From Bacteroidales bacterium (lineage in GTDB: Bacteria > Bacteroidota > Bacteroidia > Bacteroidales > Paludibacteraceae), in NCBI GenBank assembly GCA_015654525.1, contig JAATGT010000319.1, positions 1 to 46,294 of the forward strand: 46,294 nucleotides of DNA. Reading direction: 5' to 3'. Below the pieces are notes generated by a model. That model searched no databases, had not been told where the DNA came from, and was given only the letters and a program-made list of their open reading frames with translations. A program made the translations under genes and the position numbers. Of the stretch, positions 1 to 46,294 are shown one piece after another; position 1 is the stretch's first letter, and each line of letters begins with the position of its first letter.

Positions 1-143
1 CCGCCGGAGAGCTGATGCGGATACCGATCTTCGAAGCCGGCGAGGCCGACCTTCTTCAACCATTCCATCGCACGTTCGTGCGCCAAGGACGCATCCACGC
101 CACGGTATTCCAGACCGACCGTGACATTGCGAAGCGCTGAGTG
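1..143 (-). CDS. ABC transporter ATPase fragment, foreign-looking
   Basis: Read on the minus strand, the first ~140 bases encode an open fragment beginning around HSALRNVTVGLEYRGV and ending with YPHQLSGG, which is the spacer region and LSGG signature of an ABC ATPase. The wording resembles nitrate/sulfonate/taurine-type importers (SsuB/TauB). The Walker A side is missing because the fragment is fused to a GH31 gene at about position 136-148, and the part after the signature lies outside the window. These bases are much richer in G and C than everything that follows. This can be a real foreign insertion or a chimeric join at a contig end; the second seems likelier. Confidence 0.6.
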
Positions 144-814
144 AATGTGTCGGCCACATTTTTTATACGCGTGTCGGGAACATAAGAATACCTGCATTGC
201 TGGTATCCGAGCGACCAGAGCGGGGGCATCTCCATTTTTCCAATCAGGTCAGCCAGTGCTGTCATTACTTCCTGGGGTGAATTGCGTCGGATGACGATAA
301 CACGGAATGCCGGTCCATCCGAAATAAACCGGATGCTGTCCGACAGGTCAAGCTCCTGCTTCCAGGTATTATCGGCAATTACTCCAAAAGCCGAACCATC
401 TTTATTGACACCCAATACCCAGGGGTGGCTTTGATAAAGGCGCTTTCCATTATGAAGTGAATATTTATAATTGTCAGTGTTCCAAAGGGTAGTTCTGTTG
501 CCATTTCTGAGCAATGAACCTGTGTTCTCGCCGGTTCCATACAGGCTGGTACCTTTGTTGATAGCTAAAGCAGCAATGGCCTTTCCGTTTTTTGAATAGA
601 AAATCGGTTTTAAACTCCAGTTAGCCGGAATTTCACCAACTGCGGTGGGCTCTTTCAACAAGGCAAATGAAGGCGTGTGTGCTTTAGCATCATATACTTT
701 AGGATAAAAAATAGACACATCGTTACCTATAAGTTTATCGGCTGTATCAACTGCGTAAGTAAATCCGAAACAAGATAATGTTAACAGATAAATAATCAAA
801 ACTTTCTTTCTCAC
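144..814 (-). CDS. GH31 alpha-glucosidase, N-terminal part only
   Basis: GTG start followed by a signal peptide (about residues 1-21, hydrophobic core LIIYLLTLSCFGFTYA), then the N-terminal beta-sandwich of GH31 with the typical YGTGENTG turn and the entry to the barrel, MPPLWSLGYQQCRYSY followed by PDTRIKNVADTF. In complete GH31 enzymes this leads into the barrel that carries the catalytic aspartates. Here homology stops right after VADTF, where the reading frame runs into high-GC DNA of another gene. Only about 220 of the usual 650-800 residues are present, so no active site is encoded. It lies 54 bases after the GH13 amylase gene, as the last gene of the first Sus operon, and would release glucose from maltooligosaccharides in the periplasm. 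Confidence 0.8.
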
Positions 815-868
815 TTTAATAACTATATTTTTATGCGTGAATAATAAAACAATACTAATTTATAGGGC

Positions 869-2266
869 CTAATTTTTGAGTACTAAATATGAATAGGGCT
901 GAATTGTCTGCGTAGGATTCAACCTGACGGTGTCGCCGCTGAAAGCGTCTTTCCATGTCGAACCTGTTAATGCAACAGGTAATGAAATATCACTTGCCGT
1001 TTTCCGAAGGTTGCAGATAACCAGCACTGTTTCGGTGCCCGATGTTTTTGTAAAAGCACAAACATTGGAATTGCTGTACGAAACCACTGTTCCACGCCGA
1101 ATGGCTGTACTACTGTTTCTAAACGCAATAATTTTCTTGTATTCTGAGGTCATTGCTGTATTTGATGACCAATTAATGGTTGTACCGGTGAATGGAAATG
1201 TCAACCGATATGTTGTGCCGACTTCTTGTCCGTTATAAATCATGGGAACGCCTTTCATATAAGCTGCCACTACAAAGGCAGCCATAGAACCGGAATTTCC
1301 ACCAAATAAATCAAGCGGGGTTCCGTCAGAGCTGTTTACATCGTGGTTCGTAATGTATCGAACCACCATATTGCTTTCGCCTGCCACGGCATATTCGGAT
1401 GTATTCAGATTGTCGAAATTAGTTACACTCTGATTGCTGCTAAATACAGTTTTCATTTGTCCGTAAAAATCAAAACCAAATGTATAATTAAATCCTGCCG
1501 AGAAAAGAGTACTGTTGTCGCTCTCTGCCAGCATAAGAAGTTTATGGGTAGAAATATTGCGAAGCGTATCAATGGCTTGTTTCCAGAAATCGGCCGGAGG
1601 TCCATCTGCATAATCGCATCTGAATCCATCGCAGTTAGCCGTATAAACCCAATACTTCATGGCTTTAATCATGGCCTTGCGCATGTCGGTATTCTTGAAG
1701 TTCAGTTGAGCCACATCTGTCCATCCACTTGGACTTTGGATATTTCCCGAAGCGTCTTGCAGATACCATGAAGGAGTACTTGTCCATGCATTATCCCAGG
1801 CAGTATGATTGGCTACCCAATCAAGAATCACACTCATCCCCCGGCTATGTGCTCCGTCAATTAATGCACGTAAGTCGGTAAGAGTTCCAAATTCGGTATT
1901 TACAGCTGTGTAATCTTTTACACAATATGGCGAATTGACTGATTTTAAAGTTCCAACAGGGTAAATAGGCATTAAATATATGACGCTTACACCTAAGTTT
2001 TTGATTGAATCGAGACGTGCAATAACACCCTGAAAGTTTCTCCCGGTACTGAAAACCCGCATGTTAACTTGATAAATTACAGCATCGCGCGCATCGGCTA
2101 CGCCTGTAAATGGAGTTCCATATTGAACAGGATCTTGACTCACAACCGGACTATCGGGCGTTGCAGGCGAATCGGTTTTGCTACTACAGCTTCCGAATAC
2201 TAATAATGCTGCTATAACAATGGTATTCAGCATTTTTATTTTTGTTTTAAAATTAAGCAGAATCAT
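869..2266 (-). CDS. GH13 alpha-amylase family lipoprotein
   Basis: 465 residues. A lysine-containing start, a hydrophobic stretch and VFGSC (Cys27) followed by serines make a lipoprotein signal; the second methionine (residue 12, position 2233) is an alternative start. GH13 landmarks are in order: DWVANHT at 149-155, the nucleophile Asp218 in GFRCDYA, the acid/base Glu248 in MLAESDN, and Asp309 in ITNHD. The enzyme should cleave alpha-1,4-glucan chains at the cell surface or in the periplasm. A C-terminal beta domain ends in PYSYLVLKN. It lies between the SusE-like gene and the GH31 gene on the same strand and plays the role of SusG or SusA. Length and motifs look complete. Confidence 0.9.
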   Translation of the reverse strand: MILLNFKTKIKMLNTIVIAALLVFGSCSSKTDSPATPDSPVVSQDPVQYGTPFTGVADARDAVIYQVNMRVFSTGRNFQGVIARLDSIKNLGVSVIYLMPIYPVGTLKSVNSPYCVKDYTAVNTEFGTLTDLRALIDGAHSRGMSVILDWVANHTAWDNAWTSTPSWYLQDASGNIQSPSGWTDVAQLNFKNTDMRKAMIKAMKYWVYTANCDGFRCDYADGPPADFWKQAIDTLRNISTHKLLMLAESDNSTLFSAGFNYTFGFDFYGQMKTVFSSNQSVTNFDNLNTSEYAVAGESNMVVRYITNHDVNSSDGTPLDLFGGNSGSMAAFVVAAYMKGVPMIYNGQEVGTTYRLTFPFTGTTINWSSNTAMTSEYKKIIAFRNSSTAIRRGTVVSYSNSNVCAFTKTSGTETVLVICNLRKTASDISLPVALTGSTWKDAFSGDTVRLNPTQTIQPYSYLVLKN

Positions 2267-2423
2267 AGTTTATTCTCTTTTATAATCGTTAATAGTAATT
2301 TCAAAGTTAGATCTTATTTTGTATATACCAAATTATTAATGTCTCAACGATTATTCTCAACTGAAAATTATAAGACAATGAATCTTGTACAAGATTCTAA
2401 TCTTGATTTTTTCTTAAGACAAA

Positions 2424-2561
2424 ACAAAGAGACTGTATCAAATGTTTTTTGAGTGCAAATCACACAAAATACGCAAATTAAATAATTATATTCGACTTCA
2501 AAAATCTCATCTGCGAAAATTGCTGTCGTTTGTTTGCGTGCTTTTGATACAGTCTCTTTGT
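2424..2561. repeat. 138-bp palindrome-ended element, MITE-like
   Basis: A perfect 19-bp inverted repeat, ACAAAGAGACTGTATCAAA at 2424-2442 and its reverse complement at 2543-2561, bounds about 100 bases with no gene. It fills most of the ~300-base gap between the amylase and SusE genes. The core ACTGTATCAAA resembles ACTGTGTCAAA next to the IS256-family transposase at 45560, so it may be a non-autonomous relative of that element. A long-range hairpin acting after the SusE stop codon is the alternative. No target-site duplication is evident. Confidence 0.5.
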
Positions 2562-2569
2562 TGTAAGGA

Positions 2570-3670
2570 TTAATTTTTATTCAATTTGTAGGTATATTGC
2601 CCTGCAACATGTAAATCCAATGTGATGGTGTAGTTACCACTTGTTGGAACCGTAAGATTCGACAGGTTACCGTTGTAAGGGTAAAGTGGATTATCAGCAT
2701 AAGCCAATTTACCTGCAGAGTCAATACCGAAGTCAATTTTCCAATCATTGTTGGCACGGAATTTAAATGAACCGGTTGAAAGCATGTCGCAAGTAACTGT
2801 CCATACTTTATTCGTTGTATCATAAGTCATTTGAGTGTCTGTAGCCCAAGCGCCGGGAGTTGCATCACCAATGATTCCCCAGGTTGTTTTAGTTGCAGTC
2901 CAGGTCATAGTGTTCAAGTTAGCTGACAATTCATAGTAACCGGCAGAAGGAGCTGTAAAGTTTCCTCCTGAATAATTAGCTTCAATTAATGTACCACTAC
3001 CCCCGTCACCATAAGCCATGGGTGTCCAGTCTGCTTGTGCAGTATATTTATATTGTAAAGTACCTCCAGCGGGTATATTGATATATCCTTCATATAGTTT
3101 GTCAGAATTTACTGATACGATGGTTGGAGCAGTAGTTGGGTCCCAGTTCTGATAATCACCCGGAACCCATAAAGATGGATAAGTAGGTAACACTACTGGT
3201 GGAACGTATGGATTTACATCCAATGTCAGAACGTTCGAGTAAACTGAACGGTCCACATACGATTTGACACGAACGACAACTTTTGACACAACACCTGATG
3301 TCAATCCCAAACCATCGATCGCAATTTTATTTAGTTCGGAACCATTAATTCCTCTTGTTAATACATCGTCACCTACCAGAATTTCCTGAGCTTTCGACCA
3401 TGCAGTAGTTCCTGTTGTATCTGTAGGTAAATCGAACTGAAGTGTATAGGTAACGGCTGCTTTAATACCATAGTTAACAGCTCCCCAAGTAAAAGTACCC
3501 AAATTCGTATCTCCGTTGTCTTTTGTCATAACAAACGAACTTGCAGAGCATGTAAATGTCTGAGAAAATTTAACAACGCTCAATTTCGTTATTTCTGCAT
3601 TATTGTCGCAAGAAGCAAATAGTATGAATGCAAAGAACACATACAGTGCCTTTATAATATGTTTTTTCAT
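2570..3670 (-). CDS. SusE/SusF-type starch-binding lipoprotein
   Basis: 366 residues with a lipoprotein signal ending ILFASC (Cys21), so it is expected on the outer membrane. Residues ~30-155 form the N-terminal SusE-like Ig domain (TYTLQFDL, KVVVRVKSYV). Two carbohydrate-binding modules of the SusE/F type follow: the first from SLWVPGDYQNWDP, the second from WGIIGDATPGAW to the C-terminus, each with the tryptophans and the FKFRANNDW-type strand seen in starch-binding modules. It would hold starch chains at the surface near SusCD and has no catalytic motifs. It is third in the operon after SusC and SusD and looks intact, unlike its counterpart at 35274. Confidence 0.85.
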   Translation of the reverse strand: MKKHIIKALYVFFAFILFASCDNNAEITKLSVVKFSQTFTCSASSFVMTKDNGDTNLGTFTWGAVNYGIKAAVTYTLQFDLPTDTTGTTAWSKAQEILVGDDVLTRGINGSELNKIAIDGLGLTSGVVSKVVVRVKSYVDRSVYSNVLTLDVNPYVPPVVLPTYPSLWVPGDYQNWDPTTAPTIVSVNSDKLYEGYINIPAGGTLQYKYTAQADWTPMAYGDGGSGTLIEANYSGGNFTAPSAGYYELSANLNTMTWTATKTTWGIIGDATPGAWATDTQMTYDTTNKVWTVTCDMLSTGSFKFRANNDWKIDFGIDSAGKLAYADNPLYPYNGNLSNLTVPTSGNYTITLDLHVAGQYTYKLNKN

Positions 3671-3828
3671 AAATGATTCATTTTTAATTGTAATTTAAAA
3701 TCTCAATAAAAGTCCAACTGAAATCTTTAATTCAGCAGCTAAGCTGATTGAGTTAAGATACCCACAATCTGATATTCAAATCAACCAATGCAAAGCTGCT
3801 GTTTTTTTGAACTAATTATTGTTTAATA

Positions 3829-5334
3829 TCAATAACCCGGGTTTTGTTTCAAATTAGTATTTGTATTTAATGCAGCTGTCGGGATTGGAAATAATTTATA
3901 ATGGTCGTCAACAGCCGGAGCCAGTCCATGTGCCAATGTAAATGTTCCGAAACGAATCATATCTTGCCGGCGATGTCCTTCCCACGACAATTCAAAACCT
4001 CTTTCGTTATATATGTCGGTCAGGGTGGGATTAGTGGCCAGTCCTGTAAGTCCTGCACGAACTCTGATTGCATCAACCAATGGCTTTGCAGAAGTTGCAT
4101 CGCCGGTGCGTACCAGACATTCAGCTTTCATCAACATAATATCTGCGTAACGATAAATAGGAAAATCGTTTGAGGCTCCACTGCTTGAGGCTGGTGCTGC
4201 CGGCCAGAATTTCTGACTGCGTGCTCCATCATTCGGTGCTGCACCCGGATTGTCGAGGTTTGTAATATCAAGCGAATAGGTAAAAAAGCCTGCCGGTTGT
4301 GGGCCGTAAGGGTTTGAACCGTATCTGAACTGATGTTTACGAATGTCATTGTCTGAGAACTTATCAACATAATCTCTTGGAATAACAGAACCGTTCCATC
4401 CTCCGTAGCCTAATAATGCAGTTCCATCGGCGCCACCTAAACTACGAACAGTAAAGATGTTTCGCCCAACTATTTCGGCCTTGGTATAGATAGCCAGAAT
4501 AGTCTCATCGTCAGGACAGACATCACCAAACAATTCAAAGTATTTTGATCCCAGCGGATTTGATGTATCTACAGCACCTGAGTGAAGTGTATATCCTCCC
4601 TGACTTACGACATCACAAGCAGCTATACATTCGGACCACATTGAAGTACCGGTATAAACTTCGGCATTCAAATAAACTTTTGCGAGTAAAGCATATCCGG
4701 CCCATTTGTTGAACCGCCCATAATAAGTTCCTCCTTTTGTTGAGGAGAGTTTATCTATATTGTCTTTCAATTCGCTTAGCACAAAATCAAAAATCTCTTT
4801 ACGGCTTTTCTGTTGCATTTTATCAACTGTAATGTTGTTATCGGTAAAGAATGGCACATTTCCGAAATCATCCATTAATAAATAATAAAAGAAAGCTCTC
4901 ATAACTTTAGCCTCAGCTATTTTTGCCGGATCGGCTTCCGACTTTTCAAGTAAATCAACAGCCAGATTGGCATTAAAAACCGATTTATACAACCAGTTCC
5001 AGGTGTTATTGATCTGAGAGTGATCCGGTAGCCATTGGCGTAGATACATTTGAGCAAAAGTCAATTCCCAGTCGCCGGTGTTACGGTGAGGAATAACCTG
5101 TTCGTCGGTCGACATGCTGTTCACATCATACCACCCATTATCTGCTCCGGCATATCCGACGCCGTTCCAGTTACCGGGTATTTGTGAGTATACATTAGCC
5201 AGCGCAACATCTGCACCTTGCGATGTTGAGTAAAAATCTGTAGCTGCATATTTGTCATAGACAACTTCATCTACATTCGTACAACTTTGCATTATCAATG
5301 TAGCAAATAATGCCAGGGTTAATATTTTTTTCAT
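3829..5334 (-). CDS. SusD-family outer-membrane glycan-binding lipoprotein
   Basis: 501 residues with a lipoprotein signal (LIMQSC, Cys18). The helical TPR-like scaffold of SusD is recognisable: WNWLYKSVFNANLAVDLL, AEAKVMRAFFYYLLMDDFGNVPFF, RFNKWAGYALLAKVYLNAEVY, and the C-terminal IYNERGFELSWEGHRRQDMIRFG with the ending YKLFPIPTAALNTNTNLKQNPGY. SusD forms the lid over the SusC barrel and delivers glycans to it. The gene starts 18 bases after the SusC stop codon, the usual tight pairing. Substrate is inferred as starch or maltooligosaccharide from the neighbouring amylases. Confidence 0.95.
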   Translation of the reverse strand: MKKILTLALFATLIMQSCTNVDEVVYDKYAATDFYSTSQGADVALANVYSQIPGNWNGVGYAGADNGWYDVNSMSTDEQVIPHRNTGDWELTFAQMYLRQWLPDHSQINNTWNWLYKSVFNANLAVDLLEKSEADPAKIAEAKVMRAFFYYLLMDDFGNVPFFTDNNITVDKMQQKSRKEIFDFVLSELKDNIDKLSSTKGGTYYGRFNKWAGYALLAKVYLNAEVYTGTSMWSECIAACDVVSQGGYTLHSGAVDTSNPLGSKYFELFGDVCPDDETILAIYTKAEIVGRNIFTVRSLGGADGTALLGYGGWNGSVIPRDYVDKFSDNDIRKHQFRYGSNPYGPQPAGFFTYSLDITNLDNPGAAPNDGARSQKFWPAAPASSSGASNDFPIYRYADIMLMKAECLVRTGDATSAKPLVDAIRVRAGLTGLATNPTLTDIYNERGFELSWEGHRRQDMIRFGTFTLAHGLAPAVDDHYKLFPIPTAALNTNTNLKQNPGY

Positions 5335-5352
5335 TTTACCTGATTTTAAGGG

Positions 5353-8292
5353 TTATTTAAGAGTTACATTTAATCCGACTGCAATAGTTGTGGTGCGGGG
5401 ATAAATACCACCGTCAGATCCAAATCCGCTTGCTCCGTTTACGTTCACTTCAGGATCAAGCCCGCTGTATTTTGTAATTATTGCCAGATTTGTAGCAGTC
5501 AATGATAATCGTAAATTACTGATATATTTCAGTCCTTTAGTGTTGAAGCGATAGCCAAGCGTCAGGTTGTCGAACCGTAAGAATGATCCATCTTCCAACC
5601 ATAAATCAGATGAATATTTAGAGGTAAACAAGCCCAGAGGAACTGCACTGGCTAGCAGGTTTTGTTTTCCAAGACTTTCGAAATAACTAAAAGAGGACCG
5701 CACGCTGTTGAAAATCTTATTACCCCCGGAACCTCTGAATAACATTGATAAATCAAAATTCTTATATGTAAAAACAGGTGAAAATGCGTACGTGTAAGTT
5801 GGTAATGCTGAACCTTCAAGTTTACGATCAGGGCTTGTATTTCCACCATCGATTACGCCATCTTTATTTACATCTACTACTGTTTCTGCATTACTGGCAT
5901 CTTTTCCTAAGTGTTGTAGAATGTTGAATGTACCTACAGGGTGCCCTTTAATCAGGTAACTATTATTTCCCCAAGAGACATAGTCGGTATTCAGTGGAAC
6001 TCCATTGATGCTGCCACTTAATTCCAGGACTTTATTTTTTAATAGAGATAAGTTGCCGTTTACGGAAAAATTGAAGTCTTTTGTTTTGATAATATTTGCA
6101 TTTAAATTTACATCAACTCCTTCGTTTAGAAGACTGCCTACATTTGCTACAATACTTCCATACGGATAGGGAGGTTGCGGAACAGTATAGTTAAACAATA
6201 GATTTTTGGTAGTAGCTTTATACACATCTACCGAGCCTGAAATACGGCTGTTGAATAACGCAAAATCTACACCAAGATTGATTTGCTCGCGAGTTTCCCA
6301 CTTTAAATCAGCATTGTTATTCTGAGAAATGGCAAAATTTGTAATCTGGCTTCCAGCAAAATATGTTTGTCCAGCCGATCCAACTAATTGAAGTGAGTTC
6401 TGCGGATACAATCCTTGTTGATTACCTGTTATTCCATACCCTGCACGTAATTTCAAATCACTCAGGAAGTCAAATCCTTTCATAAATGATTCATCGCTGA
6501 TTCTCCATGCGGCAGAAGCTGAGGGGAAATTTCCCCATTTGTGATTTTCGCCAAATACAGAAGAACCATCGCGTCTAACACTAACGGTTAACAAGTAACG
6601 ATTAAGATACGAATAATTTACACGACCTAAGAACGATACCAGGTCACGATCGTTTTTATAGGAACTAATATCTCCGGGTACAATTTTTGTTAAAGTACCA
6701 TTTTGCAATGCATTATAAGTCGTATTATCGTTGATAAAACCTCTCATTTGGGTATAGTTCCCATTATAAGTTTGTTTTTGCCATTCGTATACAGCTATTG
6801 CATCAATGCTATGTTTCCCAAAAACTTGTTTATAGTTCAAACTAGCATCTGTCAGTCTTTCATCTTCATGCCAGTTATTGATATTGGCTGTTCCATTATC
6901 GTTGATAGCACTTGTAACAGTGGATATAGCAGGCAAATAATATCCTGAATTACCATCAAGTTTCCGCCAGCTACCAAACCATCCGACAGTTAGTGCTTTG
7001 GTGATTTTCAAATCAGCTTTTAAACTACCGAATATATTGTTTACAGTTTGATCGTTTACAACTGTCTGAGCTACTGCATATGGATTGATGTATTGAAATA
7101 CGTTCGGATCGCTAAAGTAACTTCCGTCACTGTTTAAAACCGGATCGGTTGGTCTGTTTACATAAGCGTTAGTGATAAGATTTGATGTAAAAGAAGCACG
7201 TCCAATGCTAGACGGACTACCGGTGTTTTTTCTTGTACTGCCGCTTAAATTAGTTGATATTGTTAGATTATCATTCAGTGCCTTTTGAGTAGCCTGAAAT
7301 CTACCAATGTAATTCTCATTACTGGAATTTATTACAATTCCATTTTGTAAAATTGCAGAAATTGATGCCCGGTAATTGAATTTTGCTGTTCCACCACCCA
7401 TTGCAATGCTGTGGTTTTGTGTGTAACCGTTTCGCGTTAATAAGTTGTACCAATCAGTATTTGAACCGTGATCAGTCGATACCGGAACACCCCAGGTTTC
7501 TCTTTGTGCGCGCCATTGGTCGGCGCTAAGCATATCCAGCTTCTTTGAAATCATATCTAATGAAACTGTGCTGCTATATTCAATTTGAGTTGATCCGGCT
7601 TCGCTTTTTTTAGTTGTAACCAAAACAACACCTGCAGCGCCACGTGAGCCGTAAATTGCTGTAGCAGAAGCATCTTTTAAAATGTCAACGGTTTCAATTT
7701 CATTTGGAGGTAGTTGGTTTAGCATGTCGACGTTACCCTGAATTCCATCAATTACTACCAATGGATCGCTACCACCGATTAACGAAGTTATTCCACGAAT
7801 TCGAATGCTTGGACTTGACCCGGGTTCACTTCCGGTTTGTGTAATTACCACACCGGCTGCTTTACCAGCAATTTGCTGAAGAGGGTTTGTCGTTGCTCCT
7901 TTGTTCAGGTTCTCATTTGTTACACTTGCAACAGCCCCTGTAACATCTTTTTTGCGTAATGATCCATAGCCGACAACAACGACTTCCTGAAGACCTGTGA
8001 CATTCTCGTTTAGCGTAATGCTTGAACCGATCTTGTTAGCTGGTAGTTCAACAGTTTGATAACCGATAAAACTGAATTTAATGAGCGAAGTGGATGATGA
8101 GACTTTTAATGTAAATTTTCCATCGATGTCAACCACGGTGACATTGTGTGTTCCAACTTCCGAGACACTCACACCAATAAGTGGCTCTTTTTTTTCATCC
8201 AAAACTTTACTCTTTACAGTGTATTGCTCTTGTGCATGCACTGTAAATCCGGCAAACATAAAAATGCCGAAAAGTAGAAATCTTAATTTCAT
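5353..8292 (-). CDS. SusC-family TonB-dependent receptor
   Basis: 979 residues. A signal peptide ending VHAQ is followed by a carboxypeptidase-regulatory-like domain (about residues 22-100, ending FIGYQTVELP), a TonB box/plug region (EVVVVGYGSLRKKDVTGAV; PSIRIRGITSLIGGSDPLVVIDG; DILKDASATAIYGSRGAAGVVLVTTKK) and a 22-strand barrel ending in ITVALNVTLK-like aromatic-poor strands. It imports maltooligosaccharides across the outer membrane with TonB energy and pairs with the SusD lid encoded just downstream. It is the first gene of the operon and has a good promoter about 100 bases upstream (8394-8424). The SusR-like regulator lies immediately upstream on the same strand but is separated by a terminator. 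Confidence 0.95.
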   Translation of the reverse strand: MKLRFLLFGIFMFAGFTVHAQEQYTVKSKVLDEKKEPLIGVSVSEVGTHNVTVVDIDGKFTLKVSSSTSLIKFSFIGYQTVELPANKIGSSITLNENVTGLQEVVVVGYGSLRKKDVTGAVASVTNENLNKGATTNPLQQIAGKAAGVVITQTGSEPGSSPSIRIRGITSLIGGSDPLVVIDGIQGNVDMLNQLPPNEIETVDILKDASATAIYGSRGAAGVVLVTTKKSEAGSTQIEYSSTVSLDMISKKLDMLSADQWRAQRETWGVPVSTDHGSNTDWYNLLTRNGYTQNHSIAMGGGTAKFNYRASISAILQNGIVINSSNENYIGRFQATQKALNDNLTISTNLSGSTRKNTGSPSSIGRASFTSNLITNAYVNRPTDPVLNSDGSYFSDPNVFQYINPYAVAQTVVNDQTVNNIFGSLKADLKITKALTVGWFGSWRKLDGNSGYYLPAISTVTSAINDNGTANINNWHEDERLTDASLNYKQVFGKHSIDAIAVYEWQKQTYNGNYTQMRGFINDNTTYNALQNGTLTKIVPGDISSYKNDRDLVSFLGRVNYSYLNRYLLTVSVRRDGSSVFGENHKWGNFPSASAAWRISDESFMKGFDFLSDLKLRAGYGITGNQQGLYPQNSLQLVGSAGQTYFAGSQITNFAISQNNNADLKWETREQINLGVDFALFNSRISGSVDVYKATTKNLLFNYTVPQPPYPYGSIVANVGSLLNEGVDVNLNANIIKTKDFNFSVNGNLSLLKNKVLELSGSINGVPLNTDYVSWGNNSYLIKGHPVGTFNILQHLGKDASNAETVVDVNKDGVIDGGNTSPDRKLEGSALPTYTYAFSPVFTYKNFDLSMLFRGSGGNKIFNSVRSSFSYFESLGKQNLLASAVPLGLFTSKYSSDLWLEDGSFLRFDNLTLGYRFNTKGLKYISNLRLSLTATNLAIITKYSGLDPEVNVNGASGFGSDGGIYPRTTTIAVGLNVTLK

Positions 8293-8393
8293 ACTACTGA
8301 ATTTAAAAGGTTAATTAAAAATTTTCTTCTTCTCTGTTTTTTGACTTTTCGAGAAGTTTGTTTTGCGAGCTTTATTTGTTTTTACTCGCAGTG

Positions 8394-8424
8394 CAAATGT
8401 ATGATGTGTGTGTGAAAGTTGAAA
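8394..8424 (-). promoter_or_regulatory. Bacteroidetes-type promoter of the first susCD operon
   Basis: On the minus strand TTTC, a 19-base spacer and TACATTTG match the Bacteroidetes -33/-7 consensus (TTTG, 19-21 bases, TAnnTTTG). It would start RNA near 8385 and leave an untranslated leader of about 90 bases before susC. A short inverted repeat (TTTGCGAG with CTCGCA) lies in the early leader at about 8363-8390. Confidence 0.55.
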
Positions 8425-8484
8425 GGGAAGTTACACAATATGTACGGATAAACATTGTGAAAATATAATTAATCCTTTTATATA

Positions 8485-8513
8485 CAACAAAAAAGGCATC
8501 CGGAAGGATGCCT
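8485..8513 (-). terminator. Intrinsic terminator after the SusR-like gene
   Basis: AGGCATCC and GGATGCCT pair around a four-base loop (8494-8513). On the minus strand the stem is followed by seven T residues. It lies 29 bases after the stop codon of the regulator gene and separates it from the susC promoter. Confidence 0.8.
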
Positions 8514-8541
8514 AAAAAAGTACGGTATGTGTACGACTTGG

Positions 8542-10236
8542 TCAGTCGTTTTTTTCTGGTATTTCTGTTTTTACCGATTCTATTTCCATGATTTTATGTT
8601 CAAATAATTCATTGGGAATAACGGAGCGGTTTTTTGCTTTTGTTTTATAATTTTTTACCGTTGAGAGAGAAAAGTCAAGGAACTGGGCAATTCGTTCGCT
8701 TTCGGTAATTCCGAGCCGGATTAAAGCAAATATCCTGATCTCTGGAGTAAGTATTCCGTCTGATTTGATAATTGTACGGTCTTCTTCTTCGAAAAGTAGG
8801 TTATATCGCATAACAAAATCGGGGAAAAGTTTCATAAATATCTGATCGAATAAAGCAAACATATCCTCACGTTCTTTTCTTAAGTCAGTAGATGTGGTTA
8901 ATTGAAGCAATTCATCAAATTGTCTGCTTCGTATTTTTCTCGCTACCAGCTTTCTGTAATCTTCAATCTTCTCCAGGTAGCTAGAATTTGTGCTGAAAAA
9001 ATAACCTATATATTCATCTTTAATTCGGTGAGCTTCTTTTAGTCTTTCATTAATATGAAGCAAATCTATATTCTGTTTACTTATTTTTTTCTGAATTGCA
9101 GTCAACTCTTCGTTTGATTTCAACAAATCCTGATTCTGTTGCATAATCAATAACCGGGCAGAATTTAATCGTTTCTTTTGCTTTAATATTATGAATGTAG
9201 CTATCATAAACAAAACAAAAAGTATTGATATCAGTCCTGAATATATCAATAATTTATCTTTTTGCTCTTTTATTATTTCAAACCTGCCTGCTTCAATGAT
9301 AGGCAAAATACGCCCAACTTCTATTTTACGCTGGCGGGCATTGTAAAAATTTGCATCATCTAATGCGAGTGTTGCATAGGAATAGGCATGCTGAATGTCG
9401 CCTTGAGTATAGAGTAATTCTGCAAGTTGACGAATAGCAGCTGTTTCTTTAGTTGCCATTTCTATGTCTACTATAGCTGCATTGGCAAAACACAGGATTG
9501 CCTTCACTGTATCTCTTTTGGTTTGATAAAAATATCCCAAAGTTGATGCTATTATGGCATATTCATGTGATTTGTAATTTTGCTTGGTAAGATATTGTTC
9601 TGCGCTTTTAGTTGCTTGAAGATAATCATCTTCAAGCTGGTATTTGCGAATCCTTACCATAATAAGGTCAGACGTAATAGTGCTGGATAAAGAAATACAT
9701 TTTTTGCAATAATCAAGTGATATGCTTCTATACTTTTTGTCAAAAGGCTTTGTTCCTGAAAAATTTGACATGTCCATATATAATGTGGACATAAAAGAAT
9801 ATAATTTTATTTTGCTGATAGTTTGAAGTTGTAAAGTGTCAATTGAAGATGAAATTTCCGAGGCTTCTTTGTAAAGTCCTGCTGACATACAACTGAAAGC
9901 TAATGCAATTTTAGATTCTGCAATGCGATCAGGATTCTGTAAAATTTCTGCCATGCTAAGCATACGTCCGGCCAATGAATAGGCTGAGTCATATTTATAA
10001 GACTGGTATTGATTATATAAATTAAGATACCTGTTGTATTTATTAATAGGGGAGACTTTTCTATTAGAAAGTCCTCGTTCTAGATTTAAGATTTGTTTCT
10101 TTTTGATTAATTCAAAATCTGATCGCTTTTCTATACAATCATCCAGCATCTTTAATGCCTGACTCACCTGGTTGTTTCTTGAATAAACAAATGTGGACGA
10201 AAGTAGCAGAAGTAATAAAGTAGCTTTTTTAATCAT
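8542..10236 (-). CDS. SusR-like membrane regulator (TPR, DUF6377-type)
   Basis: 564 residues. A signal-like segment (1-19) leads into a helical, TPR-like sensor region (~20-325), one clear membrane helix (329-351), a coiled coil (352-405) and a C-terminal part with a LuxR-like helix-turn-helix around 505-535 (RIFALIRLGITESERIAQFL then DFSLSTVKNYKTKAKNR). This is the layout of the DUF6377 family and of SusR, the maltose-sensing activator of starch genes in Bacteroides. It is expected to sit in the inner membrane, sense maltose or longer oligosaccharides in the periplasm and turn on the susC operon just downstream. A TATCTTTG -7 element at 10349-10356 lies about 110 bases upstream. The specific SusR assignment is inferred from context and architecture. 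Confidence 0.75.
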   Translation of the reverse strand: MIKKATLLLLLLSSTFVYSRNNQVSQALKMLDDCIEKRSDFELIKKKQILNLERGLSNRKVSPINKYNRYLNLYNQYQSYKYDSAYSLAGRMLSMAEILQNPDRIAESKIALAFSCMSAGLYKEASEISSSIDTLQLQTISKIKLYSFMSTLYMDMSNFSGTKPFDKKYRSISLDYCKKCISLSSTITSDLIMVRIRKYQLEDDYLQATKSAEQYLTKQNYKSHEYAIIASTLGYFYQTKRDTVKAILCFANAAIVDIEMATKETAAIRQLAELLYTQGDIQHAYSYATLALDDANFYNARQRKIEVGRILPIIEAGRFEIIKEQKDKLLIYSGLISILFVLFMIATFIILKQKKRLNSARLLIMQQNQDLLKSNEELTAIQKKISKQNIDLLHINERLKEAHRIKDEYIGYFFSTNSSYLEKIEDYRKLVARKIRSRQFDELLQLTTSTDLRKEREDMFALFDQIFMKLFPDFVMRYNLLFEEEDRTIIKSDGILTPEIRIFALIRLGITESERIAQFLDFSLSTVKNYKTKAKNRSVIPNELFEHKIMEIESVKTEIPEKND

Positions 10237-10348
10237 TTATTTAAACTTTTAGAATTGAAGGTTGACATTCTTTTTGTGTGATTTGAAAATGATTTTTAAT
10301 GGCATTTAAACTACCGGAGTTAAATTGACAATCAATTCAAAGAATGAG

Positions 10349-10356
10349 CAAAGATA
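10349..10356 (-). promoter_or_regulatory. -7 element upstream of the SusR-like gene
   Basis: TATCTTTG on the minus strand is an exact TAnnTTTG match; no convincing TTTG lies at the right distance upstream. The transcription start would fall near 10340. Confidence 0.35.
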
Positions 10357-10448
10357 ATCATTTTGTACATTTTTTCTTATTGCATAACTTAGATTCATAT
10401 TTAGAGCACTATTAATATGCCTGTTTTATATTTGTATACATAAAAAGC

Positions 10449-10484
10449 AAAGACCAACTAATTGAAAATGATTAGTTGGTCTTT
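10449..10484 (-). terminator. Terminator of the greA-HIT operon
   Basis: A perfect 14-bp stem, AAAGACCAACTAAT paired with ATTAGTTGGTCTTT, with an 8-base loop. On the minus strand it is followed by GCTTTTTAT. It lies 28 bases after the HIT stop codon. T-rich sequence on the plus side also suits a bidirectional role. Confidence 0.75.
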
Positions 10485-10511
10485 ACTTTTTTATGTAATT
10501 ATCTGGTTAAT

Positions 10512-10904
10512 CTACAATAGCTCTTTGCGTATTTTAGTGCTTATTGCAGTCATCTCTTCTGGACTGAGTTGTAGCTTTGGATTTTTAAAATTCATATCCG
10601 ACTCCTGATTAATAGGAATTAAATGAATGTGGGCATGAGGTACCTCCAGTCCTATTACGGCAACACCAATTCGTTTGCAGGGCATTGCATTTTCAATTGC
10701 CGCAGCCACTTTTTTTGCAAAAAGAGTAAGTCCATTAAAAGTATCATCGTCTAAATTAAAGATATAATCTTCTTCCACTTTCGGAATCACAAGTGTGTGA
10801 CCTTTGGTCATTGGATTTATATCCAAGAAGGCAAAATAACGTTCGTCTTCAGCAATTTTATAACATGGAATTTCACCAGTTACTATTTTTGAAAAAATTG
10901 TCAT
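10512..10904 (-). CDS. HIT family protein (histidine triad nucleotide-binding)
   Basis: 130 residues from the ATG at 10904, which begins MTIFSKIVTGEIPCYKIAED, the standard start of this family; an upstream ATG at 10970 would add 22 residues that no family member needs. The triad HAHIHLIPI near the C-terminus holds the catalytic histidine. HIT proteins hydrolyse nucleoside phosphoramidates or dinucleotides in the cytoplasm; the exact substrate is unknown. It lies 92 bases downstream of greA on the same strand and shares a terminator with it, a pairing that is common in Bacteroidales. Confidence 0.92.
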   Translation of the reverse strand: MTIFSKIVTGEIPCYKIAEDERYFAFLDINPMTKGHTLVIPKVEEDYIFNLDDDTFNGLTLFAKKVAAAIENAMPCKRIGVAVIGLEVPHAHIHLIPINQESDMNFKNPKLQLSPEEMTAISTKIRKELL

Positions 10905-10996
10905 TTTATTTAGCTTAGTGATCGAATGAGTTGAATGTTTGTAAATAGAATCAAAATGAGCTAAAAACACAACTCAGTCAATCGAGTTTATTTAAA

Positions 10997-11467
10997 CTAA
11001 AGAGATATTTCTATTATTTCGAACTCCAGCACTCCTGATGGAACTGAAACTGTTGCTTTTTCACCTACTTTTTTTCCTAATAATCCTTTGGCAATAGGAG
11101 TTGTTACCGATAGTTTTCCTTCCTTAAAGTTTGCTTCACTTTCGGACACAATCATATAGGTCATTATCTGATTTGTCTTTGTGTTCTTAATTTTAACCCG
11201 GGTAAGAATTTGAACTTCATTGGTGTTGATTTTCGATTCATCAATCATGCGTGCAGAAGCAATGGTGTCTTTTAAAATAGAAATTCTCATCTCAAGCATA
11301 CCCTGTGCCTCTTTGGCTGCATCATATTCTGCGTTTTCGGATAAATCACCCTTGTCACGTGCTTCTCCAATTTGTTTTGAAATAGCCGGGCGTTGAACTC
11401 TTTCCAGTTCATTCAAGTCATCTACTAGTTTTTTATAACCTTCGGCGGTCATATAAGTTACAGCCAT
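10997..11467 (-). CDS. greA: Transcription elongation factor GreA
   Basis: 156 residues, the normal length. The N-terminal coiled coil is plain (TAEGYKKLVDDLNELERV, then QIGEARDKGDLSENAEYDAA with the conserved acidic DxxENAEYD tip that reaches the RNA polymerase active site). The C-terminal FKBP-like domain ends GLLGKKVGEKATVSVPSGVL followed by FEIIEISL. GreA restarts backtracked RNA polymerase by stimulating RNA cleavage. It is the first gene of a two-gene unit with the HIT protein and has a -7 element TATATTTG at 11571-11578 upstream. Confidence 0.97.
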   Translation of the reverse strand: MAVTYMTAEGYKKLVDDLNELERVQRPAISKQIGEARDKGDLSENAEYDAAKEAQGMLEMRISILKDTIASARMIDESKINTNEVQILTRVKIKNTKTNQIMTYMIVSESEANFKEGKLSVTTPIAKGLLGKKVGEKATVSVPSGVLEFEIIEISL

Positions 11468-11570
11468 AGTTGTCTCTCCTTTTTTAGGTTTTTAGATGTA
11501 TATAACAAAAAGAATTCCGACAATATCCGCCGGAACTCTAATCTTAGTTTTTTGTTTTTGTATTATGAGG

Positions 11571-11599
11571 CAAATATACGAGCTTTTTTTTAGTTCAAA
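11571..11599 (-). promoter_or_regulatory. Probable greA promoter
   Basis: On the minus strand TTTG, 17 bases and TATATTTG. The -7 element is a perfect match; the spacing is two bases shorter than the usual 19-21. Transcription would start near 11560, about 95 bases before greA. Confidence 0.45.
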
Positions 11600-11721
11600 C
11601 CCCGCACATTTGTGTTTAAAAGCATTTTTAATTTGTTTTGAACAATTAATGTTACTTATGTCATTGTTCTTATCTTGTTTGTAAAAATATGATTTTCGCA
11701 ATTAAAAGTATCAGCTTATAT

Positions 11722-11802
11722 AAAAAACAATGGGTAACTTCACAGCCACCCATTGCACATTTTAACCTAAACCTTAACTATGAAAAATTTATCTGTTTGT
11801 TT
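11722..11802 (-). ncRNA. Predicted small RNA of about 80 bases
   Basis: A 676-base gap between greA and miaB has no credible gene, yet on the minus strand it holds a promoter (11809-11840) followed after about 80 bases by a strong hairpin, CAATGGGT (11728-11735) paired with ACCCATTG (11748-11755), then six T residues. Nothing on that strand codes for protein. A promoter plus a terminator with no ORF is what an independent small RNA looks like. The family is not recognised. The rest of the gap, 11841-12038, is AT-rich with no visible feature. Confidence 0.5.
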
Positions 11803-11808
11803 ACTTTG

Positions 11809-11840
11809 CAAAAGTGAGAATAATTTTTTAAACTGTCAAA
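11809..11840 (-). promoter_or_regulatory. Promoter of the predicted small RNA
   Basis: On the minus strand TTTG, a 20-base spacer and CACTTTTG. This matches TTTG-N19-21-TAnnTTTG at all defined positions but one. Confidence 0.5.
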
Positions 11841-12038
11841 TAATTCAAATTAAATTTTCAATTATTTTTTGTAGATATAGAAAATATAACGTGATATTCC
11901 AATTAATTATTTGAAATTTAGATATTTGCATTTAAATAAAATCTGGGTTAAAAAATGCAAATAAACTTTCAAAAGTATCTATTTCTAATTTTACTAGAAA
12001 TCATAATGTCAGTACCAGATCTAATACACTAACTCTAT

Positions 12039-12117
12039 ATGATATTTTCACACCAAAAATATCATGTGGAGTTGATGAATTTGAGGTGTGATTTATGAAT
12101 TACTTGCTGTACCTTTG
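12039..12117 (+). promoter_or_regulatory. Palindrome and -7 element upstream of miaB
   Basis: ATGATATTTT (12039-12048) is a perfect inverted repeat of AAAATATCAT (12056-12065) with a 7-base loop, a possible regulator site or AT-rich hairpin. TACCTTTG at 12110-12117 is an exact -7 element and would give an mRNA with a ~25-base leader for miaB. The upstream -33 element is weak. Confidence 0.4.
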
Positions 12118-12143
12118 CAGCGCAAATAAATATCTATTTAAAT

Positions 12144-13514
12144 ATGAATTTAAACGAACAAACTGTTGCTTCATCGGACTCTAAATCCGTTTTGAACGAC
12201 AAAAAACTTTTTATTGAAACTTACGGTTGTCAAATGAATGTAGCCGATAGTGAAGTTGTGGCCTCCATTATGCAAATGGATGGTTTTGCTTTGACAGATA
12301 TAATCACTGAAGCAGATGCTATTTTTGTAAACACCTGTTCAATTCGTGATAATGCTGAACAAAAGGTAATTCAACGTTTAAAATATTTTCAATCATTAAA
12401 GCGAAAGAATAAAAAACTTGTTGTGGGTGTCATTGGCTGTATGGCCGAACGGGTAAAGGATGAGCTGATCGACGAGTATGGGGTGAATATTGTAGTGGGG
12501 CCGGATGCATATTTAGATATTCCTCATTTAATTAATGATGTGGAAAATGGGCATAAAGCTATTAATGTAGATCTGTCTACTACTGAAACCTATCGGGATG
12601 TGTTGCCTGCGCGCATCGGAAATCCTATTTCGGGCTTTATTTCCATTATGCGTGGTTGTAATAATTTTTGTTCATATTGTATTGTTCCGTATACTCGGGG
12701 CCGGGAGCGGAGCCGGGATGTGGAAAGTATACTTAATGAGTTGACGGATTTGCAGGCAAAGAATTTTAAGGAAGTTACTCTTTTAGGTCAAAATGTGAAC
12801 TCTTACCGAGTAGAAAAGGATGGTGAAGTGATTGAATTTCCCGATTTGCTGCGAATTGTGGCGTTGACTGCGCCGAACATCCGTTTTCGCTTTACTACAT
12901 CGCATCCTAAGGATATGAGCAATAGAACACTGGAAACGATAGCTCAATATCCTAATTTGTGCAGATTTATACATCTGCCCGTTCAGTCAGGAAGTAATGT
13001 TATATTAAAGCTTATGAATCGTAAATATACGAGGGAATGGTATTTAGAGCGTGTTGCTGCCATTCGCCGTATTTTGCCAGATGCTTCAGTAGGGACGGAT
13101 GTTTTTTGTGGTTTTCATGATGAAACAGAAGAGGACCATCAACAAACTTTATCGTTGATGCGTGAGGTCGGTTTTGATATGGCATTTATGTTTAAATACT
13201 CCGAACGTCCCGGAACGTTGGCCGCAAAAACATTACCTGATAATATTTCGGAAGATATAAAGCTGCGTCGTCTTGCTGAAATTATCGATTTGCAGAATCT
13301 GCTATCTAATGAAAGTAATCAGCGCGATATTGGAAAAACTTTTGATGTGCTGGTTGAGGGATTTTCAAAACGCTCGAAAGAGCAACTTTTCGGACGGACT
13401 TCCCAAAATAAGGTGGTTATTTTTCCTCGTCTGGGTCGGCGGATTGGAGAAACTATTCGGGTGCGGGTTTTAAGTGCTTCTTCGGCTACTCTTTTCGGTG
13501 AGGTTATAGAGTAA
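12144..13514 (+). CDS. miaB: MiaB, tRNA methylthiotransferase
   Basis: 456 residues. The N-terminal UPF0004 domain has the three cysteines that bind one iron-sulfur cluster: TYGCQMN, VNTCSIRDNAEQ and VIGCMAER. The radical-SAM triad is in CNNFCSYCIVPYTRGRERS. A TRAM domain closes the protein (TFDVLVEGFSKRSKEQLFGR to the end). MiaB adds the 2-methylthio group to i6A37 of tRNAs reading UNN codons. The YGCQMN form and the GRERSR motif favour MiaB over MtaB or RimO. A long N-terminal extension of about 20 residues precedes the first domain. It is a single-gene unit; the 182 bases before frdC hold no gene. Confidence 0.96.
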   Translation: MNLNEQTVASSDSKSVLNDKKLFIETYGCQMNVADSEVVASIMQMDGFALTDIITEADAIFVNTCSIRDNAEQKVIQRLKYFQSLKRKNKKLVVGVIGCMAERVKDELIDEYGVNIVVGPDAYLDIPHLINDVENGHKAINVDLSTTETYRDVLPARIGNPISGFISIMRGCNNFCSYCIVPYTRGRERSRDVESILNELTDLQAKNFKEVTLLGQNVNSYRVEKDGEVIEFPDLLRIVALTAPNIRFRFTTSHPKDMSNRTLETIAQYPNLCRFIHLPVQSGSNVILKLMNRKYTREWYLERVAAIRRILPDASVGTDVFCGFHDETEEDHQQTLSLMREVGFDMAFMFKYSERPGTLAAKTLPDNISEDIKLRRLAEIIDLQNLLSNESNQRDIGKTFDVLVEGFSKRSKEQLFGRTSQNKVVIFPRLGRRIGETIRVRVLSASSATLFGEVIE

Positions 13515-13696
13515 ATATATTATCTCTATGGACTTATCTGTTATTAGAGAATTTTTTCCGTAATTATTTGCAATATCGAAATCAAAATACTAATTTTGTG
13601 AGAGTTTTGATAAAAGGCTTTTATTCTTATAACTAATTTATTTCTTTGTAATTAACTTGTCAAACTACTAAATATTACAAACTAAAACAAAAATCT

Positions 13697-14368
13697 ATGT
13701 GGTTAATTGATTCCTCTATTGGGCGCAAGCTTATTATGAGTATTACGGGGGTATTCCTCGTGTTGTTTTTACTGTTTCACAGTTGTATGAATATCGTGGT
13801 GATCATTTCACCTGCCGGATATAATGCAATTTGTGGTTTTCTGGGAGCTAACTGGTACGCACTTTTAGGTACAAGCGTGTTGGCAGCCGGTTTTGTAATT
13901 CACATTTTGTATGCACTGTTTTTATCTTATCAAAACATGCGTGCCCGTGGATCAGAACCTTATGCTGTTAAAAGTAGTCAAAAAGGAGTTTCATGGGCTT
14001 CGCGCAACATGCTGATTTTAGGTGGCATTGTGTTTGGATTCCTTTTGCTGCACATGTACAACTTTTGGTTTAAAATGCAGTTTGCCGAGATTTCGGGAAT
14101 TAAAACCGGGAACTTTGATCCGGCCGATGGCGCAGCTTATGTAAAAGAGTTGTTTGCTAATCCGGTTTACTGCCTGATTTATATTGTGTGGTTGGCGGCA
14201 TTGTGGTTGCATTTAACTCATGGTGTATGGAGTGCTCTGCAATCGTTAGGTTTGAATAACAAAATCTGGTTGCCTCGTGTGAAAGTAATTTCAAACATTG
14301 TTTCTACAATCGTGATTTTGATGTTTATGTCAATTCCGGTATATTACTTATTGGGATGTGGCGCATAA
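13697..14368 (+). CDS. frdC: Fumarate reductase/succinate dehydrogenase cytochrome b subunit
   Basis: 223 residues with five hydrophobic helices, as in the type-B single-subunit anchors (SdhC/FrdC of Bacteroidetes and epsilonproteobacteria). Histidines suitable for haem b are seen in FLLFHSCMN, GFVIHILYA, LLLHMYNFW and LWLHLTHGVW. It anchors the flavoprotein and iron-sulfur subunits and exchanges electrons with menaquinone. It is the first gene of the C-A-B operon and starts 41 bases before frdA. Anaerobic Bacteroidales use this complex for fumarate respiration on the way to succinate and propionate; the direction here is inferred. Confidence 0.93.
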   Translation: MWLIDSSIGRKLIMSITGVFLVLFLLFHSCMNIVVIISPAGYNAICGFLGANWYALLGTSVLAAGFVIHILYALFLSYQNMRARGSEPYAVKSSQKGVSWASRNMLILGGIVFGFLLLHMYNFWFKMQFAEISGIKTGNFDPADGAAYVKELFANPVYCLIYIVWLAALWLHLTHGVWSALQSLGLNNKIWLPRVKVISNIVSTIVILMFMSIPVYYLLGCGA

Positions 14369-14408
14369 TGGTAACAGTGAATCGTAAATCGTAAAATAGA
14401 AAAAAATT

Positions 14409-16385
14409 ATGGCAAATAGTCAAGAATCTACTGCGGTAGAAGGAAATAAAATAGATGCTAGAATCCCTGAGGGACCATTGGCAGAAAAATGGAGTAATTA
14501 TAAAGCACACCAAAAGCTGGTGAACCCGGCCAACAAGCGTCGTTTGGATGTAATAGTAGTAGGAACAGGTTTGGCAGGAGCTTCGGCTGCCGCTTCGCTT
14601 GCTGAGCTAGGCTTTAATGTGTTGAACTTTTGTATTCAGGATTCACCTCGTCGTGCACACTCGATTGCAGCGCAAGGAGGTATCAATGCCGCAAAAAATT
14701 ATCAAAACGATGGTGACTCGGTTTACCGTCTTTTCTATGATACTATCAAAGGTGGTGACTACCGCGCACGTGAAGCTAACGTTTATCGTTTAGCTGAAGT
14801 GTCGAACAGCATTATTGATCAGTGCGTGGCTCAGGGAGTACCTTTTGCACGTGAGTATGGTGGCTTGTTAGATAACCGTTCATTTGGTGGTGCTCAGGTT
14901 TCGCGTACATTTTATGCAAAAGGACAAACAGGACAGCAATTACTACTTGGAGCTTATTCAGCTTTAAGCCGTCAAATTGGTAAGGGCTCTGTGAAGTTAT
15001 ACTCGCGTTACGAAATGTTAGATGTAGTTGTAATTGATGGTCGCGCCCGCGGTATCATTGCCCGCAACCTGGTAAGTGGTAAAATTGAACGTTTCTTTGC
15101 GCATGCAGTGGTTGTAGGTTCGGGAGGTTACGGAAATACTTTCTTCCTTTCTACCAATGCTATGGCTTCGAACGGGTCGGCTGCTATACAGATGTATAAA
15201 AAGGGAGCTTATTTCTCGAATCCTGCTTATGCTCAGATTCACCCTACTTGTATTCCAGTTCATGGTGAATTCCAATCGAAACTGACACTGATGTCGGAAT
15301 CACTTCGTAATGATGGCCGTATCTGGACTCCAAAGAAAAAAGAAGATGCCGAAGCCATTCGTGCAGGCAAGAAGAAACCAACCGATTTGAAAGAAGAAGA
15401 TCGCGATTATTATTTGGAACGCCGTTACCCTGCTTTCGGTAATCTGGTTCCACGTGACGTGGCTTCGCGTGCAGCAAAAGAACGTTGCGATGCAGGTTAT
15501 GGAGTTGGAAATACTGGTTTGGCTGTTTATCTTGATTTCTCTGACGCTATCAACCGTTTGGGCGAAGATGTGGTTCGTGCCCGTTATGGTAATCTTTTCC
15601 AAATGTACGAAAAGATTGTAGACGATAATCCTTACCATACACCGATGATGATTTACCCTGCTATTCACTACACAATGGGTGGTATCTGGGTTGATTATGA
15701 ACTACAAACTTCGGTAAAGGGACTTTTCTGTATTGGTGAAGCTAACTTCTCTGATCACGGAGCTAACCGTCTTGGTGCTTCGGCTTTGATGCAAGGTTTG
15801 GCTGATGGATACTTCGTATTACCATATACTATCCAGAATTATTTGGCTGATCAGATTCAAGTTCCACGTTTGAGCACTGAACTTCCCGAATTCGAAGAAG
15901 CTGAAAAAGCGGTAAACGATAAGATCAAAAAACTCATGAGCATTCAGGGTAAAGAATCTGTTGATCATATTCACCGTAAACTGGGCTTGATCATGTGGGA
16001 TTTTGTTGGAATGGGCCGTAACAAAGCCGGATTGGAAACTGCATTGGCGAAAATCAAAGAAGTTCGCGAAGAGTTCTGGACTAATGTTTATATCCCCGGA
16101 AAAGAAGTTGATTTGAACAATGAATTGGAAAAAGCACTTCGTTTGGCTGACTTTATTGAAATTGGTGAGTTGATGGCTCGCGATGCGTTGATGCGCGAAG
16201 AATCGTGTGGCGGTCACTTCCGCGAAGAATATCAGACACCTGAAGGTGAAGCGTTACGTAATGATGAAGACTTCTCATTTGCTTCGTGCTGGAAATATGC
16301 CGGCGAAGGCAAAGAACCCGAATTGCTTAAAGAAGCATTGGATTATGAGTTTATTCACCGTCAACAACGTAATTATAAATCATAA
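14409..16385 (+). CDS. frdA: Fumarate reductase/succinate dehydrogenase flavoprotein
   Basis: 658 residues. The FAD-binding fold begins [36 protein letters not shown] carries the histidine that binds FAD covalently. [10 protein letters not shown] and the [20 protein letters not shown] segment are typical of the type-B enzymes. It reduces fumarate or oxidises succinate on the cytoplasmic face. frdB should follow at once, but 530 bases holding an unrelated four-helix-bundle gene and inverted repeats separate them. Codon use is more regular than in the neighbours, as expected for a strongly expressed gene. Confidence 0.96.
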
Positions 16386-16386
16386 A

Positions 16387-16417
16387 AGTAAACAAGTTTA
16401 CGAGTAAACGAGTAGAC
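16387..16417 (+). repeat. Left inverted repeat of the four-helix-bundle insert
   Basis: 31 bases built from 8-base units such as GTAAACGA and GTAAACAA. About 26 of 31 positions match the reverse complement of 16876-16906. It starts two bases after the frdA stop codon. Confidence 0.65.
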
Positions 16418-16440
16418 AATGATCTAAAAGGCTCAGAATT

Positions 16441-16842
16441 ATGACAACTCATAAGGATTTGACTGTTTGGAAAAAATCAATGAATCTGGTTATTCTTATT
16501 TATAAGGTAACCGGTCAGTTTCCTAAAGAAGAATTGTTTGGCTTAACTTCGCAAATGCGTAGAGCGGCAGTCTCTATTCCTTCAAATATTGCTGAAGGTC
16601 ATGGGAGGCATTCTGAAAAAGAGGTGATTCGTTTCTTGTATATATCGTTGGGTTCTGCTTCCGAATTGGAAACTCAAATCTTACTTTCGAATAAGTTGGA
16701 TTTTCTAAATGAAGAAGACTTTAACCAGTTGAATGAATTGAACAATGAAGTTTTGAAAATGCTTGCTTCATTAATTCGGTCGAAAAACAGCGAACTCGTA
16801 AATTTAGATACAGATATTTCAAATAAAGTAGTAACAGAATAA
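16441..16842 (+). CDS. Four-helix-bundle protein (23S rRNA-IVS/TIGR02436 family)
   Basis: 133 residues with the family landmarks: HKDLTVWKKSMNLVILIYKV at the start, LTSQMRRAAVSIPSNIAEGH in the middle and FLYISLGSASELETQ. The family was named from open reading frames in intervening sequences of 23S rRNA; relatives include the Avd accessory protein of diversity-generating retroelements. Here there is no reverse transcriptase or variable repeat, so it is a solo copy. It sits between frdA and frdB, both of which are intact, and is flanked by 31-bp inverted repeats at 16387 and 16876, which suggests it arrived as a small insert. Its function is unknown. Confidence 0.85.
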   Translation: MTTHKDLTVWKKSMNLVILIYKVTGQFPKEELFGLTSQMRRAAVSIPSNIAEGHGRHSEKEVIRFLYISLGSASELETQILLSNKLDFLNEEDFNQLNELNNEVLKMLASLIRSKNSELVNLDTDISNKVVTE

Positions 16843-16875
16843 GGATTTTGAATAAATACGTAATATAGTTGCTCA

Positions 16876-16906
16876 GTCAACTCGTTTACTTGTTTACTCG
16901 TTTACT
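16876..16906 (-). repeat. Right inverted repeat of the four-helix-bundle insert
   Basis: Mirror copy of 16387-16417, made of CTCGTTTA/CTTGTTTA units. It ends nine bases before the frdB start codon, so it occupies the region where a ribosome would load. Confidence 0.65.
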
Positions 16907-16915
16907 CATAATTAT

Positions 16916-17671
16916 ATGGATAAAACTATAAATGTAACGCTAAAGATTTGGCGTCAAGCAGGTCCGAAAGACAAAGGTAAATTCGAGACCTATAAACTGG
17001 ATAATGTATCCACCGACAGCTCATTCCTGGAAATGATGGATGTGCTTAACGAACAATTGGTAAGTGAACGCAAAGAGCCTATCGCTTTCGATCATGACTG
17101 TCGCGAAGGAATTTGCGGTATGTGTAGCATGTATATCAACGGACATCCACACGGACCAGACGGTGAAATAACTACTTGCCAACTTCATATGCGTAACTTC
17201 AGCGATGGACAAACTATTACTGTTGAACCATGGCGTTCGGCTGCATTCCCTATCATCCGCGATTTGATGGTTGACCGTGGTGCATACGACAAAATTATTC
17301 AGGCCGGTGGTTATGTGTCAATCAATACGGGTGGTGTTCCGGACGGAAATGCTATTCCAATTTCTAAAATACAGGCCGACGAAGCTATGGATGCTGCATC
17401 ATGTATTGGTTGTGGTGCTTGTGCTGCTGCTTGTAAAAACGGTTCGGCTATGTTGTTTGTTGCAGCTAAGGTGAGTCAGTTGGCCTTACTTCCACAAGGA
17501 AAAGTGGAAGCAGCCAGCCGTGCAAAAGCGATGGTAGCTAAAATGGACGAACTGGGCTTTGGTAACTGTACCAATACAGGTGCTTGCGAAGCGGAATGTC
17601 CTAAAAATGTTTCTATCTCGCACATTGCGCGTTTGAATCGTGAGTTTCTTGTAGCTAAATTCAGAGACTAA
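16916..17671 (+). CDS. frdB: Fumarate reductase/succinate dehydrogenase iron-sulfur subunit
   Basis: 251 residues. The N-terminal plant-type ferredoxin domain binds [2Fe-2S] with [14 protein letters not shown] and, further on, TTCQLHM. The C-terminal domain has [14 protein letters not shown] and [15 protein letters not shown] for the other two clusters. It passes electrons between the flavoprotein and the haem subunit. It would normally follow frdA by a few tens of bases; the insert between them may lower or uncouple its expression unless read-through occurs, since no terminator was seen inside the insert. A strong terminator follows at 17696. Confidence 0.96.
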
Positions 17672-17695
17672 GCTTCGGCTTCGGATAAAATTATT

Positions 17696-17734
17696 AAACA
17701 GGCTGAATCTCTTCAATGGGATTCAGCCTGTTTT
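17696..17734 (+). terminator. Terminator of the frd operon
   Basis: A perfect 14-bp stem AAACAGGCTGAATC / GATTCAGCCTGTTT with a 10-base loop and a T-rich tail (TTTTGTTT). Confidence 0.9.
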
Positions 17735-17893
17735 GTTTCTGTGAATCTGCTACAATAAAGAATAAATCAAACTATTTGAAATTTAAAAACTGATAGTCCT
17801 GAGGTTGTATTGAGAACATTCTGAATGATGCTTTGTTATTTGAAACAGATATAGTATGTATGAGATTTTTCGTAAAATAAAATTCACAAAATC

Positions 17894-18460
17894 ATGAAAC
17901 AAATCAGAGCAACTCTTATTCTTTTAGTATTTGCAGTATTTTATACCAGTTCAGCTGCGCAGTCAATGAATAATATGAAAGGTATGCACATGGATGCAAA
18001 AGATCTGCATATAGTAACTAAAGCGGTTTGTGTAATTTATCCTACTCAGGGAAATAATGTTACAGGTATTATCACTTTTACGAAAGTTGATGGAGGTGTC
18101 CGGGTCGTAGCCGATCTAGAAGGGCTAACATCGGGAAAACATGGGATTCATATTCATGAATATGGCGATTGCTCGGCTGCAGACGGAACCTCAGCCGGAG
18201 GTCATTTCAACCCGATGGCGAAAACTCATGGTTCGCCTATGGAATCAATGCGTCACGAAGGCGATATGGGTAATATTGTAGCTGATAATAATGGCAAGGC
18301 GCATTTGGAATATGTGGACAAGGAGATTTCATTAACCGGTTTGACCTCTATTATAGGCCGATCGGTCATTGTGCATAAGGGTGAGGACGATATGAAAACC
18401 CAACCAACAGGAAATGCCGGTGCAAGAGTTGCTTATGGTGTTATTGGAATAGGAAAGTAA
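17894..18460 (+). CDS. sodC: Cu/Zn superoxide dismutase, periplasmic
   Basis: 188 residues with a signal peptide (1-22, ending SSAAQS). Metal ligands are all visible: His86 and His88 in GIHIHEYGDC, bridging His104 in AGGHFNP, His112 in HGSP, His121 and Asp124 in RHEGDMGN, and His161 in IVHKGEDD. The active-site arginine is Arg178 (GNAGAR). The enzyme removes superoxide outside the cytoplasm. Cys93 of the usual disulfide is present, but its partner, normally in ACGVIG, is Tyr181 (AYGVIG), so the conserved intrasubunit disulfide cannot form in the usual way. It is a single-gene unit with its own terminator. Confidence 0.93.
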   Translation: MKQIRATLILLVFAVFYTSSAAQSMNNMKGMHMDAKDLHIVTKAVCVIYPTQGNNVTGIITFTKVDGGVRVVADLEGLTSGKHGIHIHEYGDCSAADGTSAGGHFNPMAKTHGSPMESMRHEGDMGNIVADNNGKAHLEYVDKEISLTGLTSIIGRSVIVHKGEDDMKTQPTGNAGARVAYGVIGIGK

Positions 18461-18485
18461 GATTCTAAATCCGGAAGTTGTAAAT

Positions 18486-18517
18486 AAAACCGTTTCGCAA
18501 GTCGAACCGGTTTTTTT
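18486..18517 (+). terminator. Terminator of the Cu/Zn SOD gene
   Basis: AAACCGTTTCG pairs with CGAACCGGTTT (one mismatch) around a 5-base loop, followed by a run of T residues. It begins 25 bases after the stop codon. Confidence 0.8.
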
Positions 18518-18550
18518 ATTGCATGAAAGCGGAAAAATAATAGTAAACAC

Positions 18551-18583
18551 TTTTCTCTAATTCTGTTGATACTCGTATCTTTG
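18551..18583 (+). promoter_or_regulatory. Promoter of the carbonic anhydrase gene
   Basis: TTTT, a 21-base spacer and TATCTTTG, matching the Bacteroidetes consensus with one mismatch at -33. The start codon lies 43 bases downstream. Confidence 0.5.
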
Positions 18584-18626
18584 CAGAATAAATTTTGAAA
18601 TTATAATTATTCAATATATAGAAATT

Positions 18627-19148
18627 ATGGCATTAATAAAATCGGTGCGGGGATTTGATCCGCAAATAGGAAAAGATTGTTTTTTGGCTGAAAATGCCAC
18701 GGTAGTGGGTGATGTGATTATGGGCGAAGGTTGCAGCGTGTGGTTCAATGCGGTGCTGCGTGGTGATGTGAACGCCATCCGGATTGGGAATCATGTGAAT
18801 ATTCAGGATGGTTCGGTATTGCACACCTTGTATGAAAAGTCGACCGTGGAAATAGGTGACTATGTTTCGATAGGACATAATGTGACGGTGCACGGTGCCA
18901 AAATTGATAATTACGCATTGATAGGGATGGGTGCCATTTTGCTGGACTATGCCGAAGTGGGCGAGGGCGCTATTGTTGCGGCAGGTGCGTTGGTGCTAAG
19001 CAAAACCAAGATTCCTCCTTATACACTGTGGGCGGGTGTACCGGCTAAGTTTGTAAAAAATGTGGAACCTGCACAAACCAATGAAATGAACCGCAAAATA
19101 GCCCATAACTATGCTATGTATGCCGGTTGGTTTAAGGAAGAAGAGTAA
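18627..19148 (+). CDS. Gamma carbonic anhydrase family protein
   Basis: 173 residues folding as a left-handed beta helix: hexapeptide repeats run from VVGDVIMGEGCSVWFNAVLRGD through NVTVHGAKIDNYALIGMGAIL. Zinc-ligand positions of gamma-class enzymes are present as H in VLHTLYEK, H in SIGHNVTVHG (two). The family (YrdA/PaaY/CaiE-like) forms trimers in the cytoplasm; some members hydrate CO2 while others have no shown activity, so the reaction is not certain. The final LWAGVPAKFVK is typical. Nearby repeats and a hairpin follow the gene. It looks like a single-gene unit. Confidence 0.9.
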   Translation: MALIKSVRGFDPQIGKDCFLAENATVVGDVIMGEGCSVWFNAVLRGDVNAIRIGNHVNIQDGSVLHTLYEKSTVEIGDYVSIGHNVTVHGAKIDNYALIGMGAILLDYAEVGEGAIVAAGALVLSKTKIPPYTLWAGVPAKFVKNVEPAQTNEMNRKIAHNYAMYAGWFKEEE

Positions 19149-19164
19149 ATGAGATAACAGACAG

Positions 19165-19210
19165 CCCCCTAATTAGCTTCGCTGATCTGCGATTCCCCCA
19201 AGTGGGACTT
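19165..19210 (+). repeat. Dispersed intergenic repeat, copy C
   Basis: Begins CCCCTAATTAGCTTCGCTGA and ends near GTGGGACTT. The same sequence occurs inverted at the inner end of 21821-21925 and again at 24088, with few changes. The outer CCCC and GGGG can pair into a hairpin. Confidence 0.7.
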
Positions 19211-19264
19211 TGAAGATTCAAGTCCTTAGGACTGGTGGATGAAGATAAATTAGTAGTTTTATTG

Positions 19265-19302
19265 CCCCGGATTCTTCCCCGTAAATGGGAAGGAATCCGG
19301 GG
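19265..19302 (+). terminator. GC-rich hairpin after the carbonic anhydrase gene
   Basis: CCCCGGATTCTTCCC pairs with GGGAAGGAATCCGGGG with a single bulge and a 6-base loop; a T-rich but interrupted tail follows (TGATTTGTTTCTTTT). Probable terminator, 116 bases after the stop codon. Confidence 0.55.
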
Positions 19303-19383
19303 TGATTTGTTTCTTTTGGTATAAAAAAACTAACAGAATACAGGAGCTCTGCAAATGAATTTATTGAAATTCGATAAAATATG

Positions 19384-19413
19384 GTTGGTGTGCAATAATT
19401 ATTCATATATTTG
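19384..19413 (+). promoter_or_regulatory. Promoter of the DUF5687-ABC pair
   Basis: GTTG, 18 bases and TATATTTG (perfect -7 element). It lies 28 bases before the ATG at 19442 and inside the longer open frame that starts at 19355, which favours 19442 as the real start. Confidence 0.5.
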
Positions 19414-19441
19414 CAGTCTAAAGAAAACAAAAAGTAAGTTT

Positions 19442-20924
19442 ATGTTGATACAAAATTTGATCAAACAGGAATGGAAAAAGAGTTACAGAGCTCAGGGTTT
19501 CTATCGGAATTTGGCAGTGGGCATTCTGCTGGGCCTTTTTGCACTTTACATGGCAGTGGTATTGCTGTTTTTAGGCTTTTCGTTGAATGAGATTCTTGAA
19601 AAGGCTGATAATAAGCTGACGCCAATGGAATTATTTGATGGTGCTATGCTGTATTTGATGCTGGGAGGACTGGCTTTACGCTTTTTTATGCAGCAATTGA
19701 ATACGCTTAACTTGTCACCCTATCAGGTGTTGCCTATCAAGCGGTCGTCGTTGATTAATTTTTTGATTCTGAAGCCGCTTAGCAGTCCGGCCAACTATCT
19801 TTTGTTGCTGGTGGTTGTGCCGTTTGCTGTGAAATCGGTGGTGGGCTATTACAGCGCATTGGTAGCATTGCGGTTTGTGTTGAGTTTTGTGTTGCTGGTG
19901 TGGTTTAACTCACTTACAGCCGCTTTTTTGAAGCGTCAGTTTGGCTCGGGAGTGTTGTCGTTCGTAGTTATACTGGCAATTATTGGCGGTATAGTGGCGT
20001 TGGAATATTTCAAGCTGTTCTCGCTTTTCGGATTGTCGAGGGCGCTTTACGGATTTATTGTGCTGAAGTGGTACGGGCTTGTGTTGTCGGCGTTATTGGC
20101 AGGTGCTGCTTACTTGCTGAATAGGTGGTTTTTTGCTCAGAACTATTATGCTGAACGATTTAACCGCAAAATAGAAGGAAATAAAACAACTACAGCCGAT
20201 TTGTCATTCCTTAACCGTTTTGGAATTATAGGCGAGCTGATAAGCATGGAACTCAAGCTGATTCTAAGGCACAAACGTACGAAAAGCATCTTGTATATGT
20301 CCAGCTTTTTTATGCTTTACGGGTTAATGTTTTATACCCGAAAAGACTTTGCAGACATCAATAGTTTTCTGTTTTTTATAGCTATGTTTATGACAGGTTT
20401 GCTTATGTTGATGTTCGGACAATGGCTGATAAGCTGGGATAGTTCGCATTTCGATAGTCTTATGACCAAAAATATTCCCATCCGTACCTATTTAAATGCC
20501 AATTATTACCTGATGATTGCATTCAATGTGTTGTGTTTTGTGGTGACTACGCCCTATTTTTTCTTTGGAATGAGAATCGTGTATATGCATCTGGCAGCAT
20601 TTATCTTTAATATCGGGGTCAATATTTACGTGCTGATGTATCTGGCAACTTATAACAACAGGCGAATAGACCTCTCCAAGAGTTCGGCAATGAACTATCA
20701 GGGAACTACCTACAAAAGTTTTTTAATAGTGCTGCCCATTATGTTTATACCCATGGGTATTGTGGGTGTTATCAACTTTTGTATCGCTGGCGGCAGCGCT
20801 GTGGACACTTACCGGATTGGGATTGTTGGGGATATTGCTTCGCAAGCCCCTGATAACTGTTTGTGTAAATCAGTTTAACCGCCGGAAATATAAATTGGCC
20901 GAAGGATTCAGAGAGACGGAATAA
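19442..20924 (+). pseudogene. DUF5687-type ABC transporter permease, frameshifted near its end
   Basis: From the ATG at 19442 (MLIQNLIKQEWKKSYRAQGF) the protein has 10-12 hydrophobic segments and the look of the DUF5687 permease family of Bacteroidetes, which pairs with a small ABC ATPase like the one at 21034. The open frame stops at 20878 after an unlikely tail (QAPDNCLCKSV). One base out of register, the DNA reads LLGILLRKPLITVCVNQF, then NRRKYKLAEGFRETE and a stop at 20922-20924, which is a far better permease C-terminus. The shift falls between about 20816 and 20832, in GGATTGGGATTGTTGGGG, and equals one extra base. It may be a sequencing error, a recent mutation or a slippery site; without the shift the gene would have about 494 codons. 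The exported substrate is unknown. Confidence 0.75.
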
Positions 20925-20929
20925 TTATC

Positions 20930-21013
20930 CCCCTAAATCCTCCATGGGGGACTTTAAGAATTATAATTATATAAAATACTGATCTCATAAGTCCCCCTTG
21001 GAGGATTTAGGGG
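20930..21013. repeat. 25-bp inverted repeat between permease and ATPase genes
   Basis: 20930-20954 (CCCCTAAATCCTCC... GGGGGACTT) and 20989-21013 are inverted copies with one mismatch, separated by 34 AT-rich bases. Each arm can also fold alone because it carries CCCC and GGGG. It resembles copies A, B and C of the dispersed repeat without the TTAGCTTCGCTGATCTTCGA insert. It lies just before the ATPase start codon. Confidence 0.75.
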
Positions 21014-21033
21014 ACCGAAAAACAAAAATAACA

Positions 21034-21729
21034 ATGATACAAGTAACAGATTTACAAAAGGCTTATAACGGGGTGACCGTGTTGGATATTCCGGGTTTGA
21101 CAATTGCTCCGGGCGAAAGCTTTGGTTTGGTGGGCAATAACGGGGCGGGAAAAACTACTTTTTTTCGACTGATTCTGGACTTGATTGAACCTACAAAGGG
21201 CGAAGTGAAAATAGAAGGAGAGAAGGTAATGCGTAACGATGCCTGGAAAACCATTACCGGTTCGTTTCTGGACGAGGGCTTTCTGATTGATTTCCTGACT
21301 ACCGAAGAATATTTCAGCTTTGTAGGAAAGTTACATCACAAGTCCGAAGGCGATATTGCCCTGTTTTTGGATGGGATGAAGGACTTTTTCAACGATGAAA
21401 TTCTGGGAACGAAAAAACTGATCCGCGATTATTCTAAAGGTAACCAGAAAAAGATTGGTATTGCGGCTGCTCTGATAGGCGATCCGAAGATTCTGATTCT
21501 GGACGAACCGTTTACGGCACTCGATCCTTCGTCGCAAATACGGTTAAAGCGTTTTTTGATTGATTTGCAAACGCGATTGAATATGACCATGCTTATTTCG
21601 AGTCATGATTTGAACCATGTGACTGAGGTGTGTAAACGCACTGTGGTGCTCGAAAAAGGGAAAGTGGTGCGCGATCTGCAAACCAACGAGGATACGCTGA
21701 AGGAGCTGGAAGCTTATTTTGCGGTATAA
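21034..21729 (+). CDS. ABC transporter ATP-binding protein, partner of DUF5687
   Basis: 231 residues from the ATG at 21034 (MIQVTDLQKAYNGVTVLDIP); an ATG at 20998 would add 12 residues encoded by repeat DNA. Walker A is GNNGAGKTT, the signature is YSKGNQKKIGIAAALIGDP (degenerate, SKGN for SGGQ, as is common in this subfamily), Walker B is ILILDEPFTALDP and the switch histidine is in LISSHDLNHV. It energises the permease encoded upstream. About 110 bases of repeat DNA separate the two genes, so co-transcription is likely but the hairpin may weaken it. Confidence 0.92.
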   Translation: MIQVTDLQKAYNGVTVLDIPGLTIAPGESFGLVGNNGAGKTTFFRLILDLIEPTKGEVKIEGEKVMRNDAWKTITGSFLDEGFLIDFLTTEEYFSFVGKLHHKSEGDIALFLDGMKDFFNDEILGTKKLIRDYSKGNQKKIGIAAALIGDPKILILDEPFTALDPSSQIRLKRFLIDLQTRLNMTMLISSHDLNHVTEVCKRTVVLEKGKVVRDLQTNEDTLKELEAYFAV

Positions 21730-21820
21730 ACCGGAAAGTGTAAAGAATGATATAGATGGAGGAGTATGCCTAAAGGTATATTCCTCTTTTTGTTTTAAAT
21801 AAGGTGAGGGCGATAAAGTG

Positions 21821-21925
21821 ATAGAAATTAAATAATGTCATATTTTTCAGAGAAGCATTATACGATATGGTTGTAATTTTAAGTCTCCTTTAGGGGGATC
21901 GAAGATCAGCGAAGCTAATTAGGGG
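21821..21925 (-). repeat. 105-bp inverted repeat, copy A (left end of module)
   Basis: Matches the reverse complement of 24088-24191 over its full length with roughly 15-20 differences, from ATAGAAATTAAATAAT at the outer end to AGCGAAGCTAATTAGGGG at the inner end. The inner half is the dispersed repeat also found at 19165. Together the two copies bracket the 21-bp tandem array and the 307-residue protein gene. Confidence 0.75.
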
Positions 21926-22140
21926 TGGTTTTCAACTCTGTTTTTTGCCCCAAGCCGCTAAAGGGGATGTTGAATACCATCACCTCAGAAAATATCGATG
22001 CAAGATTATATGCATTCAATTGTAATGTGGTCGGCTATTTTAAGAAATGCAATCGCAGCTATATGAAAATTATTAACATAAATTTATGAAGAATAGGAAC
22101 GGATAGGGAGGATATGCAAACAGTCGTTAAAGGTATTGAA

Positions 22141-22688
22141 TCGGACTGTTAAGGAAAAGGGTTGGATAGTTAAGGGATTGCATCGGATATGTTAGAAAAA
22201 GGGTAGGAACACGAAGAAATTGGGTAGGAATCATTAATTATGAGGTAGGACAACAAAGAAATAGCCGAAGACTGTTAAGGAAAACGATCGGACAGGCAAG
22301 AAATCGCATCAGACAGTTAAGAGAAAGCATTGGACTGTTAATGAAAAGGGTCGGATAGTAAAGAAATAGGGTCAGACATGTAAGAAATAGGGTTGGACAT
22401 GAAAGAAATAGAAGGAGGCACGAAAGAAATAGGACCGGATATGAAAGAAATAGAATAGGACTTACAAGAAATTGCATCGGACAGTTAAGAGAAAGGGTTG
22501 GACTGTTAATGGAAAGGATTGGGCAGTGAAGAAATCAGGTTAGATACACAAGAAATCGAAGTGAACGTAAAAGAAATAGGAATGGATAGGTAAGAAACTG
22601 AATTAGCTGCTGAAGAAATAGGGTTGGCACTATCCGAAGAAGAATTGAACTGACGAAAAGAAATTGGCGGAAATCAGTAGGAAGAGCC
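22141..22688 (+). repeat. Array of about 26 degenerate 21-bp tandem repeats
   Basis: Units begin TYGGAYA-like and end AAGAAATAGGG-like. Most are exactly 21 bases (two of 20, one of 22, one of 24). The plus strand is strongly purine-rich. A higher order exists: the two-unit segment at 22309-22350 (CAGACAGTTAAGAGAAAGCA...) recurs at 22477-22518, 168 bases or eight units later. Plus-strand frames are full of stops; the minus strand has only a broken heptad-repeat frame, so it is not judged coding. Sequence 21926-22140 and 22689-22935 holds no gene; some half-recognisable units may extend at both edges. Confidence 0.9.
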
Positions 22689-22935
22689 GGATGAGAGCGA
22701 ACACTTTTTTAGTTGCGGAATTGATAAAAGGAATGGACTGTAAGGTAAATAGTAGAAAAAGGATATTTAAAATATATTTAGCAGGAATATTAACGCTAAT
22801 GCAACTAAAGCCCTTGGACCTTACTGATTAATGAATTATCAGTTTACGCTTTATTATGTTCATTAGCTTAACTGTAAACAAATTTTATCAATATCTAAAT
22901 ATTGTAAAAGTATAAAGATTTATCGTAATTATTCA

Positions 22936-22943
22936 TAACTTTG
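22936..22943 (+). promoter_or_regulatory. -7 element of the 307-residue protein gene
   Basis: TAACTTTG is an exact TAnnTTTG match 40 bases before the ATG. The -33 region is AT-rich with no clear TTTG at the right distance. It shows that the gene probably has its own promoter, outside the tandem array. Confidence 0.45.
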
Positions 22944-22983
22944 TTGCGTATTAACATCAGTATAAATTTAAAATCTAAAAAGT

Positions 22984-23907
22984 ATGAACAAAAAACAAAA
23001 CGGCATTTATGCTATGCAAAGACGTGTTTATAATTTTTTCACAAGAAATCTGGAGTTATTAAGCACACTACCCCAATTCCTGACCTTGTATAATTTACTA
23101 GGTACTACAATTTCCCAAATCAACCTCCTGAACGAAGAGCAGGAGAAAGACACGAGTGGGTTAACCAAACAAAAAGAGACTTTAAGAGGAAATGCCTTTA
23201 AAAAGGTGATGAATTTGCAACGACGACTACTGGCATTTGCCACTTTTACGAATAATGATGTGCTGGTAAAACAAATTTCTTATACCGATACGGATCTGTC
23301 GCACTTAACAGATAACAGTTTTCTGAGTGCTTGTTGGGTGATTTATCATGCCGGTGTAACCAATCAGCTGGCAGCTGCCGAATATGAGGTAACACCCGAA
23401 CTGCTTACCGAAGTAAAAACTGCTATTGAGGCATTTGGCACTGTGATAGATACACCTAAAGAGGGACAGATCGAAAAAACACAGACTTCCAGCGAAATGG
23501 GAGATCTGATACAGGAAAATCAGTTTACATTGGGAAAAACCGACCTACTGGTGGATATGCTAAAAGACTCACATCCTAAGATTTACAAAGAATATTACGA
23601 TACACGCAAGGTGGTGAATCGCTCGGGTTCGCTTACGGTGAAAGCACTGGTAACCGACGCTGCAACTAATGTACCGGTGGTAGGTGCTGTGGTGAGTTTC
23701 CGGCTCGACGGAGTGCTGATGTTGGAGAAAACTTCGGCAGAAGCGGGCAGATTCAACGTGAAATCAATGGATGAAGGCAACTACGTGGTGACAACTACCA
23801 AAATGGGTTACCAAACCGACGTACGCGATGTGGTGATAGTGGCCAATGAGCTTAACTCCGTAGCCATCTCGCTGAAAAGACCTGAAGCAAAAAAAACAAA
23901 CGAATAA
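22984..23907 (+). CDS. Unknown protein: helical domain plus carboxypeptidase-regulatory-like domain
   Basis: 307 residues with no signal peptide or membrane helix. Residues 1-210 look all-helical (MQRRVYNFFTRNLELLSTLP, the QINLLNEEQEKDTSGLTKQK charged segment, LRGNAFKKVMNLQRRLLAFA) and match no family I recognise. Residues 214-297 form a beta-sandwich of the carboxypeptidase-regulatory-like type (SLTVKALVTDAATNVPVVGA, then GRFNVKSMDEGNYVVTTTK, MGYQTDV), a fold usually found on secreted or outer-membrane proteins, which is odd without a signal. Its position just after the tandem array and inside the inverted repeats suggests they belong together. A clear terminator follows. The gene is intact and has normal codon use, so it is probably expressed. 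No function is proposed. Confidence 0.85.
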   Translation: MNKKQNGIYAMQRRVYNFFTRNLELLSTLPQFLTLYNLLGTTISQINLLNEEQEKDTSGLTKQKETLRGNAFKKVMNLQRRLLAFATFTNNDVLVKQISYTDTDLSHLTDNSFLSACWVIYHAGVTNQLAAAEYEVTPELLTEVKTAIEAFGTVIDTPKEGQIEKTQTSSEMGDLIQENQFTLGKTDLLVDMLKDSHPKIYKEYYDTRKVVNRSGSLTVKALVTDAATNVPVVGAVVSFRLDGVLMLEKTSAEAGRFNVKSMDEGNYVVTTTKMGYQTDVRDVVIVANELNSVAISLKRPEAKKTNE

Positions 23908-23942
23908 TAAACGGATCTACCCACGGCTAGTAGATTGCGGGT

Positions 23943-23977
23943 AAAATCGGGACGTAAGCGTTTACGTTCCGATTTTT
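23943..23977 (+). terminator. Terminator after the 307-residue protein gene
   Basis: AAAATCGG pairs with CCGATTTT, and the inner ACGTAA/TTTACGT extends the stem; five T residues follow. The remaining part of this ~340-base gap holds repeat copy B and no gene. Confidence 0.8.
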
Positions 23978-24087
23978 ATTTTGAGGATATAAGTAAGCGT
24001 ATATAATGTTCCATTTTTATTTTCAAAGACGATGGTATTTTACATCCTCCTTCAGGGGTTTGGGACGGAAAATACATTTGAAATCTG

Positions 24088-24191
24088 CCCCTAATTAGCT
24101 TCGCTGATCTTCGATTCTCCTAAAGGGGACTTGAAATTACAACCGTAATTGTATAATGCTTCTATGAAAATGCGATATTATTTAATTTCTA
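24088..24191 (+). repeat. 104-bp inverted repeat, copy B (right end of module)
   Basis: Starts CCCCTAATTAGCTTCGCTGA and ends TTTAATTTCTA. It is the inverted partner of 21821-21925; the two lie 2.37 kb apart measured from outer ends. Confidence 0.75.
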
Positions 24192-24250
24192 CTACTTAGC
24201 TATATATTACAGAATAGGAAAAATTATAACTTTAATTCAAATAGAATAGT

Positions 24251-25447
24251 ATGAAAAAATTCATTTCTTTTGTGGTATTGGCATTACTTATTGCAAATGC
24301 CGTTGTTGCTGCTGATCAGTTTACGCTAAAGGGTAAGGTGGATGGTGCTGTTGGAGATAGTGCTGTGTTGTCTTATCGGACATCGATAGGTAATCAGTTG
24401 AAAGCATTTAGGTATACTTCAGAAATCAGGCAGGGTCATTTTCTGTTTAAGGAGGATTTGCGGGAACCCGTAGAGGCTCAATTGGAAATAGGGAAGGTGA
24501 AGGTTATATTATATCTTGAACCGACAGATATGGAATTGTATATTCCTCAAAATCATCCCGAGCAATTCAGGCTGAAAGGTTCTAAAACGCACGATGATGG
24601 AGAACGATTAACTAGGAGTACCCGGACTTTGACAAAATTGCAGAGTGAGTTTGATGATCAAATTCAAAAGAAGTATAAGAAATTGGATTCAATATCCGAA
24701 ACTGATCCGGCTTATAAAAAACTTTCGGATGAAAAGAACTTGCTTAAGTTGCGATATGACTCAGTTTCAGCTTTGATTGGAAAATTGCTGGTTGCTTTTA
24801 TCCAGATGAATCTGAATTCATATTATCCGATAGTTTCGAATATTTTTTCGACTTGTTTATACAGATCCTATATCAGTGTAGATTCAGCCAGAATACTTTT
24901 CGACCGGATGCCTGAAATGATACGAAATAGCAGTGGGAGTAGATTCCTAAATTTTGAGATAAAGATGAAGGAAAATGTAGTAGTAGGAAAGATGGCACCA
25001 GACTTTAATACGCCCGATATGAATGGGAAACTGGTAAAACTTTCGGGCTATCGAGGAACAAATTATGTATTGCTTGATTTTTGGGCAAGTTGGTGTGTGT
25101 ATTGTGTGAAAGGGTTGCCTCATATGAATGAGCTGTATAATAAATATCACAATAAAGGACTAGAACTTATCGGGGTGTCGTGCGACTGGTCAAAAGCAGA
25201 TTGGCTTGCTGCTGTTGATAAACATCAGATAAGTGCCTGGCCGCAGGTTTCAATTGTTCAGAGTATTGAGAAGGCTTCGCAAGGTTATTCATTCGATGAA
25301 GATATTCAGAGTAAATATCCAACTAATGGAATTCCCAGATATATACTGATTGATAAAACGGGAAAGATTATTGCTAAATGGGGTAATTCTTCTGAAGAAA
25401 GCGAAAAAGATCAGGATAGAGTGTTGAAAGATATTTTTGGAGAGTAG
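24251..25447 (+). CDS. Thioredoxin-fold (TlpA/AhpC-TSA type) exported protein
   Basis: 398 residues with a signal peptide (1-21). Residues 22-115 form a DUF4369-like beta domain (FTLKGKVDGAVGDSAVLSYR), 120-240 are helical, and 245-398 are a thioredoxin fold starting VVGKMAPDFNTPDMNGKLVK. The active site is WASWCVYCVKGLP with Cys282 and Cys285. Such proteins act in the periplasm as thiol-disulfide reductants for cytochrome maturation or other substrates, and Bacteroidetes carry many copies. CVYC has no proline, unlike the common CGPC, CPPC or CxPC, which may shift the redox potential. The cis-proline loop is visible as NGIPRYILIDKTGKI. It is the last gene before the palindrome cluster; partners are unknown. 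Confidence 0.88.
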   Translation: MKKFISFVVLALLIANAVVAADQFTLKGKVDGAVGDSAVLSYRTSIGNQLKAFRYTSEIRQGHFLFKEDLREPVEAQLEIGKVKVILYLEPTDMELYIPQNHPEQFRLKGSKTHDDGERLTRSTRTLTKLQSEFDDQIQKKYKKLDSISETDPAYKKLSDEKNLLKLRYDSVSALIGKLLVAFIQMNLNSYYPIVSNIFSTCLYRSYISVDSARILFDRMPEMIRNSSGSRFLNFEIKMKENVVVGKMAPDFNTPDMNGKLVKLSGYRGTNYVLLDFWASWCVYCVKGLPHMNELYNKYHNKGLELIGVSCDWSKADWLAAVDKHQISAWPQVSIVQSIEKASQGYSFDEDIQSKYPTNGIPRYILIDKTGKIIAKWGNSSEESEKDQDRVLKDIFGE

Positions 25448-25448
25448 A

Positions 25449-25800
25449 CATTTCTCCGTAGGAGATATAAAACCATAGAAAAGAATGTAGGATGTGATAA
25501 TTCCCCGTTAGGGGATTTATATTCAAGGATGATGATTGTAAAATAGCACAATTAATTGTATAAATCCCCTACGGGGAAATGGTTGTCTTACGAAGTGTTT
25601 TATTGATATATATTCCCTACGGGAAAATGATTGTATAGATGTTTCTATGAATATTGATTCCCTATGGGAAAAAAGGAATTTAGGAGCATTTCTCCATAGG
25701 AGATGTATAACCATAGAAAAGAATGCTAGGATGTAATGATTCCCCGTTAGGGAATGAATAATTCATAAAAAACAAATTATAAATTTCCTATCAGGGATAA
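25449..25800 (+). repeat. Left cluster of short palindromes around the RAYT gene
   Basis: Eight small hairpins in 350 bases, among them CTCCGTAGGAG (25454), TCCCCGTTAGGGGA (25502), TCCCCTACGGGGA (25565), TTCCCTACGGGAA (25613), TTCCCTATGGGAA (25658) and CTCCATAGGAG (25692). They alternate with AACCATAGAAAAGAATG, whose AACCATAGAAA can pair with TTTCTAT segments elsewhere in the cluster. A block of about 118 bases, 25631-25748, recurs at 26613-26729 in the same orientation. No gene is present. Confidence 0.9.
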
Positions 25801-25811
25801 ACGAAATCTCC

Positions 25812-26273
25812 ATGGCAAATACATATTCACAAATTTATCTACATTTCGTTTTTGCAGTTCAAAACCGAATGCCTTTAATTAGCCCCAAATGGCAAGCTGA
25901 TTTATATAAATACATGAGTGGGGTTATATCGAATAAAGGTCACAAAGCGTATATTATCAATGGTATGCCAGATCATGTACATGCGCTTGTAAGTATGAGT
26001 CCAAAACACGCACCTTCGGATTTAATGCATGATGTGAAGCAAAGTTCATCGCTATGGATAAATGAAAATCGATTTGTTGCGGGCAAGTTTTCGTGGCAAG
26101 AAGGTTTTGGAGTATTTAGTTACGGAAAGTCTCAGATACCAGATATTGCCGGTTATATTGAAAAACAAGAAGAACATCACAAGAAACGGACATTTATTGA
26201 AGAATATGTAGAATTGTTGAAGTTGTTTGAAATCGAATTTGACGAAAGATACATATATAAACCGATAGAATAG
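25812..26273 (+). CDS. REP-associated tyrosine transposase (RAYT, IS200-like)
   Basis: 153 residues of the Y1 HUH transposase fold. NGMPDHVHALVSM holds the metal-binding His55 and His57; Tyr115 in IAGYIEKQEEHHKKRTF is the probable nucleophile. The start MANTYSQIYLHFVFAVQNR is typical of IS200-like proteins. Unlike IS200, it is not bounded by element ends but lies inside two clusters of short palindromes, the setting described for RAYTs and their REP sequences. It is thought to nick single-stranded DNA at hairpins and spread them. The gene is intact, and its first codons follow the last hairpin by about 12 bases. Confidence 0.88.
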   Translation: MANTYSQIYLHFVFAVQNRMPLISPKWQADLYKYMSGVISNKGHKAYIINGMPDHVHALVSMSPKHAPSDLMHDVKQSSSLWINENRFVAGKFSWQEGFGVFSYGKSQIPDIAGYIEKQEEHHKKRTFIEEYVELLKLFEIEFDERYIYKPIE

Positions 26274-26284
26274 ATTTCTAGTCG

Positions 26285-26730
26285 TTTGGTTATAAATCCC
26301 CTAACGGGGAATAGGTGCGTTGCGTAGATGTTTCTATGGATATATATTCCCTACGGGAAAAGGTTGTATTGTAAGGTGTTTCTATGGATGTTGATTCCAT
26401 AAGGGAAAATAAAATTTAAGGGAATTTCTCCTTAGGAGAAGTCTAACCATAGAAATAGATGCTGGATATGATGATTCCCCGTTAGGGGATTTATATCTGC
26501 CGGTTGTATGTCGGCACAGTTTATAATATTAATTGATTGTAAATTCCCTATGGGAAAATAGGTGGGTTGCGTAGATGTTTCTATGGATATATATTCCCTA
26601 CGGGAAAAATAGTTGTATAGATGTTTCTATGGATGTTTATTTCCCTGTAGGAAAAAGGAATTTAGGAGCATTTCTCCGTAGGAGATGTATAACCATAGAA
26701 AAGAATGCTAGGATATGATGCTCCCCCGTA
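26285..26730 (+). repeat. Right cluster of short palindromes around the RAYT gene
   Basis: The same family as on the left: TCCCCTAACGGGGA (26297), TTCCCTACGGGAA (26347 and 26593), CTCCTTAGGAG (26428), TCCCCGTTAGGGGA (26475), TTCCCTATGGGAA (26543) and CTCCGTAGGAG (26674), alternating with GTTTCTATGGAT and AACCATAGAAA. It contains two near-complete copies of the composite block. The remainder of the 554-base gap (26731-26827) has no feature. Confidence 0.9.
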
Positions 26731-26827
26731 GTTATAGTGATCGAAAAGTGATTGGATAATATATTTATAAACAGAATAGCGGAACCGAAAAGCTTATAGA
26801 GTAGGACATAATAATCAATTTTACAAC

Positions 26828-27328
26828 ATGAAAATTTTTACTAAAACAATTGCATTTATTGCTATCGTTATCACTTTCACCAGCTGTGCTTCCATTGTGA
26901 GTTCAAGCAAATGGCCTTTAACTGTAAAGACAACCCCTGCCGGAGCACAAGTGCAGATTATAAACCGACGAGGAATTTCGGTATTCACCGGACAGACTCC
27001 TGCTACATTGTTGCTGAAATCGGGAGCGGGCTTTTTTGCTAACGAATCGTATATGATTAAACTCTCAATGCCCGGTTATGCCGAAAAAACAATCCCGGTA
27101 AGATGTTCGTTGAACGGGTGGTACTTTGGTAATATTATTTTTGGTGGATTAATCGGTTTGTTGATTGTTGACCCGGCAACAGGTGCTATGTACCGGTTGG
27201 ACGTGAACTATATTGACGAACCTTTAACGCCGACAAACACAACAGCCAATAAAGGACAAACACTGAAAATTATGGATATAAATGATTTGTCGCAGGATAT
27301 GCAGAGTCATTTGGTAAGCCTGAAATAA
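26828..27328 (+). CDS. Small lipoprotein with PEGA-like domain
   Basis: 166 residues. The signal ends FTSC (Cys19), so it is a lipoprotein. Residues ~28-95 resemble a PEGA domain (WPLTVKTTPAGAQVQIINRR, TGQTPATLLLKSG, YMIKLSMPGYAEKTIPV). A hydrophobic, glycine-rich segment follows (WYFGNIIFGGLIGLLIVDPA), then MYRLDVNYI and a polar tail. Similar small proteins are frequent in Bacteroidetes and are sometimes annotated as translocation or stress lipoproteins; no function is established. It ends in a strong terminator shared with the convergent MBL gene. Confidence 0.75.
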   Translation: MKIFTKTIAFIAIVITFTSCASIVSSSKWPLTVKTTPAGAQVQIINRRGISVFTGQTPATLLLKSGAGFFANESYMIKLSMPGYAEKTIPVRCSLNGWYFGNIIFGGLIGLLIVDPATGAMYRLDVNYIDEPLTPTNTTANKGQTLKIMDINDLSQDMQSHLVSLK

Positions 27329-27343
27329 GAGAGATGATGCAAT

Positions 27344-27380
27344 AAAGAGAGGATGATTCTTTGGGGATCATCCTCTCTTT
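27344..27380 (+). terminator. Terminator between convergent genes
   Basis: AAAGAGAGGATGAT pairs perfectly with ATCATCCTCTCTTT around a 9-base loop. It lies between the lipoprotein gene and the oppositely oriented MBL gene and can serve both. Confidence 0.85.
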
Positions 27381-27420
27381 GCTTTTGGTGTGATAGCGAA
27401 AAAATAAACTATGAAATAGG

Positions 27421-28278
27421 TCACAGGCTATCAGTAGCATCACATACACTGTCGAAGCTAAATGTTTTTTCTACTTTGTGCTTGTTGTATTGGGTGGCTA
27501 CGGTACAGCACTCGGTGTAGGCGTCGTGCTCAAAGAGGAGGATCTGATGTTTGGCAGCAGCCTCGTCGAGTAGGATCTTTTTTTCTTCCATAGAACAGAG
27601 CGGCTGAACGTCGTAGGACGATACCCAGGCCAATGGTACGTTGGCAGCCACCGGAATAACATCGCCTACATACACAAAAGTCACATCGGTGCGGTGGATA
27701 TAGGGTACGAGTTGCCCCACGGTGTGCCCGTTGAAGAGGCGCACTTCCACTTCGGGGGAGATAAACAGATTTTCGGTAACGAGTTTCAACTTTCCGGCTT
27801 CGAACACGGGTAGCATGTTTTCGGGAAAGTAGGAGTCGTTTTCGCGCACGTTGGGTTCCAAAAAGTTATTCCATTGCGCTTCGCCCACCCAGTATGTGGC
27901 GTTGGGAAAAACCAGTTCGGCTTTTGATCCGTTGGCGTTGTATTTAGTCGACCCTCCGCAATGGTCGAAGTGCAGGTGCGTAAACACCATATCGGTAATG
28001 TCGGCACAGCTGTATCCCAGCTTGTTTAGCTCGGATTCGAAGTTTATTACATCGTGGAATCCGTAATGTTTGAGGTATTTCAGTTGCTTATCACCGGCTC
28101 CGTTGTCGATGAGTATGCGTCGGTCGCCGGTATCTATAAGCAAGCACCGCATAGTGAATAAGCAATAATTATCGTCGTTGCATGTGTAACGTTTTTTCCA
28201 TACTTTTTTGGGTACCACGCCAAAGGCAGCACCTCCGTCGACGAGCAACGTGCCGGCTTCTATTGAGTGTAATATCAT
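27421..28278 (-). CDS. MBL-fold metallo-hydrolase
   Basis: 285 residues, no signal peptide. Metal-binding motifs of the metallo-beta-lactamase fold are complete: THLHFDHCGG, the histidine in FNGHTVGQLVP, the aspartate in VYVGDVIP and the histidine in LLFEHDAYTE. Its form resembles lactonase-like and arylsulfatase-like cytoplasmic members of the family; the substrate cannot be told. It is transcribed toward the lipoprotein gene and diverges from the mpl-like gene. The C-terminal FSFDSVCDATDSL is unremarkable. Confidence 0.88.
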   Translation of the reverse strand: MILHSIEAGTLLVDGGAAFGVVPKKVWKKRYTCNDDNYCLFTMRCLLIDTGDRRILIDNGAGDKQLKYLKHYGFHDVINFESELNKLGYSCADITDMVFTHLHFDHCGGSTKYNANGSKAELVFPNATYWVGEAQWNNFLEPNVRENDSYFPENMLPVFEAGKLKLVTENLFISPEVEVRLFNGHTVGQLVPYIHRTDVTFVYVGDVIPVAANVPLAWVSSYDVQPLCSMEEKKILLDEAAAKHQILLFEHDAYTECCTVATQYNKHKVEKTFSFDSVCDATDSL

Positions 28279-28364
28279 TGGGAATTCTTTTGTTAATAGG
28301 TTGAATAAGTAGACTAAGTAGATTAATGAGCATTAAAATTTTATGAATTTGGCGAACTTTTTAG

Positions 28365-28372
28365 TACATTTG
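28365..28372 (+). promoter_or_regulatory. -7 element of the mpl-like gene
   Basis: TACATTTG, an exact TAnnTTTG match, 54 bases before the ATG; the -33 region is unclear. Confidence 0.4.
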
Positions 28373-28426
28373 CGATTCAATAAAACTCCCGACAAAAATA
28401 AGTAAAAACATTCATCATACAATCCT

Positions 28427-29794
28427 ATGCAACGAGTTCATTTTATCGCCATCGGCGGAGCTGCTATGCACAATTTAGCCATCGCAATCAGTAAAAAAAA
28501 CAATTTTGAAGTCACAGGCTCGGATGATGAAATTTTCGAACCTTCACGTAGTCGGCTGAAAGAACATGGTTTACTCCCTGATGAGTTGGGCTGGTTTCCC
28601 GAACGGATTCACAAAGGCTTGCAAGCTGTTATTCTGGGTATGCACGCCACCGAAGACAATCCAGAATTAATCAGAGCCAAGCAACTGGGACTGAAAATTT
28701 ATTCATTCCCCGAATATCTTTACCAGCAAACCCGTAGCAAAACGCGTATTGTAGTAGGAGGAAGTCATGGTAAAACCACTACTACAGCCATGATATTGTT
28801 TGTGTTGAAGCAACTCAATATTGATGCCGATTATATGGTTGGTGCTCAGATTGAAGGTTTTGATAATATGGTGAAGCTTTCGTATGAATCGCGCATTGCA
28901 GTGTTCGAAGGTGACGAATACCTGACTTCACCCATCGATCGTCGTCCTAAGTTTCACCTCTACAAACCGCATATTGCCGTACTTACAGGTATTGCCTGGG
29001 ATCATATCAATGTGTTTCCTACTTTCGAGAATTATGTGGAACAATTTAGCAAATTTGTAGACCTGATGGAAGTGCAGGGGCGACTGATCTATTTCGATGG
29101 TGATAAAAACCTGAATGAGATAGCTGAACATTTGCGTCGCGACATTGTTCCTTTTCCATATAATACACCAAAATACGAAGTGAATGATGGTGTTACCAGT
29201 CTGATCACTAAATATGGAAAAATTCCGCTGAAAGTTTTTGGAGAACATAATCTTCAGAATATGGACGCGGCCCGCCTTGCCTGTAGGCAGATAGGGGTGA
29301 CCGATGAACAGTTTTATTCTGTTATTTCGGAATTTCCGGGAGCTTCCAACCGCTTGCAAAAGATAGTGGAAACTTCGTCGTCGGTAGCGTTTAAAGATTT
29401 TGCCCATTCGCCATCGAAACTCAAAGCTACGGTGAAAGCCGTAAAACACCAATATCCGGATCGGAAACTGGTGGCTTGTATGGAATTACATACATTCAGC
29501 AGTCTGACAGAGGATTTTTTGCCTCAGTATGCAGGATGTATGACTGAAGCTGATGTAGCTTTTGTGTATTATAATCCGGAAGTGATTCAACATAAACGAT
29601 TAAAAGAAATTAAACCCGAACAGGTTCAGCAAGCTTTTGGCGGAACAAATCTGACTGTGTTTACCGATTCGGAAGCTTTACAGGCTAAGCTCCGCGAGCT
29701 TAATTACGATAACTCAGCTTTGTTGCTGATGACCTCCGGTAACTTTTCGGGTGTAAACCTGATTGAATTTGCGGAAGAATTGTTGAAAAAGTAG
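28427..29794 (+). CDS. mpl: UDP-N-acetylmuramate:tripeptide ligase (Mpl-type Mur ligase)
   Basis: 455 residues. The Mur ligase fold starts MQRVHFIAIGGAAMHNLAIA, then TGSDDEIFEPSRSRLKEHGL. The ATP loop is GGSHGKTTTTAMI. AVFEGDEYLTSPID and HINVFPTFENYVEQF are typical of Mpl more than of MurC, as is the FKDFAHSPSKLKATVKAVK domain-3 motif. Mpl attaches recycled L-Ala-gamma-D-Glu-meso-DAP tripeptide to UDP-MurNAc in the cytoplasm, saving cell-wall material. It is a single gene here; its stop codon is followed by repeats, not by a hairpin terminator. Confidence 0.9.
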   Translation: MQRVHFIAIGGAAMHNLAIAISKKNNFEVTGSDDEIFEPSRSRLKEHGLLPDELGWFPERIHKGLQAVILGMHATEDNPELIRAKQLGLKIYSFPEYLYQQTRSKTRIVVGGSHGKTTTTAMILFVLKQLNIDADYMVGAQIEGFDNMVKLSYESRIAVFEGDEYLTSPIDRRPKFHLYKPHIAVLTGIAWDHINVFPTFENYVEQFSKFVDLMEVQGRLIYFDGDKNLNEIAEHLRRDIVPFPYNTPKYEVNDGVTSLITKYGKIPLKVFGEHNLQNMDAARLACRQIGVTDEQFYSVISEFPGASNRLQKIVETSSSVAFKDFAHSPSKLKATVKAVKHQYPDRKLVACMELHTFSSLTEDFLPQYAGCMTEADVAFVYYNPEVIQHKRLKEIKPEQVQQAFGGTNLTVFTDSEALQAKLRELNYDNSALLLMTSGNFSGVNLIEFAEELLKK

Positions 29795-29810
29795 GAGATA
29801 GTTACAAGTT

Positions 29811-29980
29811 ACGAGTTACAAGTAATTACGCGAAGCAAATATCGCCGAAGGCTAATAACAATTAATATCGCGAACGAAGTGAGCTTATCAATTAATATTG
29901 CGAAGCAACTATCACGAACGAAGTGAATCAATATCGCCGTAGGCAACTATCGCGAAGCAAATAACACGAACGAAGTGAGT
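29811..29980 (+). repeat. GTTACRA units followed by an array of mini-hairpins
   Basis: 29811-29827 is three 7-base units (GTTACAA, GTTACGA, GTTACAA). From 29830 to 29980 come about eight tiny hairpins with GAA or GTA loops: GCGAAGC, GCCGAAGGC, TGCGAAGCA, CACGAACGAAGTG (twice complete, once partial), GCCGTAGGC and GCGAAGC, linked by AT-rich spacers such as AATATC and AATAAC. The array ends eight bases before the deaminase start codon. Confidence 0.85.
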
Positions 29981-29987
29981 AAAAAAT

Positions 29988-30410
29988 ATGGCTGAAAAAC
30001 AAGAATTATTAGATAACCGATATATGCGCATGGCTCGTATCTGGGCCGAAAACTCGTACTGCGAACGCCGTAAGGTGGGAGCGTTGCTGGTGAAAAATCA
30101 GATGATTATTTCCGATGGGTACAACGGAACTCCCTCGGGGTTCGAAAATGTATGTGAGGATGAGAATAACGTGTCGAAACCTTACGTGCTTCATGCCGAA
30201 GCCAATGCAATCAGTAAAATAGCTCGTTCGCATAATAGTAGCGATAATGCTACGCTATATGTAACTGCTTCGCCTTGTATAGAGTGTGCCAAACTCATTA
30301 TCCAATCCGGAATAAAACGGGTGGTGTATGGTGAAAAGTACCGCATTATGGACGGCGTGGAATTGCTGGAACGTGCAGGAATTGAGCTCGTTTTTCTGGA
30401 TAAAGAATAG
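29988..30410 (+). CDS. Deoxycytidylate (dCMP) deaminase family protein
   Basis: 140 residues of the cytidine/deoxycytidylate deaminase fold. VLHAEANAIS has the zinc histidine and catalytic glutamate, and SPCIECAKLII has the two zinc cysteines. The extra RKVGALLVKNQMIISDGYNG and SGFENVCEDE region is that of ComEB-like dCMP deaminases, which make dUMP for thymidylate synthesis. It is cytoplasmic. The mini-hairpin array reaches to its start codon, so its translation signal is embedded in repeat DNA. It lies upstream of a CtpA-type protease gene on the same strand with 142 bases between. Confidence 0.92.
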   Translation: MAEKQELLDNRYMRMARIWAENSYCERRKVGALLVKNQMIISDGYNGTPSGFENVCEDENNVSKPYVLHAEANAISKIARSHNSSDNATLYVTASPCIECAKLIIQSGIKRVVYGEKYRIMDGVELLERAGIELVFLDKE

Positions 30411-30415
30411 AAAAA

Positions 30416-30460
30416 TAGTTATAAGTTTATAGTTACGAGTTACAAGATGGGTTGCAAGAT
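30416..30460 (+). repeat. GTTATAA/GTTACGA tandem units after the deaminase gene
   Basis: Seven-base units GTTATAA, GTTTATA, GTTACGA, GTTACAA follow the stop codon by a few bases. They match the unit type at 29811, in the same orientation, so the deaminase gene is bracketed by related repeats. Confidence 0.6.
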
Positions 30461-30552
30461 GTTTACCTTGGTAATCTATAAAAAACATATCATTAATTAT
30501 TATTGATTATTTACTTAGTACCTTTTTTAAATAGTATTTGAAAAATAGTTTT

Positions 30553-32148
30553 ATGAATAAAAAGAATTTATTTCTGGTTCTGATTATATTTCTTTCCATT
30601 CTGAGTGGTTTGTTTCTTGGAAACTTACTTTCGAGGAGGGCAAACGGAGGATTATCCAGAATGATGTCGTCGCATAGTAAAATTGATGAATTGCTTTCTA
30701 TTATCAATTCGCAGTATGTAGATACGATGAATATGAAAGACCTGACGGAAGGGATGATGACGGATCTGGCTTCGAAGCTCGATCCGCATTCGGTATATAT
30801 TCCGGCTTCCGACCTGGCTGACGTTAACAGCGAGTTGGAAGGTAGTTTTAGCGGTATTGGAGTTCAGTTTAATATACAAAATGATACAATATCCATCGTG
30901 GCTATTGTGAATGGCGGACCTTCGGAAAAAGTTGGTCTACTGGCCGGCGACCGGATTGTACAGGTAAACGATTCTTCTTTTGTGGGTAAGAAGATTACCA
31001 ACGAGAAGGTGATGAAAAAATTACGTGGCAAAAAAGGAACTAAAGTAAAACTTGGTATTCGTCGCCACGGAACACGTGAAATCTTACATTATTCCATTAC
31101 GCGTGGTGATATTCCGGTTAACTCGGTTGATATTGCTTATATGATAGAGCCACAGGTTGGGTTTATCAAGGTAAGTAAATTTGCTGCCACCACCTATTCC
31201 GAGTTTCTGGATGCAATTGCCAAACTGAAGAATCAGGGAGCGAAGAAGTTTGTTATCGATCTACGCGAAAATAGTGGTGGATTTATGGATCAGGCTATCA
31301 ATATGGTGAATGAGTTTCTACCGGAAGGGCGCATGATTGTATATTCTAAAGGAAAAGCTTATCCCCGTTCCGAAGCCCGTTCGGATGGGAAAGGGAGCTG
31401 CATCAAGATGCCTATTGTGGTTTTAATTGACGAATTTTCTGCATCAGCCAGCGAGATCTTCTCGGGGGCTGTTCAGGATAATGACAGAGGACTTATCATC
31501 GGTCGTCGTTCGTTTGGTAAAGGACTGGTTCAACAGCAGATGAATTTATCTGATGGGTCGGCTATTCGTCTTACCGTGGCACGCTATTATACGCCTTCGG
31601 GTCGAAGCATACAAAAACCTTATGTAAAAGGCAAAGCTGAGGACTACGAAATGGATATCGTAAAACGGTATATGCATGGCGAAATTGATAGTAAAGACAG
31701 TATACATACATCCCACAAAGCTAAATATAAAACCTTTGGCGGTAGGACTGTATATGGTGGCGGTGGAATTATGCCCGATATATTTGTGGCGCGTGACACA
31801 TCGGAATATACTCCTTATCTGAACAAAGTAGTCAATTATGGCTATTTGTATCAGTTCGCATTTCAGTATGTCGACAAAAATCGTGATAAACTGAAAGCTA
31901 ATAAAAGCTGGCAACAGATGAATAAATACCTCGATGCTCAGAATCTATTGCCAGAGTTTGTCCACTTTGCTACAACCAAAGGGGTGGTTGCAAATCCAAA
32001 GCAAATAAACATATCGAAACGATTTTTGTTGATGCAGTTGAAAGCCTATATTTCCAGAAGCAGTATTGGTGATCAGGGTTTCTATCCGTTACTTTATAAG
32101 GATGATAAGACCGTGAAAACTGCATTGGAACAACTCCGAAAGAAATAG
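30553..32148 (+). CDS. Carboxy-terminal processing protease, S41 family (CtpA-like)
   Basis: 531 residues from the ATG at 30553; a TTG five codons upstream is less likely. A signal anchor (NLFLVLIIFLSILSGLFLGN) is followed by the S41 N-terminal helices, a PDZ domain (GIGVQFNIQNDTISIVAIVN, then GLLAGDRIVQVND) and the peptidase core. The catalytic serine lies in DEFSASASEIFSGA and the lysine in SFGKGLVQQQ. It acts in the periplasm on protein C-termini, in quality control or processing. It has its own terminator, shared with the convergent amylase gene. The length is normal for Bacteroidetes members, with an extra C-terminal helical part. Confidence 0.93.
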   Translation: MNKKNLFLVLIIFLSILSGLFLGNLLSRRANGGLSRMMSSHSKIDELLSIINSQYVDTMNMKDLTEGMMTDLASKLDPHSVYIPASDLADVNSELEGSFSGIGVQFNIQNDTISIVAIVNGGPSEKVGLLAGDRIVQVNDSSFVGKKITNEKVMKKLRGKKGTKVKLGIRRHGTREILHYSITRGDIPVNSVDIAYMIEPQVGFIKVSKFAATTYSEFLDAIAKLKNQGAKKFVIDLRENSGGFMDQAINMVNEFLPEGRMIVYSKGKAYPRSEARSDGKGSCIKMPIVVLIDEFSASASEIFSGAVQDNDRGLIIGRRSFGKGLVQQQMNLSDGSAIRLTVARYYTPSGRSIQKPYVKGKAEDYEMDIVKRYMHGEIDSKDSIHTSHKAKYKTFGGRTVYGGGGIMPDIFVARDTSEYTPYLNKVVNYGYLYQFAFQYVDKNRDKLKANKSWQQMNKYLDAQNLLPEFVHFATTKGVVANPKQINISKRFLLMQLKAYISRSSIGDQGFYPLLYKDDKTVKTALEQLRKK

Positions 32149-32163
32149 TATTCTCAATGAAAT

Positions 32164-32201
32164 AAAAAGGACCGGTTCTGTAAAGAGTCGGTCCTTTTTT
32201 T
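32164..32201 (+). terminator. Terminator between convergent genes
   Basis: AAAAAGGACCG pairs with CGGTCCTTTTT around a 14-base loop, with seven T residues after the stem. It serves the protease gene and possibly the amylase gene coming from the other side. Confidence 0.85.
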
Positions 32202-32224
32202 GTAAAGTTTGATATAACAAGAGT

Positions 32225-35074
32225 TTATTGCTTTATAATCCGATGAATACTTTTGCCTTCCGATGTATTGACTTCCAAAACATAGATGCCGGGACCAAAA
32301 TTTTGCAAACTGATCTCGGTACTGTTTGCTATCGTTTTTAGTTTGGAACCCAACATGTTGTAAACAGATGTTTCTGTCACAGTTCCCGGAGTGGTGATAT
32401 ACACCTTGTCTGTTGTTTCTGTTGGAAGAACAGTTGTGGAGCCCACCGTGGGGGTGTCGTTGATTCCGGTACTTACATTGGTTGACCGATCGGTGTATAT
32501 CAACAAGCTACCTGCCAACATACTGATAGTCATGGCCGTATTGGTGACGTTGAGTTGTTCTCCGGTCAGTAGGTTGTACCAGATTCCGGTTTTGGGAAAA
32601 TTTGGGGTGGCAGTTATTGTTTCTGTTCCGGTAAAGTTGCCTAATATAATTGCAGTTATTGATTCGTTAGTCAAAAATATACGTCTACCACTATTCCAAT
32701 CTGATGTTGTAACCTGCCAGTTCCAACTGGTCGGATTTGAAAACAAATCACTATATTGGTTTCTGAAATTCATTACTTTTGAATAGGTATCATGCAGGCC
32801 CAATCGACTTGAATTATTTAAATAATCCCAACGAGCAGGGTTTGGAGAAGTATTATTTGATCCATCTGAACTTTTTGTCGGATAATTATATCCCATTTCT
32901 CCAAATTCCCACATCATTCTAGGTCCGGGGTTTAAAAATATAAAAGGCGAAATTACTGATAATTGTTTCATCGCAGTTGCTGTGTCTAATAGAGCTGCCT
33001 GCCCATAAGTGAGTGTTTTATAGGCCATACGTTCTTCATCATGGCTTTCTGCATAGCTAACACGGTTAGTTCCAACCAGACCCGTGAAATCACTATTACT
33101 TGCATATCCCATAGCCGCCTGTTGGTACGAAGTAGCCATATTTCTCCATAGCATGGTTCCATGATATGCTGCTAAAGTATCTTCTTCGTCAGTGTTGCAG
33201 AAATGTTCTAAAATTGCATAACCAGTTGGATTGACCGCTTTAATAGCGTCAGAGTATTCTTTTATGTAGCTGACACGCGATGCATCATAATTTGAAACAG
33301 TAGTGGTTGTGCTTTGAGTTTGAGTAAATCCTTTACTTAAATCAAACCGAAATCCATCCACTTTATATTCAGTAAGCCAGAATTGTAACGCACGCTTTAA
33401 CCAGGTTCGAACAAAAGAGCGACTATGATTTAAATCATTCCCAACACTGTAAGGGTGAGGAGCCACAGCATTATAGTACGGATTTGTTGAAAGCGGTCTG
33501 TTGTTAGTTGAATCCCAATATATCATACAGTAGGGACTTAATCCCCAAGTATGATTAAAAACAATATCAAGAATGACTGCCATCCCCCTTTTGTGGCATT
33601 CATCTACAAATTGCTGATAATCTAATTTGGTTCCATAAGCTTTATCAGTAGCAAAATAAAAATTAGGATTATAACCCCAACTATTATTTCCGTCAAATTC
33701 CATAATAGGCATTAACTCAATAGCATTAACTCCTAATGATTTTATATAATCAAGTTTTGATATAGCTGTATTTACTGACCCTTCTGTTGTGAAATCGCGT
33801 AATAGCATTTCATAAATCATTAGTTTATTTTGTGCAGGCGCAGTAAAACTTGTAGTCTGCCATTGATATTTTGTTGGACTAATTTGAAAACAAGAGAGAA
33901 CACCGCTTGCTTGAGTTGAAGGATATGTTCTTAAATTTGGATAAATTGAGTAAGTTTGATTAATGTATTGATCATTATTCGGGTCGAGAATTTTCTCACA
34001 ATAAGGATCGCCGACTCTAACAGCGCTGGTAGCCGTTAAACCATCTACGTAATATTGATAAGCATATTCTTTTGTCGGATCTAGCCCGCTTACAGTTAAC
34101 CAATAAAAATTTGTATTATAACTGTAAGTTGTATTTTCGAGCTGAAGGTTCATCATGTATTTATTATCTAGTTTGAAATTATTGAAATCGCCTAATATAA
34201 ATACTTCGGTAGAAGTTGCTACCGGTGCTCCTCTAACTAATGAAAGGCAAAATGTGACAGACCCATCTGAATTAATTGTCACGCCTTCTTTAAGGCCGGT
34301 AGGACGAGCTGACGATACTTGTGACTTGGCAACACAGATATAAGCTGTATCATTTTTTGTTAATCCATTTGATGTGGCTTGTTCAATGATATAATAATTG
34401 TCAGCGGTATTGAAAGTATAACTAGCAGTAAGTGTGTTGACGCCTGTACCTGATTTAACCGGAGTAGTGCCGGTAATATTGGATGTATTTGTACTTCCAA
34501 TATAGAGATTTATATTGCATGATTGAGAGCCATTTGATGCATTGCCAGTAATGGTGGTAGCTGTACTAAGAGGAACCAAGGTATTTGTGGTGGGAGTCGC
34601 TAATTTTACATTTAATCCTGGTTGATATACGGGCACATAAAGATTACTACTTTGAAGTGAGCCATCGGCAGTTCTCACAACAAACGCTAATTGAGTGACA
34701 ATTGTACCTGCTGTTAAACTATAATAAGTATTGATATCGGGAATTGTCAGAGTCCATTTTGTAGTAGTTCCACTTTGTGTTAGTGTATTAGCTGTAATGT
34801 TTGCCAAAGCACTATTAGTTCCATTAGGCCATGGAGTGATGGTACTTTTCCAGTCAGAGTTACTTGTACTGGCAGTTGTTATAACTCCAGTGTGTACATA
34901 TAAAGGACCAGCATTACCATTGAGGGCAGTAATATACGAATCATCAAAAGTTATCGTAACAGCAGAGCCTGTTTGTTGAACTACAATCGAAGGAGTTGTT
35001 GTTACAACCTGTGCCGAAAGATAACTGGCTAAGAGTATAAAAATAACAAAAAATAGATTTTTTTTTATCATCAT
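32225..35074 (-). CDS. Large GH13 enzyme with T9SS sorting domain
   Basis: About 949 residues from the ATG pair at 35074/35071, which begins MMIKKNLFFVIFILLASYLS, a clean signal peptide. N-terminal Ig-like domains are followed by a CBM48-like domain (TEVFILGDFNNFKLDNKYMM), the GH13 barrel (IYEMLLRDFTTEG; LDIVFNHTWG; nucleophile Asp in GFRFDLSKGF; acid Glu in AILEHFCNTDEED; Asp in AESHDEERMAY) and an amylase C-domain. The last ~80 residues (VYNMLGSKLKTI, then GPGIYVLEVNTSEGKSIHRI, IKQ) are a type-A T9SS C-terminal signal. The CBM48 suggests a pullulanase or branched-glucan specificity. It is secreted or held at the surface. It lies after the broken SusE gene, beyond a hairpin. Confidence 0.9.
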   Translation of the reverse strand: MMIKKNLFFVIFILLASYLSAQVVTTTPSIVVQQTGSAVTITFDDSYITALNGNAGPLYVHTGVITTASTSNSDWKSTITPWPNGTNSALANITANTLTQSGTTTKWTLTIPDINTYYSLTAGTIVTQLAFVVRTADGSLQSSNLYVPVYQPGLNVKLATPTTNTLVPLSTATTITGNASNGSQSCNINLYIGSTNTSNITGTTPVKSGTGVNTLTASYTFNTADNYYIIEQATSNGLTKNDTAYICVAKSQVSSARPTGLKEGVTINSDGSVTFCLSLVRGAPVATSTEVFILGDFNNFKLDNKYMMNLQLENTTYSYNTNFYWLTVSGLDPTKEYAYQYYVDGLTATSAVRVGDPYCEKILDPNNDQYINQTYSIYPNLRTYPSTQASGVLSCFQISPTKYQWQTTSFTAPAQNKLMIYEMLLRDFTTEGSVNTAISKLDYIKSLGVNAIELMPIMEFDGNNSWGYNPNFYFATDKAYGTKLDYQQFVDECHKRGMAVILDIVFNHTWGLSPYCMIYWDSTNNRPLSTNPYYNAVAPHPYSVGNDLNHSRSFVRTWLKRALQFWLTEYKVDGFRFDLSKGFTQTQSTTTTVSNYDASRVSYIKEYSDAIKAVNPTGYAILEHFCNTDEEDTLAAYHGTMLWRNMATSYQQAAMGYASNSDFTGLVGTNRVSYAESHDEERMAYKTLTYGQAALLDTATAMKQLSVISPFIFLNPGPRMMWEFGEMGYNYPTKSSDGSNNTSPNPARWDYLNNSSRLGLHDTYSKVMNFRNQYSDLFSNPTSWNWQVTTSDWNSGRRIFLTNESITAIILGNFTGTETITATPNFPKTGIWYNLLTGEQLNVTNTAMTISMLAGSLLIYTDRSTNVSTGINDTPTVGSTTVLPTETTDKVYITTPGTVTETSVYNMLGSKLKTIANSTEISLQNFGPGIYVLEVNTSEGKSIHRIIKQ

Positions 35075-35171
35075 GGCGGATTTTATTGAAAATGTAAATA
35101 GAATGTTTAACATTATATTTGCATGTAATAATCAAGAGAAGATAATTGATTATTAAACAATTTGGAAAAAC

Positions 35172-35206
35172 AATTTCACGGGCTTTAATTTAAAACCCGT
35201 GAAATT
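35172..35206 (-). terminator. Hairpin between SusE2 and the T9SS amylase gene
   Basis: AATTTCACGGG pairs with CCCGTGAAATT; on the minus strand TTGTTTTTCC follows. A terminator or attenuator here would make the amylase gene a weaker tail of the susCDE unit. Confidence 0.6.
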
Positions 35207-35273
35207 GAAAAATTAGGATGGTAATGATTTTCCCAAAAGAATTCTGCCCGCTTAAGGACTGAACTCTTTTGAA

Positions 35274-36443
35274 TTATTGTTTAATAAAATAGTAACAATC
35301 GTCTATGTCATTAAAAAGAGCTATATAAGTTCCCGCGGTAATAGGAATGTTTGAACCACCATTAGTACCTAAACCTGTAGGGAAGGTGGTATTGCCCCAA
35401 CTATTAGCCCAATTATCATTATTAAATTTAATGCCGCCTGCCGTAGAAATTGTTACCGTAGCATACCATTGATGATTATTTGTAGCAAGAAATGCTGACA
35501 TTGGGTTAGCTGTCGAATTCCAACTATTAAAATCACCAGACAGAGCCATTGGTGTGTACGATTTTGTCGGTGCAGTTGTTGCTACTATTGAAAGTGTATT
35601 AGAAATAGAGTTCAAGGTAATAGTATAATATCCATCACTAGGAACAAAGAAATTTTGGGAACTTGAACTTTCAAATACAGGAGTCAACCCCCCATCTGAG
35701 CTACCCCATTGCACTGTCCATGTACCCATATTACTGGCTTTGCCACTTACGATTTTGAATCCATTAGCAGATTTAAAGTAACCTGTATAAGTAAAGGCAC
35801 CGTCACCAGCACTACTGTAAGCATTTCATGTTATAACACTCAAAGGGAACATCGAAACACCTATACCTGCAGTTGAATAAGTCCAGTTTCCGTCTCCCAA
35901 ACCGATAATATACCAAAGGTTAGGAGTTACCGATGTGTATGGTTTAAGTGATGCTAATGGATTGATTTTAATCATCTGGGTGTTTGAGTAAAGTGCATGT
36001 GAATTCGCTGAATTAGTACCAATGGTTGCCATTATACGTACATCAAAACTGGTTTTGATGCCAATCGTTGCATTTAGCCCGGTAGTATCAGTTATTAAAT
36101 TATATAACTGTGCAACAGTTACGGGCAACGAGTCTTTAGTTGAACTGGTAATTGTTTGAGCATTCGCAAAATTATTTCCGGTTTTATCGATCTGTAAGCT
36201 ATAAGTAACGGTGGTACTTACGCCATAATCTGCTTTGGTACCAATGAATGTTTCAGCCACTCCTGTGCTATCCAAACTCAAAACATAAGCGGTGGAGTCT
36301 GCTTTATAGGCAGTGGTTGTCATGCTGGGGGTACTTAGAACAGGTGCAGTAGGATTTGCTGAAACCATTAATTTGGTGTCGTCGGCACATGCTGCTAATA
36401 AAAGCCCAGCTAAGAGCGGAATAAATATTTTTATATTTTTCAT
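35274..36443 (-). pseudogene. SusE/SusF-type lipoprotein interrupted by an in-frame TGA
   Basis: The frame opens at 36443 with a lipoprotein signal (LLLAAC, Cys19) and a SusE Ig domain, runs to PLSVIT and meets TGA at 35826-35828. The same frame continues without any further stop for 184 codons, giving NAYSSAGDGAFTYTGYFKSA, NGFKIVSGKASNMGTWTVQW and a second SusE/F module ending DIDDCYYFIKQ at 35274. The distance between the two open parts is a multiple of three, so this is one point change, not a frameshift. GGA (Gly) to TGA would explain it. The shortened product would be 205 residues and would lack both starch-binding modules' key parts. Other genes in the window use TGA as a real stop, so recoding is unlikely. 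A sequencing error cannot be excluded. Confidence 0.85.
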
Positions 36444-36506
36444 ATGATTATTTCTAATTTGTTATTTAACTGCCTGATAATTTCTTATCAAGCAGCTTTT
36501 ATAAAA

Positions 36507-38126
36507 TTAATATCCTGTATTTTGTTTTAAATTAGGATTCGCACTTAGTTCTGTAGAAGGTAGCGGATAAACGTTCAGATGGCTATCAACACCTTGACCT
36601 CCTTTGAGTCCACCTTTCCATTGCCATAGATAATCACTAGATGTAAATTTACCAAAACGGACTAAATCAGTTCTACGAACAGCTTCCCAAAAAAGTTCGC
36701 GACCGCGTTCTTCCAAAATAAACGAAAGAGTTAACTCAGAAGAGCTGATTTCTCCATTCCCAAGTGGATAGGCACGATCTCTTAGTGCATTTATGTAACT
36801 TAAAGCGGTTGTAATATCACCACTTGTGCCTCCGCGAAGAACTGCTTCTGCATACATTAGGTAAATATCAGCTAAGCGGAACACGGGAAAGTCTGTATTT
36901 GCAAAAGATGTTGTAGACGCAACTCCATTGCTATCATATTCTCTGTATTTCAAAACTTGAACTCCTTCTTTAAATCCACCACTGCTAATATCATCAATGC
37001 TTTTGTGATTAAATCCGGTATAAAGTATTGAGTAACGCTCATCGTCTGTGGATGTGAATTTAGATAAAAAATCCTGTGTTGCTCTGTTTCCACCCCATGA
37101 TCCATGTACTTTCGTAATTGCTTGTAAATCGCTGTTTACAGCAGCACACTCAAGGAACATCATTCCTCCCCAAGTTGTTAGCTTTACACCGTCGTATACA
37201 ATTGCGTAAATTATTTCTTTTGAATTGTAGTTGTCTGTCAAAAATAAATTTTGGTACGTGGATTCTAGTGTATATCCGGCAGCAATAACTTTCTTACAAT
37301 TATCAATACAAGATGTGTAATACTGTGTAGAGCCTGAAGTTCCCAGATAAGTATCGGCATTTAAATATAGTCGCGCCAGTAAAGACCAAGCAGCAGCCTT
37401 ATTAGCATGTCCATAAGTATTTCCAAAACCGACAGTTGCATTGAGCATGCTGGTTTGACAATCATTAAGTTCACTTACGATATAGTCGAAAATTTCTTGT
37501 GACGTAGCATATGGAGGTAAATTGGTAGTTCCTAAACTAGAGTTATCATTTACCATTGGACCATTCCGAAATAAATCCAGCACATTAGAATAAGCCAGAG
37601 CACGTAAGAAACGGGCTTCTCCTCTAAAAACTGCAATAGAATCTTTTAAAGAAGAGGATACTCCTCGTGCTGATAATTTAGCATCGGTTGTTTCTTGTAA
37701 GAATGCTGTTGCAATCGTGATTTGATAATACAATCGAGAATAGAAGCCATTGATAAACACATCGGATGGTGTCCAAACCATATTATGAAAATTTTTAATT
37801 GTTCCGTCATCCCAACAGCACATGGCTTCTTCTGTCGGTAATTCTTGTAAATTCCAGTAAGGACGCAAGTAACCCGCCTGACTACCACCATCATATCCAG
37901 ATATGTCTACATCTGCTTCGGCGCCTTTTATGCCACCAGTTGAAAACCCTGCATAAATTTTAGCTAAATACTCAGTGTAGGGTAATGAGGTATTCGTAAG
38001 TGTTATATCAGAAGTGGTCACCGATGTATCAAGTGGCGATACATTTAAGTCATTAACGCATGAGCTTAGTAGTAACGTAGTAACTATTGCAATGCTGCTC
38101 TTAATTAGATATTTTATTTTTTTCAT
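36507..38126 (-). CDS. SusD-family outer-membrane glycan-binding lipoprotein
   Basis: 539 residues with a lipoprotein signal (LLLSSC, Cys23). SusD features are clear: FRGEARFLRALAYSNVLDLF, KAAAWSLLARLYLNADTYLG, YLMYAEAVLRGGTSGDI, ILEERGRELFWEAVRRTDLV, and the ending NVYPLPSTELSANPNLKQNTGY-like. It closes the barrel of the SusC protein encoded 11 bases upstream. It shares with the first SusD only the general family pattern, so the two loci are not recent duplicates. Confidence 0.95.
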   Translation of the reverse strand: MKKIKYLIKSSIAIVTTLLLSSCVNDLNVSPLDTSVTTSDITLTNTSLPYTEYLAKIYAGFSTGGIKGAEADVDISGYDGGSQAGYLRPYWNLQELPTEEAMCCWDDGTIKNFHNMVWTPSDVFINGFYSRLYYQITIATAFLQETTDAKLSARGVSSSLKDSIAVFRGEARFLRALAYSNVLDLFRNGPMVNDNSSLGTTNLPPYATSQEIFDYIVSELNDCQTSMLNATVGFGNTYGHANKAAAWSLLARLYLNADTYLGTSGSTQYYTSCIDNCKKVIAAGYTLESTYQNLFLTDNYNSKEIIYAIVYDGVKLTTWGGMMFLECAAVNSDLQAITKVHGSWGGNRATQDFLSKFTSTDDERYSILYTGFNHKSIDDISSGGFKEGVQVLKYREYDSNGVASTTSFANTDFPVFRLADIYLMYAEAVLRGGTSGDITTALSYINALRDRAYPLGNGEISSSELTLSFILEERGRELFWEAVRRTDLVRFGKFTSSDYLWQWKGGLKGGQGVDSHLNVYPLPSTELSANPNLKQNTGY

Positions 38127-38137
38127 TGTAGATAGTA

Positions 38138-41098
38138 TTAAAAGTTAAACCTTAAACCAAGAATATAGATTTGTGGACGTGGATAAACATTGTTATCAAT
38201 TCCTCCGTCAACCTCAGGGTCAAGTCCTTTGTATTTCGTAATTACAAAAGGGTTTTGCACCGTTCCATAGAGTGATGCTTTTAAATGATTATTCAAAAAA
38301 TTATTGAAAGTATAGCCCAATGAAATATTATCCATCCGCACGAATGAAGCATTTTGAATGTAATAATCAGATAAGTATTGTGCTGTACTGAAATTAGTAG
38401 TCAAACCTGATGATACTATATTCTTTAAAAATCCAGAAGAATCGTAAGTGTTTGATTTAGACTCTAAGCGCGATTGAACATTGTTGTAATTATAGTTTCC
38501 AATACTGGCACGTAAAGCAAAATTCAAAAACCAATTTTTATAATTCATACGAGACGAAAGCCCCATAGTTACATCAGGTGCTGCCGAGTGAGAACTGATA
38601 TATAAGCTATTATTATTAGCATAAGAACCTTCTATCGGTTTTCCACTTGCATCATAAACCTGTTTGTATACATAATAAGAATTAATGGGGTATCCCACTT
38701 GAGTGATACAGATTGTATTACCTGTACCACCACTTATACTTGTACCTGTCACACCGGTTGAACTGCCTCCGCGATTTAATTTAGTTACTTTATTTTCATT
38801 ATGACTCACATTGTAACTCAAATCCCATGTGAAATCTTTTGTTTCAATTGCTCTTCCGCTTAAGCTAAACTCAATCCCCTTGTTTTCAAGACTACCAATG
38901 TTTGATAATAATTTGTTTGTAAAGTTTGTACCTGCTGCAATGGTAACGTAATTCAACAAATCATTTGTGATACGTTTGTAAACATCAACGCTTCCTGTAA
39001 TCCGGTTATTGAATAACCCAAAATCAATTCCTAGATTATAGGTCGTGGTTGTTTCCCATTTTAATGTCGAATTATATGCATCGGGACGTAAAAGATTATA
39101 ATAATTACCACCAAATTGATACATAGCATCGGTTGCAGTGCTTGTGGTATAAGTTGAAATATACGGATAATAACTATCACTTACACTTTGCTGACCAGTT
39201 AATCCATAACCCAAGCGAAGTTTTAAATCACTTAGCCACTTGACATCTTGCAAGAAAGACTCTTCTTTTAATTTCCATGCTAAAGCTGCTGATGGAAAGA
39301 GTCCCCAACGATTTGATGGACCAAAGCGTGAAGTTCCATCATCACGCAATGTAAATGTAGCCAAATATTTATCAAGCAATGTATAATTTAAACGTCCGTA
39401 GAAAGATACAAGATAGTATTCTGAAGGATAATCTTTTCGAGCAATATCATTCTGATGATTTGTATCGAAGGTGCTTGAAGACCAGCTTGTTTTGTAAAAG
39501 TGTTGCCAAGAATAACCGGTCATAGCATCAATTTTATGAATACCAAACGTCTTATTATAGTTTAGATAAAAATCCAACAAGGCGTTACTCTTAAATTGAT
39601 AATAAGGAGAATATTGTGCAGACCCAGACTTGTCATTTCCCCATACGTACGAGATTGGTGAATTGGCTGCAATTGTAACAGATCCGTTCGATTTTGAAAC
39701 ATCATACGACAAATTCAAATTTGCATGTAGATCTGGTAACCAGTGTAACTTGTAATCGAAGAGGACTCCACCAGTACTTTGATAAACAGTCGAAACATCT
39801 TTCTTTTGGGTTAAAACTGATACTGGATTTGCTGTGCCTAATGAAAGAGGTTTTCCATCGCTTCCGAGCCACATTGTGTAACCATTTCCATAAGTTGAAT
39901 TAGCAGAATTAACTGATTGAGTAGGGTCATATTCCAATGCTGCACCAATGGCACCTGTATCAGCAAAACGATTAGTTATATAAGCACCTTTTGCATTCGC
40001 ATTTATTTTTAAATGATCCTCGAATAATGAAGGAGTTAAATTTATTGATGCAGTTGTTCGTGAATAATTTGAGGTTTTTAATACGCCATCTTGATTGGTA
40101 TAACCTACGGAAACACGGTATGGCAATATGCCTGTAGCACCTGATACACTAATGTTATGATCTTGTCCAATAGCCGTTTGATAGATTTGTTTTTGCCAAT
40201 CAGTTGAAGAGTTCCCTAATAGTGCAGCTTGGGTAGAAGTAGTTCCATAATAGCTTTTGACAAATGTCTTATATTCATCCGCCGACAAGACATTTATTTG
40301 TTTAGATATAGAACTTACCGAAGCGCTCCCATCATATGAAACAGAGAATTTTTGTTTCAACGACCCTTTTTTAGTGGTAATAATGATTACTCCATTTGAG
40401 GCGCGTGAACCATAAATAGCAGTTGCAGATGCATCCTTTAATACAGTGAATGTTTCAATATCCTGTGGATTTATTGATGAAAGGGGATTTGCAACACCAC
40501 TTATAGTTTCAGAAGAAAGTGGTACATTATCAATTATGATTAGGGGGTCATTACTTGCGTTTAAAGAAGAACCACCACGAATGCGGATTGTGGCACCGGC
40601 ACCAGGAGCACCGCCAGATGTAGTGACGTTAACACCTGCAATTTTACCTCCTATCATGTCGGTCATTGACGTTGCTAACCCTTTCGGCATTTTTTCGGCA
40701 CTGATAGCAACAACAGAGCCTGTGGCATCGTTTTTCTTTACGGAACCATATCCAATTGCTACTACTTCACCTAAAGCAACAACATCTTCATTTAATAAAA
40801 TAGTAAGACTGGTTTTTCCTGCAACAGGAACTTCGACTGTTCGATAGCCAATGTATTTGACTACCAAAGTCGCATTTGAGGAGGTTGAGATGGTAAATGC
40901 TCCCTCCAGATCAGAGATAATACCTTTATTGGTACCTTTTTCAAGAATACTTGCACCGAGGATTGGTTCTCCGGTTTTAGCATCTTTCACAACTCCAGAA
41001 ACTGTTGTATGTTGTGCATTGGCAGCGACGCCAAAAACAAACAACGCTAATACAGCTACAAATGAGCGTAATTTGAGCTTAAAGTGATTGTACTTCAT
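38138..41098 (-). CDS. SusC-family TonB-dependent receptor
   Basis: 986 residues: signal peptide (1-28, ending AANAQ), carboxypeptidase-regulatory-like domain (TTVSGVVKDAKTGEPILGAS to YIGYRTVEVP), plug (LGEVVAIGYGSVKKNDATGS; ATIRIRGGSSLNASNDPLII; LKDASATAIYGSRASNGVII) and barrel ending IYILGLRFNF, with the aromatic last residue usual for outer-membrane barrels. It imports maltooligosaccharides or starch fragments with the SusD lid. The promoter at 41233-41263 lies 30-35 bases from a perfect palindrome that also serves the divergent lacI gene. Confidence 0.95.
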   Translation of the reverse strand: MKYNHFKLKLRSFVAVLALFVFGVAANAQHTTVSGVVKDAKTGEPILGASILEKGTNKGIISDLEGAFTISTSSNATLVVKYIGYRTVEVPVAGKTSLTILLNEDVVALGEVVAIGYGSVKKNDATGSVVAISAEKMPKGLATSMTDMIGGKIAGVNVTTSGGAPGAGATIRIRGGSSLNASNDPLIIIDNVPLSSETISGVANPLSSINPQDIETFTVLKDASATAIYGSRASNGVIIITTKKGSLKQKFSVSYDGSASVSSISKQINVLSADEYKTFVKSYYGTTSTQAALLGNSSTDWQKQIYQTAIGQDHNISVSGATGILPYRVSVGYTNQDGVLKTSNYSRTTASINLTPSLFEDHLKINANAKGAYITNRFADTGAIGAALEYDPTQSVNSANSTYGNGYTMWLGSDGKPLSLGTANPVSVLTQKKDVSTVYQSTGGVLFDYKLHWLPDLHANLNLSYDVSKSNGSVTIAANSPISYVWGNDKSGSAQYSPYYQFKSNALLDFYLNYNKTFGIHKIDAMTGYSWQHFYKTSWSSSTFDTNHQNDIARKDYPSEYYLVSFYGRLNYTLLDKYLATFTLRDDGTSRFGPSNRWGLFPSAALAWKLKEESFLQDVKWLSDLKLRLGYGLTGQQSVSDSYYPYISTYTTSTATDAMYQFGGNYYNLLRPDAYNSTLKWETTTTYNLGIDFGLFNNRITGSVDVYKRITNDLLNYVTIAAGTNFTNKLLSNIGSLENKGIEFSLSGRAIETKDFTWDLSYNVSHNENKVTKLNRGGSSTGVTGTSISGGTGNTICITQVGYPINSYYVYKQVYDASGKPIEGSYANNNSLYISSHSAAPDVTMGLSSRMNYKNWFLNFALRASIGNYNYNNVQSRLESKSNTYDSSGFLKNIVSSGLTTNFSTAQYLSDYYIQNASFVRMDNISLGYTFNNFLNNHLKASLYGTVQNPFVITKYKGLDPEVDGGIDNNVYPRPQIYILGLRFNF

Positions 41099-41232
41099 GC
41101 ATTAATTTTTTTTAAGGTTGAACTTGTTGTTATTGTTTAAAGACGAATAACTTATTCATAAGTTTAACGATTATAAGCTTTAATTGTTCGTTATTGAAAT
41201 TAGGAAACAGTTATTGATCATTTTTATGATGG

Positions 41233-41263
41233 CAAAAATAGAGGATAACTAATTATTTGCAAT
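41233..41263 (-). promoter_or_regulatory. Promoter of the second susCD operon
   Basis: On the minus strand ATTG, a 19-base spacer and TATTTTTG (exact -7 element). Transcription would start near 41225 and leave a leader of about 125 bases before susC. Confidence 0.55.
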
Positions 41264-41295
41264 CTCTATTTTCTGATTATAAATCGAAAATTCAA

Positions 41296-41309
41296 CGCAA
41301 ACGTTTGCG
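41296..41309. promoter_or_regulatory. Probable LacI-family operator
   Basis: CGCAAACGTTTGCG is a perfect 14-bp palindrome with the central CG of LacI/GalR-type operators. It lies about 33 bases upstream of the susC promoter and about 30 bases upstream of the lacI promoter, midway between them, and is the only such site seen in the window. A site upstream of -33 fits an activator role at least as well as repression. Confidence 0.75.
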
Positions 41310-41338
41310 GCTGGTATATTTATTTTTCTAAGAAAAAG

Positions 41339-41369
41339 TTTTTTATTCGGATAATCTATTCTACTTTTG
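41339..41369 (+). promoter_or_regulatory. Promoter of the lacI-MFS-GH65 operon
   Basis: TTTT, a 19-base spacer and TACTTTTG (exact -7 element). The lacI start codon is 123 bases downstream. The 394-base gap between susC and lacI holds both promoters, the operator and no gene. Confidence 0.5.
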
Positions 41370-41492
41370 TATTATCTTTTATTCTGATATTTTTATTTGC
41401 ATAATAATTCAGATCCTGTAGTTATGTAATTGCTAAGATAATCAGACTTATACCTAGATCTGTAATCCTATTTTGACTGCAAAAATAATTGT

Positions 41493-42503
41493 ATGAAAAA
41501 AACACAAATCACAATTAAAGATATTGCCAGGGAACTCAATATATCTCCTTCAACTGTTTCGCGGGCTTTAAAGAACCATCCTGATATTAGCCAAGCAACT
41601 AAAGACAGTGTAAACAAGTATGCGAAAGATTTCAACTACAAACCTAATAGCCTGGCATTGAGTCTTCGGATGAGTCGAAATAATACCATTGGCATCATTG
41701 TTCCTGAAATAATTCATTACTTCTTTTCGTCTATTCTTTCCGGTATTGAGCAAGTTGCTAATCAGGAAGGGTTCAACGTAATTATCTCCCAATCTAATGA
41801 AGACTATGAAACGGAAGTTAGGAATACTCAGGCACTGATTGCCACACGTGTTTCCGGAGTTCTGGCAAGCCTATCCAAACACACTACGAATTACGATCAT
41901 TTTCAGGAAATTATTGATAGTGACATCCCTCTCGTTTTTTTTGATCGGATTTGTATCGGTATCAATACTGACCGGGTAGTGGTAGACGATTATTCCGGGG
42001 CATTTGCTGCAGTGGAATATCTGATCCAAACGGGGTGTAAACGAATTGCCTTTTATAGCTCACCATTACATTTGGAAATTTCTAAGAATCGTAAAAATGG
42101 TTATCTGGATGCTCTTCGGAAATATGCTTTGCCTGTGGATGAGTCCTTAATTTATGTATGCGACACACGCGAAGAAGCCATTATTATTACCCCTGAAATA
42201 TTAGATCAACCTAACCGCCCTGATGGTTTTTTTGCTATCAACGACCATTGTGCGGCAGGCATCATGTATGCCGTGAAGTCTGCAAAACTACGGATTCCGG
42301 AAGATGTTGCCATATTTGGATTCTCGGATGGGGAATTGGCAAAGGCTTGTGATCCAATGCTTAGTACAGTAGAGCAACATGGCTACGAAATGGGTAAAAA
42401 TGCTGCTGCTTTATTGCTTGATAAAATAAATGGGAAAACACACGGACAGTATACGAATAAAATAGTGAGAACAAATCTAATAATCAGGGGGACTACTAAA
42501 TAG
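41493..42503 (+). CDS. LacI-family transcriptional regulator (maltose/starch type)
   Basis: 336 residues. The N-terminal LacI helix-turn-helix is ITIKDIARELNISPSTVSRA followed by the hinge YKPNSLALSLR. A periplasmic-binding-protein-like effector domain fills residues 60-336 (NTIGIIVPEIIHYFFSSILS, VPLVFFDR-like IPLVFFDRI, GFFAINDHCAAGIMYA, VAIFGFSDGELAKACDPMLS). It probably binds maltose or glucose and controls the divergent susCD operon and its own operon through the palindrome at 41296. The downstream transporter and phosphorylase genes follow within 10 and 44 bases. This differs from locus 1, whose regulator is of the SusR type. Confidence 0.93.
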   Translation: MKKTQITIKDIARELNISPSTVSRALKNHPDISQATKDSVNKYAKDFNYKPNSLALSLRMSRNNTIGIIVPEIIHYFFSSILSGIEQVANQEGFNVIISQSNEDYETEVRNTQALIATRVSGVLASLSKHTTNYDHFQEIIDSDIPLVFFDRICIGINTDRVVVDDYSGAFAAVEYLIQTGCKRIAFYSSPLHLEISKNRKNGYLDALRKYALPVDESLIYVCDTREEAIIITPEILDQPNRPDGFFAINDHCAAGIMYAVKSAKLRIPEDVAIFGFSDGELAKACDPMLSTVEQHGYEMGKNAAALLLDKINGKTHGQYTNKIVRTNLIIRGTTK

Positions 42504-42513
42504 TTTTTTTATT

Positions 42514-43881
42514 ATGAATTCAAAGATCCAAAGGCGAGGTATTAAACCTAAATTCTCTTTTTCCCAAATTTTGTCGTTGAGCATGGGTTTTATGGGAATA
42601 CAATTCGGATATGCATTGCAAAATGCAAATGCGAGCCGTATTCTTCAAACTTTTGGTGCTAATATAGAACAACTTTCGTGGTTTTGGTTGGCGGCGCCTA
42701 TAACGGGTATGATTATTCAGCCCATTATTGGTCATTACTCCGATCATACCTGGACTCGCTTTGGCCGTCGTCGACCTTATTTTCTGGCAGGTGCCATATT
42801 AGCTTCCATAGCACTTGTGTTGATGCCTAATGCCGGTGTTTTTGCCAGTGTTTTGCCGGCTATGTTTATCGGTGCCGGTTTTTTGATGATTATGGATGCT
42901 TCTTTCAATGTGGCCATGGAGCCTTTCCGGGCTTTGGTGGCTGATATGCTTCCGGTTGATCAGAGTACGTTGGGTTTTTCCATCCAAACATTTTTGATCG
43001 GGATAGGTGCTGTTATGGGTTCATGGTTGCCTTATGTGTTAGCCGAATGGTTTGGTATTTCAAAAGCGGCTCTCCATGGTGGAATTCCTGATAATGTGGT
43101 GTTTTCGTTTTATATAGGGGCGGCAGTCATGATTGCGACAATACTTTGGACGGTTTTTACGACAAAAGAATATTCCCCGGAAGAAATGGCCTCATTCAGT
43201 CCGAATGCAGAGCCTGCGGAAAAAGAAATAATTCGCTTTTCAGATATTTTCAGGGATATTATGGCTATGCCTAAAACCATGAAACAACTGGGATTAGTAC
43301 AATTTTTTACATGGATTGCCTTGTTTGGCATGTGGGTATTTACGACCCCGGCAGTGGCACAGCATGTTTACGGACTGGCAGTGACTGACGTAAAATCGCC
43401 GCTTTATCAGGATGCCGGAAACTGGGTGGGCATTATCTTTGGGGTGTATAATGCGGTGGCCATGGTTTATGCCTTGTTTTTGCCAACGGTAGCTCACTTT
43501 GTTGGTCGTAAGCTGACACATTGTTTATCACTAACCGCCGGTTCGGTTGGGCTGTTGTCGATTTATTTTGTATCAAATCCAACTACTTTAATCTTTTCGA
43601 TGATAGGAGTCGGGATGGCTTGGGGAAGTATTCTTTCGATGCCTTATGCTATTTTAGCTCCAGCCCTTCCCGTTCGCAAGATGGGAATTTACATGGGAAT
43701 TTTTAATATATTTATAACCATGCCGCAGATTGTAAATGGCTTGTTTGGCGGAATGATTGTCAAGCGTTTGTTTGGCTCACAGGCTATTTATGCATTGATA
43801 ATGTCCGGATGTTTTTTATTGATTGCTGCTATCTGCATTTTGTGGGTCGATGATAAACAAAACTCAAAATCAGCAATATAA
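42514..43881 (+). CDS. MFS (SLC45/GPH-type) maltose transporter
   Basis: 455 residues with about 12 membrane helices. GIQFGYALQNANASRILQTF, the IQPIIGHYSDHTWTRFGRRR loop and MDASFNVAMEPFRALVADML are hallmarks of the sugar/cation symporters related to SUT/SLC45. It should move maltose from the periplasm to the cytoplasm with a proton. It starts 11 bases after lacI. In other Bacteroidetes the same three genes (LacI, this transporter, GH65 phosphorylase) form a maltose operon; that is known of the family and the order here agrees. The gene is intact. Confidence 0.9.
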   Translation: MNSKIQRRGIKPKFSFSQILSLSMGFMGIQFGYALQNANASRILQTFGANIEQLSWFWLAAPITGMIIQPIIGHYSDHTWTRFGRRRPYFLAGAILASIALVLMPNAGVFASVLPAMFIGAGFLMIMDASFNVAMEPFRALVADMLPVDQSTLGFSIQTFLIGIGAVMGSWLPYVLAEWFGISKAALHGGIPDNVVFSFYIGAAVMIATILWTVFTTKEYSPEEMASFSPNAEPAEKEIIRFSDIFRDIMAMPKTMKQLGLVQFFTWIALFGMWVFTTPAVAQHVYGLAVTDVKSPLYQDAGNWVGIIFGVYNAVAMVYALFLPTVAHFVGRKLTHCLSLTAGSVGLLSIYFVSNPTTLIFSMIGVGMAWGSILSMPYAILAPALPVRKMGIYMGIFNIFITMPQIVNGLFGGMIVKRLFGSQAIYALIMSGCFLLIAAICILWVDDKQNSKSAI

Positions 43882-43925
43882 ATTTAATTCGGTTTAAATT
43901 AGTTATTAACTTTATAGCTTAGAAT

Positions 43926-44915
43926 ATGAATAAATATTGGCAACCCGATCCCTGGTGTATTATTGAAGAGAGTTTTAATCCGGATGATCAGCTTGAATCT
44001 GAGAGTGTATTTGCTCTTGCTAACGGGCACATTGGTCAGCGTGGAAGTTTTGAAGAATATTATTCGCGTCAGCCAGGGCCGGGTTCTTATATTTCAGGTG
44101 TGTGTTATCAGGAGTCTGATGACTCTCTGGTTAAACAGTTGGATGTCCCGAATTGGAACGGCATTATTGTTAGGCTAAACGATGAAATGTTGGACTTGGC
44201 AACATGGGATGTTGAAAACTTTAGACGGGTTTTGAATATGCGTGAAGGTTTTTTAGAACGAACTTTTGATGCAACATCTCCCAAAGGTCGCCAAATTCAG
44301 GTATCCGTAAAGCAATTTTTAAGTATGGCCGAAAAGGAAGTGGGAGCTTTTAGTTATTCGGTCAAGTCGCTTAATTTCGAAGGGCGTGTTTCATTTACAC
44401 CAATAATTGATGCAAACATTACGGATCGGTATTCTAGCGATAATGAACAACTTTGGAATATGTTGCAAGTGAAAACGCAACAGGAAGTATCGCATCTGTG
44501 GGCACATGCTCGCAGAATGAATTATCTCTTTTGTGGTGCACTTACCTACGTTTTATATAAAAATAATGAGCAATTGCGGGTAAACCCTACTAAAATAGAA
44601 AAGGAAAGAGTTGCTGGGTTTTGGGTGGGTACCGATGTAAAATCCGGTGATACGGTTTGCCTGAATAAATATGTGGCAATTATCGATTCGCTGAGTCATT
44701 CCAATGATGATTTGACCGACTATGCTTGCAGTGTAGCCATTAATGCAAAGAAAAAGGGATGGAATAAGTTGTTGGAAGAAAATTCCTTAGCTTGGGCCGG
44801 AGTTTGGGCGCAGTGCGACGGTGCAATTGATGGTTCTGATACGGATGTTGAAGCTCAACAAAAGAAACTATATTTATACTTCAGGAAAATTACCCGGCTG
44901 GATTGCGATAAGTAG
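43926..44915 (+). pseudogene. GH65 maltose phosphorylase, N-terminal domain only
   Basis: 329 residues. The start MNKYWQPDPWCIIEESFNPD and the N-terminal beta-sandwich (FALANGHIGQRGSFEEYYS, EGFLERTFDATSPKGRQIQV, AWAGVWAQCDGAIDGSDTDV) match GH65 maltose/kojibiose phosphorylases. Complete enzymes have about 750-780 residues. Homology ends at VEAQQ; the last residues (KKLYLYFRKITRLDCDK) are not GH65-like. The whole (alpha/alpha)6 catalytic domain, with the acid Glu and the phosphate site, is missing. No further GH65 sequence follows before the next promoter at 44960, so this looks like a deletion or a bad join at about 44863, not a single frameshift. The product would be inactive. Confidence 0.85.
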
Positions 44916-44959
44916 GGCTGGATAAAAAGTAAGATATACATTTATACAGCTGTTTCTGA

Positions 44960-44990
44960 TTTCTAGAATCAATATTTAATCCTAACTTTG
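44960..44990 (+). promoter_or_regulatory. Promoter of the DMP19-type gene
   Basis: TTTC, a 19-base spacer and TAACTTTG (exact -7 element), 71 bases before the ATG. It shows that the next gene is a separate unit from the truncated GH65 gene. Confidence 0.55.
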
Positions 44991-45061
44991 TGCTGTCAAT
45001 CACGAAAAATAAAGAATAGCCATTGACGTTTTAATGTTTGAATAATTCAATAGTAATATTT

Positions 45062-45559
45062 ATGATACAGCTTAAAGATAGTGATTTGGCCGCTGCTGCC
45101 GAAAAAGGAATGGATGAATTTCTACTGCTCTTTACCAATGCATATCTACAGACTGTAGATGGTAAACTGACCCCTGACAATATGTCGTTGCTCAATGGAA
45201 GTCAGCATACTTTGCTTGCCTGGCATTTTTTTACTACCGAAATGCGCGATGGAGGCTTTGTGCAACTGATTCAGAATGGATATGGTGGTTATATATTCGG
45301 AAATCCGTTTGCTAAAGCCATCAAACAATTCGGTGCGACAGAATTGGCCAAGCTTATTTACAAAGCCAAAGAAATTTACGATCCCAACAAAGTGGCTCTG
45401 GAGCGTGAAACAACGGACGAAGAGTTTAATGCACTGTACGTGGATTTTGAAGTGTTCGATGAATTGGAAGAGATTTATTTCGATATTGAGGAACAGCAGA
45501 CAGCCCTTATTGCTGCTTACGTAGATGAGCATATTACCGATTTTGGGTCTATTCAATAA
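45062..45559 (+). CDS. DMP19/DUF4375-family protein
   Basis: 165 residues from the ATG at 45062 (MIQLKDSDLAAAAEKGMDEF); an upstream ATG at 45038 would add eight hydrophobic residues of no clear use. LLAWHFFTTEMRDGGFVQLI followed by QNGYGGYIFGNPFAKAIKQF is the core of the DUF4375/DMP19 fold. The protein is acidic (ELEEIYFDIEEQQ); DMP19 of Neisseria is a DNA mimic, but most relatives are uncharacterised, so function here is unknown. It is cytoplasmic. Its stop codon TAA at 45557 is immediately followed by the probable end of an IS256-type element, so the insertion may have trimmed a few residues or hit right after the gene. Confidence 0.8.
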   Translation: MIQLKDSDLAAAAEKGMDEFLLLFTNAYLQTVDGKLTPDNMSLLNGSQHTLLAWHFFTTEMRDGGFVQLIQNGYGGYIFGNPFAKAIKQFGATELAKLIYKAKEIYDPNKVALERETTDEEFNALYVDFEVFDELEEIYFDIEEQQTALIAAYVDEHITDFGSIQ

Positions 45560-46294
45560 ACTGTGTCAAAAAGGATAATTAATTTATACTCCATCTTAGT
45601 TCAAAAATAATAATAAATTGTGCCATAATTTGCTTCCAACCCAATATTGGTCCAGAGTTTTCAAATATTTTACGTTGTACCAAATAAAGTAATTTCATAA
45701 GTGCTAGATCATTCGTAAAAACCCGTTTCGATTTAGTCACCTTACGCAGTTGGCTATTAAAGCTTTCAATAATATTTGTTGTATACATCATCTTCCTTAT
45801 CCTATCTGGATATTCAAACATTTGAGACAACCGATCCCAATTTTCTAGCCAGGATTTAATTATATATGGATATTTTTTTGTCCACTCTTGATCAAACTTT
45901 GATAATGCTTTTTCTGCCTGTTGTTTATTATTGGCTTGATAAATTTCTCTTAATGAATCAGCTACAGCTTTACGATCTTTAATTGTGACATATCTTAACG
46001 AGTTTCTTATTTGATGAACGATACATAACTGTACCTTAGTTTGTGGAAAAACGGCTTCAATAGCTTGAGAAAAACCTTTCAGGTTATCAATACTAGCTAT
46101 CAATATATCCTGAACGCCACGACGTTGTATATCATTAAGAACAGATAGCCAAAAACGAGCACTCTCAGCTTCACCAATATACATGCCCAATAAATCTTTT
46201 ATTCCTTCACGATTTATACCTATCAGACAATATACTGCTTTGGTTTTTATAGCATTATCTTCTCGGACTTTGTAATGAATAGCATCCATCCAAA
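45560..46294 (-). mobile_element. IS256-family insertion sequence, right part (continues beyond window)
   Basis: The sequence ACTGTGTCAAAAAGGATAAT just outside the transposase stop codon looks like the terminal inverted repeat of the element. The other end and the transposase N-terminus lie outside the window. The terminal repeat resembles that of the 138-bp element at 2424-2561. Confidence 0.75.
45579..46294 (-). CDS. IS256-family (Mutator-type) transposase, C-terminal part
   Basis: About 238 residues visible; the frame is open to the window edge (WMDAIHYKV), so the N-terminal 150 or so residues are outside. Three catalytic acidic residues of the DDE core are present: Asp in MDAIHYKV, Asp in IASIDNLKGF and Glu in NIIESFNSQLRKVTKSKR. 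The C/LCIVHQIRNSLRYV motif between the second and third is typical of IS256. The visible part is free of stops and frameshifts, so the element may still be active. Confidence 0.93.
   Translation of the reverse strand, partial: WMDAIHYKVREDNAIKTKAVYCLIGINREGIKDLLGMYIGEAESARFWLSVLNDIQRRGVQDILIASIDNLKGFSQAIEAVFPQTKVQLCIVHQIRNSLRYVTIKDRKAVADSLREIYQANNKQQAEKALSKFDQEWTKKYPYIIKSWLENWDRLSQMFEYPDRIRKMMYTTNIIESFNSQLRKVTKSKRVFTNDLALMKLLYLVQRKIFENSGPILGWKQIMAQFIIIFELRWSIN

Follow-up and report, generated by a model that had tools for sequence, protein, structure and literature searches.

Tandem arrays with a 21-bp period upstream of an unnamed family of helical proteins in Bacteroidota

We analysed a contig of 46,294 nucleotides from a Bacteroidales bacterium of the Paludibacteraceae (the window, at its full length) and found a tandem array of 21-bp units upstream of a gene for a 307-residue protein with a predicted helical domain. 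The association of array and gene is very strong, and the unit is real and widespread, though patchy: when homologous loci were fitted with a cyclic Hidden Markov Model (HMM), 129 out of 162 had a 20–22-bp array upstream of the gene. The array period is nearly fixed, but the unit sequence varies along with the protein; in one pair of loci, array and N-terminal protein half both differ. On the best reading of these observations, still a tentative one, each protein would use its N-terminal half to recognise the helically phased array before its own gene; binding is something that we infer from co-inheritance.

The units of the window array (Table 1) stand head-to-tail without spacers. The initial annotation had described about 26 purine-rich 21-bp repeats; 25.5 copies were found, with 72% purine on the + strand. 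The array threshold was a cyclic-HMM score of 90; the window array scores 276 (219 if a piece border cuts the array), and array-free pieces of the window reach at most 56 (n = 28 pieces). As had been described, a 307-residue protein is encoded between the outer repeats and a transposase is not: the gene is the sole open reading frame (ORF) of at least 80 aa there among the window ORFs. The gene had also been credited with its own −7 element and terminator. The former lies in the gap between array and gene, with no −33 element found at the usual distance from it. The latter corresponds to a hairpin for which the scan alone is weak, since the same scan found 1.5 hairpins in shuffles. The description of the gene as of unknown type holds for its larger part, the unnamed helical domain, and fails for the C-terminal third, a CarboxypepD_reg domain. 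Purine-richness is no family trait, as G exceeds C in 21 out of 39 arrays and A exceeds T in 30 out of 39. Further along the window, a DUF805b cis-regulatory RNA (26776–26807; Rfam RF02914) scores exactly at the gathering threshold, and a PEGA-domain gene (26828–27328) lies directly 3′ of it.

Table 1. Features of the array–gene locus, in positions of the window
Feature	Position	Strand	Basis or remark
MITE-like dispersed repeat, copy 1	about 21815–22027	+	outside the array–gene unit; alignment of ten copies
Tandem array	about 22092–22627	+	~25.5 units of 21 bp, consensus AGGATcGGACAgttAAGAAAT
Coding status of array	22092–22627		non-coding; every sense frame has stops (10, 14 and 18)
Bacteroidetes-type −7 element TAACTTTG	22936–22943	+	consensus scan; in the array–gene gap
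Gene, 307 aa	22984–23907	+	ATG 22984, stop 23907
Helical domain of no known family	residues 1–215 of the 307-aa protein	+	Pfam, model
N-terminal half	residues 1–130; 22984–23373	+	by correspondence with L026/L065; from homologues, not the window
CarboxypepD_reg (CnaB/transthyretin-like) domain	residues 218–297; 23635–23874	+	PF13620, E 1.4e-9
Intrinsic terminator-like hairpin	23943–23976	+	15 pairs
MITE-like dispersed repeat, copy 2	about 23990–24198	−	opposite orientation; outside the array–gene unit; alignment of ten copies

The outer repeats do not belong to the array–gene unit. Inverted copies around array and gene, of which 105 bases each had been noted, do exist, as three blocks within 21816–21964 and 24049–24197 that are 83, 84 and 91% complementary; read from the alignment of ten copies, these blocks are the larger part of each of two copies of a ~210-bp MITE-like element. 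The element is dispersed: with 40 of 79 candidates scored, the genome from which the window comes (the source genome) has no fewer than 37 matches, of which two are the window's own pair and another is a 45-bp piece at a different place in the window. In the ten copies aligned with their flanks it is, by eye, ~190–220 bp long with terminal inverted repeats starting TAAGTAAT, and no target-site duplication is evident. Like MITEs, the outer repeats are short, non-coding, bounded by terminal inverted repeats and dispersed in many copies. Ten further contigs carry a full-length gene of the family, and a single one of them (C40) has a match, namely a 40-bp end located at the edge of the contig. That the 105-bp inverted repeats and their contents form a passive composite mobile element, as initially suggested, is highly improbable: two MITE-like copies with terminal inverted repeats do flank the unit in inverted orientation, but the element is dispersed over the matches counted above and no other family locus in the source genome was found between paired copies. 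Of the earlier interpretation, the array–gene unit thus survives and the outer repeats as its boundaries do not; of the two alternatives that it offered, the better one is a self-contained regulatory locus. An IS200-like Y1 transposase gene (25812–26273; PF01797, E 3.3e-27) lies outside the repeats, near the MITE-like copies; such genes can mobilise REP-like repeats.

Array presence of about 80% holds in homologues from 50 genomes. In the first set, from the source genome and its relatives, 39 out of 46 homologues have an upstream array, and the source genome has nine arrays. Arrays were found at 43 out of 60 loci hand-picked for spread among the matches listed in 393 genomes of the order, and at all three loci newly added from named genomes of Prolixibacteraceae and Marinilabiliales. 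In multi-copy genomes 40 out of 49 loci have one (29 out of the 37 that are new once 12 loci already counted are removed), as do 15 out of 16 loci from elsewhere in the phylum, in other orders and at least one further class. Periods of 19–23 bp were fitted in the first set, the hand-picked loci, the named genomes and the array-free window pieces, and of 20–22 bp in the multi-copy and other-order sets and the background described below. We dropped from the counts L010 (76 bp upstream) and seven loci of the multi-copy set with <200 bp upstream, and L339, L351, L362, L363, L125, L136 and L143 were left out of the array scan. No array reaches the threshold at 33 out of 162 loci; nothing was found upstream of L066, L067, L153, L187, L190–L192, L198, L199, L201 and others. 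In the downstream stretches of the first set (mostly ~500 bp), a 21-lag array was seen once, at L069; L355 has arrays both upstream and downstream of the gene. Arrays hold about 8–36 direct repeats and lie at a variable distance from the ATG (60–532 bp, 10–90%).

The background was assessed in 0.8 Mb of one genome, G016, where five helical-domain loci are known from the profile search. Only 2 out of 195 random 1.5-kb pieces away from loci of the family or of DUF6261, a second family described below, pass the threshold (about 1%), and of the full 200 random pieces seven pass, five of which come from loci of one or the other family; among the 40 stretches sampled, two had been chosen for holding family genes. 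This sequence contains 25 tandem-repeat places. Among its 20/21-bp arrays, five stand at loci of the helical family, one precedes a DUF6261 gene by 45 bp, and four are orphans with other genes nearby. One 20/21-bp array stands beside a broken gene without Pfam match, by eye a DUF6261 relative. The other tandem repeats have assorted periods, among them 12, 14, 16, 18, 27, 41, 45, 48 and 51; three places with a 41-bp lag (1113867, 1274801, 1468657) have HMM scores of 45–57 and were not counted as arrays. Neutral minisatellites, arising or surviving by chance next to duplicated gene families prone to recombination, would agree with the existence of orphans and with arrays that are homogenised and fast-changing. 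We nevertheless regard this explanation as quite improbable, because the arrays keep the same side of the gene, the same period and their frequency across 50 genomes, because the association extends to other orders and at least one other class, and because the remaining tandem repeats of G016 have no such common period.

The protein family is unnamed, and its helical domain has no Pfam, NCBIfam or PDB relative. The source genome has 11 full-length copies: the protein has 10 matches there, and a profile search adds the full-length C347 as well as two fragments. The window gene and its paralogues were recovered by profile searches with the helical-domain profiles A1 and A4. The family is patchy, being present in 60 out of 393 genomes of the order and in 13 out of 296 genomes of the phylum (source genome included). 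One 4.4-Mb genome (G142) has 43 family matches, about one gene in a hundred if its gene density is ordinary. Long members (~300 aa) carry the C-terminal CarboxypepD_reg domain and short ones (~228 aa) are the helical domain alone. For this domain of ~215 residues no Pfam or NCBIfam model scored above cut-off in the members scanned; weak matches below cut-off exist, e.g., MobC_2 in L004 (E 0.013). AlphaFold2 models (mean pLDDT 94.5 and 88.2, pTM 0.61 and 0.54) place helices at residues 3–21, 32–53, 58–88, 110–126, 138–154, 157–191 and 198–207, with the beta domain after them. Foldseek partners in the PDB at E ≤ 0.001 were obtained solely for the model that includes the beta domain and, as their names suggest, are mostly due to it; the helical domain alone had no PDB partner, and its sequence profile had no PDB match (best E 0.036). 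By eye, no signal-peptide-like stretch is present at the protein start, and the helical protein is probably cytoplasmic. No DNA-binding domain was recognised in the family proteins, whose mean net charge is about zero. We rejected a phage, plasmid, defence or PHROG link: the window's helical domain had no phage match, the single query used for plasmids (the short member L055) had no match, and in PADLOC and PHROGs no family was matched by more than a single member (best E 0.0026 among 44 members and 0.00038 among 28 members, respectively).

The array period is 21 bp in 100 out of 111 arrays, 22 bp in eight and 20 bp in three. Inner units over 82 arrays measure 21 bp in 985 cases, 22 bp in 97 and 20 bp in 38. 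The smallest whole number of base pairs that gives a whole number of 10.5-bp helical turns is 21, and with such two-turn spacing every copy faces the same side of the DNA. The sequence of the unit changes with the protein. At >50% protein identity, mean unit similarity is 0.483 in the same orientation versus 0.291 for the reverse complement (43 pairs); at <30% identity it is 0.31–0.32 versus 0.30, i.e., at background. Near-identical loci across two genomes (L331/L336 and L344/L348) have units that are 0.99 similar. Paralogues of the same genome mostly differ in unit; close ones may have related units (0.89 for L186/L303, 0.45–0.74 in a group in G356). The near-identical proteins L316 and L319 (95% identity) have clearly different units (0.65), and above 60% identity no clear difference in unit similarity was found between paralogues and orthologues (8 and 15 pairs, means 0.60 and 0.67). 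Where arrays are degenerate, one part of the unit carries most of the conservation (the best 8-mer, chosen after the fact); in L152 this part is GAAAT.

Motif searches across units gave no stable common motif. The LL of a common motif is far above column permutations (z about 8–10); against dinucleotide shuffles z is about 1.4–4.4, with the shuffles higher in two out of six settings, and the motif differed between searches (AATG-like, then TGACA-like). A weak common motif is possible. No two of the 25 most similar units come from the source genome; with no stable motif besides, a single shared sequence-specific reader is unlikely. Unit palindromes are not enriched in the helical family (6 out of 82 vs 4.1 expected). 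We rejected intrinsic DNA curvature as a selected trait, since units are no more bent than shuffled ones (mean percentile 0.49, in a wedge model). A coding array is unsupported as well, because 24 out of 39 arrays, the window's included, have stops in all three sense frames and units of 20 or 22 bp shift the frame; 15 out of 39 arrays do have an open sense frame.

The relation of the array to the N-terminal half is clearest in one pair of loci, L026 and L065 (G011). Their DNA is 92.8% identical along the 278 bp that end at the 5′ border of the array, and identity is again 86–98% from about codon 125 to the end; in between, the arrays are unrelated, and the N-terminal 130 residues are only 52% identical. 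The comparison stops short of the 3′ flank, and G011 is a draft of 930 contigs with one of the genes at a contig edge; assembly error or strain mixture is a possible source of the difference. Over 300 and 205 pairs, which are not independent, the partial rank correlation of unit similarity with the N-half given the C-half is 0.32 and 0.38, and with the C-half given the N-half −0.02 and 0.11. The unit appears to follow the N-half rather than the C-half. Positional linkage alone could give this partial correlation, since the N-half is nearer to the array. We put the odds that the N-half reads its own array lower because the L026/L065 case rests on a draft assembly.

Arrays of this kind also accompany DUF6261 (PF19775), a function-unknown family of Bacteroidales proteins of about 240 aa with 21 matches in the source genome. 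A 20/21-bp array lies upstream of 14 out of 28 DUF6261 loci fitted in the source genome and relatives (30-genome search) and of 10 out of 20 loci in the source genome, three loci being common to both sets. Array-bearing examples are L208:2043–2741 and, in the source genome, L274, L280, L282, L285, L289 and L296. No PF19775 match was found among the helical-family members scanned, and homology between the two families was not detected by hhalign profile–profile comparison (probability 1.4%), so that the array is not bound to a single fold. DUF6261 units are palindromic above chance (6 out of 14 arrays with a score ≥76 vs 0.7 expected), and L253 and L263, with 93% protein identity, have a unit similarity of just 0.55.

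An orphan copy of the window array, 74% identical, occupies L245:2559–2956, between a divergent gene and a tautomerase/acetyltransferase-like pair and before the tautomerase gene, with no family gene among the ORFs listed. Targets elsewhere are not supported: the window array has this one orphan copy and weak matches, and the array of L004 has no second copy elsewhere. Orphan 21-bp arrays in G016 lie upstream of a nitrogenase-component gene (PF00148; L239:17328–17648) and of a probable LytTR regulator gene (L224:919–1120; a 58-aa piece with a match just below cut-off). The orphans and the L245 copy indicate that arrays can move or outlive their gene. Broken genes stand beside intact-looking arrays at L053 and L213:10560–11313, possibly as stages of gene loss that leaves orphan arrays. 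Heptamer-type tandem repeats are present in G016 at L210 and L213 (about 1112275 and 1171437), one of them directly upstream of a MurA-like gene; repeats of this kind have been reported for Paludibacter propionicigenes in a paper cited below.

The presence of arrays at two protein families with no apparent relationship, and at some further genes, is in line with a cis-regulatory array whose reader is some other factor, such as an architectural protein sensing phased repeats, or with a repeat-number contingency locus, the protein being merely the regulated product. Promoters in the array–gene gap and a period that is kept while the sequence is free fit this explanation too. We consider it possible, though doubtful: a unit that follows the protein, and an array and N-half that differ together, are not predicted by it, even if linkage could imitate both, and the units show no excess bending.

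Recognisable promoters appear to lie mostly in the array–gene gap. By consensus scan, a full promoter (TTG-N18-23-TAnnTTTG) is present between array and ATG at 18 out of 82 loci, versus 1.9 (sd 1.2) in the null and 2 on the antisense strand; before the array, it is present at 4 out of 82 loci versus 1.6 (sd 1.2). The −7 elements before the array number 22 sense and 21 antisense (null 13.0, 82 loci), and at 19 out of 82 loci a −7 element stands solely before the array. Arrays with a short gap may lie in the leader instead. The L163 array is inverted relative to its homologues L152 and L167 (55 and 52% protein identity) and has the same GAAAT core, so the strand seems not to matter. These data bear on a type III toxin–antitoxin-like RNA system, in which the array would be transcribed and cut into 21-nt RNAs that restrain the paralogue's protein. 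Such a system matches the array-then-gene layout, the units that differ between paralogues, the excess of A over T on the gene strand in 30 out of 39 arrays, the loci with a −7 element only before the array, and the antisense folds, of which 40% have z below −2 against mononucleotide shuffles. We think it unlikely all the same: −7 elements before the array are equally frequent on the antisense strand, full promoters before the array are hardly in excess and those in the gap strongly enriched, sense-strand RNA folding of the arrays is unremarkable (mean z −0.51), the L163 array is inverted, and the helical protein has no toxin or defence family match.

The mechanism that we tentatively prefer, in which a protein reads its own array through its N-terminal half, would have two parts. 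The first would be a cis-acting DNA element of about 8–36 direct repeats spaced by two helix turns, and the second a helical, probably cytoplasmic protein. The N-terminal half of this protein would recognise its own array, with one protomer or dimer per 21 bp, and the protein would assemble along the array into a phased nucleoprotein array. This assembly might control its own promoter, or might be the address for the C-terminal part, which in the long form would be the CnaB/transthyretin-like domain. Unit and reader changing together would account for many copies with different units per genome. A broader proposal, that N-halves across the phylum read private phased 21-bp arrays in a self-addressing system whose cassettes co-evolve and recombine, and on whose array design the unrelated helical family DUF6261 has converged, is possible, though doubtful. 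The finding matters because a conserved period with free sequence extends across bacterial orders and is tied to two large uncharacterised families. It gives a first handle on families without known function that can fill dozens of loci per genome, and it opens to experiment the question of how a protein and a DNA site present in many copies can diverge in step and yet stay matched. If the broader proposal is true, tens of distinct DNA–protein addresses are possible in one genome.

The array–gene unit is undescribed in the literature searched, mainly open-access journal articles, in which nothing on such 21-bp arrays was found. As for CRISPR, the window array has no spacers and none of the six window genes scanned is a Cas gene. 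Intergenic TAACTGA heptamer repeats, many near start codons and with two sets in P. propionicigenes, are reported in PMC4679880; they have 7-bp units of one fixed sequence, whereas the arrays of the helical family have 21-bp units of free sequence and are linked to a gene family. DUF6261 resembles the helical family in being function-unknown, in its many copies per genome and in its 20/21-bp upstream array; it differs in its PF19775 domain, absent from the helical family, and in its palindromic units. Type III toxin–antitoxin systems (ToxIN and kin) have tandem repeats directly upstream of one gene. The helical family differs from them in repeat length, promoter position and protein fold: the enriched promoter lies in the array–gene gap rather than singly before the repeats (consensus scan), no ToxN/CptN/TenpN-type toxin was matched by Pfam, NCBIfam or PADLOC, and the model is helical. 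In iteron replicons and ParR/parC, a protein binds tandem direct repeats of about two helical turns that adjoin its own gene. The proteins scanned gave no Rep, ParM or ribbon-helix-helix match, and Pfam detected neither a ParM ATPase neighbour nor a ribbon-helix-helix ParR in the six window genes. The likeness to iterons and ParR/parC lies in direct repeats of about two turns that adjoin a gene, whose product would here be the binding protein; the difference is that the helical family has many paralogues per genome, with different units.
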